Shown: piece after piece, positions 1-64,000 of the stretch
Layout: every line of letters begins with the position of its first letter
Position numbering within the stretch: the first letter of the stretch is position 1
Notes under the pieces: generated by a model
Seen by the model: the letters and a program-made list of their open reading frames with translations, nothing else
The model's database searches: none
Told to the model about the DNA's origin: nothing
Source: Candidatus Thiodiazotropha endoloripes
GTDB taxonomy: Bacteria; Pseudomonadota; Gammaproteobacteria; Chromatiales; Chromatiaceae
Assembly (NCBI GenBank): GCA_001709035.1
Contig: LVKA01000027.1
Coordinates: forward strand, 62,001-126,000
Direction: 5' to 3'
Length of the DNA stretch: 64,000 nt
Made by a program: the position numbers and the translations under genes

Positions 1-1028
1 GATTTATCGGTGGAAATTTTATCCACTTTCTACTTTCACAACAGGATTCCCTGAAGGTAATTAACCTGGATGCTCTCACCTACGCAGGCAATCTGGATAC
101 CCTGAAATCGCTGGAAGATCACCCGAATCACCACTTCGTTCAAGGGAAAATTCAGGACCGGGAATTGGTATCTGGCCTATTTGAGCGCTACAAGCCGGAT
201 GCTGTGGTCAATTTCGCCGCAGAGAGCCATGTAGATCGCTCCATTGATGGTCCGGCCGAGTTTATCGACACCAATATTGGCGGGAGCTTCAACCTGCTGG
301 AGTGCGCCAGGGTGCACTGGCAGTCACTGCCTGAGACCGAGGCCGAATCATTCCGTTTTCTGCATGTCTCCACCGATGAGGTGTATGGCTCATTAGGGGC
401 GGAGGGTCTGTTCACCGAGACCACTGCCTATGCTCCGAACTCTCCCTATTCGGCCTCAAAAGCGGCCTCGGACCACTTGGTGCGTGCCTGGCATCACACC
501 TACGGGCTGCCGGTTTTGACCACAAACTGTTCAAATAACTACGGTCCCTACCAGTTTCCGGAAAAACTCATTCCGCTCTTTATTCAGAAGGCATTGAGGG
601 GTGAACAGCTGCCGATCTATGGCGATGGCAGTAATGTACGGGATTGGCTCTATGTGGAGGACCACTGCCGGGCGATCTGGCAAGTGCTCAAGGCGGGTAC
701 ACCGGGTGAGGTCTACAATGTGGGCGGGAATAATGAGATGTCCAACCTGGAGGTTGTGGAGACACTCTGCGCCTTGCTGGATGAGCTTGCACCGGATTCA
801 GAGTTCAAACCCCACAATCAATTAAAAATCTTTGTTAATGATCGGCCTGGTCATGACCAACGCTACGCCATCGATGCGAGCAAACTTGAGCGGGAGCTGG
901 GCTGGACACCATTGGAAACCTTTGAGACCGGGTTAAGGAAAACGGTCCAGTGGTATCTGGAGAACAACCTCTGGTGCCAGCGGGTGCTGGATGGGAGCTA
1001 TCGTGGCGAACGACTGGGGCAGGGCTGA
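1..1028 (+). CDS. rfbB: dTDP-glucose 4,6-dehydratase, 5'-truncated by window edge
   Basis: Converts dTDP-glucose to dTDP-4-keto-6-deoxyglucose, the second step of dTDP-L-rhamnose synthesis in the cytoplasm. The reading frame is open from base 3 and begins inside the NAD-binding loop (FIGGNF, the end of the Gly-rich GxxGxxG motif), so only about a dozen N-terminal codons are missing; about 341 residues are visible. The extended-SDR catalytic signatures are present: STDEVYGS near base 370 and the YSASK pair near base 450. It is followed after 2 bases by rfbA in the order rfbB-A-C-D, clearly one operon. No start can be assigned because it lies off the window. Confidence 0.96.
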
Positions 1029-1030
1029 GC

Positions 1031-1918
1031 ATGGCTAAGACAGTTAAAAAAGGCATTATTCTGGCGGGTGGCTCGGGAACCCGTCTGCATCCGCTGACCC
1101 TCACGATCTCCAAGCAGCTTCTGCCTGTCTACGACAAGCCGATGATCTACTATCCACTCTCCACCCTGATGCTGGCTGGGATCCGGGATATTCTTATTAT
1201 CACCACACCCCAGGATGCCCAGTTGTTCAAAGGGCTGCTGGGAGATGGCCATCAATGGGGAATAGAGATCACCTATGCTGTTCAGCCCGATCCGGGTGGC
1301 CTGGCGCAGGCCTTTATCATCGGTCAGGAGTTTATTGCGGGTGATCCCTGCTGCCTGATTCTGGGGGACAATATCTACTATGGCCATGGGCTCGTTGACT
1401 CACTCAAGCGAGCCGCCCAAACTTCCGATGGCGCGACGGTATTCGGATACTGGGTAACAGACCCGGAACGCTATGGCGTGGTGGATTTCGATGAGCAGGG
1501 GCAGGTGAATGATATTGAAGAAAAGCCCGTAAAACCAAAATCCAATTATGCGGTTACCGGCCTCTACTTTTATGATGAACAGGTTACTGATCTGGCGCTC
1601 TCGCTGAAGCCTTCGGCGAGGGGTGAGTTGGAGATTACCGATCTGAACAAACGCTATCTTGAGATGGGTAAACTGAGCCTGGAAAAGATGGGGCGTGGTA
1701 TTGCCTGGTTGGATACTGGTACCCACGAGAGCCTGATACAGGCAAGTAACTTCATTGAGACCATCGAGCTTCGCCAGGGGCTGAAGATCGCCTGCCCGGA
1801 AGAGATTGCGTTCTCTCAGAACTGGATCAGCCTGGAAGATCTGAAATCGATGGCGGCAGCACTGAGTAAGAACGGTTATGGGCAGTATCTGCTGGGGCTC
1901 TGTGAGCGGAGAATGTAG
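1031..1918 (+). CDS. rfbA: glucose-1-phosphate thymidylyltransferase
   Basis: Makes dTDP-glucose from glucose-1-phosphate and dTTP, the first committed step to dTDP-L-rhamnose. The 295-residue product has the usual family length and opens with the nucleotide-binding signature [11 protein letters not shown], followed by the [17 protein letters not shown] substrate loop. The ATG at 1031 was chosen because an upstream in-frame GTG at 950 would overlap rfbB by about 80 bases and add residues with no family match. It lies 2 bases from both rfbB and rfbC, so the genes are probably translationally coupled. Confidence 0.97.
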
Positions 1919-1920
1919 CA

Positions 1921-2493
1921 ATGGAAGTGGTGGAGACGAAAATTCCAGGAGTTCTGCTGCTCAAACCCAAAGTGTTCGGCGACCAGCGCGGTTGGTTTAT
2001 GGAGAGCTGGCAGAACGAACGCTATGCCTCGCTGGGTATTCCTGAGCATTTTGTACAGGACAATTTGGCCTATTCTGAACAAGGTGTGTTGCGAGGTCTG
2101 CATATTCAGAATCCCTACGGTCAGGGAAAGCTGGTGCAAGCCATCAAAGGTGAGGTCTTCGATGTGGCTGTCGATGTGCGCAAAGGATCCCCCTGGTTTG
2201 GTCAATGGGTTGGTGTACATCTTTCTGAATCGAACCGCCATCAGTTTTATGTGCCTGTGGGTTTCGCCCATGGCTATCTGGTACTGAGTGAAGAGGCGAT
2301 TTTTGCCTACAAATGTACCGACCATTACCATCCTGAAACCCAGTTTTCCGTACGTTGGGATGATCCGGAAATCGGTATTGAATGGCCTGGTGGACTGAAA
2401 CCGCTGCTGGCAGAGAAGGATCGAGACGCACCCCTTCTCAGTGACATCCCAGAAGAGACGCTTCCTCTCTATACGGGTGAGAAAGGGGCATAG
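1921..2493 (+). CDS. rfbC: dTDP-4-dehydrorhamnose 3,5-epimerase
   Basis: Epimerises C3 and C5 of dTDP-4-keto-6-deoxyglucose, the third step of the dTDP-rhamnose pathway. The 190-residue protein is a single cupin-like RmlC domain. The family signature QRGWFMESW is near residue 25, and the catalytic-His segment LRGLHIQNP is near residue 60. A second conserved segment, PVGFAHGYLVLSE, lies near residue 115. The length is normal for RmlC. It sits between rfbA and rfbD with 1-2 base gaps. Confidence 0.96.
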   Translation: MEVVETKIPGVLLLKPKVFGDQRGWFMESWQNERYASLGIPEHFVQDNLAYSEQGVLRGLHIQNPYGQGKLVQAIKGEVFDVAVDVRKGSPWFGQWVGVHLSESNRHQFYVPVGFAHGYLVLSEEAIFAYKCTDHYHPETQFSVRWDDPEIGIEWPGGLKPLLAEKDRDAPLLSDIPEETLPLYTGEKGA

Positions 2494-2494
2494 T

Positions 2495-3400
2495 ATGTCG
2501 ACAAAACACCCGAAGATTTTGTTGATCGGTTGTGATGGCCAGGTTGGATGGGAGCTGCAACGGAGTCTGGCCGTGCTGGCCGACGTGACGGCTACCTCGC
2601 TTTGTGGCAGTTACGGCTATGCATTGGATTTATTGGATTCTGACGCCATAAATAAAGCGGTTGCTGAGACAGAGCCTGACTATATTGTCAATGCTGCTGC
2701 CCATACGGCCGTTGACAAGGCTGAGTCGGAAGTAGAGCTGTCAAAACAGCTTAATGCCGAGGCGCCGGCGCAATTGGCGAGACTGGCAGCTGAGCACGAT
2801 GCCGTATTCATTCACTATTCGACAGACTTCGTTTTCGACGGTCAGAGTGAAAGGCCCTATCGAGAGGAGGATCCAACAGCCCCCCTGGGTGTCTACGGAC
2901 AAACCAAGCTGGAGGGTGAGCAGCGTATCCTGGCAACAGAGGCAACTGCGATGGTTTTTCGCACCAGTTGGGTATATGGCAATCATGGCCATAATTTCAT
3001 GAAAACCATGCTCAGGTTGTTTCATGAAAAGGATGAGTTGAAGGTGGTGGATGACCAGATTGGGGCGCCTACCTGGAGTCGGATGATTGCAGAGGTGACG
3101 GCTCAGGTCATCGGCCAGCTGCATTCTGGCGTAAAGCATGCTGATGAGCTTAAGGGCATCTATCATCTGACAAGTAGTGGGGAGACCAGTTGGTATGGTT
3201 TCGCCAGACAGATTCTGGAACTGTCCGGTGAATCTTGTTCCCTTTTGCCGATTGCTACCCACAAATATCCAACACCTGCACGTCGGCCAGCGTACTCGGT
3301 TCTGGATAATAGTAAGTTAAGTCAAATGTTTAGACTGTCTATGCCGAACTGGTCCAGCGCACTTAAGCGTTGCATGGAAGATGAAAGGCCTACTTCATGA
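2495..3400 (+). CDS. rfbD: dTDP-4-dehydrorhamnose reductase
   Basis: Reduces dTDP-4-keto-L-rhamnose to dTDP-L-rhamnose with NAD(P)H, the last step of the pathway. The 301-residue product has a Rossmann GCDGQVGWEL loop near residue 10 and the YGQTK catalytic Tyr/Lys pair near residue 130. The start at 2495 directly follows the rfbC stop and is preceded by a purine-rich GAGAAAGGGG site. An upstream in-frame ATG at 2441 would lie inside rfbC and adds unmatched residues. It is the last gene of the rfbBACD operon; about 200 bases without recognisable features follow. Confidence 0.96.
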   Translation: MSTKHPKILLIGCDGQVGWELQRSLAVLADVTATSLCGSYGYALDLLDSDAINKAVAETEPDYIVNAAAHTAVDKAESEVELSKQLNAEAPAQLARLAAEHDAVFIHYSTDFVFDGQSERPYREEDPTAPLGVYGQTKLEGEQRILATEATAMVFRTSWVYGNHGHNFMKTMLRLFHEKDELKVVDDQIGAPTWSRMIAEVTAQVIGQLHSGVKHADELKGIYHLTSSGETSWYGFARQILELSGESCSLLPIATHKYPTPARRPAYSVLDNSKLSQMFRLSMPNWSSALKRCMEDERPTS

Positions 3401-3599
3401 GAACATGCCGATGTCAGATCAAATTCTTATTGCTGACTGACACATTCTCAATCTGATTACAAATCTAAAAACCATCTTTATTGACTACAGACTGAAAGTG
3501 TCGACTTGAATATTGCTGTACAGCGATATAGCGTGAGATAATGGAGATTCTGATCTACAGCATTTGAGGAAGCTACCTCATTACGGGGCAATACAGCGG

Positions 3600-4598
3600 A
3601 TGTATGAGACTTTCTACGGTTTTGCCGAAAAACCATTCACCTTGTTACCTGACCCGTCGTTCCTGTTTCTTGGGAAAAAGCACAGTACTGCCTATTCCAT
3701 GTTGGAATACGGGATGCTCAGCCAGGCCGGGTTCACAGTGATTACCGGAGAAGTGGGCAGCGGTAAAACTACCCTGGTGCGCCACCTGCTCAACCAGTTG
3801 GAGGATGATGTGACTGTTGGGCTGGTAAACACCAGTCACCGTGACATGGGTGAATTGCTGCAGTGGGTATTGCTCTCTTTCGGGTTGGAATATCGGGAGA
3901 AGGAGCGGGTGGTTCTACATGATCTCTTTACCCAGTTTCTGATCGATCAATATGCTCAGAACAAACGCACCGTATTGATTGTGGATGAGGCGCAGAACCT
4001 GGATGCGCAGGTTCTGGAAGAGCTGAGATTGCTCTCCAATATCAACGCCGACAAACATCAGGTCCTGCAGATCATTCTGGTTGGGCAGCCCCAACTGCGC
4101 AGCATGCTATCGCACGAGGATTTCCTACAGTTTCAACAGCGGGTTTCGATCGATTATCACCTGTCGGCGCTCGATGAGAAGGAAACAAAGGCCTATATTT
4201 TCCACAGAACGCGCTCTGCCGGTCGTACCAAACCGCTATTTACCAAGGGTGCCTCACAGCTTATCTATCGAGCCAGTCAGGGTATTCCAAGGGTGATCAA
4301 TACCATCTGTGATGCCGCATTGGTGTATGGCTTTGCGGATCAGAAGACCATACTGGATAGCAGAGTGATAACCAGTGTCTTAAGGGATAAAGCGAAAGCG
4401 CGAAGGGCGCATGTGAACAATGCTCAAAATCCTGCTGGCCATCTCAAGCCGGTAGTATTGGGAGACCGTCAGAACAATATCGAGCAATTCCAGTCCGATG
4501 ACCAGCGTGGCGATCCCAATGAATCAAACAAAAAACTGACTGAGTTTAATCGGGATGCGGCAAAGTTGCTGTTCAAAAAATATTACCATGACTCATGA
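3600..4598 (+). CDS. ExeA/XrtA-associated-type AAA+ ATPase
   Basis: A 332-residue AAA+ ATPase of the GspA/ExeA type; the same family includes the secretion ATPase found in exosortase (PEP-CTERM) and exopolysaccharide loci. The N-terminus MYETFYGFAEKPF is the family hallmark, and ATG 3600 was chosen over an upstream TTG for that reason. Walker A is GEVGSGKT near residues 50-57, Walker B is VLIVDEAQNL near 125-134, and a sensor segment IILVGQPQL follows near 160. No peptidoglycan-binding domain or membrane segment follows; the last 60 or so residues are polar and unmatched. The neighbours are nucleotide-sugar genes, so a role in exopolysaccharide export or regulation is inferred. No exosortase, Wzx or Wzy gene lies in the window. 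Confidence 0.85.
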   Translation: MYETFYGFAEKPFTLLPDPSFLFLGKKHSTAYSMLEYGMLSQAGFTVITGEVGSGKTTLVRHLLNQLEDDVTVGLVNTSHRDMGELLQWVLLSFGLEYREKERVVLHDLFTQFLIDQYAQNKRTVLIVDEAQNLDAQVLEELRLLSNINADKHQVLQIILVGQPQLRSMLSHEDFLQFQQRVSIDYHLSALDEKETKAYIFHRTRSAGRTKPLFTKGASQLIYRASQGIPRVINTICDAALVYGFADQKTILDSRVITSVLRDKAKARRAHVNNAQNPAGHLKPVVLGDRQNNIEQFQSDDQRGDPNESNKKLTEFNRDAAKLLFKKYYHDS

Positions 4599-4686
4599 TT
4601 TTCATAGGCTAAGTATATTTTCTGAGTGTAAATCTTAAGTATTGAAATACATCCTATTATAGGAAAGTTAATCAGGACTGATTGAT

Positions 4687-6186
4687 ATGGAAACTGGAAG
4701 TTATTCAATATCGGATTTGATGTTGAATTCCGGGGTGAGGTTTGGAACCAGTGGTGCACGGGGTTTGGTGAGTGCAATAACCGACCAGGTCGCTTACTCA
4801 TACACCTATGCTTTTTTACAGCATCTTGAAATATCCGGACAGCTAAAAACAAATAGACGTGTTGCCATAGCCGGTGATTTCCGTCCCAGTACACCCAGAA
4901 TCATGGCTGCGGTCTGCAAAGCAGCTATCGATCGTGGTCTTCAGGTAATCAACTGTGGATATATTCCTTCGCCAGCGATTGCGCTCTATGGCCTGCAACA
5001 GGGTATTCCATCCATTATGATTACCGGAAGTCACATTCCAGACGATCGTAATGGAATCAAGTTTAACCGTCTGGATGGTGAAATCCTAAAAGAGGATGAA
5101 CAGGCAATCCGCGATCAGGTCATAGAGATTCCTGAGCAACTGTTTGATCAACAGGGATACTTTGCTCAGAAACAAGATCTTCCGTCCGTCAATAGAACGG
5201 CTTACGAGAATTATGTAAGACGCTATACCAACTTTTTTAGTCCAATGTGTCTCGAAGGATTGAGAATCGGTCTCTATGAACACTCCAGTGTTGCCAGAGA
5301 GTCAGCTGCTGAAGTTCTTGAAGCCTTGGGGGCAGAGGTTATTCGATTGGGCTATTCCGATCAGTTTGTTCCAGTGGATACAGAGGCTATCAGACCTGAA
5401 GACATTGCATTAGCCAAAGATTGGGCGAATATCCATGATTTGGATAGTATCGTCTCGACAGATGGAGACGGGGATCGGCCATTGGTCAGCGATGAAAAAG
5501 GAGAATGGCTGCGGGGTGATATGGCAGGCATGCTATGTGCGTATTTCCTTAATGCAGAATGGGTGGCTACACCGGTTAGTAGTAGTAGTGCCGTTGAGCG
5601 ATCAGGCTGGTTTACTGGAGTGAGTCGTACCCGTATAGGATCACCTTATGTGATTTCTGCCATGTCCACGCTACTTGACGAGGGTAGAGAAGGCGTTGTT
5701 GGTTATGAGGCTAATGGTGGCTTTCTCAATGCGGATACACTTGTATATGGTGACAAAATGCTTGAGCCATTGCCAACCCGCGATGCACTTATCGTCATAG
5801 TCGGCATTCTAAATCGTACTCAAAATGGTGCCTTGAAGGTATCTGAACTCTGTGCTTCAGCACCAGCACGATTTACATCAAGTAATCGTTTGAAGGCTTT
5901 CCCCATTGACCTGAGTCAGGAACGGCTTGCTGCTTTCACAAGCGGGAACTTCGAACGAGACAGTAGAGCTATCGAGCAGGTATTTGGAAATCAGTTCGGT
6001 GAAGTCAAATCAATAGACTTAACGGATGGCGTGCGCATAACCTTCAAGGGTGAGGATATTATTCACTTACGCCCATCAGGTAATGCTCCGGAACTACGCT
6101 GCTACACGGAAGCGGACTCTGAACAGTGGGTTCGGGAGATGAACCGGATTTGTCTAAATTTATTGGAAGAATGGAGAGTACATTGA
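4687..6186 (+). CDS. phosphomannomutase / phosphohexomutase
   Basis: Member of the alpha-D-phosphohexomutase superfamily (499 residues), expected to interconvert mannose-6-phosphate and mannose-1-phosphate for GDP-mannose supply. All four active-site loops are visible. The phosphoserine loop is TGSHIPDDRNG near residue 115, a variant of the common TASHNP. The metal loop is DGDGDRP near 259, the sugar loop GYEANGG near 339, and the phosphate loop RPSGNAPELR near 462. The downstream GDP-mannose pyrophosphorylase gene overlaps its 3' end, which supports the mannose assignment over glucose. A phosphoglucosamine role is less likely because that family carries a different serine loop. Confidence 0.9.
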   Translation: METGSYSISDLMLNSGVRFGTSGARGLVSAITDQVAYSYTYAFLQHLEISGQLKTNRRVAIAGDFRPSTPRIMAAVCKAAIDRGLQVINCGYIPSPAIALYGLQQGIPSIMITGSHIPDDRNGIKFNRLDGEILKEDEQAIRDQVIEIPEQLFDQQGYFAQKQDLPSVNRTAYENYVRRYTNFFSPMCLEGLRIGLYEHSSVARESAAEVLEALGAEVIRLGYSDQFVPVDTEAIRPEDIALAKDWANIHDLDSIVSTDGDGDRPLVSDEKGEWLRGDMAGMLCAYFLNAEWVATPVSSSSAVERSGWFTGVSRTRIGSPYVISAMSTLLDEGREGVVGYEANGGFLNADTLVYGDKMLEPLPTRDALIVIVGILNRTQNGALKVSELCASAPARFTSSNRLKAFPIDLSQERLAAFTSGNFERDSRAIEQVFGNQFGEVKSIDLTDGVRITFKGEDIIHLRPSGNAPELRCYTEADSEQWVREMNRICLNLLEEWRVH

Positions 6187-7637
6187 TAGTACCAGTTATA
6201 TTGTCAGGTGGGTCAGGAACGCGTTTGTGGCCACTCTCCAGAAGTGCCTATCCTAAACAATTTATACCACTGATGGATGAAACCTCCCTCTTTCAGGCCA
6301 CCCTGGAACGAGTTTCAGAGTTACCTGATAGCACAGACGCCCTGGTAGTATGCAATGAAGAACATCGCTTCATGGTTGCTGAACAGGTTAGAAAACTTGC
6401 TAAAAAGTGTTCCGGAATCATACTCGAACCTGTAGGGAGAAACACAGCGCCTGCCATAGCGTGCGCTGCCTTGCATGCCTTGAAGCAGGATCAGAACGCA
6501 TTGATCATGGTGACCCCTTCAGATCATATTATCAGTGATCAAACACGGTTTTCAGAATCGATGGAGAAGGGGATAGAGGCTGCAAAAAACGGTGGCTTGG
6601 TCACCTTTGGTGTGGTGCCCGACAAACCCGAGACAGGCTATGGTTACATCCGCAAGGATGAGGGTCGTCAGCAACTTGGGGCATACCGGGTTGCTGAGTT
6701 TGTTGAGAAGCCGGATCTGCAGACTGCCGTCAACTATCTCGATTCAGGTGAATATCTTTGGAATAGCGGGATGTTTGTTTTCCAGGCACAACGCTATCTG
6801 CAAGAGCTTACAAAATTCGAGCCTGAAATGGTTAAAGCAGTAACCAGCGCATTTGAAAAACAGAGTGTTGACCTGGATTTTATCCGCCTCGATAAGGAAG
6901 CCTTTCTCGCCTGTCCTTCGGAATCCATTGATTATGCGGTGATGGAGAAGACTGAGAAATCGATGGTGGTACCACTGGATGCCGGATGGAGCGACATTGG
7001 TTCCTGGTCTGCGCTCTCTGATGCTGCTGGAACCGATAGTGAAGATGACAATGTCTTATTGGGGGATGTTCTGGCCAAGGACGTGACAAACAGCTATTTA
7101 CGCAGTGAAAATCGAATGATAGCTGGCATTGGACTAGATGGATTGGTGGTTATCGAAACGGCGGACGCGGTTCTGGTTGCTGATAAGTCCAGATCCCAGG
7201 ATGTCAAAGAGATCGTAGATCAACTCAAGGTTTCCGGCCGTTATGAGCCTTTCACCCATGTCAGAGTTTACCGACCCTGGGGTAGGTATGAGACTGTCGA
7301 TGAGTGTGCCCGGTTCAAGGTCAAACGTATTGTAGTCAATCCTGGTGCCAGTCTCTCATTACAAAAACACAACCACCGCGCCGAGCATTGGGTTGTGGTC
7401 AAAGGTACGGCCAGGATTATCAATGGCAAGGAAGAGAAACTGTTGACAGAGGACCAATCCACTTATATTCCGATCGGTACTCTGCATCGTCTGGAGAATC
7501 CAGGCCTCATACCTCTTGAGATTGTTGAGGTTCAGACTGGCAGTTATCTGGGAGAGGATGATATCGAGCGGTTTTCTGACGACTATGGTCGTCATGTGCC
7601 TGAAACTGAACCGAAGTCTATACGTAAGACTGTTTGA
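6171..7637 (+). CDS. mannose-1-phosphate guanylyltransferase / mannose-6-phosphate isomerase
   Basis: Bifunctional type II enzyme of the ManC/AlgA/CpsB family. The N-terminal nucleotidyltransferase (GGSGTRLWPLSR near residue 13) makes GDP-mannose. The C-terminal cupin (HNHRAEHWVVVKG near residue 400) has the isomerase signature. The length of about 488 residues is typical. It overlaps the phosphomannomutase gene by 16 bases, so the two are translationally coupled. The start is uncertain: ATG 6171 has GGAAGA directly in front of it, while TTG 6183 has GGAGAG at better spacing. With the mutase it provides GDP-mannose for polysaccharide. Confidence 0.93.
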   Translation: MESTLIVPVILSGGSGTRLWPLSRSAYPKQFIPLMDETSLFQATLERVSELPDSTDALVVCNEEHRFMVAEQVRKLAKKCSGIILEPVGRNTAPAIACAALHALKQDQNALIMVTPSDHIISDQTRFSESMEKGIEAAKNGGLVTFGVVPDKPETGYGYIRKDEGRQQLGAYRVAEFVEKPDLQTAVNYLDSGEYLWNSGMFVFQAQRYLQELTKFEPEMVKAVTSAFEKQSVDLDFIRLDKEAFLACPSESIDYAVMEKTEKSMVVPLDAGWSDIGSWSALSDAAGTDSEDDNVLLGDVLAKDVTNSYLRSENRMIAGIGLDGLVVIETADAVLVADKSRSQDVKEIVDQLKVSGRYEPFTHVRVYRPWGRYETVDECARFKVKRIVVNPGASLSLQKHNHRAEHWVVVKGTARIINGKEEKLLTEDQSTYIPIGTLHRLENPGLIPLEIVEVQTGSYLGEDDIERFSDDYGRHVPETEPKSIRKTV

Positions 7638-8051
7638 CTTGGCTGATCATTAGTCCCATTCTTGAGGTATTGAATTAGGGCCTATTGGATTAGTGTTAAC
7701 AGACCCTAACGCTCTTATAATCAAAGTTATATGGATTGATACCAATGATTTGTTCAAGCGTTTCGTGTCTGTTCAAGTGAATTGTGATTCCTTAACTTAT
7801 CCCTTCTAGCCTAGGTTTTTTTGTATCTAGTCAGAGAACCTACGAGTAATCCACCAGCCTTCTGCATTTACTAAATCATTATTAAAATTATAAAATAAGC
7901 CTATTCTAAATAAGTGAGTATTAAGAGCTTTTTAAATGTATAAGCTCTTTGCTTACTTCAATTATTAGTCTAAATTTATACACTAATTCAGGATAATGTT
8001 ATTTGGGATCAATATTTACAAGGAGGGTAGTGTAGATTAAAGGAAACACAT
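7638..8051. other. AT-rich intergenic region
   Basis: Contains the imperfect palindromic repeat at 7678-7706 directly after the mannose gene, then about 340 bases of strongly AT-rich sequence with many stops in all frames. A purine-rich AAAGGA just before 8052 is the likely ribosome site of the regulator gene. No other gene or RNA was recognised. Confidence 0.6.
7678..7706 (+). repeat. solo copy of the GGGCCT..AGGCCC dispersed repeat
   Basis: A 29-base imperfect palindrome beginning GGGCCTATTGGATT and ending GTTAACAGACCC, 41 bases downstream of a stop codon. It matches the 37798-37826 copy and both termini of the 52041-52306 element with only a few differences. Being self-complementary at its ends (GGGCCT/AGACCC), it may also act as a weak terminator. 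Confidence 0.75.
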
Positions 8052-9206
8052 ATGAATGGGGTGAATGAATATACTCTGCGTATAATAAGTCGAATCTATG
8101 ATGGAGGATTATCTTCTGGTAATTGGCCAGCCATTATTGATGATTTGACTGATTACTTTAATGCCAGCGGGTCTGCTTTATTCTATTCAGATAATCAAAA
8201 TCCAGAAATTAATCCAAAAATAACTTGTTTAAGTGATTTCTGGCGTAAGCAAGGTAACTTAAATGAATATCAAAATAATGTAGCTGATGATGAGCCTTCA
8301 GCAAGAATCCTTAGAAATCGAGAGCCTCGAGATATTGTCACAGATGATGTTCTGACAACAGAGGAAAGGCAAAGTATCATTGATTATGGCCAAAAAATGA
8401 AAGAGATTTTTGGTCTTGAAGCTATGATGGTGGCGCGTCTTACTGAGACAGGTGCATGGTTTGACTATGTAACATTCCAATTTGACGGAAAACATGGTCC
8501 TGTAAGAACGGAGGAGATGAAAAATTTAAAAATTCTCTTACCACACATTGCCAAGTCTCTTGAGATTTCACGTCCTATGACGGTGCTTGAGCAGAGGTTC
8601 AATCGTGTCCTCGAAGCCTTGGATCACTTTCATGTGGGTGTGCTAATTCTAACAGAAAAAAACTACTGATTACTCAAAAACAAAATGGCTTTAAAAATCC
8701 TCGAGATGAAAGATGGAATTTCACTAAATTATGGAAATCTATTAAGAGTTACAAATGATCTTGAGGATAAGCGTTTACGATATGCTGTACGGTGTGTAAC
8801 TCAGACTGCGAGTGCAAATGGACTTGATGACGGTAGAGTTATGTCCATTACACGAACATCTGGGAGGGATTCATTTCTTTTGGAAGTGGCCCCTCTTAGT
8901 TGTGATGCGGATGCATTTGGAACTGGGTTCAAGGGTGCGATCGTATTTCTTATAGATCCAGTCGAGCCGGGTAAAGTATCTACATGTGGTATGCAAGAGC
9001 TTTATAAATTAACAACATCTGAAATTGAGGTTTGTAAATCAGTAGTAGAAGGGTGCAGTAATCAACAGATAGCTGATATAAGAAATGTTTCGTCAGAAAC
9101 AATAAAAACTCAGATTCAGTCACTATTCCGGAAGACAAATACTGCTAACCGTTCCGAGCTCATACGTAGAGCACTCTCTGTCAATCTACCTATAGATAGA
9201 ACTTAA
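8052..9206 (+). pseudogene. LuxR-family HTH regulator split by one in-frame stop
   Basis: Two consecutive open segments (8052-8669 and 8685-9206) lie in the same frame and are separated by a single TGA at 8667-8669. Read through, they make one protein of about 384 residues. It has an N-terminal sensory region (IYDGGLSSGNWPAIIDDL near residue 15), a central PAS-like linker beginning RFNRVLEALDHFHVGVLIL, and a C-terminal LuxR HTH (LTTSEIEVCKSVVEG and SSETIKTQIQSLF). This matches the architecture of stand-alone LuxR-type regulators of about 370-380 residues. The stop falls inside the linker, so the upstream piece alone lacks a DNA-binding domain. It is a pseudogene, a sequencing error, or a readthrough case. 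The base composition is much more AT-rich than the flanking operons. Confidence 0.8.
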
Positions 9207-9602
9207 ATTGGATTGTAGAGAAAATAGTTACACTTATAGCTAGTACTCTTGTGTGGATTTACATTTCTATTGAGAGAGAAAAATAGAGTAAATACGTGCA
9301 AACCCTAGTCATAAAATCCTATGTAACAATTTTATTCTTTAATATTCTAATATAATTGCGCTTTCATGTTGGAGTATTTGGCAAAATAATCTATTTATCC
9401 CCCACATGGGGGATGTAAAAATAGGCCGCCTTTCATAATCTCACTTTTAAAAGAAGTTCAAATAAGAAATCACGAAAACCTCGAGTTAATTAGTGTGATT
9501 TCATCATTTCAATTAAATCACTATTGGAAACTAGATCGACTGCTAAGTCATTTTTTATCTAGTTTGGATTTTATATTAGTAGGTACTACAGGAAGTGAGA
9601 AA
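9207..9602. other. AT-rich intergenic region with candidate promoter and operator
   Basis: Lies between the split regulator gene and the lipoprotein gene. It holds an exact TATAAT at 9351-9356 without a convincing -35 box, then the 18-base palindrome at 9397-9414. An in-frame GTG at 9495 could extend the lipoprotein upstream, but the extension does not resemble a signal peptide. Nothing else was recognised. Confidence 0.5.
9397..9414. promoter_or_regulatory. palindromic candidate operator
   Basis: ATCCCCC-ACAT-GGGGGAT has two perfect 7-base arms around a 4-base spacer. GC-rich arms stand out in an AT-rich stretch, the size suits a dimeric LuxR-type HTH, and it lies between the regulator gene and the lipoprotein gene. 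Regulator binding is inference; no second copy was found in the window. Confidence 0.5.
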
Positions 9603-10634
9603 ATGAACTCGAAAAATACGATATGTCGCCTATCTAATACTCAAGCGTTAATTTATCTTTTGATATTATTAATGTGTGCTTCATGCGGTGGTGGAAGTGG
9701 AGGTGGAGACAGTTCGGGATCTTCAACAGAAGTTACACCTCCACCGAATGAAGTAACAACACCACCGCCAGCAACATGTCAGGATAATGACACAGTAGAG
9801 TGTGCAGATCCATTAACTGGTAATAATCCAAGCATTACAGGACATGGAAACAGCTCTAATGATGTTCATGACTACTTTGAGTACACACCCAGTCAATCAG
9901 GGACAGTGACGGTTACATTAAGTGGCTTTGGAGCTAATGATTTTGACTTGTTTCTCAGGTCTTCATCTGGCGTAGTAATAGATTCAAGTGAGTCAGTAAA
10001 CACTCAAGAACGCATAGTATTCACTGCTAGTGCGGGTGCTACTTACTTTATATCTGTTATGGCCTATCAAACATCGGGTATGACTATTTCATATGATTTA
10101 AATATAGCGTTAAGTTCAAATACTAATACACCGCCACCACCGCCGCCGCCATCAACAACTTCAACTATGAGTTACACGATTATTGATTCCTGTAATGATG
10201 GCTATTTGATTCGGTATAAATTATATGATGTCGACAATGATCTCGTGTGGCCTACAGCAACAACACATTTTTCTACTCAAGGATTGAATCGTGACAATAC
10301 ACACTCATTGGCCTGTAGGACGGGGGCAAGAATTTGTTACGGAGGGTCACTAACACCAGATGGGTCAGGATTGTATTGGGGAGTGGGGTTGTTTGGTAAT
10401 CAAGGTTGTTCAACCTGCTGTTATACTTGTACCAATGGTGGATCCGTAAGAGTTGGGCTCACATGTGGCAGTCGAAAGCAGTCCTCTGAAAATGATATTT
10501 TATCTATGACCAATACTTCTTCAAATTACCAGCCAGGGCTAACTTCCGATGGTGAGTCTTTGGAAATGGGTAATGATGGACTAATAAAGAATATTGAGGT
10601 TTATGACCCAGATATAGATATAGATTTACATTAA
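9603..10634 (+). CDS. putative lipoprotein with PPC domain and Cys-rich C-terminus
   Basis: A 343-residue exported protein of unknown function. The start ATG 9603 follows AGGAAGTGAG and gives a hydrophobic signal (LIYLLILLMCASC) ending in a lipobox-like CAS|C, then a Gly/Ser-rich tether. Residues of about 75-170 resemble a PPC (bacterial pre-peptidase C-terminal) beta-sandwich: HDYFEYTPSQSGTVTVTLSG, then DFDLFLRSSSG. A run of prolines separates it from a C-terminal domain with clustered cysteines (GCSTCCYTC) that I do not recognise. Two proline-rich linkers suggest modular surface display. PPC domains usually accompany secreted proteases, but no peptidase domain is present. The gene is strongly AT-rich compared with its neighbours. 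Confidence 0.75.
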   Translation: MNSKNTICRLSNTQALIYLLILLMCASCGGGSGGGDSSGSSTEVTPPPNEVTTPPPATCQDNDTVECADPLTGNNPSITGHGNSSNDVHDYFEYTPSQSGTVTVTLSGFGANDFDLFLRSSSGVVIDSSESVNTQERIVFTASAGATYFISVMAYQTSGMTISYDLNIALSSNTNTPPPPPPPSTTSTMSYTIIDSCNDGYLIRYKLYDVDNDLVWPTATTHFSTQGLNRDNTHSLACRTGARICYGGSLTPDGSGLYWGVGLFGNQGCSTCCYTCTNGGSVRVGLTCGSRKQSSENDILSMTNTSSNYQPGLTSDGESLEMGNDGLIKNIEVYDPDIDIDLH

Positions 10635-10672
10635 GTTCGAGTGATGGGTGTAATTGGAGGAATGCGTCAACG

Positions 10673-10704
10673 TTAAAGCCAGGTATGGTATTACCTGGCT
10701 TTAA
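10673..10704. terminator. hairpin between lipoprotein gene and ssrA
   Basis: Perfect 13-base arms TTAAAGCCAGGTA and TACCTGGCTTTAA around a 6-base loop. It lies between the lipoprotein gene (+) and the 3' end of ssrA (-), so it may end transcripts from both sides. The run of T within the arm is short. Confidence 0.65.
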
Positions 10705-10747
10705 TGAGTCCTTTAAATCAATTTACAACAGTCTGAGATAGTATGGA

Positions 10748-11113
10748 TGGTGGAGGCGGGCGGATTCGAACCGCCGTCCGCGAGTCCTCTGCCAAAAGTT
10801 CTACATGCTTAGTCCTGCCTATTATATTTAACCGATTACCACCCGACGGACAGGGCGTGTAATAGGCGATTCCGGATAGGTTTTAACGTTTCCACCCCGG
10901 ATGAGCTTCAACGCGATCTTGTGAGATATGACGCCTGAAAAGCTGGACGCACAAGCACGGCTCCAGTCAGACGGCACCCTACTGGGTATTAAGCAGCGAG
11001 TGCGTAGTTGTCGTCGTTGGCAACTATAAGTTTGCAGATGGTTTAGCGAGGTACTCTGCACCTCGGCATGCACTTCAGGTTTTGCAACCCCCGTCGAAGC
11101 CTACGTCGCCCCC
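10748..11113 (-). ncRNA. ssrA: transfer-messenger RNA (tmRNA)
   Basis: Rescues stalled ribosomes with SmpB by adding a degradation tag. The minus strand starts GGGGGCGACGTAGGCTTCGAC and ends in a tRNA-like T-arm (GGTTCGAATCC) and an encoded CCA at 10748. The tag frame at 10989-11021 reads ANDDNYALAA followed by TAA, close to the classical gammaproteobacterial ANDENYALAA. The length of about 366 bases is normal. smpB lies immediately upstream on the same strand. The short ORFs crossing this segment are spurious. Confidence 0.96.
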
Positions 11114-11133
11114 ATGACGGTTATGAGTCAGAC

Positions 11134-11163
11134 ATTATATGCCAGGGTTTGGTTCCAGGTCAC
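11134..11163 (-). promoter_or_regulatory. ssrA promoter
   Basis: On the minus strand a perfect -10 box TATAAT (11134-11139) is preceded at 18 bases by GTGACC (11158-11163), which keeps the TGAC core of the -35 consensus. The predicted start is about 13 bases before the mature tmRNA 5' end, as expected for a precursor trimmed by RNase P. Confidence 0.7.
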
Positions 11164-11193
11164 GGAAAAACTGCACTCGAGATTGGTGTCGCG

Positions 11194-11673
11194 CTAGCCG
11201 TGCTTGAACAGCCGCTCTTTTTCCCGCTTCCAGTCCCGGTCCTTGTCGCTTGCCCGTTTGTCATGGAGTTTCTTGCCTTTGGCGACGCCGATCTCCAGTT
11301 TGGCCATGCCTTTCTTCCAATACAGCGCCGTGGGCACCAGGGTATAGCCCTTGCGCTCGACCAGGCCGATCAGTTTATTCAGCTCACTTCGATGCAGCAG
11401 CAGCTTGCGGGTACGTATAGGATCCGTGCGGATGTGGGTGGAGGCGGTGCTGAGAGGCACGATATGGGCGCCGAACAGGAACGCCTCGCCCTCCTTGATA
11501 GTGACGTAACTCTCTTTGATCTGAACCTTTCCTTCACGCAGACTTTTCACTTCCCAACCCTGCAGGGAGAGGCCGGCTTCGTATCGATCTTCGATGAAAT
11601 AGTCGTGATTCGCCTTTTTATTCAGCGCGATGGTGGGGCGCCCCTGGACTTTTTTCTTTGCTTTACTTGCCAT
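11194..11673 (-). CDS. smpB: SsrA-binding protein SmpB
   Basis: The 159-residue protein binds tmRNA and delivers it to stalled ribosomes. It shows the family core [20 protein letters not shown] near residue 15 and [19 protein letters not shown] near 40. The basic C-terminal tail ending ERLFKHG enters the mRNA channel. Length is typical. It is transcribed toward ssrA with an 80-base gap carrying the ssrA promoter, so the two partners are neighbours but ssrA can be expressed alone. It is divergent from the sodium symporter gene. Confidence 0.97.
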
Positions 11674-11878
11674 CGGCCTATTCTAATGCCGGAAAAGGCA
11701 ACTCACCAGAGGCGGCTTGAGAAATGGTCCAATTTTCAGGAGAATCAACAACCTTTAGATGAATGACAACCCGGCGATCAGTTGGTTTACCCTCTGTCTT
11801 CTGGGCAAATATGGCCCAACTGACAACGCTGTAAGCTGATTCGTTTAGATTTTGAGAGCTGAATAAGGATCAAAAGTA

Positions 11879-13279
11879 ATGGCTGAAAGACAATCCATAC
11901 ATGGCCAGTGGTCGTCGCGGCTGGTGTTCATCCTGGCAGCTACCGGGTCTGCGGTCGGATTGGGTAATGTCTGGAAGTTTCCCTACATCACCGGCGAAAA
12001 TGGTGGTGGCGCCTTTGTTATCGTCTATCTTGTGTGCATTGCCCTGGTCGGTGTGCCGATCATGATGGCTGAGATCATGCTTGGCCGCCGGGGCCGGCAG
12101 AGCCCGATCAACACCATGGCTGAACTGAGTCGCGAGGAGGGGGCCAACAAAGCCTGGTCTCTGATCGGCTGGAGCGGTGTGTTGGCCGGTTTCTTCATCC
12201 TCTCCTATTACAGTGTGATTGCCGGTTGGGCTCTGGCCTATGTGGCTCGTGCCGGAGCCGGTCTGTTCAGCGGGCTCGATGCGGCCGGGGTGGAGAGCAT
12301 GTTCAATGGCCTGGTGGGCAGTCCGGAACGTCTGCTGGCCTGGCATACCCTGTTCATGCTGATGAGTATGTTTGTGGTTGCCAAAGGGGTGAAATCAGGC
12401 CTGGAAAAGGCCGTGACCTATCTGATGCCGGCCCTGTTCCTGCTGTTACTGCTGTTGGTTGGCTATGCCATGAACACAGGCTTTTTCGTGCAGGGGCTTG
12501 AATTTCTCTTTTCACCGGATTTCAGTAAGTTGATATACACCTGTCAGGTGGTCGACGGGGTTGAGCAGTGTGATATCAGTGGCGGGCCGTTACTGGTTGC
12601 GATGGGGCATGCTTTTTTCACCCTGAGTCTGGGGATGGGGGCGATCATGGTCTACGGCTCCTATATGCCGAAAAAGTCTTCGATCGCAGGATCGGCGGTG
12701 CTGATTGCACTGCTCGATACGTTGGTCGCTCTGCTGGCAGGCATGGCGATATTCCCGATTGTATTTGCCAACGGGCTTGAGCCTGGGGCTGGTCCCGGAT
12801 TGATCTTTCAAACCCTGCCGATCGCCTTTGGCGCTATGCCGGGGGGACATCTGTTCGGTACGCTGTTCTTTGTCTTGCTGGTCTTTGCCGCCTGGAGTTC
12901 CGCGATCTCGCTGATCGAGCCGGCGGTGGCCTGGTTGGTGGAAAACCGCGAGATGACCCGGGTGCGGGCGTCGATCTGGATCGGGCTGACTACCTGGGTC
13001 ATCGGTCTGGGTACGGTCTTTTCGTTCAACATCTGGTCCGATGTCAAACTGTTCGATATGACCTTTTTTGATCTGCTCGACTACCTGACGGCCAATATCA
13101 TGTTGCCGCTTGGTGGTTTGTTGATTGCGATCTTCAGTGGCTGGCTGATGAAAAAAGCCTCAAGCCAGGATGAGTTCGCCATAAGTGGGGTTCGATATAA
13201 TCTTTGGTGGACCCTGATTCGCTATGTTTCGCCGTTAGCTGTCGTGGTGGTTTTCTTACACGCAATTGGATTATTTTAA
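11879..13279 (+). CDS. sodium-dependent transporter, NSS/SNF family
   Basis: A 466-residue inner-membrane sodium symporter. The N-terminal NSS signature GSAVGLGNVWKFPY (from about residue 23) contains the unwound TM1 substrate site, and GENGGGAFVIVYL follows. Eleven or twelve hydrophobic segments can be traced to the C-terminus. Bacterial relatives move amino acids or similar solutes; the substrate cannot be read from sequence. The start ATG 11879 follows AAGGATC. It is divergent from smpB, and its stop lies 2 bases before the GTG of ratA, so it probably shares a transcript with ratA and rnfH. Confidence 0.92.
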   Translation: MAERQSIHGQWSSRLVFILAATGSAVGLGNVWKFPYITGENGGGAFVIVYLVCIALVGVPIMMAEIMLGRRGRQSPINTMAELSREEGANKAWSLIGWSGVLAGFFILSYYSVIAGWALAYVARAGAGLFSGLDAAGVESMFNGLVGSPERLLAWHTLFMLMSMFVVAKGVKSGLEKAVTYLMPALFLLLLLLVGYAMNTGFFVQGLEFLFSPDFSKLIYTCQVVDGVEQCDISGGPLLVAMGHAFFTLSLGMGAIMVYGSYMPKKSSIAGSAVLIALLDTLVALLAGMAIFPIVFANGLEPGAGPGLIFQTLPIAFGAMPGGHLFGTLFFVLLVFAAWSSAISLIEPAVAWLVENREMTRVRASIWIGLTTWVIGLGTVFSFNIWSDVKLFDMTFFDLLDYLTANIMLPLGGLLIAIFSGWLMKKASSQDEFAISGVRYNLWWTLIRYVSPLAVVVVFLHAIGLF

Positions 13280-13281
13280 CT

Positions 13282-13725
13282 GTGCCGGTTGTCAAAAAGA
13301 GCGCGCTGGTAGCGCATTCAGCGCATGAGATGTTTCAATTGGTTTGTGCATTTGAAGCCTACCCCGAGTTTCTGCCCTGGTGCAGTGACAGTCGCCTGAT
13401 CTCCCGTACGCCTGAAGAGATCTGCGGTGAACTGGAAGTGTCACGGGTTGGGATCAGGCAGCGGTTTTCCACCTGCAACAAGTTGGTAACAGACGAGAGA
13501 ATGGATATCCAGCTGCGGGATGGACCGTTTCAGAAGTTACAAGGCAGCTGGCATTTCATCCCATTGAAGGAGGATGCTTGTAAAGTTGAGTTGGTGCTTG
13601 AGTTTGAGTTTGCCGGTCGCTTGATCGATGCGGCGTTCGGGCGGGTGTTCAGTCAGATCGCGAATACCCTGGTCGATGCATTTTGTAAACGGGCGGATGT
13701 AGTATACAGGAAGGCCAGTGGATGA
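13282..13725 (+). CDS. ratA: RatA-family START-like protein
   Basis: Coenzyme Q-binding/START-fold protein (COG2867) of the RatA family, about 147 residues, described in E. coli as affecting 70S ribosome association and homologous to the Coq10 ubiquinone chaperone. Family markers are SALVAHSAHEMFQLVCAFEA near the N-terminus, YPEFLPWCSDSRL near residue 30 and the C-terminal FGRVFSQIANTLVDAFCKRA. The GTG start at 13282 gives the usual length; a longer upstream GTG start would sit inside the transporter gene. Its ATGA overlap with rnfH indicates coupling. Confidence 0.9.
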   Translation: MPVVKKSALVAHSAHEMFQLVCAFEAYPEFLPWCSDSRLISRTPEEICGELEVSRVGIRQRFSTCNKLVTDERMDIQLRDGPFQKLQGSWHFIPLKEDACKVELVLEFEFAGRLIDAAFGRVFSQIANTLVDAFCKRADVVYRKASG

Positions 13726-14012
13726 AATTTGAAGTAGCTTATGGGACGTTGGATGGGCAGGTTCTGTTGATCGTGGAGTCCAGGGAGCCGCTCACGGTAG
13801 AGCAGGCCATCGAGCAGTCTGACATTCTGCAGCGTTTTCCGGAGATTGATCTGAAAGTCAATAAAACGGGCATCTTTGGCAAAGCGGCCAAATTGGACGC
13901 CATGCTCAATGAGGGCGACCGGGTGGAGATCTACCGGCCGCTGATTGCCGATCCCAAAGAGGCCAGAAAAAAGCGTGCCGCAGAAGGCAAGCCGATGAAA
14001 AAGGGCGGTTGA
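13722..14012 (+). CDS. rnfH: RnfH family protein
   Basis: Small ubiquitin-fold protein (96 residues) of the RnfH/UPF0125 family, usually beside ratA; its biochemical role is not settled. Typical segments are KFEVAYGTLDGQVLL at the N-terminus and the core NKTGIFGKAAKLDAMLNEGD followed by DRVEIYRPL. The C-terminal tail is Lys/Arg-rich. It overlaps ratA by 4 bases and converges on bamE, with 10 bases between the stops. Confidence 0.93.
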   Translation: MKFEVAYGTLDGQVLLIVESREPLTVEQAIEQSDILQRFPEIDLKVNKTGIFGKAAKLDAMLNEGDRVEIYRPLIADPKEARKKRAAEGKPMKKGG

Positions 14013-14022
14013 GTGCTTGGAG

Positions 14023-14472
14023 TTACTCCGGCTCTCCCAGGCCCAATGAGTACCAAAGCCTTTCCAGAATACCGAAATCTCCATCGTAGTCGGGTACGCT
14101 GGCTACCAGTTCGCGTTTCTCCTGTTTGGTTTCCACATTTTCTGCCGCTTTGATATCTCCCTGGTAGTGGCTCAGAAGATCATTCTCAAAAAAGACACGA
14201 AATCGCTTAATTTCAACAGCTTGGTTGCGACGTTTGATCGATAGCAGATAGTCCCAGCGGGTACCGTGAAAGACATCGATCAACATCGGCGAGCCCAGGG
14301 CAAAACGGACCTGTCTCTGGGTCATACCGGGCTGCAGCAGAGCAACCATTTCCGGAGTGATGATATTACCCTGCTCAATATCAGGTGAATGGACCAATGA
14401 GAGCTCTTCCCATGAGGAACAGGCATTGAGAAGGGGAATGATTAACAAAATGAGGATGAGTTTCTTTTTCAT
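14023..14472 (-). CDS. bamE: outer membrane assembly lipoprotein BamE
   Basis: Lipoprotein of the BAM complex that inserts beta-barrel proteins into the outer membrane. The signal peptide MKKKLILILLIIPLLNAC ends in a lipobox with Cys18. The SmpA/OmlA core follows: QGNIITPEMVALLQPGMTQ, then QVRFALGSPMLIDVFHGTRW. The 149-residue length is slightly long for the family because of a C-terminal extension containing charged and acidic residues. It is divergent from fur with a 76-base gap, the usual gammaproteobacterial arrangement. Confidence 0.94.
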   Translation of the reverse strand: MKKKLILILLIIPLLNACSSWEELSLVHSPDIEQGNIITPEMVALLQPGMTQRQVRFALGSPMLIDVFHGTRWDYLLSIKRRNQAVEIKRFRVFFENDLLSHYQGDIKAAENVETKQEKRELVASVPDYDGDFGILERLWYSLGLGEPE

Positions 14473-14548
14473 TACAAGTACAATTCATTAGCTGCCATCA
14501 TAATAGCGCATTCCAAATCCAAGAAACACTCGTTGGAGATATATCTGG

Positions 14549-14968
14549 ATGGATAACCAGGATATTCGAAAAGCCGGACTCAAAGTTACCCTGCCCAGGG
14601 TGAAGATACTTGAGTTATTGGAGAGTAGTGCCCAGCGTCATGTCAGTGCTGAAGATGTCTATAAGATGCTGCTGGAAAAGGGCGAAGAGATTGGCCTGGC
14701 AACCGTCTATCGTGTGCTCACCCAGTTTGAGTCTGCAGGTCTGGTGACACGGCACAATTTCGAGGGTGGACATGCGGTATTCGAGCTTGAACGTGGCAAC
14801 CACCATGATCATCTTGTCTGCGTGGTTTGTGGCAAGGTGGAGGAGTTTGTCGACAGCACGATCGAAAACCGGCAAAAGGAGATCGCCAAAGAACATGGTT
14901 TTGAGATTGTGGATCACTCACTGATTATCTATGGTCACTGCGGCAATCCGAAGTGCACTGTGAACTGA
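14549..14968 (+). CDS. fur: ferric uptake regulator Fur
   Basis: Iron-responsive repressor of 139 residues. The N-terminal winged helix contains LKVTLPRVKILELL and EIGLATVYRVLTQF. The metal-binding HHDHLVCVVCGKVEEF follows near residue 88, and a C-terminal Cys pair (GHCGNPKC) closes the protein. Length and start are standard. It is divergent from bamE and convergent with recN. No obvious Fur box was found in the short upstream region. Confidence 0.96.
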   Translation: MDNQDIRKAGLKVTLPRVKILELLESSAQRHVSAEDVYKMLLEKGEEIGLATVYRVLTQFESAGLVTRHNFEGGHAVFELERGNHHDHLVCVVCGKVEEFVDSTIENRQKEIAKEHGFEIVDHSLIIYGHCGNPKCTVN

Positions 14969-15007
14969 CGCTATCGTGTCTACAGACCCTAACTCACCCA
15001 AACAGCC

Positions 15008-16681
15008 CTAAGCATCAGCAGCCAATGTCACCATCTCCTCTGCATGGGCGAGCGTCTGTTCGGTGATTTTAATGCCGCCCAGCATACGGGCAATCTCCTG
15101 AATCCGCTGTTCATCATCCAGCCTGGCGATATCGGTGCTGGTGCTCTTCTGTTGAGTGGTCTTCTGGACTTGGAAATGGTGCATTGCCTGGGCCGCAACC
15201 TGGGGCAGGTGGGTAACACACAAAATCTGTCGGCTTGAGGAGAGCTTACGCAGCATCTGACCGACAATTTCGGCAACACCGCCGCCGATCCCCACATCAA
15301 CCTCATCGAAAACCAGAGTCGGTGTGGTGCCGCACTCGATGGTTGCCACCTGGATGGCCAGACTGATGCGGGAAAGTTCACCGCCAGAAGCCACTCTGCT
15401 GAGCAGATCGAGGGGCAGGCCAGGGTTGGCCGAGACCTGAAAATCGACCTGCTCCAGGCCATTTGCACCGGCATCTTCTGCATCAAGGGGTGTGAGTAGA
15501 ACATTGAACTTGCCACCAGGCATGCCCAGGGTCTGCATTGCTTCAGTGATTACCCGTCCCAACTGTTTGGCTGAAGTACGGCGCTTTTTGGAGAGTTGTT
15601 CGCCCAGTTTCAAATAGGCGGTACGCCTCGCCTCAACCTGGTTGGTAAGTTCCGACAGGGTCTCATCCGCCCCTTCAAGTGTGTCGATTTCTGACTGGAT
15701 TTGTTGCAGTTTTTCAGGCAACTGCCGGGGTTTTACCCGATATTTCCTGGAGGCGTCATGCAATAGGCCAAGACGCTCTTCCAGCTGCTGCAGGCCACTG
15801 GGATCGAGTGCAATGTCGGTCAGGTAGTTGCGCAGAAAGGCCAGCGCTTCATCGACTTGGATCAGCGCACTGTCGATCATCTCTCTGGGATCCTTCAGGC
15901 TGCTGTCCAGATGTTCCATCTCGCTGACCAGCTCAAGTGAACGGGAGAGCTGGCTGCGCAGGGAGTGCTGCTCCCCATCCAATCCGGAGAGAATCTCGTT
16001 GCAGCTGGTTCTGATCTGCTCCAGGTGGCTGAGACGTGAATGCTCCTTCTCGATTGAGGCGAGCTCTTCTACTGAAACATCAAGTGCGGCAAGCTCCTCA
16101 GCCTGATAACGGAGCAGGTCCAGCCGTGATGCCCGCTCTTCTGTTTCGGCTGTGAGGAGTTGCAGGCGCTTCAGGTCCTTCTGGTAGCTTTTATACTGCT
16201 GTGCAAGTTGATGGCTGAGTTGTGTATGGCCGGCATAGGCATCCAGTAGCCGCCTCTGGTGATTGGCCTTGAGCAGGGACTGGTGTGCGTGTTGCCCGTG
16301 TATCTCCACCAACAGATCCCCCAGGTCCTGGAGTTGTTGCATGGGGACGCTGCGACCATTGATGTAGCAGCGGGAGCGACCCTCCCGGTTGAGGCTGCGC
16401 CGCAGGATGCATTCATCCCCCTCGTCCAGATCCTGTTGGCGTAGCCAGTGGCCGGCCTCGGGGGTCTTGCTGATATCGAACTGTGCTGTAACCTCTGCCC
16501 GGTCTGCACCGGAACGAATCAGGCCGTTGTCGGCCCGTTCACCCAGTGCCAACCCAAGCGCGTCGATGAGGATTGATTTGCCCGCACCGGTTTCACCGGT
16601 CAAAGCCGTCAAACCTCCGAGCAGTTCCAGTGCCATACCGGAGACTACGGCAAGATTATGGATCTGCAGTTGGACTAGCAT
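15008..16681 (-). CDS. recN: DNA repair protein RecN
   Basis: SMC-like ATPase for double-strand break repair (557 residues). The N-terminal Walker A GETGAGKS lies near residues 29-36, a long coiled-coil middle spans about 150-370, and the C-terminal ABC signature is ASGGELSRISLAIQ with Walker B TLVFDEVDVGIGG. Length is normal. The gene starts inside the 3' end of nadK with a 7-base overlap, so the two form an operon reading leftward. Confidence 0.97.
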   Translation of the reverse strand: MLVQLQIHNLAVVSGMALELLGGLTALTGETGAGKSILIDALGLALGERADNGLIRSGADRAEVTAQFDISKTPEAGHWLRQQDLDEGDECILRRSLNREGRSRCYINGRSVPMQQLQDLGDLLVEIHGQHAHQSLLKANHQRRLLDAYAGHTQLSHQLAQQYKSYQKDLKRLQLLTAETEERASRLDLLRYQAEELAALDVSVEELASIEKEHSRLSHLEQIRTSCNEILSGLDGEQHSLRSQLSRSLELVSEMEHLDSSLKDPREMIDSALIQVDEALAFLRNYLTDIALDPSGLQQLEERLGLLHDASRKYRVKPRQLPEKLQQIQSEIDTLEGADETLSELTNQVEARRTAYLKLGEQLSKKRRTSAKQLGRVITEAMQTLGMPGGKFNVLLTPLDAEDAGANGLEQVDFQVSANPGLPLDLLSRVASGGELSRISLAIQVATIECGTTPTLVFDEVDVGIGGGVAEIVGQMLRKLSSSRQILCVTHLPQVAAQAMHHFQVQKTTQQKSTSTDIARLDDEQRIQEIARMLGGIKITEQTLAHAEEMVTLAADA

Positions 16682-17568
16682 CGGTTCTTTTTAGGGTTTT
16701 CCGCCCACCCGAGCTTGGCCCTGAGTATGCTGTAGTAGTCGTATCCGGTGGGGTGGATCAGTCGGACCTGAGGTTCTGCCTTGCGAATCCGGATTACCTC
16801 TCCCGGCATCGCGGGAATGGTGGCCTGTCCATCACAGGTGATCTGAACATCCTCAGTATGATCGGGGTGGAGCCGGATCTCGATCAAACTGTCGCCATCC
16901 ACCACAATCGGGCGATTACTCAGGGTATGGGGGCAGATCGGTACCAGCGCGATGGCATTCAACGAGGGGTGGAGCAGCGGGCCACCGCCAGAGAGTGCAT
17001 AAGCGGTCGAACCGGTGGGCGTGGAGACGATCAATCCGTCGGATCGTTGGTCGTTGACCAGCTGCTCGTCCACATAGGTTTCGAACTCAATCATTCGGGC
17101 GATATTCCATTTGTGCAGTACCACATCATTGAATGCCAGGATGTTCTGGTTTTCCGAAGATTCATCCCCCATGCTGACCTCGAGCAGAAAGCGGCACTCC
17201 TGTTCATATTTTCCGTTGAGGATCTCCGTTAGCTGCTGGGTCATCTCTTCTGGTGAGATATCCACCAGAAAACCCAATCGACCGAGATTTATACCCAATA
17301 AGGGAATATTCTGCTGGGAGAGTACCCGTGCCGCATGCAACAGGGTGCCGTCGCCGCCAACCACGATTACCAGGTCACTGTGTTTGGGCAGGTCGATCTC
17401 AGGGACGCTGGAGACCGGTTTGTTATTGAGCATCCGGCAGGTCTCCTCCTCAATGACTACCTCGTGCTGATGTTCAATCAGGTAGTCGTAGAGTCGCAGG
17501 AGAGTCTGTTTGACTATCGGGTCACCATGTTTTCCAATCAGTCCGATTTGCTGAAACCGCTTATGCAT
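16675..17568 (-). CDS. nadK: NAD kinase
   Basis: Phosphorylates NAD to NADP. The 297-residue product carries the catalytic GGDGTLLHAA near residue 71, the NAD-contacting FNDVVLHK near 145 and STPTGSTAYALSGGGPLL near 180. Length fits the family. It overlaps recN downstream by 7 bases and is divergent from hrcA across about 200 bases that hold the CIRCE operator, so heat-shock control faces only hrcA. Confidence 0.97.
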   Translation of the reverse strand: MHKRFQQIGLIGKHGDPIVKQTLLRLYDYLIEHQHEVVIEEETCRMLNNKPVSSVPEIDLPKHSDLVIVVGGDGTLLHAARVLSQQNIPLLGINLGRLGFLVDISPEEMTQQLTEILNGKYEQECRFLLEVSMGDESSENQNILAFNDVVLHKWNIARMIEFETYVDEQLVNDQRSDGLIVSTPTGSTAYALSGGGPLLHPSLNAIALVPICPHTLSNRPIVVDGDSLIEIRLHPDHTEDVQITCDGQATIPAMPGEVIRIRKAEPQVRLIHPTGYDYYSILRAKLGWAENPKKNRC

Positions 17569-17686
17569 ACCTGGTGCTAGGCTCGTGGCTAAGGTCTAAG
17601 ATCTAATGCTTGAAAAAGCGCCATTCCTCAACGTTAGCATGGTGCCATGGGCAATCCAAGTCGGGAGTGGCTGGGAAGCGGAATGC

Positions 17687-17715
17687 TTGACTAGGTGCAT
17701 CTGAATTGCTAGCTT
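17687..17715 (+). promoter_or_regulatory. candidate sigma-70 promoter of hrcA
   Basis: TTGACT (17687-17692) and TAGCTT (17710-17715) are separated by 17 bases. The predicted start falls at the left edge of the CIRCE element, which would let HrcA block initiation. The -10 box is a moderate match only. Confidence 0.5.
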
Positions 17716-17723
17716 TTGATACA

Positions 17724-17750
17724 TTGGCACTCGACTGGAATGAGTGCTAA
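17724..17750. promoter_or_regulatory. CIRCE operator (HrcA binding site)
   Basis: TTGGCACTC-N9-GAGTGCTAA differs from the CIRCE consensus TTAGCACTC-N9-GAGTGCTAA at one base. It ends 20 bases before the hrcA start, the classic autoregulatory position. No second CIRCE was found before grpE, dnaK or dnaJ. Confidence 0.93.
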
Positions 17751-17770
17751 TCATCACCCCGGAGACTCCC

Positions 17771-18829
17771 TTGTCAGAGAACAAATCGGTCAATGAAACC
17801 GCGGTCAGTGAGCGCGCGCAGCATTTCCTGAAAGCGCTGATTGAACGCTATATCAAAGAAGGACAGCCTGTGGGTTCCCGTACCCTGGCGAAAGACACCG
17901 GTCTGGATCTCAGTCCGGCCACGGTGCGGAATGTGCTGGCCGACCTGGAGGACCTGGGACTGGTCTCTTCCCCTCATACCTCGGCCGGCCGGGTGCCCAC
18001 CATCACCGGTTACCGGATGTTCATCGATTCCCTGCTGACCGTGCAGGATCTGAAAAAGGCGGAAGTGGAGAAGATCCGCTCTGAACTGATCATGGGGGGC
18101 GAGGAGAGCAAAGTACTACTCGCATCGGCCTCCCGTCTACTCTCCGGGGTGACCCACATGGCGGGCGTGGTGACCCTGCCGAGGCGGGAGAAGACCACCT
18201 TCCGTCAGATCGAGTTTCTGCCCCTCTCCGAGCATCGGGTTCTGGGCATTCTGGTGACCGATGCAGGCGAGGTGCACAACCGGATTCTGCATACCCACCG
18301 GGATTTCGAGCGGATCGAGCTGGAACAGGCGGCCAATTTCCTCACCAACTCCTTTGCCGGGCGCGATATGGATCTGGTGCGCCAGCGTCTGCTGCAGGAG
18401 CTGAATGATGCCCGGGATCACTTCGATCAGATGATGACCCAGGCCCTCAGCATGGCGGGCGAGGTGGTCAATGCCAGTGAGTCGGAAGAGGACTGCATGA
18501 TCGCAGGACAGACCAATTTAATGGAATTTGCTGAACTTTCCGGGCTGGACCAGCTGCGCAAGCTATTCGATGCCTTTACTGAGAAACGTGAGATTCTGCA
18601 TCTGCTGGATCAGTTTCAGAACGCCGATGGGGTACAGATCTTCATCGGTGAGGAGTCCGGCTATCAGCTGCTCAACGGCTGCTCCATCGTCACCGCCCCC
18701 TATCAGGTGAATGAAGAGATGGTCGGTATGTTGGGCGTGATCGGCCCAACCCGTATGAACTATGAGCGGGTCATACCGGTGGTCGACATCACCGCAAAAA
18801 TTCTCAGTGCAGCCTTGAAAAAAAATTAA
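17771..18829 (+). CDS. hrcA: heat-inducible transcription repressor HrcA
   Basis: Represses chaperone genes by binding CIRCE. The protein of about 352 residues has an N-terminal winged helix (VGSRTLAKDTGLDLSPATVR near residue 40, then HTSAGRVPT) and the family C-terminal segment (ALKKN end, EMVGMLGVIGPTRMNYERVI). TTG 17771 is the likely start: GGAGA sits 6 bases upstream and the next residues (SENKSVNE) lead into the conserved region. GTG 17744 would overlap the operator. It heads the hrcA-grpE-dnaK-dnaJ cluster. Confidence 0.94.
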   Translation: MSENKSVNETAVSERAQHFLKALIERYIKEGQPVGSRTLAKDTGLDLSPATVRNVLADLEDLGLVSSPHTSAGRVPTITGYRMFIDSLLTVQDLKKAEVEKIRSELIMGGEESKVLLASASRLLSGVTHMAGVVTLPRREKTTFRQIEFLPLSEHRVLGILVTDAGEVHNRILHTHRDFERIELEQAANFLTNSFAGRDMDLVRQRLLQELNDARDHFDQMMTQALSMAGEVVNASESEEDCMIAGQTNLMEFAELSGLDQLRKLFDAFTEKREILHLLDQFQNADGVQIFIGEESGYQLLNGCSIVTAPYQVNEEMVGMLGVIGPTRMNYERVIPVVDITAKILSAALKKN

Positions 18830-18852
18830 TCGTCCCAATCTGACATAAGATT

Positions 18853-18869
18853 GCCCCGAAAAACGGGGC
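18853..18869 (+). terminator. hairpin between hrcA and grpE
   Basis: GCCCCG-AAAAA-CGGGGC forms a short GC-rich stem followed by a weak T stretch. It could attenuate readthrough from hrcA into grpE or be an mRNA processing site. Confidence 0.5.
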
Positions 18870-18908
18870 ATTGTATTTGTCGTTCAAATTTAGTTGAGGT
18901 CAAACCAA

Positions 18909-19526
18909 GTGATAGATAAGGATCAACCACAAGATTCGGCAGAGAATGTGGAAGAACCACAGGCTCAGGTGGAAGAGCCAGTTGCCGAGAATGAGGTGAT
19001 TGAGGAGGCGGCTGCATCTGATCAGGATCATCAGGAGCTGACCAAGTTGCTCGAAGATGCCCGCTCAAAGGCGGATGAGCACTGGGATCAGGTAATGCGG
19101 ATGCGGGCTGAAATGGACAATCTGCGCAAACGCGGCCAGCGGGATCTGGAAAATGCCCATAAATTCGCCTTGGAGAAGATCTCACAAGATATGCTGCAGG
19201 TGTGGGACAGCCTGGAGCTTGGCTATCAGGCCTCCCTGGACGATAGTGCGGATATCGACAAGATCCGTGAAGGGACCGAGCTGACCCTGAAACTGCTGAT
19301 GGATGTGATGAATCGCCACGGGATCGAACAGGTGGATCCTGAGGGTGAGGCCTTCAATCCTGAGTTCCATCAGGCGATGTCGATGCAGGAGCGTGATGAT
19401 GTGGAACCCAACACCGTCGTGGCGGTTGTACAAAAGGGCTATCTGCTCAATGGACGGCTGCTGAGACCGGCGATGGTGATGGTCTCCAAGGCCTCATCAG
19501 GCGCCTCGATCGACGAGCAGGCTTGA
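18909..19526 (+). CDS. grpE: nucleotide exchange factor GrpE
   Basis: Releases ADP from DnaK. The acidic N-terminal arm (about residues 1-45) is followed by a long helix with MRMRAEMDNLRKRGQRDLEN and a C-terminal beta domain ending in VVQKGYLLNGRLLRPAMVMV, the family signature. GTG 18909 follows GAGGTC by about 10 bases and gives 205 residues; TTG 18894 is a possible alternative. It lies 79 bases after hrcA and 81 before dnaK. Confidence 0.95.
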   Translation: MIDKDQPQDSAENVEEPQAQVEEPVAENEVIEEAAASDQDHQELTKLLEDARSKADEHWDQVMRMRAEMDNLRKRGQRDLENAHKFALEKISQDMLQVWDSLELGYQASLDDSADIDKIREGTELTLKLLMDVMNRHGIEQVDPEGEAFNPEFHQAMSMQERDDVEPNTVVAVVQKGYLLNGRLLRPAMVMVSKASSGASIDEQA

Positions 19527-19607
19527 AACCCACACAGATGACCCCACATTAGGGACAGTCATCAAGAAATATCACTTATTTATAAAGTTTTCGGAGAGTT
19601 AAACATC

Positions 19608-21551
19608 ATGGGCAAGATCATCGGTATCGATCTGGGAACCACCAATTCCTGTGTTGCGGTCATGGAAGGGAGTGCTACCAAGGTCATTGAAAACAGTGAG
19701 GGCGATCGTACGACCCCATCGATTGTCGCCTATAGCAACGACGGTGAGATTCTGGTTGGCCAGTCGGCCAAACGCCAGGCCGTCACCAACCCTCAGAACA
19801 CCCTGTTCGCCATCAAACGTCTGATCGGCCGCATGTTCAAAGACAAAGTGGTTCAGCGGGATGCCGACATGGTGCCATACAAAATCGTCCAGGCGGACAA
19901 TGGTGATGCCTGGGTTGAAGTGAATGGCAAAAAGATGGCGCCGCCGGAGATCTCAGCGAAGATCCTGCAGAAGATGAAAAAGACGGCGGAAGACTATCTG
20001 GGTGAGACGGTCAGCGAGGCTGTGATCACGGTTCCGGCTTACTTCAACGACTCCCAGCGTCAGGCCACCAAGGATGCCGGACGCATCGCCGGTCTCGAGG
20101 TAAAGCGGATCATCAATGAACCGACCGCAGCCGCTTTGGCCTACGGTATGGACAAAAAGCGCGGTGATCAGACTCTGGCGGTATACGACCTGGGTGGTGG
20201 TACCTTCGATATCTCGATCATCGAAATCGCCGAGATCGATGGCGAGCACCAGTTTGAAGTGCTCTCAACCAACGGCGACACCTTCCTCGGTGGTGAAGAC
20301 TTTGATCTGCGCATCATCGACCACCTGGTGGATGAGTTCAAAAAGGATCAGGGTTTCGACCTGCGTAATGATCCGTTGGCGCTGCAACGTCTGAAAGAGG
20401 GGGCCGAGAAGGCGAAAATCGAGCTCTCATCCAGTCAGCAGACCGACATCAATCTGCCCTATATCACCGCAGATGCCAGTGGTCCGAAACATCTGAATCT
20501 GAAACTGACCCGCTCCAAGCTGGAATCCCTGGTCGACGACCTGGTCAGTCGCACCATCGAGCCCTGTAAAGTGGCGCTGAAGGATGCGGGTGTGGATGCC
20601 TCCAAGATCGATGAGATCATCCTGGTGGGTGGTCAGAGCCGTATGCCCAAAGTACAGGAAGCGGTTAAAGCGTTCTTCGGTAAAGAGCCCCGTAAGGATG
20701 TCAATCCCGATGAGGCCGTGGCGATCGGTGCGGCAATTCAGGGCGGTGTCCTGGGTGGTGAGGTTAAAGATGTTCTGTTGCTGGATGTCACGCCACTCTC
20801 CCTGGGTATCGAGACCCTCGGCGGGGTGATGACCAAGCTGATCGAGAAGAACACCACGATCCCGACGACGGCTTCGCAGGTCTTCTCCACCGCGGATGAC
20901 AGTCAGACGGCGGTGACAGTACATGTACTGCAGGGTGAGCGTGAACAGGCCGGGGCCAACAAATCCCTGGGTCGTTTCGACCTCAGCGACATCCCGCCGG
21001 CACCTCGCGGCGTACCTCAGATCGAGGTCAGCTTCGACATCGATGCCAACGGTATCCTGAATGTCTCCGCCAAAGACAAGGCCACCGGCAAGGAGCAGTC
21101 GATCGTGATCAAGGCCTCTTCCGGTCTGAGTGACGATGAGATCGATCGGATGGTCAACGATGCGGAAGCCCATGCCGATGAGGATCGCAAGTTCCATGAA
21201 CTGGTCGCGGCGCGCAATCAGGCCGATTCCATGATCCACGCCACCAAGAAGTCGATGGAAGAGCTGGGTGAGGATAAGCTGGAAGCCGGTGAAAAAGAGG
21301 CTATCGAAAGTGCCATCAAGGATCTTGAGGCGGTGCTGAGCGGCGATGACAAAGAGGTCATCGAAGAGAAAACCAAGGCTTTGGCCGAGGCCTCAGGTAA
21401 AATGGCAGAACGCCTCTACGCTCAGAAGGGTGCTGAGGCCGGAGAAGGCTCAGCACCTGGTGCGGAAGCGGAGCCGGAAGGCGCGGCTGGAGCGGCGGAT
21501 GACGATGTGGTCGATGCCGAGTTCGAAGAGGTCAAAGACAACAAGAATTAG
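19608..21551 (+). CDS. dnaK: molecular chaperone DnaK (Hsp70)
   Basis: ATP-dependent chaperone of 647 residues. It starts [20 protein letters not shown], includes the phosphate-binding [12 protein letters not shown] near residue 195 and the substrate domain leading to [18 protein letters not shown] near 400. It ends with an acidic [15 protein letters not shown] tail. GrpE and DnaJ are its direct partners on either side. A hairpin after the stop at 21571-21605 probably ends part of the transcripts before dnaJ. Confidence 0.98.
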
Positions 21552-21570
21552 TCTGTCTTTGTTGCCATTG

Positions 21571-21605
21571 AACCGTACATCGGCTCGTCCGGTGTACGGT
21601 TTTTG
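21571..21605 (+). terminator. intrinsic terminator after dnaK
   Basis: Arms AACCGTACA and TGTACGGTT, extended by CGG/CCG pairs, are followed by TTTT. It is 19 bases after the dnaK stop, so dnaJ may depend on readthrough or its own promoter. Confidence 0.8.
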
Positions 21606-21707
21606 GCGTTATACCGAAGCGTAAAAAAAGGGTGGGATTGCGGTAAAACAACAGTTTGAAGTGATCTCTAATAACAGAACACAGATAGTTTGCAGATAGA
21701 ACCAGCC

Positions 21708-22844
21708 ATGGCGAAAAAAGATTATTACGAAGTATTGGGCGTTAACAAGAACGCCAGTGAGGCCGAAATCAAAAAGGCCTATCGCCGGTTGGCTATGAAA
21801 CATCATCCGGATCGCAATACCGGTGATGCGGCAGCCACTGCCGAGAAGAGCTTCAAAGAGGCCAAAGAGGCCTATGAGATCCTGTCCGATGCACAGAAGC
21901 GAGCGGCCTATGACCAGTTTGGTCATGCGGGCGTCGATCAGACCATGGGCGGTGGATTCGGTGGTGGTGATGCCAACTTTTCCGATATCTTTGGTGATGT
22001 GTTCGGCGATATCTTCGGTGGTGCCCGTGGCGGTGGCGGTTCCCGAGTTCACCGTGGCGCCGATCTGCGCTACAACCTGCAGCTCTCCCTGGAAGATGCG
22101 GTTGCCGGAACCACCGTCAAGATTCGTGTGCCTACCCTGGTGAAGTGCGACACCTGTGGCGGCAGCGGTGCTAAGAAAGGCTCCAGCCCCAAGACCTGTG
22201 AAACTTGCGCCGGTCATGGCCAGGTCAGAATGCAGCAGGGATTCTTCTCGGTTCAACAGACCTGCCCACGCTGTCACGGCAAAGGCAGCGTAATCGACGA
22301 TCCCTGTCCCAAGTGTCAGGGTCAAGGTCGGATTCAAGAGCATAAAACCCTCTCTGTGAAGGTACCGCCAGGTGTTGATTCCGGGGATCGGATTCGCCTG
22401 GCCGGAGAAGGCGAGGCGGGCGAGAGCGGTGGACCTCCAGGGGATCTCTATGTGCAGGTCGCCGTCAAACCTCACTCCATCTTCAGTCGCGAAGACAACC
22501 ACCTGTTCTGCGAGGTGCCGATCAGTTTTGTGATTGCCGCCCTGGGTGGCGAGTTGGAAGTACCGACACTGGACGGCAAAGTGATGCTGAAAATACCTGC
22601 CGGTACCCAGACCGGGCGTCTGTTCCGCATGCGCGGTAAAGGGGTCAAGCCGGTACGTGGTGGTCCGGTTGGTGACCTGATGTGTCGGGTGCTGGTGGAA
22701 ACACCGGTGAAACTGACCAATGAGCAGGAAGAGCTGCTACAGCGCTTTGATGAAACCATGAAACGCGGCGGGGCGAAACACAGTCCACACTCCACCAGCT
22801 GGGTGGATGGGGTGAAGAAGTTCTTTGAGAATATGGGTTTCTAA
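21708..22844 (+). CDS. dnaJ: co-chaperone DnaJ (Hsp40)
   Basis: Stimulates DnaK ATPase and delivers clients. The 378-residue product has all type I domains: a J domain with [16 protein letters not shown], a Gly/Phe-rich linker, and four zinc motifs [24 protein letters not shown] and CPKCQGQG between residues of about 145 and 210, then the C-terminal client domain. ATG 21708 begins [12 protein letters not shown] as in homologues; a TTG 18 bases upstream is rejected. Confidence 0.97.
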
Positions 22845-22908
22845 GACGTTTTTGCTCAATCACATTGGGCCCTGGTGTGCCCACTAGCGTGACAATCAAG
22901 CTCCTTAG

Positions 22909-23721
<813 letters not shown>

Positions 23722-23886
23722 CTTCCTGCTACGGTCGTTTGAATTAACGCAGCGGATTTCGTGCATTGTATTTGCATGATTCCCAATCAGACCATAAGTG
23801 TTAATGCGATTGGCCTGGTTGGTATCTGATACATAATGGTGTTCCGGTGCGGTGATTCCGTACCCAGTCTACCTGGGGTGATTGAA

Positions 23887-24360
23887 ATGCAGAGAGCCTT
23901 CTCACTCTTTTTCATCCTGCTGCTGGCCCATGGAATCTTGGGATGCAGCGATGATCCTCTGTCTGCCGAAGAGCAACTGCGCGGCACCATCCGTGAAGCT
24001 GAATCCACTATTCAGGCCCGCGATCTGTCGGCAACCCTGGAATTTGTGGATGCGGATTACCGCGACAATTACGGCTTCGATCTACGCCAGTTGAGAGCTA
24101 TGCTGGCCGGCTATTTTTTACGCCATAAATCGATCCATATTCTCACCACCATAGACAACATCGAGGTGCGCGAGGATGGTTATGCCCAGGTGCTTATCTA
24201 TGCCGGTTTGGCGGGATCGCCTCAGGATCGTGAGAGATCGCTAAGCCAGTGGCGCGGGGATCTGCTGCGTCTTGAATTGACCTTTCTGCAGCAGGATGAC
24301 GATTGGCTGGTGTCCGAAGCGGATTGGCGCCGGGCAACACCCCAGGACTTTATGCATTGA
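23887..24360 (+). CDS. hypothetical lipoprotein, possibly NTF2-like
   Basis: A 157-residue protein of unknown function. The signal MQRAFSLFFILLLAHGILGC ends in a clear lipobox with Cys20, so it is probably membrane-anchored. The mature part, with a helix containing REAESTIQARDLSATLEFV and a strand-rich end LLRLELTFLQQDDDWLVSEAD, resembles NTF2/SnoaL-like folds; this is a pattern-level guess. ATG 23887 was chosen because upstream codons do not form part of the signal. It lies 165 bases after dapB and 59 before the FliK gene. Confidence 0.65.
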   Translation: MQRAFSLFFILLLAHGILGCSDDPLSAEEQLRGTIREAESTIQARDLSATLEFVDADYRDNYGFDLRQLRAMLAGYFLRHKSIHILTTIDNIEVREDGYAQVLIYAGLAGSPQDRERSLSQWRGDLLRLELTFLQQDDDWLVSEADWRRATPQDFMH

Positions 24361-24419
24361 GTTTGGCCCGGAACCTGCTAGTTATCTGTCGACAGGAGAC
24401 CACACTGACAGGTAATGCC

Positions 24420-25436
24420 ATGGCTCAGATACCTTTTATGCCCCAAATGACAGGGGGCAACACAACTTCAACAAAAACCGGTGAAGCTGACTTAGGGCTG
24501 ATCAGTCTCTCTGCAGAGAGCTTGTCTACCGGTATTCCGTTTGATCTGGCGCTACAGGAGCTGCTCGCCTCAGAGCATAGTGAAGAGGCTTTACAGCTGT
24601 TCAGCCTGCAGATTCCGATGGATACTGAAGCTCAGCCGATGTCGAATCCGATGCTGACGCAGGACGGCAAGCTGTTGCCGCTGACCCCCCAGTTGAACGG
24701 CCAGACTTTGCCGCAGCTCAGTGAGTTGTCGCAGCAGCCGTTGGCAGCGAAGAGTGGGGAGTTGACGCCGGCACTCACTTTGACTCTGCCGCAAAAGGTT
24801 CAGACGGAAGTAGCCCTGCCGAAACTGACCAGTCTGGTGACCACCGATAGGCCGGTTGAAATGATGTCTCTGATCAACACGGATATGGGGGGTGACAGAG
24901 CCCTATCCGAGGTGTCGCGACCAGCGGATTCGGGCAACCAGTTCTCGCTCAATGCGCTCAACCAGTCAGCCACGTCGGCGCTCGGTAATCGCGCCTCGAT
25001 CGTATTGCCTCTGAATACCCCGGTCGGACAACCAGGCTGGGATCAGGCGGTCGGTGAGCGGATCCAGTGGATGGTGAATCAGAATATCCAGCAGGCTGAG
25101 ATTAAATTGACACCTCCAAATCTGGGGCCTTTGGAGATCAAGATATCGCTGCAGAACGATCAAACCAATGTCACTTTTATTGCTGCTCAGGCGCCAACCC
25201 GTGAAGCTCTGGAATCATCCATTCCCCGCCTGCGGGAGATGTTTGGAGAAATCAATCTGAATCTGGCGAATGTGGATGTGGGGCATCAACAGGCTGGTGA
25301 GCCTGGTCGTGAAGGTGCTGCTGAAAGTCAGGGCCGTGGTGGTTCATCCGAGGCGGATTCATCACAAGGCTGGTCGGCAGACTCTGGGAGCGTTCGGATC
25401 CGTTCGGGAGATGGATTGTTGGATACCTATGCCTGA
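24420..25436 (+). CDS. FliK-type flagellar hook-length control protein
   Basis: A 338-residue protein with a low-complexity, Gln/Leu/Ser-rich N-terminal two-thirds and a C-terminal Flg_hook domain from about residue 205: WDQAVGERIQWMVNQNIQQA, then EIKLTPPNLGPLEIKISLQN. This layout is that of FliK, the secreted ruler that sets hook length. It is an orphan: no other flagellar gene lies in the window. The upstream part of the open frame overlaps the preceding lipoprotein gene and was excluded; ATG 24420 follows ACAGGT. A homologous role outside flagella cannot be ruled out. Confidence 0.8.
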   Translation: MAQIPFMPQMTGGNTTSTKTGEADLGLISLSAESLSTGIPFDLALQELLASEHSEEALQLFSLQIPMDTEAQPMSNPMLTQDGKLLPLTPQLNGQTLPQLSELSQQPLAAKSGELTPALTLTLPQKVQTEVALPKLTSLVTTDRPVEMMSLINTDMGGDRALSEVSRPADSGNQFSLNALNQSATSALGNRASIVLPLNTPVGQPGWDQAVGERIQWMVNQNIQQAEIKLTPPNLGPLEIKISLQNDQTNVTFIAAQAPTREALESSIPRLREMFGEINLNLANVDVGHQQAGEPGREGAAESQGRGGSSEADSSQGWSADSGSVRIRSGDGLLDTYA

Positions 25437-25467
25437 CATCGGCTAGGCCTGTTTATACTCATCCAAT

Positions 25468-25486
25468 CGGCCCTGTTGCAGGGCCG
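25468..25486 (+). terminator. hairpin after the FliK gene
   Basis: CGGCCCTG-TTG-CAGGGCCG, perfect 8-base arms, 31 bases after the stop and without a long T run. Confidence 0.55.
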
Positions 25487-25514
25487 GGATTAGCCTTCAA
25501 TCGATGCCAACACA

Positions 25515-25541
25515 GCATGGGTCTCAGCCTAAGACCCATGC
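25515..25541. repeat. inverted repeat
   Basis: GCATGGGTCT and AGACCCATGC are perfect 10-base arms around a 7-base loop. It may be a second terminator of the FliK transcript; no T run follows. Confidence 0.4.
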
Positions 25542-25845
25542 ACACTTCTGCCGAGCGGTTGTTAAGCCTCACCTTGTCCATTTCAAAATCTGCCGCACTC
25601 TGTGAACTGAGCAAATAGGGTGCAAGCCGTACCTTAGGCTTTATCAGGCCCTAACTTACTGGCAAGCAACAGATTCTTTATCCTTAAACAGTGAATTTTT
25701 GTAGCTCAATGGGAATGGGATTATTTTTTGAGTCCCTATACGGACAGTAAAAATATAAACTGTTGTCAAATATTTAAACCATTTGGATGAAATATCCTGC
25801 CCAGTAAGCGAAAATGCAGTGTGCGATAGACATGTGGAATGGCTG

Positions 25846-26130
25846 ATGCGATTCATAAAACTCCTTTTTTTGATCTTGGTGATGATGTTCGGTGCTGTAT
25901 TTGCGGTACTCAACTCTGATTCGGTGCCCGTGAACTACTACTTCGGCCGCCGGGATCTACCACTCTCCCTGGTATTGACTCTGGTGCTTGGCGTCGGTGT
26001 TCTGTTGGGTCTGTTTTCCGGCATGGGACGTATCGTCGGACTGAAAAGAGAGATCCAGACGCTGAAAAGGCGTAGCGACATGGTAAGCAAAGAGGTGAAC
26101 AATCTCCGTGCACTGCCATTGAAAGAGTAA
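25846..26130 (+). CDS. lapA: lipopolysaccharide assembly protein LapA
   Basis: Small inner-membrane protein (94 residues, DUF1049) that works with LapB in controlling LPS synthesis. The first hydrophobic segment is MRFIKLLFLILVMMFGAVFA and the second is SLVLTLVLGVGVLLGLFSG, followed by a cytoplasmic helix LKREIQTLKRRSDMVSKEV. ATG 25846 begins directly with the membrane segment. lapB follows after about 100 bases on the same strand. Confidence 0.9.
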   Translation: MRFIKLLFLILVMMFGAVFAVLNSDSVPVNYYFGRRDLPLSLVLTLVLGVGVLLGLFSGMGRIVGLKREIQTLKRRSDMVSKEVNNLRALPLKE

Positions 26131-26233
26131 CTTGTGTTCAACGTTATGCAGATCTGTTCAATCCCAGGCAAGCCGAAACGCCAGCTGTTGCTGACCGCCG
26201 GTCTTGCGTCACCCTGCAGCGAGGGTCGTGCCG

Positions 26234-27409
26234 ATGTATGAGGCACTGCTGTTGTTGCTTCCTGTCGCGGCGGCCTCCGGTTGGTTCGCGGCAAGGCGGG
26301 GTGTGGCGGTAAAGAGCCAGAAACAGCCGCAAGAGATCTCTCCGGTCTATTTCAAGGGTCTCAACTACCTGTTGAACGAACAGCCCGATAAGGCAATCGA
26401 TCTGTTCATCAAGCTGTTGGATGTGGACAGCGATACGGTGGAGACCCATTTGGCGCTGGGCAATCTGTTCAGGCGGCGTGGCGAGGTGGAGCGGGCGATT
26501 CGCATTCACCAGAATCTGATTGCCCGACCGAGTCTGAGTCGGGAGCAGCGGGCTCAGGCACTGCTCGAACTGGGGCAGGACTATATGCGGGCCGGGCTGT
26601 TCGATCGAGCGGAAAATCTGTTTATCGAATTGACAGAGCTAAAGCTGCATAACGAACAGGCCAACATCTATCTGCTGGAAATCTACCAGCAGGAGAAGGA
26701 TTGGAAACGCTGTCTGGAGGTGGCGGACCGGATTACGGTCTCCCACTATCCAGCGCTGCACAACTCAATTGCCCACTTCTATTGTGAACTGGCGGAACAG
26801 CAGTTGCGTCAGCAGAACACGGCGGCCGCAGAGAGTTTTCTGAAGCGCGCCCAGCAGATGAAGCGCAGTAATGTCCGGGTATTGATCCTGCAGGCTGAAA
26901 TCGAATATACCCGGGGTGATTGCCGTTCAGTGATACGACTGTTACGCCAGGTCGAAGGGAGTGATCCTGCCTATCTGTCAGAGACCCTGCCGCGTACCAT
27001 CGAGTGTTATCGCAAGCTCGGCCAGCATCAGGAGCTCTATGAATACTTGGAGCAACTCTATCAGCGCCACCACTGCACCGAAGCCATGTTGATCCTGGCG
27101 GATATGATAGCCGATAGCCAGGGTGAAGGGGCCGCCGTTGAGGCGATACTCAAACACCTCTCCGATACGCCGGATCTGAAAGGTCTGGAACGTCTGGTCC
27201 GATTGAATCTGCAACGTAGTGAAGAGAGCCCCAGGGAGACCCTGGAAGTACTCTTGAGTTCCGTTACAAAACTACTCGATAAGGAACCGGCCTATCAATG
27301 CGAACATTGTGGTTTCACAGCCAAGAAAATCCATTGGCACTGCCCGAGTTGTAAAACCTGGGGGGCAATCAAGCCGATCCAGGGTCTTGGCAGAAACATC
27401 AAGGGTTAA
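26234..27409 (+). CDS. lapB: lipopolysaccharide assembly protein LapB
   Basis: Membrane-anchored adaptor that controls LpxC turnover through FtsH and coordinates LPS assembly. The 391-residue product has one N-terminal membrane helix (MYEALLLLLPVAAASGWFA), a tract of TPR repeats (about 45-330) and a C-terminal rubredoxin-like zinc knuckle CEHCGF with CPSCKTWGAIKPI. The domain order matches E. coli LapB (YciM). ATG 26234 is preceded by a GAGG site; a start 30 bases upstream adds residues not seen in the family. Confidence 0.94.
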   Translation: MYEALLLLLPVAAASGWFAARRGVAVKSQKQPQEISPVYFKGLNYLLNEQPDKAIDLFIKLLDVDSDTVETHLALGNLFRRRGEVERAIRIHQNLIARPSLSREQRAQALLELGQDYMRAGLFDRAENLFIELTELKLHNEQANIYLLEIYQQEKDWKRCLEVADRITVSHYPALHNSIAHFYCELAEQQLRQQNTAAAESFLKRAQQMKRSNVRVLILQAEIEYTRGDCRSVIRLLRQVEGSDPAYLSETLPRTIECYRKLGQHQELYEYLEQLYQRHHCTEAMLILADMIADSQGEGAAVEAILKHLSDTPDLKGLERLVRLNLQRSEESPRETLEVLLSSVTKLLDKEPAYQCEHCGFTAKKIHWHCPSCKTWGAIKPIQGLGRNIKG

Positions 27410-27465
27410 TCACAGGCCCTGAAATTCCTCACCATCAACACCAATCCTGATAAGGAGCAAGCAAT

Positions 27466-28176
27466 ATGAATGGGACCGACTCTAAGGTCATTGTCGCTTT
27501 AGATTTTCCGCAACAGCAACAGGCCTTGGATCTGGTTGAACGCCTCGATCCGTCACTCTGTCGATTGAAGGTAGGGAAAGAGATGTTCACCCGCCTGGGT
27601 CCGCAATTTGTTGAGCAGTTGAGCCGTCGGGGGTACGACATATTTTTGGATCTGAAATTTCACGACATACCCAATACCGTCGCGGCGGCCTGTGATGCTG
27701 CCGCTGATTTGGGGGTATGGATGATGAATCTGCACGCCTCCGGTGGGCGGCGAATGATGGTGGCGGCTAGGGAGCGCCTGGAGCAACGCAGTGAGCGCCC
27801 ATTGCTGGTCGCAGTCACTATTCTTACCAGCCTGGGTGTTGAGGATATTGCCGAGGTTGGTTATCAAGGTGAACCGGCTGAGAATGTCTTGAGGCTGGCA
27901 AAACTGACCAATGAGTCGGGACTGGACGGGGTGGTCTGCTCACCAAGAGAGGCGAGTGACATACGCCAACAACTGGGCCAGGACTTTCTGCTTGTGACTC
28001 CGGGAGTCAGGCCCAGTAGCGCCACCAAGGACGATCAGCGCAGAGTGATGACTCCTGCTGACGCAATTGGCGCCGGGTCGAGTTATCTGGTGGTAGGCAG
28101 GCCGATCACGGCTGCTGATGATCCGATTCAGGCACTGCAGGCAATTAACGCTGAGGTGTCGGAGTCTCTGAGGTGA
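27466..28176 (+). CDS. pyrF: orotidine 5'-phosphate decarboxylase
   Basis: Last step of de novo UMP synthesis. The 236-residue TIM barrel shows VIVALDF at the N-terminus, the catalytic [13 protein letters not shown] near residue 60 and the phosphate-binding TPGVRPSS and VVGRPIT segments. It lies downstream of lapB, an arrangement also found in enterobacteria. ATG 27466 follows AAGGAGCAA. Confidence 0.97.
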
Positions 28177-28239
28177 GCGCCCGTTCGGCATTTTTTGTCG
28201 ATAGCCAAATAGTTCATTGACAGTCCAAACCTGTCCCCA

Positions 28240-28274
28240 TAGGCTTGTGGCTTTAGTGCGTGCTAACAGGCCCT
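28240..28274 (+). repeat. diverged copy of the GGGCCT..AGGCCC repeat
   Basis: The 3' half GTGCTAACAGGCCCT (28260-28274) matches the dispersed repeat at 14 of 15 bases; the 5' half (AGGCTTGTGGCTTTAGTG) is recognisable but altered and longer. It sits between pyrF and galU. Confidence 0.4.
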
Positions 28275-28319
28275 GGCAGGTCAAGTTACTGCGATTTAGG
28301 TTGTATGTAAGGAGATATG

Positions 28320-29204
28320 ATGGTTAAGAAGATTCGCAAGGCGGTATTCCCGGTTGCCGGTATGGGAACACGCTTTCTTCCGGCAACGAAAGCTAATCCC
28401 AAGGAGATGCTGCCTGTTGTGGACAAACCGTTGATACAATATGCTGCAGAGGAGGCAGAGGAAGCCGGAGTCAGCTCTCTGGTGTTTGTGACCGGCCGTA
28501 ACAAACGCTCGATTCCGGATCATTTCGATAAGGCTTATGAACTGGAGAGCGAGCTCAAGGAGGCGGGTAAAACCGCATTACTTGAAAAGGTGCAGAATGT
28601 TCTGCCAGAGGATGTCAGCTGCATCTATCTGCGTCAGTCTGAAGCCTTGGGGCTGGGTCATGCCGTACTGTGTGCCGAACCGGTGGTTGCCGATGAGCCG
28701 TTTGCGGTTATCCTGGCGGATGATCTTATTCGTGGAGATGAGGGCGTCGGTGCACTGGAACAGATGGCACAGATCTATGAGCGCTATCAGTGCAGTGTGA
28801 TACTGGTCGAAGAAGTACCTCATGAGGAGACCGGTAAATACGGTATCGTTGAGGTTGAGGAGGATGATGGGGAAACGGCCACCATCACCTCAATCGTGGA
28901 AAAACCCAAACCGGAAGATGCCCCCTCCAATCTGGGTGTGGTGGGCCGCTATATTCTGACTCCCAGAATCTTCTCCCTGATCAAGGAGACCGGCCGTGGC
29001 GCCGGTGGCGAGATCCAGCTGACCGATGCGATTGCCGAGCTGCTCAAATATGAAAAAGTCAGGGCCTATCGTGTCAAGGGTAAACGTTACGATTGTGGTA
29101 GCAAGCTCGGTTATCTGGAGGCTACCGTCGAACTGGGCCTGGCCCATCAGGAGCTGGGGGACAGCTTTAAGGATTATCTCAAGGAAATGGCTGAAAAGCT
29201 CTAG
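28320..29204 (+). CDS. galU: UTP-glucose-1-phosphate uridylyltransferase
   Basis: Makes UDP-glucose for polysaccharide and LPS. The 294-residue product opens with [20 protein letters not shown], then [15 protein letters not shown], and has [12 protein letters not shown] near residue 195 and the [14 protein letters not shown] segment near 230. Two adjacent ATGs (28317 and 28320) are possible; the second has the better distance from GGAG. It links the GDP-mannose and dTDP-rhamnose genes at the start of the window to a common precursor supply. Confidence 0.96.
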
Positions 29205-29227
29205 AGAAAACGGAATACCCAAACGAG

Positions 29228-29253
29228 ATACGGCCGCATTAATGCGGCCGTAT
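29228..29253. terminator. 26-base perfect palindrome between galU and tRNA-Glu
   Basis: ATACGGCCGCATT and AATGCGGCCGTAT are exact 13-base arms with no loop spacer, between two convergent transcripts. It can form a GC-rich hairpin in either direction and most likely terminates both. Confidence 0.7.
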
Positions 29254-29258
29254 TGGAT

Positions 29259-29333
29259 TGGTACTCCCTAGGGGACTCGAACCCCTGTTACCGGCGTGAG
29301 AGGCCAGCGTCCTAACCACTAGACGAAGGGAGC
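29259..29333 (-). tRNA. tRNA-Glu (anticodon CTC)
   Basis: The minus strand starts GCTCCCTTCGTCTAGTGG, has anticodon loop CCTCTCACG, T-arm GGTTCGAGTCC and an encoded CCA at 29259-29261. The acceptor stem GCTCCCT pairs with AGGGAGT with a terminal G-U. Anticodon CTC reads GAG codons; tRNA-Glu(TTC) must be elsewhere. Confidence 0.93.
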
Positions 29334-29353
29334 AGCTTCTTGCGAAAGCCGGT

Positions 29354-29381
29354 ATTATACTGACTTGGTTGCCAGGCTCAA
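29354..29381 (-). promoter_or_regulatory. tRNA-Glu promoter
   Basis: On the minus strand TTGAGC (29376-29381) and a perfect TATAAT (29354-29359) are separated by 16 bases. The predicted start lies about 14 bases before the mature tRNA. Confidence 0.65.
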
Positions 29382-29414
29382 TGACCTGGCGAAAATTCTT
29401 TGGTGATTTAACTC

Positions 29415-30794
29415 TTGAAACAAGCTGCCAATTGGCTCAAAAAAAAGTTTACCAGATTGGTAAATGGTCAGATCCAGACAACTGGACTGGACAGTGGCGA
29501 TGCTGTGTCTGCCATACAGATACCGAGAAACGAACACAATATTTCCCGCGCCAACATCAGTAACAACGCCATCAAGGTGCTTAGCCGACTGAATAAATCG
29601 GGCTATGAGGCCTACCTGGTGGGTGGTGGTGTGCGTGATCTGCTGCTCGGCCGTGAACCGAAAGATTTTGATGTGGCCACCAATGCTCGGCCGGAAGAGG
29701 TCAAGCAAGTCTTCAACAACTGTCGCCTGATCGGCCGGCGTTTCCGCCTGGCCCATGTCCATTTTGGCCGTGAAATCATCGAGGTAGCCACCTTTCGCAG
29801 TAACCACAAGGCCACTGAAGCAGGGGGTCGCCAGGTGGAAAACGGCATGATTCTCAGGGATAACGTCTACGGCACCCTGGAAGAGGATGCTCAGCGGCGG
29901 GATTTCACCATCAATGCCCTCTACTACAATATCGATGATTTTTCGGTGGTCGATTTCGCCAACGGCATGGCGGATCTGCAGCAGGGCGTGATACGGCTGC
30001 TGGGCGATGTGGAGAGTCGCTTCCGGGAGGATCCGGTACGCCTGCTGCGGGCGATCCGGTTTGCCGCAAAACTCGGGTTTGTGATTGAGCCTGTCACTGA
30101 AGCGCCAATTGCCAGGCTTGCCACGCTGCTGGAGGATGTTCCATCAGCACGGCTCTATGAAGAGGTGTTGAAGCTGTTTCTTGGTGGGGCGGCGTTGGAG
30201 AGTTTTGAAAAGCTGCGCCACTATGAGCTGTTCGGACAGCTGTTTCCCGCCACCGAAGAGGCGCTCTCCCATGAGGATCACGAATTCCCCATCACGTTTG
30301 TCAATCGGGGCATGGCGAATACCGATGATCGTCTGAGCCAGGGGAAGTCAGTGACACCGGCTTTCCTGTTTGCGGTTCTATTGTGGGAGCCGGTCAGATT
30401 GCGCGCTGAGACGCTTGAAGCGGAGGGTGTGCAACCCCTTGAGGCACTGCAGAATGCGGCGGCTGATGTATTGCGCGAGCAGTCCAGGCATGTTTCGATA
30501 CCAAAACGTTTCAGTTACCCGATGCGTGACATCTGGCAACTGCAGGCACGTTTTACCCAGCGACAGGGCAAGCGTCCACAACGTCTGGCGAGCCATCCCA
30601 AATTCAGGGCCGCCTACGATTTTCTGTTGTTACGCGCTGAGTCGGGTGAGGTCGATCAGGAGTTGGCCGATTGGTGGACGGTCTATCAGCATGCCAATGG
30701 CGAGGAGAAGGTGTCGATGACCGAGCAGGCAAGGCGCGGTCGGGGCAGACGTCGCAGAAGGCGCCGTAAAAAGACCCAAACCGTTGATGAATGA
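29415..30794 (+). CDS. pcnB: poly(A) polymerase I
   Basis: Adds poly(A) tails that promote RNA decay. Family markers are IPRNEHNISRANISNNAIKV near residue 37, the nucleotidyltransferase YLVGGGVRDLLLG with DFDVAT near 70-90, and DAQRRDFTINALYY near 155. The Arg-rich tail (GRGRRRRRRRKK) is typical of the RNA-binding end. The start is uncertain: TTG 29415 gives 459 residues but the first 35 are not obviously conserved; later TTG or GTG codons are possible. The end overlaps folK by 8 bases. It heads a likely pcnB-folK-dNK-panB-panC transcript. Confidence 0.93.
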   Translation: MKQAANWLKKKFTRLVNGQIQTTGLDSGDAVSAIQIPRNEHNISRANISNNAIKVLSRLNKSGYEAYLVGGGVRDLLLGREPKDFDVATNARPEEVKQVFNNCRLIGRRFRLAHVHFGREIIEVATFRSNHKATEAGGRQVENGMILRDNVYGTLEEDAQRRDFTINALYYNIDDFSVVDFANGMADLQQGVIRLLGDVESRFREDPVRLLRAIRFAAKLGFVIEPVTEAPIARLATLLEDVPSARLYEEVLKLFLGGAALESFEKLRHYELFGQLFPATEEALSHEDHEFPITFVNRGMANTDDRLSQGKSVTPAFLFAVLLWEPVRLRAETLEAEGVQPLEALQNAAADVLREQSRHVSIPKRFSYPMRDIWQLQARFTQRQGKRPQRLASHPKFRAAYDFLLLRAESGEVDQELADWWTVYQHANGEEKVSMTEQARRGRGRRRRRRRKKTQTVDE

Positions 30795-31284
30795 TTCAGC
30801 GCCAGTCGCTGTCTACATTGGCCTGGGCAGTAATCTTCAAAATCCGAAATGGCAAGTGGAGAGCGCACTGGTAGAGCTTGCGCAGTTGCCTGAAACCAGG
30901 ATGGTGAGCCACTCATCCCTCTATCGGAGTCGCCCGCTCGGGCCACAGGATCAAGCCGATTTCATTAATGCGGTTGCCCATCTCACCACGTCACTGGCAG
31001 CCGATTCCCTGCTCGACGCCTTACAGCAACTTGAACAGCAACACCATCGTTTGCGGGAGCGTCGATGGGGGCCCCGTAGCCTCGATCTGGATCTGCTGCT
31101 GTATGGTAATCAGACAATCGATACGCCACGCTTGACGGTCCCTCACCCAGAGATCGCCAAGCGGAGTTTTGTACTATTGCCGCTGAATGAAATTGCCCCT
31201 GCTGATCTGAGGATTCCCGGTCTGGGCTCACTGCAGACGTTGGTCACTGGCATAGAGAGGCGTGATATTGAACGACTTGCCTGA
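30787..31284 (+). CDS. folK: HPPK, 6-hydroxymethyl-dihydropterin pyrophosphokinase
   Basis: Transfers pyrophosphate from ATP to 6-hydroxymethyl-dihydropterin in folate synthesis. The 165-residue product shows YIGLGSNL at the N-terminus and the signature RRWGPRSLDLDLLLYG near residue 95, then PHPEIAKRSFVLLPLNEIAP. ATG 30787 follows the TTG at 30784 that also opens the frame. It overlaps pcnB before it and the kinase gene after it. Confidence 0.96.
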   Translation: MNDSAPVAVYIGLGSNLQNPKWQVESALVELAQLPETRMVSHSSLYRSRPLGPQDQADFINAVAHLTTSLAADSLLDALQQLEQQHHRLRERRWGPRSLDLDLLLYGNQTIDTPRLTVPHPEIAKRSFVLLPLNEIAPADLRIPGLGSLQTLVTGIERRDIERLA

Positions 31285-31921
31285 GATGCCCCGGTTTCTG
31301 GTTGTGGAGGGGCCGATCGGTGTGGGTAAGACCAGCCTTGTGCGGCGTCTGGCCAACCACTTCCAGAGTGAGATGTTGCTGGAAGGCGCGGAGGAGAATC
31401 CGTTTTTACAGCGCTTTTATGAGAATCCCAGAGAGGCGGCACTACCGGCCCAGCTGTTTTTTCTGTTTCAGCGCAGCAGACAGTGGAACGGGCTCGTCCA
31501 GGATGATCTGTTTCGTCAACAGCTGATTGCCGATTTTATGCTTGAGAAGGATCGTCTGTTTGCCCAGATCAACCTCGATAAGGATGAGTTGGCGCTCTAT
31601 GAGCAGGTCTATCAACAGTTGATCCTGCAGGCACCTCCCCCCGATTTAGTGGTCTATCTACAAGCACCGGTGGATACACTTATGAAGCGGATTAAAAAGC
31701 GTGCCCGTCCACAGGAGAAGACTATCGAGGCGGACTACCTGAAAAAACTCTGTGATGCCTATACCGACTTTTTTTACTATTATGATCGATCGCCTCTACT
31801 GATCATCAATGCGGCGGAGATCAATCCATTGGAACGGCAGCGGGATTTTGATCTGTTGATTGAGCATATCAGCAGCGAAGGCCCTGACCGGCGTTATCTC
31901 AATCCGACCCTGTCACTCTGA
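31262..31921 (+). CDS. deoxynucleoside kinase (dNK family)
   Basis: Phosphorylates deoxynucleosides for salvage; the exact base preference cannot be read from sequence. The protein of about 212-220 residues has P-loop GPIGVGKTSL near residue 20, EENPFLQRFYEN near 45 and the lid KKRARPQEK near 150. The start is ambiguous: GTG 31262, TTG 31268 (best-placed AGAGG) or ATG 31286. It overlaps folK by up to 23 bases, and panB follows after 14 bases. The folK-dNK-panBC order is common in gammaproteobacteria. Confidence 0.87.
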   Translation: MILNDLPEMPRFLVVEGPIGVGKTSLVRRLANHFQSEMLLEGAEENPFLQRFYENPREAALPAQLFFLFQRSRQWNGLVQDDLFRQQLIADFMLEKDRLFAQINLDKDELALYEQVYQQLILQAPPPDLVVYLQAPVDTLMKRIKKRARPQEKTIEADYLKKLCDAYTDFFYYYDRSPLLIINAAEINPLERQRDFDLLIEHISSEGPDRRYLNPTLSL

Positions 31922-31935
31922 ATGAGTCGAGTCAT

Positions 31936-32736
31936 ATGAGCAGAAAGAACATTACAATCAGAAGCCTGGTGGAAATGAAAGCGGCGGGTGAGAAAATCTC
32001 CGTGTTGACCAGCTATGACGCCAGTTTCACCCAGCTGATCGAGTCGGCAGGTGTCGATGTGATCCTGGTGGGGGACTCCCTGGGTATGGTGATTCAGGGG
32101 CAGGAGAGCACACTGCCGGTAACCCTCGATGAGATGATCTACCACACCCGCAATGTGGCCCGTGCCAGAAGCCATGCCCTGCTGGTCGCCGACATGCCTT
32201 TCATGAGTTACCGCTCCCCTGAACTGGCACTGGAATCGGCCGGCCGGTTGATGAAGGAGGGGGGCGCGCAGATGGTGAAACTGGAGGGTGGTGCGATTCA
32301 TTTGCAGACCATTCGTCAGCTGTCCGGGCAAGGCATCCCGGTATGCGGTCATCTGGGTTTGCTGCCCCAGTCGGTTCATAAGCTGGGTGGCTACCGGGTA
32401 CAGGGTCGAGGTGAGCGGGATGCAGAACAGATCCTGGAGGACGCGGTTGCCCTCGAAGAGGCGGGAATCGATCTGCTGGTTCTGGAGTGTGTTCCGGATC
32501 AACTGGCGACCAGGATCAGTCGGAAATTAACCACTCCGGTGATTGGCATTGGGGCGGGAGTGGATTGTGATGGACAGGTGTTGGTGCTCTACGACATGTT
32601 GGGAATCAATCCTCATCCACCCAGGTTCGTGGAGAATTTTCTCCACTCCGGCAGAACCATAGAAGAGGCGATCAAGGCCTATTCCACGGCCGTCAAGCAA
32701 GGTGATTTCCCCACCAAGGAGCACAGTTTTTCATGA
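31936..32736 (+). CDS. panB: 3-methyl-2-oxobutanoate hydroxymethyltransferase
   Basis: First committed step of pantothenate synthesis, making ketopantoate. The 266-residue TIM barrel has [18 protein letters not shown] near residue 23, the metal-site [11 protein letters not shown] near 45, VADMPFMSY near 82 and VKLEGG near 115. Length is standard. Its stop overlaps the panC start by 4 bases. Confidence 0.97.
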
Positions 32737-33590
32737 GTGGTTCACTGCTGACCTACGACCAGGTCGCCCCCTTGCGCCAGATGGTTCATAGCTGGCGATC
32801 ACATGGCGAGAAGATCGGTTTTGTACCCACCATGGGCAATCTTCATACGGGGCATCTGGCCCTGGTGACTGAAGCAAAAAGGCGTGCCCAGAGAGTGGTG
32901 GTCAGTATTTTCGTCAACCCCCTGCAGTTTGGCGCCGGAGAGGATTTCGAGGATTATCCCCGTACCCTGGAAGCGGATAAGCAGCAGTTGCTCGAGGCGG
33001 GCGTCGATCTGCTGTTTGCACCGACACCGGAGGTCGTCTACCCGGCAGGGCAGGCACAGCAGACCCGTGTCGAAGTGCCGGAAATCTCCGATGTGCTGTG
33101 CGGCGCCAGTCGTCCTGGCCATTTTGTGGGTGTCGCCACCGTGGTGTGCAAACTCTTCAATATGGTACAACCGGATCTTGCCGTGTTCGGAGAGAAGGAT
33201 TTCCAGCAGTTGATGGTGATTCGGCGGATGGTGGCGGATCTCTCCGTTCCGGTCGATATCCTCGGTCTGAAAACGGTACGTGAGGAGGATGGCCTGGCAA
33301 AGAGTTCCCGTAATGGCTATCTCAACGAGGAGCAGCGGCAGATAGCACCACAGCTTTTCCGCATAATGCAGCAGACAGCCCAGGCCCTGGCCGGGGGGGA
33401 GCGGGATTTTGCCCGTGTCGAGGCCGAGGCCCAGGAGAAGCTCCGCTCTGCCGGGTTCCAGCCAGATTACTACGTGATTCGTAATGCGGATGATCTGGCT
33501 CTACCCGCTGAAGCTGACCCACGGCTGGTGATACTCGCCGCCGCTCACCTGGGAACAACCAGACTGATCGATAATCTGTTGGTTGATTAG
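32733..33590 (+). CDS. panC: pantothenate synthetase
   Basis: ATP-dependent joining of pantoate and beta-alanine. The 285-residue product has the HIGH-like [15 protein letters not shown] near residue 30, [17 protein letters not shown] near 150 and the KMSKS-like [10 protein letters not shown] near 188. It is coupled to panB by ATGA. panD follows separately after 328 bases. Confidence 0.97.
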
Positions 33591-33918
33591 CATCGAATTG
33601 GGTCAAATTCGAACGGATTGTTTTAACTTTCTGGAAATTATAATAAAATCGTAATCATAATCGTTTTGATTATTACTTGGTCAGCTTGCGGTAAGTAGTT
33701 GAAGGGGAAATGTTTATTGTCTCCAAAGCCGCTGAGAGGAGGATTTTTCAGGGCTGGTATCACCCATAAGGGAATAAAATGCTGCATAGCAGCATTTATT
33801 ATTGATAGCTGAGTCATAATCACGGATAATTACCGGCCAATTACAGTCTAAACTGAGGATTTATACCCGGTTTGGGTTGGTTAGATTTTAAAAATTTCAC
33901 CACAAAGGTCATGAATCC
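33591..33918. other. panC-panD intergenic region
   Basis: An AT-rich spacer containing one strong hairpin (33777-33797) and an imperfect AT-rich inverted repeat near 33650-33675. A 61-codon minus-strand frame here has no family features or ribosome site and is not called. panD probably has its own promoter, but none was clear. Confidence 0.5.
33777..33797 (+). terminator. hairpin downstream of panC
   Basis: AAATGCTGC-ATA-GCAGCATTT, perfect 9-base arms followed by ATTATT. It lies 187 bases after panC, so it could instead belong to an untranslated leader. Confidence 0.45.
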
Positions 33919-34299
33919 ATGCAGCTGACAGTACTCAAGTGCAAGCTACACAGGGCATGTGTCACCCACTCAGAATTGGACTACGAAGGCTCATGTGCCA
34001 TTGATGCCGAGCTGATGCAGCTGGCCGGTATCCATGAGTATGAACAGATCCAAATCTATAACGTGACAAACGGTGAAAGATTCACCACCTACGCCATTCT
34101 GGCCGAGGCGGGTTCCCGGGTGATTTCCGTCAATGGTGCTGCGGCACATAAAGCCAATCCGGGCGATCGTGTGATTATTTGTGCCTATGCCGGTCTGGAT
34201 GCGGATGAGATGAAAGGATTCAAACCAAGCCTGGTCTATCTGAACGAAGAGAACCAGGTGCTTCGTACCGGCGATGCCATCCCGATTCAGGCAGCCTGA
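33919..34299 (+). CDS. panD: aspartate 1-decarboxylase
   Basis: Makes beta-alanine for PanC. The 126-residue proenzyme contains the self-cleavage site YEGSCAID with Gly24-Ser25, which yields the pyruvoyl cofactor, and [10 protein letters not shown] near residue 51. Length is standard. It completes pantothenate synthesis within about 2.4 kb of panB and converges on glgA. Confidence 0.97.
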
Positions 34300-34394
34300 G
34301 CGGAATCCCCTAATCCAGCCACCCAATATTAATCTGGCGCCTTAATAGGCCATGTCCAGGGCTCCAAGAACGCCCTTGATCATACCGTCACTAT

Positions 34395-35849
34395 TCAGAG
34401 GCCAGGGTCGTCGATCGCTGTCTGGTAGAGTTCGAGGTAGTGCTGCGCACTGGCCTCCCAGCTCAAATCCTGCTGCATGCCGGTCATGGCAAGAATATCC
34501 CAGTCACTGCCGGAGCGCCGGTAGAAATTGATGGCGTGTTCGATCGCGCCCCACAGGCTGTTGCCATCGGCGTTATCAAAGACAAACCCCGTAGCGGTAC
34601 CGTTGGTCAGTGTGTGTGGTGTGACGTCGACGACGCTGTCCGCCAACCCACCCGTACGCCGGACAATCGGCACAGTGCCGTATCTCAGGCTGTACATCTG
34701 GTTCAAACCACAGGGTTCGAATCTGGACGGCATGAGAAAACAGTCGCTGCCGGCTTCAATGCGGTGGGAGAGTCCCTCATCATAGCCGATGGTGATGCCC
34801 ACCCGGCTATGGTATCGGTTACTGATCTTTTCCAGTGCACTTTGCAGGCTATGGTCTCCGGATCCCAGCATCACCAGTTGAGCCCCTGAGTCCATGATAC
34901 CCGGTAGAACCTGCAGGATCAGGTCGACACCCTTCTGATCCACCAGCCGACCGACATATCCGAGCAAAGGAATGTACTCATCCTCAGGCAGTCCGAACTC
35001 CCGTTGCAACGCCAGTTTGTTATTGCGCTTTGCCGGGAAATTGTCGATCGAGTAGGGGGTGTCGATGTGGGGATCGTTGAGTGGATCCCACTGGTGATAG
35101 TCGATGCCGTTGAGGATGCCGCTGAAATGGTTGGCGCGGTGTTGCAGCAAGCCCTCCAGACCATAACCGAACTCAGCGGTTTTGATCTCTTCCGCATAGG
35201 TGGGGCTGACCGTATTGACCCGGTCGGAGAGGGCAATCCCGCCTTTGATGAATGAGAGTTGGTCATGGAACTCCAGGGCGTGATGGGTCCAGAGCGATTT
35301 ATCGAGCCCTAATCGAAGAAAGGTCGCCCAGTCAAACAGGCCCTGATAGGCCAGGTTGTGTATGGTGAACAGGGTGGCCGGGCGTTTCTCCTCGGGCTGC
35401 AGCAGGGGGGCGATCAAGCCGGTCTGCCAATCATTGGCATGAACAACTTCCGGCTGCCAGTCGAGACCGGCCCCGTCCAGCGCTACCGAGACGGCAGCCT
35501 GACAAAAGAGCATGAAACGGTCAGCATTGTCGGGCCAGTTATAGCCCTCCGGTGTGAGATAGGGATTGCCGGGACGATCGAACCATCTGGGTGCATCGAC
35601 CACATACATCGGTACCTGATGGGGGCCACATTCCCCCTGGAGCAGCGTGGCTTTACTGCCATCGAGTTGCAGCTCCGCAACCTTTTGTAGATTGTCCGCT
35701 TTGGCGAGTACCTGGGGATAGCCTGGAACGATCAGGCGGCAGTCCATGCCAATATGGTTCAGCGCAGCAGGCAGACTGCCGGCTACGTCCGCCAAGCCAC
35801 CAGTCTTGATAAGAGGCGCCACTTCGCTGCTGGCATAGAGGATCTTCAT
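34395..35849 (-). CDS. glgA: glycogen synthase
   Basis: GT5 enzyme transferring glucose from ADP-glucose to glycogen. The 484-residue product has the N-terminal ADP-glucose loop KTGGLADVAGSLP near residue 15 and the C-terminal EPCGLNQMYSLRYGTVP near 380, then RRTGGLADSV. Length is normal. It faces away from pgi across 277 bases where no operator was recognised. Together with glgB, glgC and malQ it forms a glycogen region of mixed strands. Confidence 0.97.
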   Translation of the reverse strand: MKILYASSEVAPLIKTGGLADVAGSLPAALNHIGMDCRLIVPGYPQVLAKADNLQKVAELQLDGSKATLLQGECGPHQVPMYVVDAPRWFDRPGNPYLTPEGYNWPDNADRFMLFCQAAVSVALDGAGLDWQPEVVHANDWQTGLIAPLLQPEEKRPATLFTIHNLAYQGLFDWATFLRLGLDKSLWTHHALEFHDQLSFIKGGIALSDRVNTVSPTYAEEIKTAEFGYGLEGLLQHRANHFSGILNGIDYHQWDPLNDPHIDTPYSIDNFPAKRNNKLALQREFGLPEDEYIPLLGYVGRLVDQKGVDLILQVLPGIMDSGAQLVMLGSGDHSLQSALEKISNRYHSRVGITIGYDEGLSHRIEAGSDCFLMPSRFEPCGLNQMYSLRYGTVPIVRRTGGLADSVVDVTPHTLTNGTATGFVFDNADGNSLWGAIEHAINFYRRSGSDWDILAMTGMQQDLSWEASAQHYLELYQTAIDDPGL

Positions 35850-36126
35850 CGTCAGTTGCTATTCCACTCTGTTTTCGATTAAAAAGAGCAATGTAAGCAT
35901 CTTTTTAATTCTCAGCGCAACCATTAATCTGTTTTAGATAGATTCCGCACCTCCGGACCGGGGCGTTTGGGCTAGTGCAGTCAGCTCGGATAGAATAGTC
36001 AAAGTGTCGATCAGATAGGGTGCATTCGTTGCGCCCTCCTTGCACTGATGCGGGTATCTTCTTACTATCTCGCAGAATCCGTGCCTCATATCTGAAGGCC
36101 AACCAAAAGATAAGAAAAGAGCGATC

Positions 36127-37779
36127 ATGACAGAGATACATCAGACGGATGAGTGGCGCGCACTAGAGTCGCATTGGCAGGATATGGAATCGGTGCAGAT
36201 GCGTGAGCTGTTTCAGCAGGGGCCTGAACGCTCTGAGCAGCTGTCGATCAGGCAGTGCGGCATACTGCTCGATTATTCGAAAAACCGCATTAACAGCCAG
36301 ACCATGAAGCTGTTACTGGCGTTGGCCAACAGTATCGATCTGGACGGCTGGCGCCGCCGGATGTTTTCCGGAGAGCGCATCAATATCACGGAAGACAGGG
36401 CGGTGCTGCATGTCGCTCTGCGGAATCGCAGTAATCAACCGATCTGGTTCGATGCCGAGGATGTGATGCCCGGCGTCAATGCCATCCTGGAGAAGATGGC
36501 TTCATTCACCGAGCAAATACGTTCCGGAGAGTGGAAAGGCTACAGTGGCAAGTCCATTACCGATGTGGTCAATATCGGCATCGGTGGCTCCAATCTCGGG
36601 CCGTTGATGGTCTGTGAGGCGTTGAAGCCCTATCAGCGGGATGACCTGCGTCTGCATTTTGTTTCCAATGTGGACGCCAGCCATATTCACGATACCCTCA
36701 ACGGGCTGAACCCAGAGACCACCCTGTTTGTGGTGGCTTCCAAGACCTTCACCACACAGGAGACCCTGACCAATGCGGCCACGGCCAGGGCATGGGTATT
36801 GGCAAGTCTCAAGGATCAGGCGGCAGTAGCCCGTCACTTTGTTGCGGTCTCCACCAACGCCGAACAGGTCGCTGAGTTCGGCATCGATACTCAGAACATG
36901 TTCGAATTCTGGGATTGGGTGGGGGGACGCTATTCCCTTTGGTCCGCGATTGGACTGCCGATCGCCATCGCCATTGGCATGCCACGCTTCTATGAGCTGC
37001 TGGAGGGCGCCCATGAGATGGACCAGCACTTTCTGCATGCGGATCTGTCTCAGAACATGCCGGTCATCATGGCCCTGCTGGGTATCTGGTATGTCAACTT
37101 TGCCGGCTTTCACAGTCACGCCATACTCCCCTACGATCAGTTCATGAGGTATCTGCCGGACTATCTCCAGCAGGCGGATATGGAGAGCAACGGTAAACGG
37201 GTGACCCGTTTTGGCAGGCCGGTGGAATACGCGACCGGACCGGTTATCTGGGGGGCTGCCGGTACCGATGGTCAGCACGCCTTCTATCAGCTGATTCACC
37301 AGGGCACCCAGGTCATCCCCTGCGATTTCATCATTCCGGTGAATAGCCAGAATGAATCCTCCGACCATCATCAGAAGCTGTTTGCCAACTGCCTGGCTCA
37401 AACAGAGGCCTTGATGAAAGGTAAGAACCGTACCGAGGCTCGTGAGGAGATGGAGCAGGCGGGGATGTCACCGGAGCAGATTGTCGATCTGCTGCCACAC
37501 AAGATTTTTCCAGGCAATCGCCCCAGCAACACGCTGCTGATCGACAAGATCACCCCATCTCGTTTGGGCTCGTTGATCGCCCTGTATGAGCACAAGATTT
37601 TTGTGCAGGGCATGATCTGGCAGGTCAACTCATTCGATCAATGGGGGGTTGAGCTGGGTAAACAGCTGGCGGGTGTCATCCTGCCGGAGCTGCTGGAAGA
37701 GCAGGCCGAGCTGAAACATGACAGCTCAACCAATGGATTGATCAACTATTTCCACCGGCATCGGTTGCCAACCCGGTGA
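36127..37779 (+). CDS. pgi: glucose-6-phosphate isomerase
   Basis: Interconverts glucose-6-phosphate and fructose-6-phosphate, joining gluconeogenesis to glycogen. The 550-residue product shows [11 protein letters not shown] near residue 158, [15 protein letters not shown] near 205 and the catalytic [20 protein letters not shown] segment near 396. Length is typical. It lies between glgA and glgB on the opposite strand. A dispersed palindromic repeat follows its stop and separates it from the converging glgB. Confidence 0.97.
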
Positions 37780-37797
37780 CCAAATAGGTCAATTTAA

Positions 37798-37826
37798 GGG
37801 CCTGTTGGATTGGTGTTAACAGGCCC
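37798..37826 (+). repeat. solo copy of the GGGCCT..AGGCCC repeat, likely terminator
   Basis: Begins GGGCCTGTTGGATTGG and ends TTAACAGGCCC; GGGCCTGTT and AACAGGCCC are perfect 9-base arms. It spans the gap between converging pgi and glgB and reaches the glgB stop codon, so it probably terminates both transcripts. It is closely related to the copy at 7678 and the ends of the 52041 element. Confidence 0.8.
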
Positions 37827-40009
37827 TAGTGACTTCCTTTGAGGATGATTGCGCCCAATGGGGGCAGGGTGAGGGTGATCGAATGATCCCTACCCATCCA
37901 GGAGACCTCCTCGGTAACCAACGGCATGCCATTCCCCATGTTGGAACCACCGTAAAACTCGGAATCGGAGTTCATGATCTCCTGGTACTGCCCAGGCCGA
38001 TTGACACCGATTCGATAGTTGTCCCTGGGCACCGGTGTGAAGTTGAGTACGATCAGTAACTCATTGCCGTTCCGGTCCTTGCGCGCGTAACTGAGAATCG
38101 ATTGGGAACTGTCGTGACAGTCGATCCACTCAAAACCGGAGAATTCAAACTCATTCTGATGCAGGCTGGGGGACTCCCGGTATAACCCGTTCAGATCGGT
38201 CAGCAGGGTTGTGATTCCCCGGTGGTGAGGATACTCCTGCAGATACCAATCGAGGGTGTCATCATCATTCCACTCCCGCCCCTGGGCAAATTCGCTGCCC
38301 ATGAAGAGCAGCTTTTTACCGGGATAGGTAAACATGTAGGTGTAGAGCAGCCGCAGATTGGCAAACCTTTGCCAGTCATCCCCCGGCATTTTGTCGATCA
38401 TCGAGCCCTTGCCGTGAACCACCTCGTCATGGGAGAAGGGCAAGACAAAATTCTCAGTGAAGGCGTAGAGCAAGCCAAAGGTCAGCAGGTCGTGGTGATA
38501 ATGGCGATAGATCGGATCCTGTGACATGTAGGAGAGGCTGTCATGCATCCAGCCCATGTTCCATTTCATGCTGAATCCCAATCCCCCCAGCCAGGTGGGT
38601 CGTGAGACCTGAGGCCAGGCGGTGGACTCTTCCGCGATCATCATGGTGCCTGGGTGAAGATCGTGTGTAACGCTGTTCAGTTCCCGCAGGAAATCGACCG
38701 CTTCCAGATTCTCCCGGCCACCATACTGATTGGGTACCCAGTCCCCCGGCTCTCTGGAGTAGTCCAGGTAGAGCATCGAGGCGACTGCATCGACCCGCAG
38801 ACCGTCGATATGAAACTCCTCAAGCCAGTAGATGGCGCTGGAGATGAGAAAGTTTCTGACTTCGTTGCGTCCGAAATTGAAGATCAGGGTGCCCCAGTCA
38901 CGGTGCTCGCCCTTGCGTGGATCTTCGTGTTCGTAGAGTGCGGTGCCATCAAACTCCGCCAATGCATGTCGATCTTTGGGAAAGTGGGCCGGCACCCAGT
39001 CAAGCAGAACACCGATCCCGTTCTGATGCAGATGATCGATGAAATATCGAAAATCATCCGGTGTGCCGAAGCGGCTTGTCGGGGCGAAATAGCCGGTTGT
39101 CTGATACCCCCAGGAGCCATCAAAGGGGTGCTCGGTTATGGGTAACAGCTCGATATGGGTAAAGCCGACAGCCTTGACATGATCACACAGCTGATGGGCA
39201 AGATCCCGGTAGTTGAGAAATTCGCCCTGCTCATCCCGGCGCCATGAGCCGAGATGGACTTCATAAACCGACATGGGCTGTTGTTGCCAATTTGTGGTGG
39301 CTCGGTCGTTGATCCAACCTTCATCCTGCCAGCTGTAGTGATCATCGGCGATGACCACGGCGGCCGTTTCCGGCCGACGCTGAAAAAAGTTTCCATAGGG
39401 GTCGGTTCTCAGTGAAACATGACCCTCCTGGGTGCGGACTTCGAACTTGTAGAGCGTGCCGGGGTTGAGTTCGGGGATGAACAGCTCCCATACCCCGGAA
39501 CCGCCCCGGGAGCGCATTGGATGGATACGGCCGTCCCACTGATTGAAATCCCCGACCACCGAAACCCGGGTTGCATTCGGCGCCCATACCGCAAACAGTA
39601 CTCCGTCGATTCCCTCCGCCTGATGGTTATGAGAGCCGAAAAAGCGGTAGACATGGCGATGTTTGCCTTCATTGAACAGATGCAGATCGAATTCCGGCAG
39701 CTGGGTGGAAAAGCTGTAGGGGTCGTGACTACTGTGGCTCTGGCCGAATTTATCCTGCCAATCGAGCAGGTAGTGTTCACTGACCTGGTCGGCCGGCAAT
39801 GACAGGGTGAAAAAATCTGTGCCGCTGAGCCGAGGGATCTGTTGTCCTGTCTCAGCCAGGCTGACCTTTTCCGCATGGGGTAAAAACAGGTTGATCTGAC
39901 AAACACCTGCATTCACATGGCGCCCCAATACCTCAAATGGATCATGATGGCATGCATCGATGATGCGTTGCATGCCATCGCTGATTGTGTTTGTCTTTTG
40001 GCTTGTCAT
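37826..40009 (-). CDS. glgB: 1,4-alpha-glucan branching enzyme (GH13)
   Basis: Introduces alpha-1,6 branches in glycogen. The 727-residue product has an N-terminal carbohydrate-binding region ([11 protein letters not shown] near residue 21) and the GH13 barrel with [14 protein letters not shown] near 334. The catalytic [15 protein letters not shown] near 403, [11 protein letters not shown] near 455 and [15 protein letters not shown] near 520 follow. The terminal beta domain ends GAIILKG. Length matches E. coli GlgB. It is divergent from glgC across 352 bases. Confidence 0.97.
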
Positions 40010-40361
40010 AGTTAAGAAAACCTGCTTCTTGGAGTACGCCTTGAAGGGAACATGATGTTACCATAGTCTGGAGTAGTGTCTCATACTAATGCGCCTTAAA
40101 TAGCGTGACGCCAAGTCAATGGACGCCGTGCAGGTGACGCAGGGAACGGCACACCCTTTTCAAGTCACTTTAGATTGTGCGGACGATGAGTTGGGATCCC
40201 ACCTGGAGGCAGCTCCACTGTGGCTCCAATTCTGCGTTGCACCATTATGAGTGTGCGTTACTATGAGACATTGCACGAGATCCTGGCTGGTAAACAATTG
40301 AACCAGGTGTAGACAAAAAACGGCAGTAATTGTTGGCCTAACGGCTATGGAGGAACACTCG
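40010..40361. other. glgB-glgC divergent intergenic region
   Basis: Must hold the promoters of both divergent glycogen genes. A GGAGG ribosome site at 40349-40353 precedes glgC. No clear operator, riboswitch or RNA was recognised. Confidence 0.5.
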
Positions 40362-41627
40362 ATGATAGACCAGAGCCAGCGCTTTGTCAGTCGGTTGACA
40401 AGAAATACCCTTGCGCTGATCCTAGCAGGTGGACGCGGTTCCAGACTCAAGCATCTGACCAAGTGGCGCTCCAAGCCTGCGGTTCCCTTTGGTGGGAAGT
40501 TTCGGATTGTCGATTTTCCTCTATCCAACTGCATCAACTCGGGAATACGCCGAGTTGGTGTACTGACCCAATACAAAGCACACTCCCTGCTGCTGCACAT
40601 CCAGCGCGGTTGGAACTTCCTGCGTGGGGAGTTTGGTGAGTTTGTCGAGTTACTGCCGGCGCAACAGCGGATTGAGAGCAGCTGGTATGAGGGTACGGCA
40701 GATGCGGTCTACCAGAATCTGGATATCCTGCGCAGCCACAACCCGGATTATGTGCTGATTCTGGCCGGTGATCATATCTATAAAATGGACTATGGCACCA
40801 TGATCGCCGAACATGTTGAATCCGGTGCCGATATGACCGTAGGTTGCCTGACGGTGGATCTGGAAAGCGCCAAGGAGTTTGGCGTGATGACCGTCGATTC
40901 TGAAAACTGGGTCAGTGAGTTCAGCGAAAAACCGGCCGACCCGAAACCGATTCCGGGACATGATAATTTGGCTCTGGCCTCAATGGGGATCTACGTATTC
41001 AACCGTAAGTTTCTCTTCGAGCAGCTGATCCGGGATGCGGATACGCCCCAATCATCACACGATTTCGGCAAGGACATCATTCCCCAGGTGATCGAAAAAT
41101 ACCGGGTGCTGGCCTATCCGTTCACCGACTCCAGCAGCGGCAAACAGGCCTACTGGCGTGATGTGGGCACCATTGATGCCTTCTGGACCGCCAATCTGGA
41201 GCTGATCGGTGTCACCCCACCACTCAATCTCTACGATCGCAGCTGGCCCATCTGGACCTATCAGGAGCAACTGCCTCCCGCCAAGTTCGTGTTTGATGAT
41301 GAAGAGCGGCGCGGCATGGCGGTGGATTCCATGGTCTCGGGGGGGTGTGTGATCTCCGGCGCCAAGGTGACCAATTCCCTGCTGTTTTCCAATGTGCGGG
41401 TCAACTCATACACGAGTGTGAATCAGACCGTGGTGCTGCCTGACGTTAATATCGGACGTAACTGCAAAATCAACAAAGCGGTGATCGATCGGGGTTGTGA
41501 TATCCCGGAAGGTACGATTATCGGCGAAGACCCCGCTGCGGATGCGGAGCGATTCTATGTCAGTGAAAAGGGCGTTGTGCTGGTGACGCCGGAAATGCTG
41601 GGTCAGGTTCTACACCATGTCAGATAG
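40362..41627 (+). CDS. glgC: glucose-1-phosphate adenylyltransferase
   Basis: Makes ADP-glucose, the control point of bacterial glycogen synthesis. The 421-residue product has [17 protein letters not shown] near residue 17, [20 protein letters not shown] near 35, the [11 protein letters not shown] segment near 138 and a C-terminal beta-helix ([16 protein letters not shown]). ATG 40362 is 8 bases after GGAGG; ATG 40347 lies before that site. It overlaps the GH57 gene by 11 bases. Confidence 0.97.
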
Positions 41628-43332
41628 TGAACATCAAGATAACCGCTTGCAGGTGGTTTTCTGCTGGCACATGCACCAGCCCTACTACAAAGGGCCGGAG
41701 GGTAGTGACTATTTGCTGCCCTGGGTCTATCTGCATGGCTTGAAGGACTACGCTGATATGGTGGCACATCTTGAACATGTGCCGGATGCCAAGGCGGTGG
41801 TGAATTTCGCCCCCGTGCTGCTTGAGCAGATCGATGACTACAGCGAGCAGATTGCCGCCTGGTTGAAAACGGGGCAGTTGATCAAGGATCCTCTGCTGGC
41901 CGCCTTGGCCGGTCCTGGACTGCCGGTGGATGAGGTCTCCCGCAAAGCATTGATCAGTGCCTGTCTGCGGGCCAATGAACATCGTCTGATCAGCCGCTTC
42001 AAGCACTTCAATGAGCTGGCCGACCTGGTCAAGCACATCCTGGAAAACGACCGCATGGTCGGTTATCTCAACGATCAGTGTCTGGTCGATCTGCTGGTCT
42101 GGTATCACCTGGCCTGGGTGGGGGAGTGTCAGCGGGTCAACGATCTGCGGGTCAGGTCGCTGCAGGCCAAGGGCCGGGGATTCAATTCCGATGATCGTCG
42201 AAGACTGATGGAACTGATCGGAGAAGTGCTGCAGGAGTTGCCCGGCCGCTATGCTAAATTGGCAAAATCGGGCCAGGTGGAACTCTCGGTGACCCCCTAT
42301 GCCCACCCGATTGTACCGTTGATGATCGATATGGATTCTGCCAAGGATGCCTTGCCTTCGATTCATATGCCCGAGCTTGAGAAGTACCCGGGTGGCGAGT
42401 CCCGTGCGAGATGGCATATTCGCAAGGGGTTGGAGGTGTTTGAAAAACATTTCGACTTTCGACCCAAAGGGTGTTGGCCGTCAGAGGGCGGGGTCAGCGA
42501 AGCCACCCTGAAAATGTTGGAAGAAGAGGGGTTCAACTGGGCGGCCACCGGACAGCAGGTGCTGAGCAACAGCCTGATGGCCGGAGGCGGAGACTCCCAG
42601 CTGCCCGAGAACTGGGTCCACTCTGCGTACCATGTACAGGAGGGGCATCTGAACATGTTCTTCCGCGATGATGGCCTGTCAGACCTGATTGGCTTCACCT
42701 ATGGCGAGTGGCATGCCGATGATGCGGTCGGGGATCTGATCAATCACCTGGTCAATATCGCCGATGCCTGTGAAGGGGATCCGGATGCCGTGGTGTCGAT
42801 CATCATGGATGGTGAAAATGCCTGGGAATACTACCCCTACAACGGCAGCTACTTTCTCAACGCCATGTACGAAAGATTGGCGGAGCACCCCCGTCTGCGT
42901 CTGACCACCTTTTCAGAGGTGTTGGATCGGCAGAAGAAACTCTCGCCAAGACTCTCCAAGCTGGTAGCCGGCAGCTGGGTCTATGGCACCTTCACCACCT
43001 GGATTGGCGATCGCGATAAGAATCGCGCCTGGGATATGTTGGGTGAGGCCAAGAAGGTTTATGACCAGGTCCTGGCAAACAAGAATTTTTCCGATGATCA
43101 GCTAAGGGAAATTGAAAAGCAGTTGGCAATTTGTGAAGGTTCCGATTGGTTTTGGTGGTTCGGTGACTACAATCCTGAGTCCACCGTAAGCGATTTTGAA
43201 CAGCTGTTTCGCAGCCAACTTTCCCATCTGTTCGAGTTGCTGGGTGAACCCGTACCGGACTATCTTTCCGAAGTTTTTGCTGTAGGCAGCGGAGCACCGG
43301 TGCAGGGCGGAGTGATGAAAAAGAATGATTAA
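41617..43332 (+). CDS. glycoside hydrolase family 57 protein
   Basis: A 571-residue alpha-glucan-active enzyme of family GH57. The first family motif is HMHQPYY near residue 18, the catalytic-nucleophile region appears as [11 protein letters not shown] near 287, and the acid/base region is [16 protein letters not shown] near 390. GH57 members act as alpha-amylases, 4-alpha-glucanotransferases or branching enzymes, and the activity cannot be fixed from sequence. As a GH13 branching enzyme is encoded nearby, debranching, amylase or transferase activity is more likely. It starts inside glgC (11-base overlap), so the two are translationally coupled, and malQ follows after 51 bases. Confidence 0.9.
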
Positions 43333-43383
43333 CACCAACACGCGATTGCACAACAGCTCGCTGTCCATTGCCGGGAATGTCTT

Positions 43384-44874
43384 ATGAATGAAGCGGCCGA
43401 CCCGCAGCTTCAACCTGTTCACAGCCTGTTGAAACGTCGCCGTGCCGGTGTGCTGCTCCATATCACCTCACTGCCAGGGCCTGCGACAGTCGGGGATCTG
43501 GGCAGCAACGCCTATCGCTTTGTCGATTTCCTGGTGGCCTCCGGAATGACTGTTTGGCAGATACTGCCAATTGGTCCAACCATGCACGACAACTCACCCT
43601 ATCAGAGCAGTTCAGTCTATGCGGGGAATCCTCGCTTGATCAGCCTGGAGATGCTGCTTGAGCGGGGCTGGTTGGATGAGATGCCGGAAGCACCGATCTC
43701 CGACGAGGTGAAATCCAACTCGATACATAACGCCAGTAAACGATTTCAAGAGTCCGCCAGTGATGAGGAGCGCCATGAATATCAGCGCTTCATCGCCGAA
43801 CAGAAACACTGGCTTGAAGATTACGCACTGTTCCAGGCTTTAAAGCAGGAAGAGAACGCTTGCTGGTGGGATTGGCATGTGACCCTGCGGGATCGGAAGC
43901 CACAGGCACTGGCGATGGCCAGAGCCAGACTCAAGTCGGTGATCCAGACGATCTGTTTCGAACAGTATCTGTTCTACACCCAGTGGATGTGCCTCAAACA
44001 GTACGCCAACGAGCGGGGGGTTCTGCTGTTTGGTGATGTACCGATCTTCGTTGCACACGACAGCGCCGAGGTTTGGGCCCATCGAGAAATTTTTGATCTG
44101 TTGGAGGATGGGCATCCGCGGGTTGTTGCCGGTGTACCTCCGGACTATTTCTCTGAGACTGGACAGCGCTGGGGCAATCCTCTCTATTGCTGGGATAAGC
44201 TATCTGAAGACAATTTCAGTTTCTGGGTGAATCGACTCAAAGCCCAATCCACACTGTTTGATCTGCTGCGGATTGACCATTTTCGGGGCTTTGAAGCCTA
44301 TTGGGAAATACCCGCCGAGGAAGAGACTGCGGTGAACGGTCATTGGGTGGAGGCGCCGGGAGAGGAGCTGTTCGGGGTGCTCTACCGGGAGTTGCCCGAC
44401 CTGGAGCTGGTGGCTGAAGACCTGGGTGTCATCACCCCGGAGGTTGAGGCCTTGCGCAAGGCCTGTGATCTACCCGGCATGAAGATTCTGCAGTTCGCCT
44501 TCTCCGGTGGCGCGGACAATCCCTATCTGCCTTTCCACCATACCAAGGATGCGGTGGTCTATACCGGAACCCATGATAACGATACCACCTTGGGCTGGTA
44601 TACCGGCCTGGATGATCAATCCCGTGAATTTGTCGACGAGTATCTGGGTAAACCACGGGAGATCATGCCCTGGCCGATGATCCGCTCAGCTCTGGCATCC
44701 CGGGCAAATCTGGCGATCATCCCGCTGCAGGATATACTGGGTCTCGACGGTAGCCATCGTATGAACACCCCGGGTACAACCGAAGGCAACTGGGATTGGC
44801 GTTTCGATTGGGAGATGGTCAAGCCGGAAACGGAATCCCGTTTAATGCATCGGGTAAAGATGTACGGCCGCTAA
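43384..44874 (+). CDS. malQ: 4-alpha-glucanotransferase
   Basis: GH77 disproportionating enzyme that rearranges malto-oligosaccharides. The 496-residue product starts with RRRAGVLLHITSLPGP, then VWQILPIGPT near residue 57. The catalytic LRIDHFRGFEAYWEIP is near 295, ELVAEDLGVITPEV near 340 and VVYTGTHDNDTTLGW near 395. Length is typical of bacterial MalQ. It follows glgC and GH57 on the same strand, suggesting a glycogen synthesis and remodelling transcript. Confidence 0.96.
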   Translation: MNEAADPQLQPVHSLLKRRRAGVLLHITSLPGPATVGDLGSNAYRFVDFLVASGMTVWQILPIGPTMHDNSPYQSSSVYAGNPRLISLEMLLERGWLDEMPEAPISDEVKSNSIHNASKRFQESASDEERHEYQRFIAEQKHWLEDYALFQALKQEENACWWDWHVTLRDRKPQALAMARARLKSVIQTICFEQYLFYTQWMCLKQYANERGVLLFGDVPIFVAHDSAEVWAHREIFDLLEDGHPRVVAGVPPDYFSETGQRWGNPLYCWDKLSEDNFSFWVNRLKAQSTLFDLLRIDHFRGFEAYWEIPAEEETAVNGHWVEAPGEELFGVLYRELPDLELVAEDLGVITPEVEALRKACDLPGMKILQFAFSGGADNPYLPFHHTKDAVVYTGTHDNDTTLGWYTGLDDQSREFVDEYLGKPREIMPWPMIRSALASRANLAIIPLQDILGLDGSHRMNTPGTTEGNWDWRFDWEMVKPETESRLMHRVKMYGR

Positions 44875-44936
44875 TTGCTAAACGTATTGAGCGCTTAGGC
44901 TTCAGACCTCAGGCCGGTCAGTGCAGGCAAAAAAAA

Positions 44937-44961
44937 CCGCTTCGTCATTTCGTCGAAGCGG
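44937..44961 (-). terminator. minus-strand intrinsic terminator without a gene
   Basis: CCGCTTCG and CGAAGCGG pair around a 9-base loop. On the plus strand an A run lies directly before the hairpin, so on the minus strand the hairpin is followed by a run of eight T, the classic Rho-independent form. No protein gene transcribed leftward lies between it and purL. Confidence 0.75.
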
Positions 44962-45699
44962 CTATACCAAAGGAGGATGGAGGAGATAAGCCACCAGAAA
45001 ACGTGTTCTGGCTGACTTGAGCTTATTTCAACATTGCTGCAGCTGGCTTTCATTGAGAAAAATCAATATCGAGGAAATATCACCTTCAGCGTGATCCAGT
45101 TCTCAATATTTAGCTGAGTCTGCATTTTTCCCGTATGATGAGCAAGTTAGCGCCTTTGATCCTCAGTGAATCTGGGGTAGCCTATTGGCAGTCATAGTGA
45201 TGATGACAAGGATAAAACGGATTTAGTCAGAGAGGGAATTCTATCTGCGATCACTATTGGGCCGCTCTTCACAGCAGTCCGTCGCACTCCCTTTCATACG
45301 ATTTCAAAAAACGACTCAAGAGAGTTTGTCGGTCAACGTTTCGGCCCGATTGATATGACCGTCTCACGAGACGAATCTATTGGCAGTCACCTGTTCGAGC
45401 CTTTCGAAGCGTGGTGCTGTTTAAAGGACTAGCGCGTGGTGTTCTCAATGCGTTTATCAGTACTGTTTCAGGCAACAAGTGCGGTTGAGATAGCCCCCGT
45501 GTACAGATCTCTATGGAGGAGAACTTTCGGCAGTTGCCGAATCATGGTAGTCCATTGTTTCGCTTGAGAGGTGATGGACTACCTTTTTTTTGCCTGGCAT
45601 ATCCACATCCGCCAGTGCCAGTCCTGGTATGAAGTCTGTGGGTGAGGGGCTTTTTCGAGTATCATTACCCCATTCCTAATCTAAGACATAGGCTTGACG
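44962..45699. other. long intergenic region, possible small RNAs or gene remnant
   Basis: There is no supported protein gene in the 825 bases between malQ and purL. The region is bounded by two outward-facing intrinsic terminators (44937-44961 for leftward, 45546-45590 for rightward transcripts). It also holds an 83-codon open frame (45181-45432, plus strand) without an ATG, GTG or TTG near its start, and a 13-base direct repeat CTATTGGCAGTCA at 45182 and 45377. These are best explained as small RNA genes or a decayed gene; neither is proven. Confidence 0.45.
45526..45590 (+). terminator. tandem hairpins and T run, possible sRNA 3' end
   Basis: TTCGGCA-GT-TGCCGAA (45526-45541) is followed by a second hairpin with 10-base arms GGTAGTCCAT (45546-45555) and ATGGACTACC (45573-45582), then eight T. 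This strong Rho-independent terminator lies about 670 bases after malQ and 110 before purL. Two consecutive stems before a T run resemble a small RNA. Confidence 0.75.
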
Positions 45700-48600
45700 A
45701 TGTTGATTCTCCGTGGCGCCCCCGCACTTTCCGATTTTCGCCTGCAAAAACTGACCAAACGACTTTCGGAGCAACTTGGTGTTGCGGTGGATCTGGTGTC
45801 TGAATATCTCCATTTTGCCAATGTGGAGCAGTCCCTGGAGGACGAAGAGAAGGCGGTTTTGGAGACAATTCTCCGCTATGGTCCGTCACGGCCTGCCAGA
45901 ACGTCGAGCGGCACCCTGTTACTGGTCGTACCCCGGCCGGGCACCCTCTCTCCCTGGTCATCCAAGGCAACCGATATCGCTCACCATTGTGGCCTGGAGA
46001 AGGTTCGAAGGCTCGAGCGCGGTATTGGTCACTATTTGAGCATCGAAGGGGAGCCGCTCAACAGTGAACAGTTTATGCAGGCGGCTGCGCTGCTGCATGA
46101 CCGAATGACCGAGACTGTGCTTTCGGATGCGGAGGATGCCAGCTGCCTGTTCCAGCAGGCAGAACCAGCTGAGTACAAACAGGTGGATGTCATCAAAGGC
46201 GGACTGGATGCCCTGAAGCGCGCCAATCAGAGCCTTGGCCTGGCCCTGTCAGAGGATGAGATTGAGTATCTGGTGGAGAGTTTTCAATCGCTGCAGCGCA
46301 ATCCGACGGATGTCGAGCTGATGATGTTTGCCCAGGCGAATTCAGAGCACTGTCGTCACAAAATTTTCAATGCTGACTGGGTGATCGACGGCGAGTCCCA
46401 GCCGCACTCCCTGTTCAAGATGATTCGCAATACCACTCAGGTCTCCCCCAAGGATGTGCTCTCGGCCTATAAGGACAATGCAGCGGTAATACAGGGGCCG
46501 GATGCGGAGCGTTTCGTACTCGACCCGGAAACGCTCAACTACGGTTACGGGCAGGAGGAGATCAACATTCTGATGAAAGTTGAGACCCATAACCACCCGA
46601 CTGCCATCTCACCGGATCCAGGTGCGGCAACCGGTTCTGGCGGTGAGATCCGTGATGAAGGTGCAACGGGTAAGGGTTCCAAACCCAAAGCCGGTTTGTG
46701 TGGTTTCTCCGTCTCCAATCTGAAACTTCCCGATGCCGAGAGGCCCTGGGAGGTGGAATACGGCAAGCCAGGACGTATCGTCTCGGCGCTGGATATCATG
46801 CTGGAGGGACCAATCGGTGCCGCGTCATTCAATAATGAATTCGGGCGTCCCAACCTGTGCGGCTATTTTCGAACCTACGAGGCTGAAGTACCAGGTCCTG
46901 ATGGCGTAGAAGTTCGCGGTTATCACAAACCGATCATGCTGGCAGGCGGATTGGGCAACATCCGTAAGGAGCATATTGAAAAACACTCATTCCCCAGCGG
47001 TTCTCCACTGATTGTGCTGGGTGGACCGGCGATGCTGATCGGATTGGGTGGCGGTGCCGCCTCCAGTATGGCCAGCGGCACCTCGGCCGAGGATCTCGAT
47101 TTTGCTTCGGTACAGCGTTCGAATCCGGAGATGGAGCGTCGCTGTCAGGAAGTGATCGATGCCTGTTGGGCCCGGGGTGAGGAGAATCCGATCCTGTTTA
47201 TTCATGATGTGGGTGCCGGGGGGCTCTCCAACGCCTTGCCTGAGCTGGTCCATGATGCTGGGCTGGGCGGACAGTTCGAGCTGCGCGCCGTACCCAACGA
47301 CGACCTGGGCATGTCACCAATGGAGATCTGGTGTAACGAATCCCAGGAGCGCTATGTGATGGCGGTCGATGTCAACAAGCTGGAAGGGTTCAAGGCGATC
47401 TGTGAACGGGAGCGTTGCCCCTATGCCGTGGTGGGAGAGGCGGTTGATGAGCAGCAGCTGATCCTCGGCGATGCCCATTTCGACAACAATCCCATCGATA
47501 TCCCGATGAATCTGCTGTTCGGTAAACCACCGCGGATGCTCAAGGATGTTCGTCGCAAGACGTTTCAAAAACCGGAACTTGATTTTGACGATATCGATCT
47601 GAAGGAGGCGGCTTTGCGGGTACTGCAACTACCGACCGTCGCCAACAAGACTTTTCTGATCAGCATCGGCGATCGTTCGATCACCGGTATGGTGACTCGC
47701 GATCAGATGGTGGGGCCCTGGCAGGTGCCGGTAGCGGATGTGGCCGTCACCGCCTCCGGTCTGATGGGGTACACCGGCGAAGCGATGGCGATGGGCGAGC
47801 GAACCCCCTTGGCGCTGCTGGATGCTCCGGCATCCGGACGTATGGCCATCGGCGAGGCGATCACCAACATCGCCGCATCCAGCATCGCTCAGCTGTCCGA
47901 CATCAAGCTCTCAGCCAATTGGATGGCGCCCGCCGGCCATCCCGGTGAGGATGCGAAGTTGTATGACACGGTCAAGGCAGTTGGCATGGAGCTCTGTCCC
48001 GCATTGGGCATTGCCATACCGGTCGGTAAGGACTCCATGTCGATGAAAACCGTCTGGCAGGAGCAGGGTGAGGAGCGGGCCGTAACGGCACCGATCTCAT
48101 TGATCATTTCAGCCTTTTCCCCGGTTACCGATGTGCGTCGCACCCTCACGCCCCAGTTACGCCGTGATCTTGGTGATACCGATCTGATTCTGATCGATCT
48201 GGGTAAGGGGATGAATCGGTTGGGTGCCTCGGCACTGGCACAGGTCTATCGTCAGATGGGCCATCATGGTGCGGACCTGGATGATCCTGCCGCCATGCAG
48301 CGTTTTTTCAATATGATTCAGGAACTGAACCAGAATGACCTGCTACTGGCCTACCATGATCGCTCCGATGGCGGTCTGTTTGCCCTGGTCTGTGAAATGG
48401 CGTTTGCCGGCCATTGCGGGGTGAGCATCGATGTCGACGACCTGGGAGAGGATGATTGTGCGGTTCTGTTCAACGAGGAGCTTGGTGCGGTCATCCAGGT
48501 CCGCCACAACGATACCGATGATGTTCTGAAAATGCTCAACGATGCGGGACTGGGGCGCTGCAGCCATGTGATCGGTACCTTGAACAGCGATGACCGGATT

Positions 48601-49587
48601 GAATTCAATCGATCGGGCAGTCCGGTCGTGGCGGATCAGCGCAATGTCTTTCAGCAGGCCTGGTCTGAGACCAGTCGCCGGATGCAGGCATTGCGAGATA
48701 ACCCCGAGTGTGCGGATGAGGAGTATCAACGACTTGATGAGGCGGATCCCGGTATCCAGGTCAGCCTCAGCTTTGATCCGGAAGAGGATGTGGCCGCACC
48801 GATGATCGCCACCGGAGTCAGACCGGCAATGGCCATCCTGCGGGAGCAGGGGGTCAATGGTCAACTGGAGATGGCGGCCGCTTTTCACCGCGCAGGTTTT
48901 GACTGTGTGGATGTGCATATGTCCGATATCATCGAGGGTCGAAGCCGACTCGATCAGTTCAAAGGTCTGGTAGCCTGTGGTGGATTCTCCTACGGTGATG
49001 TGCTCGGCGCCGGTGAGGGTTGGGCCAAATCGGTACTGTTCAACGAGCGGGCGAGAGAGACCTTCGCGGATTTCTTCAACCGTTCCGACAGCTTTGCACT
49101 GGGGGTCTGTAACGGCTGCCAGATGCTATCCAATCTGCATCAGCTGATTCCGGGTACCGAGCATTGGCCCCACTTCGTGCGAAATCGATCCGAACAGTTT
49201 GAAGCCAGATTTGTCACCGTTGAAGTGACTGAATCACCCTCCATCCTGTTGGCCGGCATGCAGGGCTCCCGTCTGCCGATCGCGGTGGCGCATGGTGAGG
49301 GGCGGGCCGAGTTCCGCAGTCAGGAACAGTTGTCACAGGCCCGTGAGCTGATGGCCCTGCGCTATCTGGAGAACAGTGGCGAGGTGGCGAGCCGATATCC
49401 GGCCAATCCGAATGGATCCCCTGAAGGCATGACCGGTTTTTGCAGCCGGGACGGTCGGGTCACCATCATGATGCCCCACCCGGAGCGGGTAACCCGAACG
49501 GTTCAGCACTCCTGGCATCCGGATGGGTGGGGAGAGGATGCGCCCTGGCTGCGCCTGTTCCGAAACGCCCGCCGCTGGGTGGAGTGA
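45700..49587 (+). CDS. purL: phosphoribosyl-FGAM synthase, large single-chain form
   Basis: Fourth step of purine synthesis, converting FGAR to FGAM with glutamine. The 1295-residue length equals E. coli PurL. The synthetase part shows [18 protein letters not shown] near residue 210, [20 protein letters not shown] near 295 and [10 protein letters not shown] near 775. The C-terminal glutaminase has [12 protein letters not shown] near 1140 and MPHPERV near 1262. ATG 45700 is preferred over the TTG 6 bases upstream. It is monocistronic as far as visible. Confidence 0.98.
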
Positions 49588-49990
49588 TCAGCGGTTGGGC
49601 GGCTTGGGCCACTGACAATCACTAGGTCTTTGTTATTTCAACTCAGCAGGTTGCTGAAATATCAGCAAAAATCTACTTGTTGATTGTGCTCTGGCCGGCA
49701 AAGTAGTCCTATATTTTGAAGCTGTTCAGTAACCACCGCTTTGTTCAAAATGAGCTAAATCAATAGAGTCTGTAATGCGCTCCCGAGATGCTGGTAAGCT
49801 GTTCATAAACAAAGTAAAGTAACATCGCTCGATGCCACTGCACTGAGCCGGAAGAAATTAAAAACAAGCCATCAAGGATGACATCGCAGGATTATTGGGA
49901 TGTGGTCGTTACAGCTTGAGATAAGCGCTGATTTGATCGACGTCATCGACCTTATCTAAACTTATCGAGTCAACACTCTGAAGGAACATC
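49588..49990. other. purL-flavoprotein intergenic region
   Basis: Holds small inverted repeats, including TTTCAACTCAGCA with TGCTGAAA near 49637 (possible purL terminator) and GATCGACGTCATCGAC near 49937 before the flavoprotein gene. GAAGGAAC just before 49991 is its ribosome site. No gene was found. Confidence 0.5.
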
Positions 49991-51229
49991 ATGAAGACAT
50001 ACGATACAGATGTACTGATTATTGGCGCCGGGCCAGCCGGTGCCACGGCTGCCGCGCTGATTCACAAAGCCGGATTCAACTGCATGATGGTTGAGAAGCA
50101 GCGGTTTCCACGGTTTGTGATCGGTGAGAGCCTTTTGCCTCGCTGCATGGATCTGCTCGAAGAGGCTGACCTGCTTGGAGTTGTTCAGGATCAGAAATTC
50201 ATGGTTAAGGATGGCGCGGTTTTCAAACGCGGTGATGAGACCTGTACCTTCCAGTTCTCACAACAGTTCACCCAAGGCTGGAAGTATACCTATCAGGTAC
50301 CTCGTGAGGATTTTGATAAGGTGTTGGCCGAAAGTGTCGAAGCCCGTGGTGTTCCGGTGCTCTGGGGCCACGGTGTCACCGACGTGAACTTTTCTGATGA
50401 TGGCAGCTCCACCACGATGCTGGAGGATGAGCAGGGTGAACAGGCCAGTTTAACGGCCCGGTTTATTCTGGATGGCAGCGGCTATGGCCGGGTACTGCCC
50501 CGTCTGCTGGATCTCGATGAGAACTCCATGCTACCGCTGCGTGAGTCCTACTTTACCCATGTCACCGGCGACCTTCGCCCTGAAGGGGAAGGGGAGGGCC
50601 GGATCTGGATCTGTTCCCTGGACGATCCGGACAATGCCTGGATGTGGATCATCCCATTTTCAAACGGCAAGACCTCAGTTGGCGTGGTCGCCAAGCCGGA
50701 CTTTCTGGCCCGTTATCCCGAAGATCCGGACGAGAAGCTGCGGGCCATCATCGATGACAACAAGAACACCAGAGAGCGCCTGAAAAATGCCGAGTTTACC
50801 TTTCCGGTGCGGCGCATCAACGGCTATTCCATATCCGCCAAAAAGCTATTCGGCAATGGCTTTGCATTAATGGGCAATGCCACAGAATTCCTCGATCCGG
50901 TCTTTTCATCCGGCGTCACCCTGGCACTTGAATCCTCCAACCGGGCGGCAAAGACGCTGATCCGTCAGCTCCAGGGCGAGCGTGTGGATTGGCAGACAGA
51001 CTATGCGGATCACCTGATGATGGGAGTGAATACCTTCAGGACCTTTGTTACCGCCTGGTATGACGATCGTCTACCGACCATCTTCTACAGTGCCGTCAAA
51101 CCGGACGAGCTGCAGGATCAGATCTGTTCGGTACTCGCCGGATATGTCTGGGATAACGACAATCCCTGTGTGCGGGATCATCAGCGAACCGTCACGGTGA
51201 TCGCCAAGGCCTGTGCCCAATACGGCTGA
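49991..51229 (+). CDS. FAD-dependent oxidoreductase, halogenase-like
   Basis: A 412-residue flavoprotein of the tryptophan halogenase/geranylgeranyl reductase group. The FAD-binding VLIIGAGPAGATAAALI starts at residue 8, followed by GESLLPR near 45 and the second FAD motif GFALMGNATEFLDPVFSSG near 290. AWMWIIP near residue 217 fits the WxWxIP signature of flavin-dependent halogenases, and a conserved Lys (KDGAVFKRG) follows the GESLLP segment. The exact activity is inferred; a monooxygenase or reductase of the same superfamily remains possible. It stands alone on the plus strand facing the aryl-polyene-type locus at 52.9-63.7 kb. Confidence 0.8.
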   Translation: MKTYDTDVLIIGAGPAGATAAALIHKAGFNCMMVEKQRFPRFVIGESLLPRCMDLLEEADLLGVVQDQKFMVKDGAVFKRGDETCTFQFSQQFTQGWKYTYQVPREDFDKVLAESVEARGVPVLWGHGVTDVNFSDDGSSTTMLEDEQGEQASLTARFILDGSGYGRVLPRLLDLDENSMLPLRESYFTHVTGDLRPEGEGEGRIWICSLDDPDNAWMWIIPFSNGKTSVGVVAKPDFLARYPEDPDEKLRAIIDDNKNTRERLKNAEFTFPVRRINGYSISAKKLFGNGFALMGNATEFLDPVFSSGVTLALESSNRAAKTLIRQLQGERVDWQTDYADHLMMGVNTFRTFVTAWYDDRLPTIFYSAVKPDELQDQICSVLAGYVWDNDNPCVRDHQRTVTVIAKACAQYG

Positions 51230-51238
51230 ACTCAGTCA

Positions 51239-51264
51239 CCCGGTATGCCGCTCGGCATACCGGG
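51239..51264 (+). terminator. hairpin after the flavoprotein gene
   Basis: CCCGGTATGCCG-CT-CGGCATACCGGG, perfect 12-base arms starting 9 bases after the stop. No T run follows, so it may also be an mRNA stabiliser. Confidence 0.6.
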
Positions 51265-51364
51265 CACAAATCCAACAAACACGACACGAATCGACACGGT
51301 GTTCCCCCGGGTCGAGCCGCGATATGGCATCTTCTGCCACAACTTTTGAAATGGCTTCCTGGTG

Positions 51365-52036
51365 TTATGTGACGCGGTTGAGCATGCGCTCGCTACGAAT
51401 CAGTCTGGACCAGCTTTTGCCGGTATTGAACCAGAGAATATACCAACCTTCGATGATCATGCGGGGTAGTAGCAGCGGGCTGAACCTGAGTTCCGCTTCG
51501 CTGGCACAGAGTTGATGATTCAGGCTGAGGCTGGTGGCGATGGTACTGATACGGGCCAGATGATAGCGATTGCTGATCAAGGCCACCGGATAGGCATCCT
51601 GCTGCGACAGCATGGTTCTGGCATGCTGCAGATTTTCCAGGGTGTTCTGGGACTGTTGCTCCAAACGCAGGCGTGATTCCTCGATACCTTTGCCGATCAG
51701 ATAGTCGCGGCCAGCCTGGGCTTCAGTGACATCTTCTCCCGGTGCGGCACCTCCCACCAACAGCAGGGTCGAAGATGGATTGTTCAGCATCAGTTCGGCA
51801 GTTTTTTCCAGTCGCAGGTGGTAATCCTGGTCTATGCCCTGTTTGGTCAATCGCTTACCGAAGACCAGGAGGCTGTCACAATGGCACTCATTGGGGGCAG
51901 ATTTTGCGGTGCGGTAGACATAGATCAGGCTGATCAGTAACGGGATACCGATGCCGACGATCAGTAGTATCAGGGAGAGGCCGAAGGTCCAGAGTCCATC
52001 CCAATCGATTGCGCCCCGTTCAGGGTCGAATTGCAT
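51365..52036 (-). CDS. YdcF/SanA-like DUF218 membrane protein
   Basis: A 223-residue protein with one N-terminal membrane segment (about residues 15-41) and a DUF218 domain. Typical elements are SLLVFGKRLTKQG near 54, STLLLVGGAAPGEDVTEAQA near 88 and QSQNTLENLQHARTML near 128, then VALISNRYHLARI. DUF218 proteins such as SanA and ElyC affect cell-envelope integrity; the biochemical activity is unknown. Its start codon lies 4 bases from the end of the palindromic element at 52041, so its promoter region has been replaced by or lies inside that element. Confidence 0.85.
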   Translation of the reverse strand: MQFDPERGAIDWDGLWTFGLSLILLIVGIGIPLLISLIYVYRTAKSAPNECHCDSLLVFGKRLTKQGIDQDYHLRLEKTAELMLNNPSSTLLLVGGAAPGEDVTEAQAGRDYLIGKGIEESRLRLEQQSQNTLENLQHARTMLSQQDAYPVALISNRYHLARISTIATSLSLNHQLCASEAELRFSPLLLPRMIIEGWYILWFNTGKSWSRLIRSERMLNRVT

Positions 52037-52040
52037 GGCT

Positions 52041-52306
52041 AGGGCCTGTTAACACGAATCCAATAGGCCCTGCTGGGACTGTTTTTGTGTCCAGCAAGGC
52101 AGAATGAGCGTGGTGTAGCTCGGCTACATGAGCGAATGATAACGCCGCTGGGCGCAAAAACAGCCTAAGCCCTTCGGGTTGCGCCTGAAAATGCGCCACT
52201 CGGCGTTGCTCGTCACTCATTTGGAACACCAAACTACGCTCCTCGCGCCTTGATTGGCGCTTTTTCAGGCACAACAGGGCCTATTGGATTCGTTTTAACA
52301 GGCCCG
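52041..52306. mobile_element. MITE-like element with about 31-base terminal inverted repeats
   Basis: The left end (52041-52072) begins AGGGCCTGTTAACACGAATC and the right end (52275-52305) is its near-perfect reverse complement. The core of about 200 bases is rich in short hairpins (for example GCGCC-TTGATT-GGCGC near 52246) and encodes no convincing protein. Size, inverted ends and lack of a transposase fit a non-autonomous element, or paired REP sequences (BIME-like). Solo ends occur at 7678 and 37798. No clear target duplication is visible. Confidence 0.7.
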
Positions 52307-52335
52307 AGGGTGAAGTGTTATTTGGATGTGGATCC

Positions 52336-52363
52336 ATCCCCGTGCAGAAGGCTGCACGGGGAT
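52336..52363 (-). terminator. hairpin after the small lipoprotein gene
   Basis: ATCCCCGTGCAG-AAGG-CTGCACGGGGAT, perfect 12-base arms 11 bases beyond the stop of the leftward lipoprotein gene. Confidence 0.65.
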
Positions 52364-52373
52364 AGGGGATAAC

Positions 52374-52772
52374 TTACATCGCAATCAAGCGTTGTTGAAT
52401 GGCGTTATCCAGATTGACGATCCATTTGTTGTACTGTTTGTTGATTTTGCTACCGTCATACTTCAGACCGTTACTGGTTTTGTAGACGATGCTGTAGGTC
52501 TTCTTGCTGTAGGGAATATCGACGGTGGCTGTCGTGCCACGCTTCATGATGGAAGCAACGATATGACCTGGTTTCACCTCTTTCATGCGCCATCCGAGAC
52601 CGGCGCCGGCAGACATAATGGCCTTTTTGATATTGGTGGTAGTGGTTTTACCAATGGTGTTGACCGGAGATTCCTCTACGTTGTAGATCGGTTCGGTTCG
52701 ACAGCCCATCAAACCGAGGGTGAATACCAGCAGAGAAATGAACAACAGGTTTTTTATAGAGACTTTTTTCAT
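52374..52772 (-). CDS. small hypothetical lipoprotein
   Basis: A 132-residue protein with signal MKKVSIKNLLFISLLVFTL and lipobox LMGC (Cys24). The mature part has TTTNIKKAIMSAGAGLGWRM and GHIVASIMKRGTTATVDIPY, and ends with a helix containing YNKWIVNLDNAIQQRL. This layout suggests a small alpha/beta domain; the function is not recognised. It is on the same strand as the aryl-polyene genes and 114 bases from the glycosyltransferase gene, but a role there is unproven. Confidence 0.75.
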   Translation of the reverse strand: MKKVSIKNLLFISLLVFTLGLMGCRTEPIYNVEESPVNTIGKTTTTNIKKAIMSAGAGLGWRMKEVKPGHIVASIMKRGTTATVDIPYSKKTYSIVYKTSNGLKYDGSKINKQYNKWIVNLDNAIQQRLIAM

Positions 52773-52886
52773 ATCGGGACTCCCTTACGACAGTGGTTTA
52801 TTGCAAAAGTTAGTAGAAAATCTTTGTGTCTGTTCTCTACCTGAATTCATGGGTTCAGGTTGTTTTAGGGCTGTAATCCATGCGTT

Positions 52887-53636
52887 CTACTGCGCTGCAT
52901 GTTTGCGTGGATCAGCCAGTATGCCGAGACTGCGAAATAGCCCTTGGAGGTATAACCCTCTTTTGATCAACCGCCAGGCAATCATTCGTACAATACGCCA
53001 GGTATCTGTCCAGGGTCTGTAGTGACTTTGGCGTCTACCTACATGATAGATCGACTCGACTGGTACCGATACACTATAAAAGTTGTGGCTTGCCGCTTCA
53101 ATGACAATTTCACTTTCAAAAACAAAGCCTTTTTCTTTTGAGGTGTTTAGGCGTACATCCCTAAGCAAGTCAAAGGGATAGAGACGAAATCCCGACTGGG
53201 AATCGGTCACCGGATAACCGGCTGCCCAGGAGACCCAGAAATCGGCAAAACGGTTGGCGAACAGACGCAGCTTCGGGGCATTGTGGCGCTGTTTCAAGCG
53301 AGCGGCAATGATAATGCTGTTTGGATTGGCCTGGGCGGCACTGATCAGCTGGGGAATCTCGGCCGGATTGTGTTGACCATCCCCGTCCAGTGTGATGATC
53401 ATCTCCGCATTGAGTTTGATTGCGTGGTCGAAGCCGCTCTGCAGCGCAGTCGCTTTGCCCTGATTCTGTTCATGCCTCAACAGATGGACCTTGAGACCCT
53501 CGAGCTGACTCTGGCTGTCATCGGAAGAGCCGTCATCGACAATGATCACATTTTCCGTCTGCTGCAGGGCTGCCGTGGCCACATCCCGGATGGTTGCGGA
53601 TTCATTGTAGACTGGAATAACGACTGCGATTTGCAT
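52887..53636 (-). CDS. family 2 glycosyltransferase
   Basis: A 249-residue GT-A fold transferase like dolichyl-phosphate mannose synthases. The N-terminal VVIPVYNESATIRDV is followed by VDDGSSDDS near residue 35 and the DXD-type TLDGDGQHNP near 83, then a hydrophobic C-terminal half without clear membrane anchors. It lies 15 bases after the ketoreductase stop, so it belongs to the aryl-polyene-type operon. A GT2 member is usual in such loci, where a sugar or lipid linkage of the pigment is presumed. Confidence 0.85.
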   Translation of the reverse strand: MQIAVVIPVYNESATIRDVATAALQQTENVIIVDDGSSDDSQSQLEGLKVHLLRHEQNQGKATALQSGFDHAIKLNAEMIITLDGDGQHNPAEIPQLISAAQANPNSIIIAARLKQRHNAPKLRLFANRFADFWVSWAAGYPVTDSQSGFRLYPFDLLRDVRLNTSKEKGFVFESEIVIEAASHNFYSVSVPVESIYHVGRRQSHYRPWTDTWRIVRMIAWRLIKRGLYLQGLFRSLGILADPRKHAAQ

Positions 53637-53651
53637 CTTGATAGGCCCTGG

Positions 53652-54371
53652 TCAGGCCATTGCCCCATTGATTGAGATCACCTGGCCAGAAATATAGGCC
53701 GCCTCATCAGAGGCCAGAAAGCCCACCAGGGCTGCAACCTCATCGGGGGTGCCGGCCCGTTTCATCGGAACGATCTGTTTGATGGCATCCGCATTGAAGG
53801 CGGATGATGTCATGCTGCCTTCAATGATTCCCGGGGCAACCGCATTAGCTGTGACTCCGCGAGAGGCCAACTCCAAAGCCAGGGATTTGATCGCACCATG
53901 CAGTCCCGCCTTGGCGGCTGCATAGTTTGCCTGTCCCCGGTTGCCCATCACACCGGCAATCGAGGAGAGTGCAATCACTCTTCCCCAGCGGGTTGCCAGC
54001 ATTGGCAATAACAGGGGTTGGGCGACATTGTAGAAACCGCTGAGGGAGACATCGATTACCCGTTGCCACTGTTCAGCCTGCATGCCTGCCAGGGGAGCGT
54101 CGTCATGAATCCCCGCATTGTGAATGAGCGTCTGTATGGGGCCGGATTCGAGCAGCTTCTCCAGGGTTTGGCGGGCCGTCTCGCCGTCCCGGATATCGAA
54201 GACGCAGGTCTCCGCGCTGCCGCCGGATTGACGAATCGATTCAACCACCGCCTCGGCTCGGTCGGGATTGCTGTTGGCATGTACGATGACATGAGTTTCA
54301 GGCGAACTCAACTGTCGGCAGATTGCCGAACCGATATCCCCGCTGCCCCCTGTGACCAAGGCTCGCTTCAC
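53652..54371 (-). CDS. 3-oxoacyl-ACP reductase, FabG/ApeQ-like
   Basis: SDR-family ketoreductase of 239 residues. The NADP loop is VTGGSGDIGSAICRQL at residue 5, NAG is near 86, and the catalytic Ser (ALSSIAGVMGN) and YAAAK (near 150) are intact. The C-terminal FLASDEAAYISGQVISINGA is typical of FabG. In aryl-polyene synthesis this enzyme reduces the beta-keto group in each cycle. It overlaps the dehydratase gene by 4 bases. Confidence 0.93.
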   Translation of the reverse strand: MKRALVTGGSGDIGSAICRQLSSPETHVIVHANSNPDRAEAVVESIRQSGGSAETCVFDIRDGETARQTLEKLLESGPIQTLIHNAGIHDDAPLAGMQAEQWQRVIDVSLSGFYNVAQPLLLPMLATRWGRVIALSSIAGVMGNRGQANYAAAKAGLHGAIKSLALELASRGVTANAVAPGIIEGSMTSSAFNADAIKQIVPMKRAGTPDEVAALVGFLASDEAAYISGQVISINGAMA

Positions 54372-54820
54372 TGATTTTCCTCCGAATGTACGATCACCGC
54401 GGCTCTTCCCTCTGCTACCAGGACGGATTCAGTTTTGAGGACGAAATCATAGAGCATGTTGCCGCTGTCGGCCAGCAGCTGTGTAGCCTGGATCTGGAGT
54501 GGGGCATCGAGCTCATCCAGATAGCGGATATGCAGTTTCACACCACGCAGACTGACCAGATAGCCACCAGGTTGTTGTTCTCCCGATTGTCTGGCCAGCA
54601 GCCCGCCATGCAGGGCCATTGTTTGAGCACCATACTCGGCGGCATGCACCGCTGACAGCTGCCCGTTGCTGCGCAAGGGATGGTTGCTGTTGCGATGGCT
54701 TGAGGTTTGGCATTGGATCCGGGTTTCGTCCCAATCGACCACCTTGTCGATCAGCCGCATATCCCCCGCATGGGGAAGCAGGTTGTAGAGTTCTTCGCCC
54801 TCAAGCGATCGCGCTAGCAT
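54368..54820 (-). CDS. hotdog-fold 3-hydroxyacyl-ACP dehydratase, ApeP-like
   Basis: A 150-residue hotdog protein of the COG4706 type. LLPHAGDMRLIDKVVDW near residue 14 is the family start, NHPLRSNGQLSAVHAAEYGA is near 45, and a C-terminal strand region ends AEGRAAVIVHSEE. In characterised aryl-polyene systems such a subunit pairs with the ApeI-like dehydratase, and a homologue of the latter lies at 63079. Overlaps with both neighbours (7 and 4 bases) indicate coupled translation. Confidence 0.88.
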   Translation of the reverse strand: MLARSLEGEELYNLLPHAGDMRLIDKVVDWDETRIQCQTSSHRNSNHPLRSNGQLSAVHAAEYGAQTMALHGGLLARQSGEQQPGGYLVSLRGVKLHIRYLDELDAPLQIQATQLLADSGNMLYDFVLKTESVLVAEGRAAVIVHSEENQ

Positions 54821-55602
54821 GGCAGCAGTTCCGATTGCAGATTCAAGCCTGGCAGGTAGGGGAGGCTGAACTTTGCAGACTGACTCTGGGCAATCGCTTC
54901 CAGGATCGGCAGACTGCGGGCTGACGGAGCTGAAAGTCGGAGTTTTTCCAATGCCGGTTTCGATAACCTGCTCTCTGTGCCATCCGGCACCGTGCTCAGG
55001 TTGAGTCTGGCAATACCGCTGTCGCTCTCTGTCGTCAGCAGCATGGCGACGGCAAAGGGTTCGCCGATGGGCATGAAGGGTTGCAGCAGTTCCGGCGGTG
55101 GTTGATCGTAACAGACCAGCAATACCGGCACCCCCTCTACCACAGCTTGTACAGCGGCCTCCATCAGACCGGCCGCAAAGCTGCCGTTCAAACCGCCAAG
55201 ACTCGACGATCCCTGTCGGGAGCCCGCGCCGATCGACCAGTAACCCGCCGGTGCATTATGCACCGAGTTGTGAAACTGGGTCGGAGATACCGGACGTCCC
55301 TCCTCAGTCAGGGCAAGACAGATCTGATCGATGATATCCAGGTCACCCTCTGAAGAGCTGAAAACCGAAGCCAGCGTCTCTGTGTCGGTGAGATCCTGTA
55401 GGGCCTCTTCAGCCGCCTGCAGGGCGATCTTGATGGTTCGCGTGGTACGGCGACGCTCGTTGGGTTTCAGCATCGAGGGTTTCAGCGGGGGCAGTTCGCC
55501 ACCCTGATAGTCTGCCTCACTCTGCAGCAGCGCAGTTGCCTCCTGCCAGTTGCCGATGCCCTGGGCTACAACGCCAATCTTCTTGATGGTTACGGAAATC
55601 AT
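54814..55602 (-). CDS. ketosynthase-like chain-length factor
   Basis: A 262-residue protein of the Ketoacyl-synt_2 group that resembles the N-terminal half of a ketosynthase. It has RRRTTRTIKIALQAAEEAL near residue 50, SSEGDLDIIDQICLALTEE near 85 and FHNSVHNAPAGYWSIGAGSR near 109. A ketosynthase-type TACSS active site is absent, as in chain-length factors. In characterised aryl-polyene systems such a subunit pairs with the active ketosynthase. It overlaps the ketosynthase gene by 4 bases, which fits a heterodimer. Confidence 0.85.
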   Translation of the reverse strand: MISVTIKKIGVVAQGIGNWQEATALLQSEADYQGGELPPLKPSMLKPNERRRTTRTIKIALQAAEEALQDLTDTETLASVFSSSEGDLDIIDQICLALTEEGRPVSPTQFHNSVHNAPAGYWSIGAGSRQGSSSLGGLNGSFAAGLMEAAVQAVVEGVPVLLVCYDQPPPELLQPFMPIGEPFAVAMLLTTESDSGIARLNLSTVPDGTESRLSKPALEKLRLSAPSARSLPILEAIAQSQSAKFSLPYLPGLNLQSELLPC

Positions 55603-56780
55603 GTAGCCGCTCCGAAAATCAAGCTGCAGTTATTGCCACCGAAACCAAATGAGTTGCTCAGAACATGGCGTAACTGACGCTGCTCCGAATTGAGCAGAAT
55701 GTTCGCCCCCAGGGTTTCGTCCTGTTGTCTGGTTTGCAGACTCTGGGGCAACAGACCATCCTGCAGACAGAGCAGAGCGAAAATAGACTCGGTGATTCCA
55801 GCTGCCCCCAGGGTATGGCCGGTGAACCCCTTGGTGGAGCTGCAGGGGGTCTGATTACCGAACAGTCCGCAGACGGCGCTATCCTCCGAAGCATCGTTAC
55901 TTCGGGTCGCGGTACCGTGCAGATTGATGTAGTCGATATCGCCGATTTCGAGGCCGGCCCGTTCGAGGGCCTGTTGCATGGCGTGGCGCGCCCCGGCACC
56001 TTGCGGATGGGGCGTTGACATGTGATGAGCATCCGAACTTTCACCATAGCCGATCAGAGACGGGCATGAATCGTCATCCTGTGGTTTTTCCAGAAGAGCG
56101 AAACCCGCACCCTCACCGATGTTGATGCCATTACGCTGCCCATCCCAGGGGCGGCAAGGTTCGGCCGAGACCAGATCGAGTGCATTGAAGCCGTAGAGGG
56201 TGGTCAGGCAGAGGGAATCGACACCGCCGACAATCGCCGCATCACAGACTCCGGCAGTGATATAGCGGTAGGCAGCAGCAAACACCTTGGCGCTGGAAGA
56301 GCAGGCTGTGGAGATGGTGATCGCCGCGCCATTCAGGCCCAGGTAGTCACGTATGAAGTGGCTCGATGAGGCGATGTTATGGGTATATTGAGGTGTGTAC
56401 TCTGCCGGTAAAGCGTCATTGACACGTGTCCGATAGGCCGTTTCAGTGGTGGCGATGCCAGAGGTGCTGGTGCCTATGAAGACGCCGATACGATCCGCGC
56501 CGTAGCGCTCCACCGCCTGTTTGACCGCCGGCAGGAAGTCGTCCTGCTGCAGGGCCAGCTGCGCCAGACGATTGTTGCGGCAATCGTAGTCCGACACGCT
56601 ATCCTGCAGTGGCATATCCTCCAGTCCGGAGACCCGTCCGATCCAGGTGGAGAGGTCCACATTCTCCAGGTTGCAGGGCTGCAGACCGCTCTTGCCCGTG
56701 CGCAGTGCCTCCAGGGAGGCCGGTTTGCCACACCCGAGTGCATTGGTCAGGGTATAGTGGGTTATCGATAAGGGGGTCAT
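55599..56780 (-). CDS. beta-ketoacyl-ACP synthase, FabF/ApeO-like
   Basis: Condensing enzyme of 393 residues. The active-site Cys160 lies in TISTACSSSAKVF, the first His in INLHGTATRSND near 287 and the second in KGFTGHTLGAAG near 320, so the catalytic triad is complete. It extends the polyene by repeated condensation with malonyl-ACP; the chain-length-factor-like gene follows immediately. It starts a second transcription block after a 394-base gap from the AMP-ligase gene. Confidence 0.93.
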   Translation of the reverse strand: MTPLSITHYTLTNALGCGKPASLEALRTGKSGLQPCNLENVDLSTWIGRVSGLEDMPLQDSVSDYDCRNNRLAQLALQQDDFLPAVKQAVERYGADRIGVFIGTSTSGIATTETAYRTRVNDALPAEYTPQYTHNIASSSHFIRDYLGLNGAAITISTACSSSAKVFAAAYRYITAGVCDAAIVGGVDSLCLTTLYGFNALDLVSAEPCRPWDGQRNGINIGEGAGFALLEKPQDDDSCPSLIGYGESSDAHHMSTPHPQGAGARHAMQQALERAGLEIGDIDYINLHGTATRSNDASEDSAVCGLFGNQTPCSSTKGFTGHTLGAAGITESIFALLCLQDGLLPQSLQTRQQDETLGANILLNSEQRQLRHVLSNSFGFGGNNCSLIFGAAT

Positions 56781-57174
56781 TATAGAGCCTGTAATCTATC
56801 TTTTTCGTTTATCTTTGTCGTCTGTTCGCCTGCAAACCGACGCCATTGAAATGTTCCAGCGTATGGCCAAATCTGAAACATCAGCAGCTGCAGATCCATT
56901 ATGCATTGTGATTTTTCCACGTCGACCAAGCTGTCCTCCTCAAACCGCCTATGGCCCATTATCGGGCACACCAGGCTCCACCGGAATAGGCTGAATCGGT
57001 ACTTTCATATTACTTTGTTCTGATGCCTTAAGTCGAAGCTGGCTATTATGCGAGCCGTGGCAAAATATGACAATGTTATATACATCCTGTAACTAACAAA
57101 TATAGCCTTGTAATTCGTAGTCTTAGAGCCAGTTGTTAAATGAAGTTATAGAAACAGGTACCCAGTTTAAAGAT
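56781..57174. other. intergenic gap inside the aryl-polyene locus
   Basis: All flanking genes read leftward, so this gap should contain a promoter for the ketosynthase block. It is AT-richer than its neighbours toward 57000-57174. A 63-codon frame at 56780-56971 has no family features or ribosome site and was not called. No terminator or operator was recognised. Confidence 0.5.
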
Positions 57175-58527
57175 TTATTTGATCGCTTTCAGGAAATCGA
57201 TCAATTGTTCTCGCGGCAGTTTTCCGGTGGAGTTTCTCGGCAGTGACGTCACGAAATGGAGTGGTCTGGGGAGAAATGCCGCATCGATCGATTGAGCAAG
57301 CTGATGGAGTATCTCCTGTTTGCTGAGTGACGGGGCCACCACCAGCGCGGTCAGCCGCTGTTTCTCATTGTTCGGATCCTCAGGGGGGACAAAGATCCCA
57401 TCGATCACTCCGGGTATGGCCAGCAGTTTCTGGTTCAGGTCGCCGATCGAGGCCCGTTTGCCGGCGATCTTAAGCATATCGTTATTGCGCCCCAGCAGTC
57501 TGAAGCGACCACCGTTGAGGATCTCGATATTATCGTTGAGCAGTACCGGGTGAGGGAGATGCCCGCCGCTGGCGTAGGTCTGGTTGCCCTGCTGGGTCAT
57601 CTCGATACCATCATAGAGAGTCCAGGACTCTTCCTTGGCGGTGCGCCGGCTGGCAATCGAGCCGGTTTCGGTGGAACCGTAGATCTCATAGAGCTCGGTT
57701 TGCAGTTGCTGCTCCGCCTCGGCGGCAAGCTCTCTGCTGAGTGGCGCCGTGGCTGAGATGATGAAGGAGATCTCCGGCCAGCTGATACCGGCGTCCAGGC
57801 AGGCCCGCAGATGGAGTGGTGTGCTGATCAGAACCCTCGGCGCTGAAGTGAGTGCCAGATCGGCCGCGATGTCCGCCGGAAACAGCGGTCGTCCGGTATG
57901 TACCGCGATACCCCCTTGCCAGGGGAAAAATATCGATGTGGCCAGTCCATACATGTGTTGGGCAGGTACCGTTGCCACCAGTGATGAGACGGAACGGGAG
58001 AGGAACGGAAAACGCTGCAATGCACTTTCGGCTTCCGCCTTCAGCTCTCCCCAGCTCTTGGGGTTGGGTTTGGGTGTACCGGTGGAGCCTGAGGTATAGA
58101 GGATGGCAACCTGACGATCCGCTTCGATCTGTTCCGGCAGCGCTATTGAATCGCTGTTCTCGGCATCCAGCAGTTCTGTGTAGAGTAGCTGCCGGGCTTG
58201 GATTCCCTGCTGCAACTGATCGGTCAGGCAATAACCGTCACGGCTCTTGTTCAACAGACTGTTCACCGCGCCCGGCGTATTGTTGGAGGGCATCAGAGTA
58301 ACCTGCTGGCGCACAATCGCGGCGGCAAAGCTGACGGCGAAGTGATAGCGGTCTTCACACAGATTTACCACCTGTCCGGCTTCAGGTAGCTGGGCTGCCA
58401 GCTTGGCCACATCCTGATAAAACTGGGCGGCCGAGATACCGGCGCCACGGTGCCAGGCGGCGAGCTGCTGTGGATGGTGCACCAGCATACTGCAGTGAAT
58501 TGGGCTGTTTAAAGCAGGCTGCGCCAT
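57175..58527 (-). CDS. AMP-dependent acyl/aryl-ACP ligase, ApeH-like
   Basis: ANL-family adenylating enzyme of 450 residues. The AMP-binding P-loop is AILYTSGSTGTPKPNPKSW near residue 141, the adenine motif is EIYGSTETGS near 290 and a C-terminal SLPRNSTGKLPREQ carries the catalytic Lys. In aryl-polyene synthesis it loads the starter aryl acid onto an acyl carrier protein. It overlaps the upstream membrane-protein gene by 19 bases. Confidence 0.9.
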   Translation of the reverse strand: MAQPALNSPIHCSMLVHHPQQLAAWHRGAGISAAQFYQDVAKLAAQLPEAGQVVNLCEDRYHFAVSFAAAIVRQQVTLMPSNNTPGAVNSLLNKSRDGYCLTDQLQQGIQARQLLYTELLDAENSDSIALPEQIEADRQVAILYTSGSTGTPKPNPKSWGELKAEAESALQRFPFLSRSVSSLVATVPAQHMYGLATSIFFPWQGGIAVHTGRPLFPADIAADLALTSAPRVLISTPLHLRACLDAGISWPEISFIISATAPLSRELAAEAEQQLQTELYEIYGSTETGSIASRRTAKEESWTLYDGIEMTQQGNQTYASGGHLPHPVLLNDNIEILNGGRFRLLGRNNDMLKIAGKRASIGDLNQKLLAIPGVIDGIFVPPEDPNNEKQRLTALVVAPSLSKQEILHQLAQSIDAAFLPRPLHFVTSLPRNSTGKLPREQLIDFLKAIK

Positions 58528-59174
58528 TCAATTCTCCGGACCAGTCGAACGAAATTCAGAAAACCGGGATGCTCAAGATGGGGCAGTTTGCGCTCCCTGA
58601 TACGATATTCGATGAGTAATCCCGCAATAACAATTAGATAGTTTACAAAGTTCGTGAAAAGTGACCAGGTTTCTGTGTCAGCATAATGTGCCAGAAGGGC
58701 GCTCTCAATCGTCAAAAACGCAAACATGCACGACCAGAACAGGGTGACCCGCCGGGTGTAGAGGCGTTCGTAATCGTTCAAATCCCGCTCATCTTTGTGC
58801 ATCAGCTCCGCAAAGCGGGTGATCAATGGCGTCTGTCCAGGCAGCAGGGTCATGGTAAACAGTGTAAACAGGCTACCGTTGATTGCTATCGGCGGCAATT
58901 TCAAAAGCTGAATCGTATCCGGCTTCATGAAGATCAACCAGGCAATGCCAAACAGGGCGATGGCAATGATCAGCCAGCCGATCAGCCGGCCTTTGATCAG
59001 CTCAAGTCCACCCCAGTTCGCTAGCAGCAACATCAGGATCAGGCTGGGTGCGGTCAGGCTGTCACTGACGACGCCGAAATGGAGCACCAGAGGATAGGCG
59101 AGGGCGAGCAGCAGCAAGCCGATGTGAGCAAGTCGCCGCAGTGGGTCGTTAACTTCGTGTTGGACTCCGTTCAT
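58509..59174 (-). CDS. COG4648-type integral membrane protein
   Basis: A 221-residue inner-membrane protein with about six hydrophobic segments, including LAHIGLLLLALAYPLVLHFG and LIGWLIIAIALFGIAWLIF. The conserved RFAELMHKDERDLNDYERLY and YTRRVTLFWSCMFAF match the family found in aryl-polyene loci. The function is unknown; it may help deliver lipid-linked product. ATG 59174 is preferred; GTG 59195 would add seven residues. The gene is coupled to the AMP ligase. Confidence 0.8.
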   Translation of the reverse strand: MNGVQHEVNDPLRRLAHIGLLLLALAYPLVLHFGVVSDSLTAPSLILMLLLANWGGLELIKGRLIGWLIIAIALFGIAWLIFMKPDTIQLLKLPPIAINGSLFTLFTMTLLPGQTPLITRFAELMHKDERDLNDYERLYTRRVTLFWSCMFAFLTIESALLAHYADTETWSLFTNFVNYLIVIAGLLIEYRIRERKLPHLEHPGFLNFVRLVRRIEWRSLL

Positions 59175-59243
59175 TATTATTTCGTAGCTCAGCACCAGGT
59201 CTATGACACGATTTAGTCAAAACCTGAGCTTGGTCCTTTAACT

Positions 59244-61550
59244 CTATGAATTCATTCGGGACAAGGCGTAAGTGGCAAGATAGCTCATTACAACGCCGAT
59301 GGCGACTGTCAGGCCGATTGCGTGTAACACGGGAATCGAAGAACTGGCAAGGATCGCAAACACACCTGCGGTACTCAGGGCGCAAACGCTCAGGGCATGC
59401 AGGGTTAGCAGTGCATCACCCTGCTGCTGTTCGCGACGGCCGAAAAACAGGCTGTAATCCAGACCGATGCCCAGTACCAGCATCAGTGAGATCAGATGAA
59501 ACAGGTTCAGGGCTTCACCCATCAAATGTAACACACCCACACTGGCCAGAATAGCCAGGCCGATGGGTATCAGGGTGGTCAGCGCCCGTTTCAACGAGCC
59601 CAGGCCAATCCACAACAGGATCAGCATCAGACCACTGCCGAGGGCCACCCGCTGCAGGATCTGCAGTCTGAAATCCCCCACCAGGCCACTCACCTCCTGC
59701 TTCAGGTTCAGATAACTCACCTCAGGAAGGTTTGCCTCAACATAGATCTTAATCTGCTCGGGATCGGCAACAGTTTGCAGGGGGATCAGAGCGAACCAGG
59801 CCGATTGACCCTCGCGGATCATGCTCTCCAGGCGGGTTTTCAACTCGCTCGACATGGCCTCCGCATAGCTGAGGGGAGGCAGGCTGCGGCTCTGTTCGAT
59901 CGCTGCGATAAACGGATCAAAAGCAGCCTCGCGAAACGGCAGTCCCTGCATGGCCTGTTGCAGATTGTCCGAGAGCCCCTGCCGATCGGGCAATGATTGT
60001 TGCCTGGCACTCTGTTGCTGTTCACTGGGGAGATAATCACTGGGGAGTGAGATGTCGATCAACGAAGCGCCTGCCGGATCCTGTTGCAGATGCTGGCGTA
60101 GCGCTTCACTGTGCTGCAGCAGCTGTTGTGGATCCTCCGCTTGGATCAGCAACAGGTGGCTGGGATCGCTGGTGCTGAAATGTTGGCGAAGCTGCCGATC
60201 CTGCTCCAGCAATGCCTTGGGCAGCGGGGAGAAGGTGGCAATATCATCCTGCCAGAGCGGCTTCGAGGAGAGCAGCAGAGTGGTCAGGCTGATCACCGCC
60301 AATGCAAGCATCACCAGTGAGGGCCAGATCTTCCTTTTGAGCATCACACTGAGCAGCGTCATGCCTCTTGGCTGAGGCGGTGAGAAGGGTTGGGGAAAGA
60401 CTCTCGGCAGCAGCAGGCGGCTGGTCAATGCGGCCGTCAGCAGACCGGTCAGGGTAAACAGGCCCAGTTGACGCAGCCCAACGAAATCGGTGGTCAACAG
60501 CACCAGATAGGCGATGCAGGTGGTGATGACCCCCAGGCGCAGGGTTCGCCAGATCGACAGCATGGTGCTGTCTACCGGCTCGGAGTGACGAAGATGGCTG
60601 AACAGATGGATCGGGTAGTCCAGTGTCACCCCGAGCAAGGTGATGCCGAATGCCAGGGTGATGCCATGCAACTCACCAAACGCAAGCTGACAGACGATGG
60701 CGCCGGCCAGCAGGGCACTCAGTAGTGGCAGGGCGGCAAACAGCAGATAGGGGAGAAACCGGTAGGCACTGAACAACAGCAGAGCGATCAGTGCCGAGGC
60801 GACCATGCTGAGCGTCTGGGTCTCATAGTGGATGACAGCCCTGGATTGCACGCCGAAAACGCCAGGGCCGCTGATGATCAAGTGATGTTTGGCATCTTGA
60901 TCGAGACGGGCAAACTCATCCCGCAGATAGGTGAGAACCGCCTGCTGCTCATCGAGTTCGAGTCCTCCGGCCCGGGTCTGTACCAGCAGCAGGGCCATCT
61001 CCCCCTGCTTCGACTGCCACACACCCTGTTCCCGGTGGATGCTCTGTTCGGCCAGCCAACTGCGCAGCATGGCCTGGTAACTGCCCATGGGATCGGCTGC
61101 CAGAAGATCCTTGAATGGGGAGGGGAAGGGGGCTTTCAACTCCTCCAGACGCTGCTTCAGCGCTGTATTGAGACGCTCCGCGCTGAATGCTGAAGCCCCG
61201 ACCCCGGGTGAGATCAGGTAGCGGTATTTGAAAAGCAGCGGATCGATCTGCAACGCCCCGGGAGCGCCGTTTTCAACCCGGCTGAGCAGGGGGCTGGTGC
61301 GTAGACGGGCTGTCAATTGTTGACTGAGATCGGCGCGGGATATCGCATCGCCTTGAGTGATCGCCAGCAATAGCAGTCGGTTGGCCGGGCCCTGATTGAT
61401 TTCATTCAGCAGTATCTGCTGGTCCGGGGCTGTGCCCTCCGGCAGAAACAGGCTCATATCGGTACGCAAGGAGACCTGACTGAACACCCACCAACTGCAG
61501 AGTGCCAGTGCGGCAAGCCAGGCCAGCAGGGTGTGTATTCGGATGGTCAT
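59244..61550 (-). CDS. MMPL/RND-family exporter
   Basis: A 768-residue transporter with two RND-like repeats. N-terminal and middle membrane bundles include IYSG-type segments such as FGITLLGVTLDYPIHLF near residue 300 and LMLVLGIGLDYSLFFGRRE near 690, each with the acidic residue expected in the proton relay (D of LDY). Large periplasmic loops separate them. Members of this family export lipids, and in aryl-polyene loci it likely moves the finished lipid across or out of the inner membrane. LolA-like and acyltransferase genes precede it. Confidence 0.9.
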   Translation of the reverse strand: MTIRIHTLLAWLAALALCSWWVFSQVSLRTDMSLFLPEGTAPDQQILLNEINQGPANRLLLLAITQGDAISRADLSQQLTARLRTSPLLSRVENGAPGALQIDPLLFKYRYLISPGVGASAFSAERLNTALKQRLEELKAPFPSPFKDLLAADPMGSYQAMLRSWLAEQSIHREQGVWQSKQGEMALLLVQTRAGGLELDEQQAVLTYLRDEFARLDQDAKHHLIISGPGVFGVQSRAVIHYETQTLSMVASALIALLLFSAYRFLPYLLFAALPLLSALLAGAIVCQLAFGELHGITLAFGITLLGVTLDYPIHLFSHLRHSEPVDSTMLSIWRTLRLGVITTCIAYLVLLTTDFVGLRQLGLFTLTGLLTAALTSRLLLPRVFPQPFSPPQPRGMTLLSVMLKRKIWPSLVMLALAVISLTTLLLSSKPLWQDDIATFSPLPKALLEQDRQLRQHFSTSDPSHLLLIQAEDPQQLLQHSEALRQHLQQDPAGASLIDISLPSDYLPSEQQQSARQQSLPDRQGLSDNLQQAMQGLPFREAAFDPFIAAIEQSRSLPPLSYAEAMSSELKTRLESMIREGQSAWFALIPLQTVADPEQIKIYVEANLPEVSYLNLKQEVSGLVGDFRLQILQRVALGSGLMLILLWIGLGSLKRALTTLIPIGLAILASVGVLHLMGEALNLFHLISLMLVLGIGLDYSLFFGRREQQQGDALLTLHALSVCALSTAGVFAILASSSIPVLHAIGLTVAIGVVMSYLATYALSRMNS

Positions 61551-61596
61551 TGTCGGTTCATGCTATCGGTGGGGCTTGCAGAGGACCAGTCGACAC

Positions 61597-62190
61597 TCAT
61601 TCCCCGATGGGCATCAACTGGGTGATGATCTGATCACCGTTGCTCTCGATCACCAGGTAGCGTTCGATCTGCAGGTCTGTTCCTGTGATCTCGATACGGG
61701 TGATCTTGTTGCCCAGTGCCCCCGCTCTGGGGATCAGATTCAGGCGCCAGGCATCCCGGCTGCCAGTCAGTTCGGGGTTGAAATAGCGTTCGAGTGTCTC
61801 CCGATCACCACTCAATACCGAGCGGAAGGAGGCGCTGAAAGCCAGCAGTTCCGGGATGTTGTCCAGCAGCACAACCTGTTGCTGTTGATTCCGCCACAGG
61901 GTCAGCCGATTCCCCTCGATCTCATATTTGGTGCGGCTCGGTGGTGCGAGGGTTCTGACCAATCGATCGGGTGGCTGGAACAGCAGGGTGCCCTGTTGTT
62001 CGATCGGTTGATCGAGCAGGGCCAGTTGGCGTGTTTCGGTGAAACGGGCCTGCCGCTCGCCAGACGCCTGCCACTGAGTCATCAGATAGTCCAATGACCA
62101 GTGCGGTTCTTCGGCCGCTGCCGGTAAGCTCAGACTGAACAACAGCAGAACGAGTGACAGAAAGGTGATCCCTGACCTATTCAGAGGCAT
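61597..62190 (-). CDS. LolA-like outer-membrane lipoprotein carrier
   Basis: A 197-residue periplasmic protein with a cleavable signal (ITFLSLVLLLFSLSLPAAA) and a LolA-type fold: QWQASGERQARFTETRQLAL near residue 40, GTLLFQPPDRLVRTLAPPS near 65, and IEGNRLTLW. The LolA family ferries hydrophobic cargo across the periplasm, so this copy is likely dedicated to the aryl-polyene lipid. ATG 62190 was chosen; the longer frame upstream lies in the acyltransferase gene. It overlaps that gene by 14 bases. Confidence 0.88.
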   Translation of the reverse strand: MPLNRSGITFLSLVLLLFSLSLPAAAEEPHWSLDYLMTQWQASGERQARFTETRQLALLDQPIEQQGTLLFQPPDRLVRTLAPPSRTKYEIEGNRLTLWRNQQQQVVLLDNIPELLAFSASFRSVLSGDRETLERYFNPELTGSRDAWRLNLIPRAGALGNKITRIEITGTDLQIERYLVIESNGDQIITQLMPIGE

Positions 62191-63082
62191 CGTCGCGCCC
62201 CCAGAAGTCGTAGAAATTAAACCAGTTGTAGGGCGCGTGACGGGCATGGAACTCCAACCTGTCCGCATAGCGCTGGGTCCAGGTTTGCAACATCTCCTCC
62301 CGACGTCCCCGCTCAAGCTCCACCCGATCGGTAAAATGCTCCATACGGATCTGATAGCGGTTTCCCCCCAGGTAGAGTCCGAAGAAGAGAAATACCGGGC
62401 ACTTCATGATCGAGGCAAGCAGCATCGGGCCCTGGGGAAAGGTGGTGTCCCGGCCGAGAAACTGGCACTGCACGGTTTTGTTGGTATCGGTGACGCGGTC
62501 ACCCAGCAGACCGAGGATGCCGCCCTGATCGACCACCTCCTGGGCTTTAATCAGGGTGTCTGGTCGGCCCAGCTCGATGATGCTGTCGACGAGCGATGGG
62601 TTCAGCTCGGAGAAGACCTGCATCATCATCTCGTTGTGTTGAGGATACATGAGGATCTTCAGCGGCAGTTCCCGTTTTGTGATCGCCGTGGCGCGAAGAA
62701 TCTCAAAACTGCCCAGATGGGAACCGAGCAGAATGCAGCCCTGATTGGCATCGAGATGTTGGGCGATCAGCTTATGGTTGTGGATCTCCAGATCGAAGTA
62801 GTCATAGCGATCCGCCATCAGGAATACCCGGTCGAGGATGGTGGCCGAGAAGGTGTGTATGTGTTTGGCGTTATCGAGCAGGTTGGCGGGGCGGTCGAGG
62901 GTAAGATTGAGATAATCGGTCGAGGCACGCCGCTGGTTGGATCCGGTGATCAGGAAGTAGAGGGTGATCGGGTAGAGTATCAGGCGAGCGGTGAATCTCC
63001 CAAGATTCAAGGCAATCCAGAGAATCAGATGGAGCGCACCTGTGGTACCCCGTTCAACCTGCCCCTGCCATCGTCTGCTCAA
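62177..63082 (-). CDS. LpxL/HtrB-type acyltransferase
   Basis: A 301-residue membrane-associated acyltransferase of the lauroyl-transferase family. The catalytic HX4E motif is GSHLGSFE with His122 and Glu127; LGRPDTLIKAQEVVDQGG near 180 and LLGDRVTDTNKTVQCQF near 205 are also typical. One N-terminal membrane segment is present (LILWIALNLGRF). The TTG start at 63082 overlaps the previous stop as TTGA. It probably attaches the polyene acyl group to a lipid acceptor. Confidence 0.88.
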   Translation of the reverse strand: MSRRWQGQVERGTTGALHLILWIALNLGRFTARLILYPITLYFLITGSNQRRASTDYLNLTLDRPANLLDNAKHIHTFSATILDRVFLMADRYDYFDLEIHNHKLIAQHLDANQGCILLGSHLGSFEILRATAITKRELPLKILMYPQHNEMMMQVFSELNPSLVDSIIELGRPDTLIKAQEVVDQGGILGLLGDRVTDTNKTVQCQFLGRDTTFPQGPMLLASIMKCPVFLFFGLYLGGNRYQIRMEHFTDRVELERGRREEMLQTWTQRYADRLEFHARHAPYNWFNFYDFWGRDDASE

Positions 63083-63387
63083 GGATTTGATCCACTCTCA
63101 ATATAGGCCAGCTTGCCGGCTGTTATGATTTGATCATCGACTGCACACTCGAAGCTGATCTGGCCGGGTTTCATTTCAGCGCGTAGCTCAAAGCCCTGTT
63201 CAGGCAGCAGCGGCTGCATGAATTTGGCGGTGATGATTTCATTGATGCTGATCTCGGGTAAATGGTGTTCAAGCAGCTCGATCACCCGGTCCAGGATCAA
63301 AGTTCCCGGTACGATGGGATTGTCTGGGAAATGGCCAGCCAGACAGGGATGATCTTTGGCAAAGGGGTCTGCTGTTTCGCGCCACAC
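63079..63387 (-). CDS. FabZ-type hotdog dehydratase, ApeI-like
   Basis: A 102-residue hotdog-fold protein. The active-site helix AGHFPDNPIVPGTLILDRVI lies near residue 17, with KFMQPLLPEQGFELRAEM near 60. It is short for FabZ, as expected for an ApeI-type subunit that needs an ApeP-type partner (54368-54820). The GTG start at 63387 lies 2 bases after the ACP stop. Confidence 0.88.
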   Translation of the reverse strand: MWRETADPFAKDHPCLAGHFPDNPIVPGTLILDRVIELLEHHLPEISINEIITAKFMQPLLPEQGFELRAEMKPGQISFECAVDDQIITAGKLAYIESGSNP

Positions 63388-63389
63388 AG

Positions 63390-63653
63390 TCAGCGATTAT
63401 CCACGATGTACTGAGTCAATTTGGATAGGGAAGAGAAGATCTCGGTGAGATTCTCGTCGTCAGCTTTTAATTGAATGCCGAATTTCTGTTTGATACCTAA
63501 TGAAAGCTCCAGTGCGTCAATCGAGTCGAGTCCGAGGCCGTCTCTAAACAGGGGTGCGTCAGATTCAATTTCTTCAGCAGTGACGTCTTCCAGATTGAGG
63601 GTCTCAACAATCAGCTGAGCAACTTCGAGTTCGGTAGGTGATGCACTTTCCAT
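63390..63653 (-). CDS. acyl carrier protein
   Basis: Small acidic protein (87 residues) carrying growing chains on phosphopantetheine. The attachment site is GLGLDSIDALEL with Ser44. The length suits a dedicated ACP rather than general AcpP, whose usual LGADSLDT motif differs. It is the first gene visible in the leftward aryl-polyene block; further genes may lie beyond the window edge. Confidence 0.93.
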   Translation of the reverse strand: MESASPTELEVAQLIVETLNLEDVTAEEIESDAPLFRDGLGLDSIDALELSLGIKQKFGIQLKADDENLTEIFSSLSKLTQYIVDNR

Positions 63654-64000
63654 CTATTTGTCTATCCAGTGAATTTAGCAAAAAACAGTGATTGTCGGAG
63701 GATTGCCTGCGGCAACTGTCCCCGGAATCTCTATATCTTACCGAAAAAACCCGGGATACAACCACTATTCTTTAAGGAAACTCTGAATCAGTCTGAGACC
63801 AACAGGTTGTCGAACAATTTGTGCCGACTCAAGGCGTAGACCCTGATTGCATGCCCTTTGCTGCGATGATCGGTATCTCGCTAGCGGTGCATGTGCCGTC
63901 AGCTTGTCAGTGCATCACTTGTTGTCAGAGAGCCAGCATGATCCATTAAAGAGCCGGAAACCTCAGGCCGGTCTTTGATTCCCACGAACGCCTCATTCCA
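63654..64000. other. right-edge noncoding region
   Basis: No protein family could be supported in the last 347 bases. The proximal part must hold the promoter or coupling region of the ACP operon; a short inverted repeat TTGCC-TGC-GGCAA lies near 63705. Further locus genes may start beyond base 64000. Confidence 0.5.

Follow-up and report, generated by a model that had tools for sequence, protein, structure and literature searches.

Aryl polyenes are yellow pigments, and halogenated ones are already known. According to the available text of PMC8253772, the head groups of aryl polyenes (APEs) can be halogenated, as in xanthomonadin. The accessible part of PMC3691225 places halogenase genes in xanthomonadin-type clusters, beside a KS/CLF-like pair; in that same text, these genes are absent from the clusters of Lysobacter enzymogenes and Xylella fastidiosa, and the Lysobacter pigment is described without a bromine pattern. 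The consulted portion of PMC3949708 gives arcA, a gene of the arcuflavin cluster, as a halogenase. The protein described here belongs to a clade whose closest solved member is a structural genomics entry from Cytophaga hutchinsonii (PDB ID: 3NIX) that was deposited as a flavoprotein/dehydrogenase without a function. In a literature search outside of which many journals lie, no characterized member of this 3NIX clade was found, nor was anything that joins 3nix and halogenase. For flexirubin together with halogenase, the text examined held nothing about an enzyme of this type. Likewise, nothing was found with both Thiodiazotropha and polyene, and the search for Thiodiazotropha with biosynthetic gene cluster returned nothing on the enzyme. 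Candidatus Thiodiazotropha comprises gill symbionts of lucinid clams. The genus is placed by NCBI in the family Sedimenticolaceae of the Gammaproteobacteria.

The window, meaning the whole 64,000-nucleotide stretch of Candidatus Thiodiazotropha endoloripes DNA that was analyzed, contains a complete open reading frame (ORF) at 49991..51229 on the + strand that begins with ATG and encodes a flavin-dependent halogenase-like protein of 412 aa. The coordinates given in the initial annotation were borne out, as were its three motifs, GAGPAG (residues 12-17), GESLLP (residues 45-50) and WMWIIP (residues 217-222, fitting WxWxIP). The protein scores 93 bits with the Pfam family Trp_halogenase (PF04820; cut-off, 21) and 79 bits with FAD_binding_3, more than chance would give. 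No other gene of the genome matches PF04820 in full; two further places show N-terminal matches of 35-37 positions that score 21.1-21.6 bits. A homologue with 97% identity is present in Candidatus Thiodiazotropha sp. 'RUGA'. Among the best 25 of 50 NCBIfam matches, none exceeds its own cut-off, including the CmlS equivalog NF033113 (155.9 bits, cut-off 900).

In a 48-row alignment of the window protein and 47 of the 80 best homologous loci, the G12, G14 and G17 residues of the GxGxxG FAD-binding motif are invariant in 48/48 rows, as are K73, W217, W219, I221 and P222. Residue K73, the presumed catalytic Lys by analogy with K79 of PrnA, aligns with a Lys in 7/7 reference chains, of which one is 3nix and six are named halogenases. 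Loss of this residue had been named beforehand as an argument against a halogenase; as judged by alignment, it is retained throughout. A wider alignment gives the same picture for the Lys and WxWxIP together, which are found in 7/7 rows from the family, 33/33 other rows of the 3nix clade (3nix included), and 14/14 and 15/15 rows of the two gammaproteobacterial groups described below as gI and gII, or all 69 clade and group rows in addition to the six other reference halogenases. A third motif, F300-x-DP-x-FSSG308, is kept across the 3nix-clade, gI and gII rows save for one Ala at position 307. It is identical in 5/7 reference chains, with one change in CmlS and two in FasV (8zop).

An AlphaFold2 model built from the 48-row alignment has a mean pLDDT of 93.9 and a pTM of 0.92. 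Among solved structures, 3nix is the best match (E 3e-131). A profile search of the PDB also has 3nix first (519 bits), followed by ChlB4 (188 bits), PltA (185 bits) and further halogenases, and then by the geranylgeranyl reductase 3oz2 (59 bits). The structural ranking among 1000 re-aligned chains is similar: 3nix (Z 60.8, rmsd 1.1, 49% identity over 404 residues) precedes nine halogenase entries with Z values of 47.8-38.1, namely PltA, ChlB4, Bmp2 (twice), FasV, Mpy16, CndH, RadH and CmlS. The 3NIX protein shares all 18 tabulated motif residues with the window protein and differs in its position in the Bacteroidota part of the tree. PltA, ChlB4, Mpy16 and Bmp2, all of which act on carrier-tethered substrates, fold alike (Z 45.9-47.8) but are only 25-27% identical to the window protein. 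The first three have the Lys, WxWxIP and F-x-DP-x-FSSG in common with it (Bmp2 lies outside the motif table), and form a clade of their own (100/100) that a long branch separates from that of the window protein (Bmp2 is not in the tree). CmlS, CndH and FasV also share the fold, the Lys and WxWxIP, but they are 27-29% identical and fall in a separate clade (99/97).

Directly below the halogenases in the Z ranking are HspB (37.3), PnpA (37.1) and, from 36.7 downward, the p-hydroxybenzoate hydroxylases (PHBH). The border between the two classes (CmlS 38.1, HspB 37.3, PHBH 36.7) is a gap of less than one unit, and thus the fold alone cannot decide between a halogenase and a hydroxylase. It is therefore conceivable, if unlikely, that the protein is a PHBH- or QhpG-like flavin-dependent hydroxylase which acts on the aryl head, has kept the halogenase motifs and inserts oxygen rather than halogen. 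The closeness of the PHBH-type structures (Z 36-37, compared with 38-48 for the halogenases) and matches of 74-97 bits to the QhpG, LodB and GoxB models fit such an enzyme. However, the sequence scores of the PDB profile search favor halogenases, the clade shows no variation in the Lys or WxWxIP, both of which also occur in all seven reference chains, six of which are named halogenases, and most of these chains carry an identical F-x-DP-x-FSSG. On the strength of sequence, these motifs argue against a hydroxylase. The quinohaemoprotein and oxidase maturases (QhpG, LodB, GoxB) were rejected as identities for the protein, as their scores lie far under the family cut-offs (QhpG, 97.2 bits against 240; LodB, 94.7 bits against 400).

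To place the protein among its relatives, a maximum-likelihood tree of 78 rows was used, which stands without PrnA-type tryptophan halogenases, the Xanthomonas halogenase and Azoarcus ArcA. The Sedimenticolaceae proteins form one clade (99/100) that is sister to Verrucomicrobiota sequences (97/92). Both lie in the large 3nix clade (97/100), whose other members come from Bacteroidota, Myxococcota and a small number of further phyla, together with 14 gammaproteobacterial rows, here called gI, among which L111 and L113 are placed away from the remaining 12. Another set of gammaproteobacterial sequences, gII, is separate from the 3nix clade and only 27-36% identical to the window protein; the naming of both groups followed inspection of the tree. 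The gII proteins, among which the Xanthomonas halogenase and Azoarcus ArcA would be expected, are taken as the halogenases of xanthomonadin-type clusters and, like the window protein, are encoded beside aryl-polyene β-ketoacyl-ACP synthase (KAS) genes, in most cases for a KAS of the type found in the window. A joint clade of gII and the clade of the window protein is rejected, as forcing the two together lowers the likelihood by 79.9 (p-AU 6e-6).

The geranylgeranyl reductases 3oz2 and L137 fall outside and are split from 75 rows at 100/98, a placement that carries a long-branch warning. The clustering with these reductases that was raised at the outset as a possible refutation is thus not seen in a tree that includes PltA and CmlS. 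A member of the geranylgeranyl reductase family, or an inactive flavoprotein with look-alike motifs, is a highly improbable identity for the protein and has largely been refuted already. These reductases share the N-terminal FAD motif and the flavoprotein fold class with the window protein, and the superfamily model TIGR02032 matches it at 112.8 bits, but this score is below the family cut-off of 158.8. In addition, V or I occupies the position of the Lys in the reductases, and in WxWxIP the first Trp is replaced by Tyr and the Ile by Phe, so that the strand reads Y-x-W-x-F-P in 3oz2 and Y-G-W-V-F-P in L137. Score, tree and motif each led to the rejection of a geranylgeranyl reductase. As for inactivity, the NG86 dN/dS is ~0.06-0.07 against three congeners, two of which have a dS near 2 and are near saturation; from these values, the gene appears to be under constraint.

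The halogenase gene lies beside an aryl-polyene locus that spans 52887 to 63653 on the - strand (Table 1). As first described, it is on the strand opposite to the core aryl-polyene genes; it converges with the DUF218 gene and has its own 5′ region. The elements reported between the gene and the locus were also recovered. The DUF218 gene is present, and the MITE-like element fits an imperfect inverted repeat with 76-nt arms that are 75% complementary, lie 118 nt apart and enclose two smaller repeats. The ORF labeled a lipoprotein is present as well; no Pfam or NCBIfam family was found for it. Homologues of the DUF218 gene (L162, L178) and of the 132-aa ORF (L162, L176) are found beside other aryl-polyene KAS loci, and these two may therefore be genes of the locus, not mere spacers. 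Between the convergent halogenase and DUF218 genes, a hairpin with perfect 12-bp arms has a predicted folding energy of -24.9 kcal/mol (z -6.0). It is terminator-like, although a T-run was not seen in the sequence, and is possibly a shared terminator of the two genes.

Table 1 Features at and beside the aryl-polyene locus of the window.
Feature	Coordinates	Strand	Basis or remark
Halogenase-like flavoprotein, 412 aa	49991..51229	+	PF04820
Hairpin between convergent genes	51239..51264	.	RNA fold
DUF218 protein	51365..52036	-	Pfam
Inverted repeat, first and second arm	52039-52114/52233-52308		whole element 52039-52308
ORF, 132 aa	52374..52772	-	called a lipoprotein in the initial annotation
Family 2 glycosyltransferase	52887..53636	-	
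3-ketoacyl-ACP reductase (KR)	53652..54371	-	NF004200 over cut-off; flexirubin FlxB match under cut-off
Putative dehydratase, 150 aa	54368..54820	-	by position; no Pfam hit
Chain-length-factor-like half ketosynthase (Ketoacyl-synt_2), presumed KAS partner	54814..55602	-	compare ORF16 in the available text of PMC3691225
β-Ketoacyl-ACP synthase (KAS)	55599..56780	-	NF006618 over cut-off
AMP-forming ligase, would load the aryl starter	57175..58527	-	
Probable membrane protein, 228 aa	58509..59195	-	locus context
MMPL/RND-type exporter	59244..61550	-	
LolA-like carrier	61597..62316	-	name from locus architecture
Acyltransferase-like protein	62177..63082	-	name from locus architecture
Small putative dehydratase, 102 aa	63079..63387	-	by position
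Acyl carrier protein, 87 aa	63390..63653	-	by sequence and position

In genome G007 (C5:26941-46597; L106, L107), ~20 kb of sequence that contains other ORFs splits the halogenase gene from the DUF218 gene.

The initial annotation had called the link between the halogenase and the aryl-polyene locus positional only, which proved too cautious. The halogenase gene is present in 11/22 Candidatus Thiodiazotropha genomes (E ≤ 1e-20), and the aryl-polyene AMP ligase is found in exactly those 11 and in 0/11 of the others, such that presence and absence agree in 22/22. The chance of such a match would be 1 in 705,432 if the genomes were independent, a figure overstated by their kinship, and the co-occurrence may reflect one or a few inherited events. 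Across the family, 13 genomes carry a close homologue (the 11 of the genus, G044 and G065), with the ligase on the same contig in 10 and on a different contig in three. In these 10 genomes, halogenase and ligase are 5.7-6.0 kb apart in eight and 25 kb apart in G007; in G065, 0.13 kb separates the two matched stretches. The last of these, from another genus of the same family, has the ligase, halogenase, KAS, CLF and dehydratase genes in order on one strand, with a gap of ~60 bp (63 bp) from the ligase ORF to the halogenase ORF. In G065, the halogenase gene thus lies inside the pigment operon.

These observations bear on whether the protein is a genuine halogenase whose target is not the aryl polyene but another metabolite, with a neighborhood that is partly accidental. 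The opposite strand and separate 5′ region in the window are in keeping with such a role, as is the 25-kb distance in G007; the match with the pigment ligase throughout the genus and the position inside the G065 operon are not. More distant genomes add to both sides. In the 16 gammaproteobacterial genomes with a gI halogenase (38-49% identity), the gene lies ≤7.2 kb from a KAS match (39-49% identity) in 14, which again argues for the pigment; the two exceptions are G209, with its KAS on another contig, and G323 (55% complete), without a KAS match. In the 21 gII genomes (20 of 39 plus G055; 15 are in the tree and the rest were assigned by identity), halogenase and KAS are within 24 kb in 11, 0.33 Mb apart in one and on different contigs in nine.

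Beyond these genomes, at least 554 stretches encode a relative of the halogenase at E ≤ 1e-3, not all of which necessarily belong to the 3nix clade. Neighborhoods were compared for the best 80 of these at least 554 loci, taken from named records. A KAS hit (E ≤ 1e-20) is found in 46, an aromatic amino acid lyase in 32 and either in 55; the KAS hits may include generic ketosynthases, and the counts stand without a background rate. Nine of the 80 have an aromatic lyase and no KAS hit. Among the 43 loci from outside the genus with ≥19 kb of sequence, 30 have a KAS or aromatic lyase and 13 have neither, and thus the 3nix clade is not exclusive to pigments of the aryl-polyene type. The nine and the 13 loci would suit a halogenase with a different product. 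Weighed against the co-occurrence and operon evidence, an unrelated metabolite is nonetheless an improbable target for the window enzyme.

Where an aromatic lyase is present (32/80), the median distance between the match starts of lyase and halogenase is 222 bp. The lyases, which are putatively specific for tyrosine, were assigned by PF00221, a family that the L030 representative matches at 510 bits. O-methyltransferase genes adjoin the lyase in L031, L044 and L059. The adjacency suggests that the substrate of the halogenase is a hydroxyphenyl compound. A lyase was rejected as the local source of the starter in the genus, as no PF00221 match was found in the 15 genomes examined of the 22 congeneric ones. 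UbiC is present in 22/22 of these genomes, with or without the pigment cluster, which indicates that 4-hydroxybenzoate can be made and nothing more. Based on these two results, the starter may be 4-hydroxybenzoate.

Taken together, the scores, motifs, tree, fold, co-occurrence and G065 operon support the original proposal of a halogenase linked to the aryl polyene, with the chemistry drawn by analogy. We consider it probable that the ORF at 49991-51229 encodes a FADH2-dependent halogenase of the hydroxyaryl head of the aryl-polyene pigment. The modeled fold is common to PltA, Bmp2, Mpy16, CndH and CmlS. By analogy with the enzymology of such proteins, FADH2 from a separate reductase would react with O2 and halide, either chloride or bromide, to give HOX. 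The HOX would then move along a tunnel that the WxWxIP strand lines and reach K73, the residue that would hand X+ to an electron-rich hydroxyaryl ring. This ring would belong to the aryl polyene from the neighboring type II PKS, as its aromatic head, and could be modified as the ligase-activated starter, the ACP-bound starter or the finished pigment. We infer the catalysis, substrate and timing from these parallels. The pigment of the bacteria that carry the gene is probably chlorinated or brominated, although a halogenase gene is no guarantee of a halogenated pigment. If correct, this assignment would provide a function for the solved 3NIX structure and its relatives, and halogenated pigments would be expected in a genus of symbionts of marine animals.

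The synthase beside the halogenase groups with clusters of which most have a halogenase of another clade. In a KAS tree without L173, L156, L161 and L171, the window KAS groups with the KAS of gII-bearing clusters (94/98), outside of the clade of gI-linked KAS (97/98). For its placement nested in versus sister to the gII-linked KAS, two runs gave p-AU values of 0.15 and 0.25 on the same unrooted split. The KR is 57-70% identical to that of the gII-bearing type versus 39-48% to that of the gI type, and gene content together with the KR and KAS identities is closer to the gII-bearing cluster type. These results indicate that the window combines a xanthomonadin-type synthase with a halogenase of the 3NIX type. 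Within the same family, G055 has kept a gII halogenase with a xanthomonadin-type synthase. Outside of it, G209 (L111) has a 3nix-type halogenase and, on another contig, a KAS 55% identical to that of the window, and the KAS of the Myxococcota loci L036 and L037, also with 3nix-type halogenases, joins the side of the window weakly (83/65). The reverse pairing is seen in G126 (L173), where the halogenase is of the gII group and the KAS, 14 kb away, is of the other type (43%). These cases speak against a strict pairing of halogenase and synthase types, and the simplest reading is that halogenase types have been exchanged between aryl-polyene systems.

A broader reading is that the 3NIX clade is an unrecognized, dedicated family of hydroxyaryl halogenases that extends over Bacteroidota, Verrucomicrobiota, Myxococcota and Gammaproteobacteria and is linked with flexirubins, with aryl polyenes and with small operons that contain an aromatic lyase. 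Beside the xanthomonadin-type synthase of Candidatus Thiodiazotropha and its family, one member would have replaced the other type of halogenase, and the resulting aryl polyene would be chlorinated or brominated. We hold this combined reading tentatively, at slightly less than even weight; it is weakened by the fact that the mixed pairing is not unique to the family and by the one reverse pairing. If true, it would mean that halogenase types have moved between aryl-polyene systems, and the clade would be a new source of hydroxyaryl-halogenating biocatalysts.

Two further neighborhoods were observed among the best 80 loci. In a Verrucomicrobiota locus (L032:12363-13703), a second gene of the Trp_halogenase family (97 bits) is found near the 3nix-type one. 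Finally, the 3nix-type halogenases of L052, L054, L055, L056 and L069, neighborhoods in which no KAS or aromatic lyase hit was found, share a different setting that includes a flavoprotein of one family (Amino_oxidase for the L054 member); these halogenases possibly act on another substrate.
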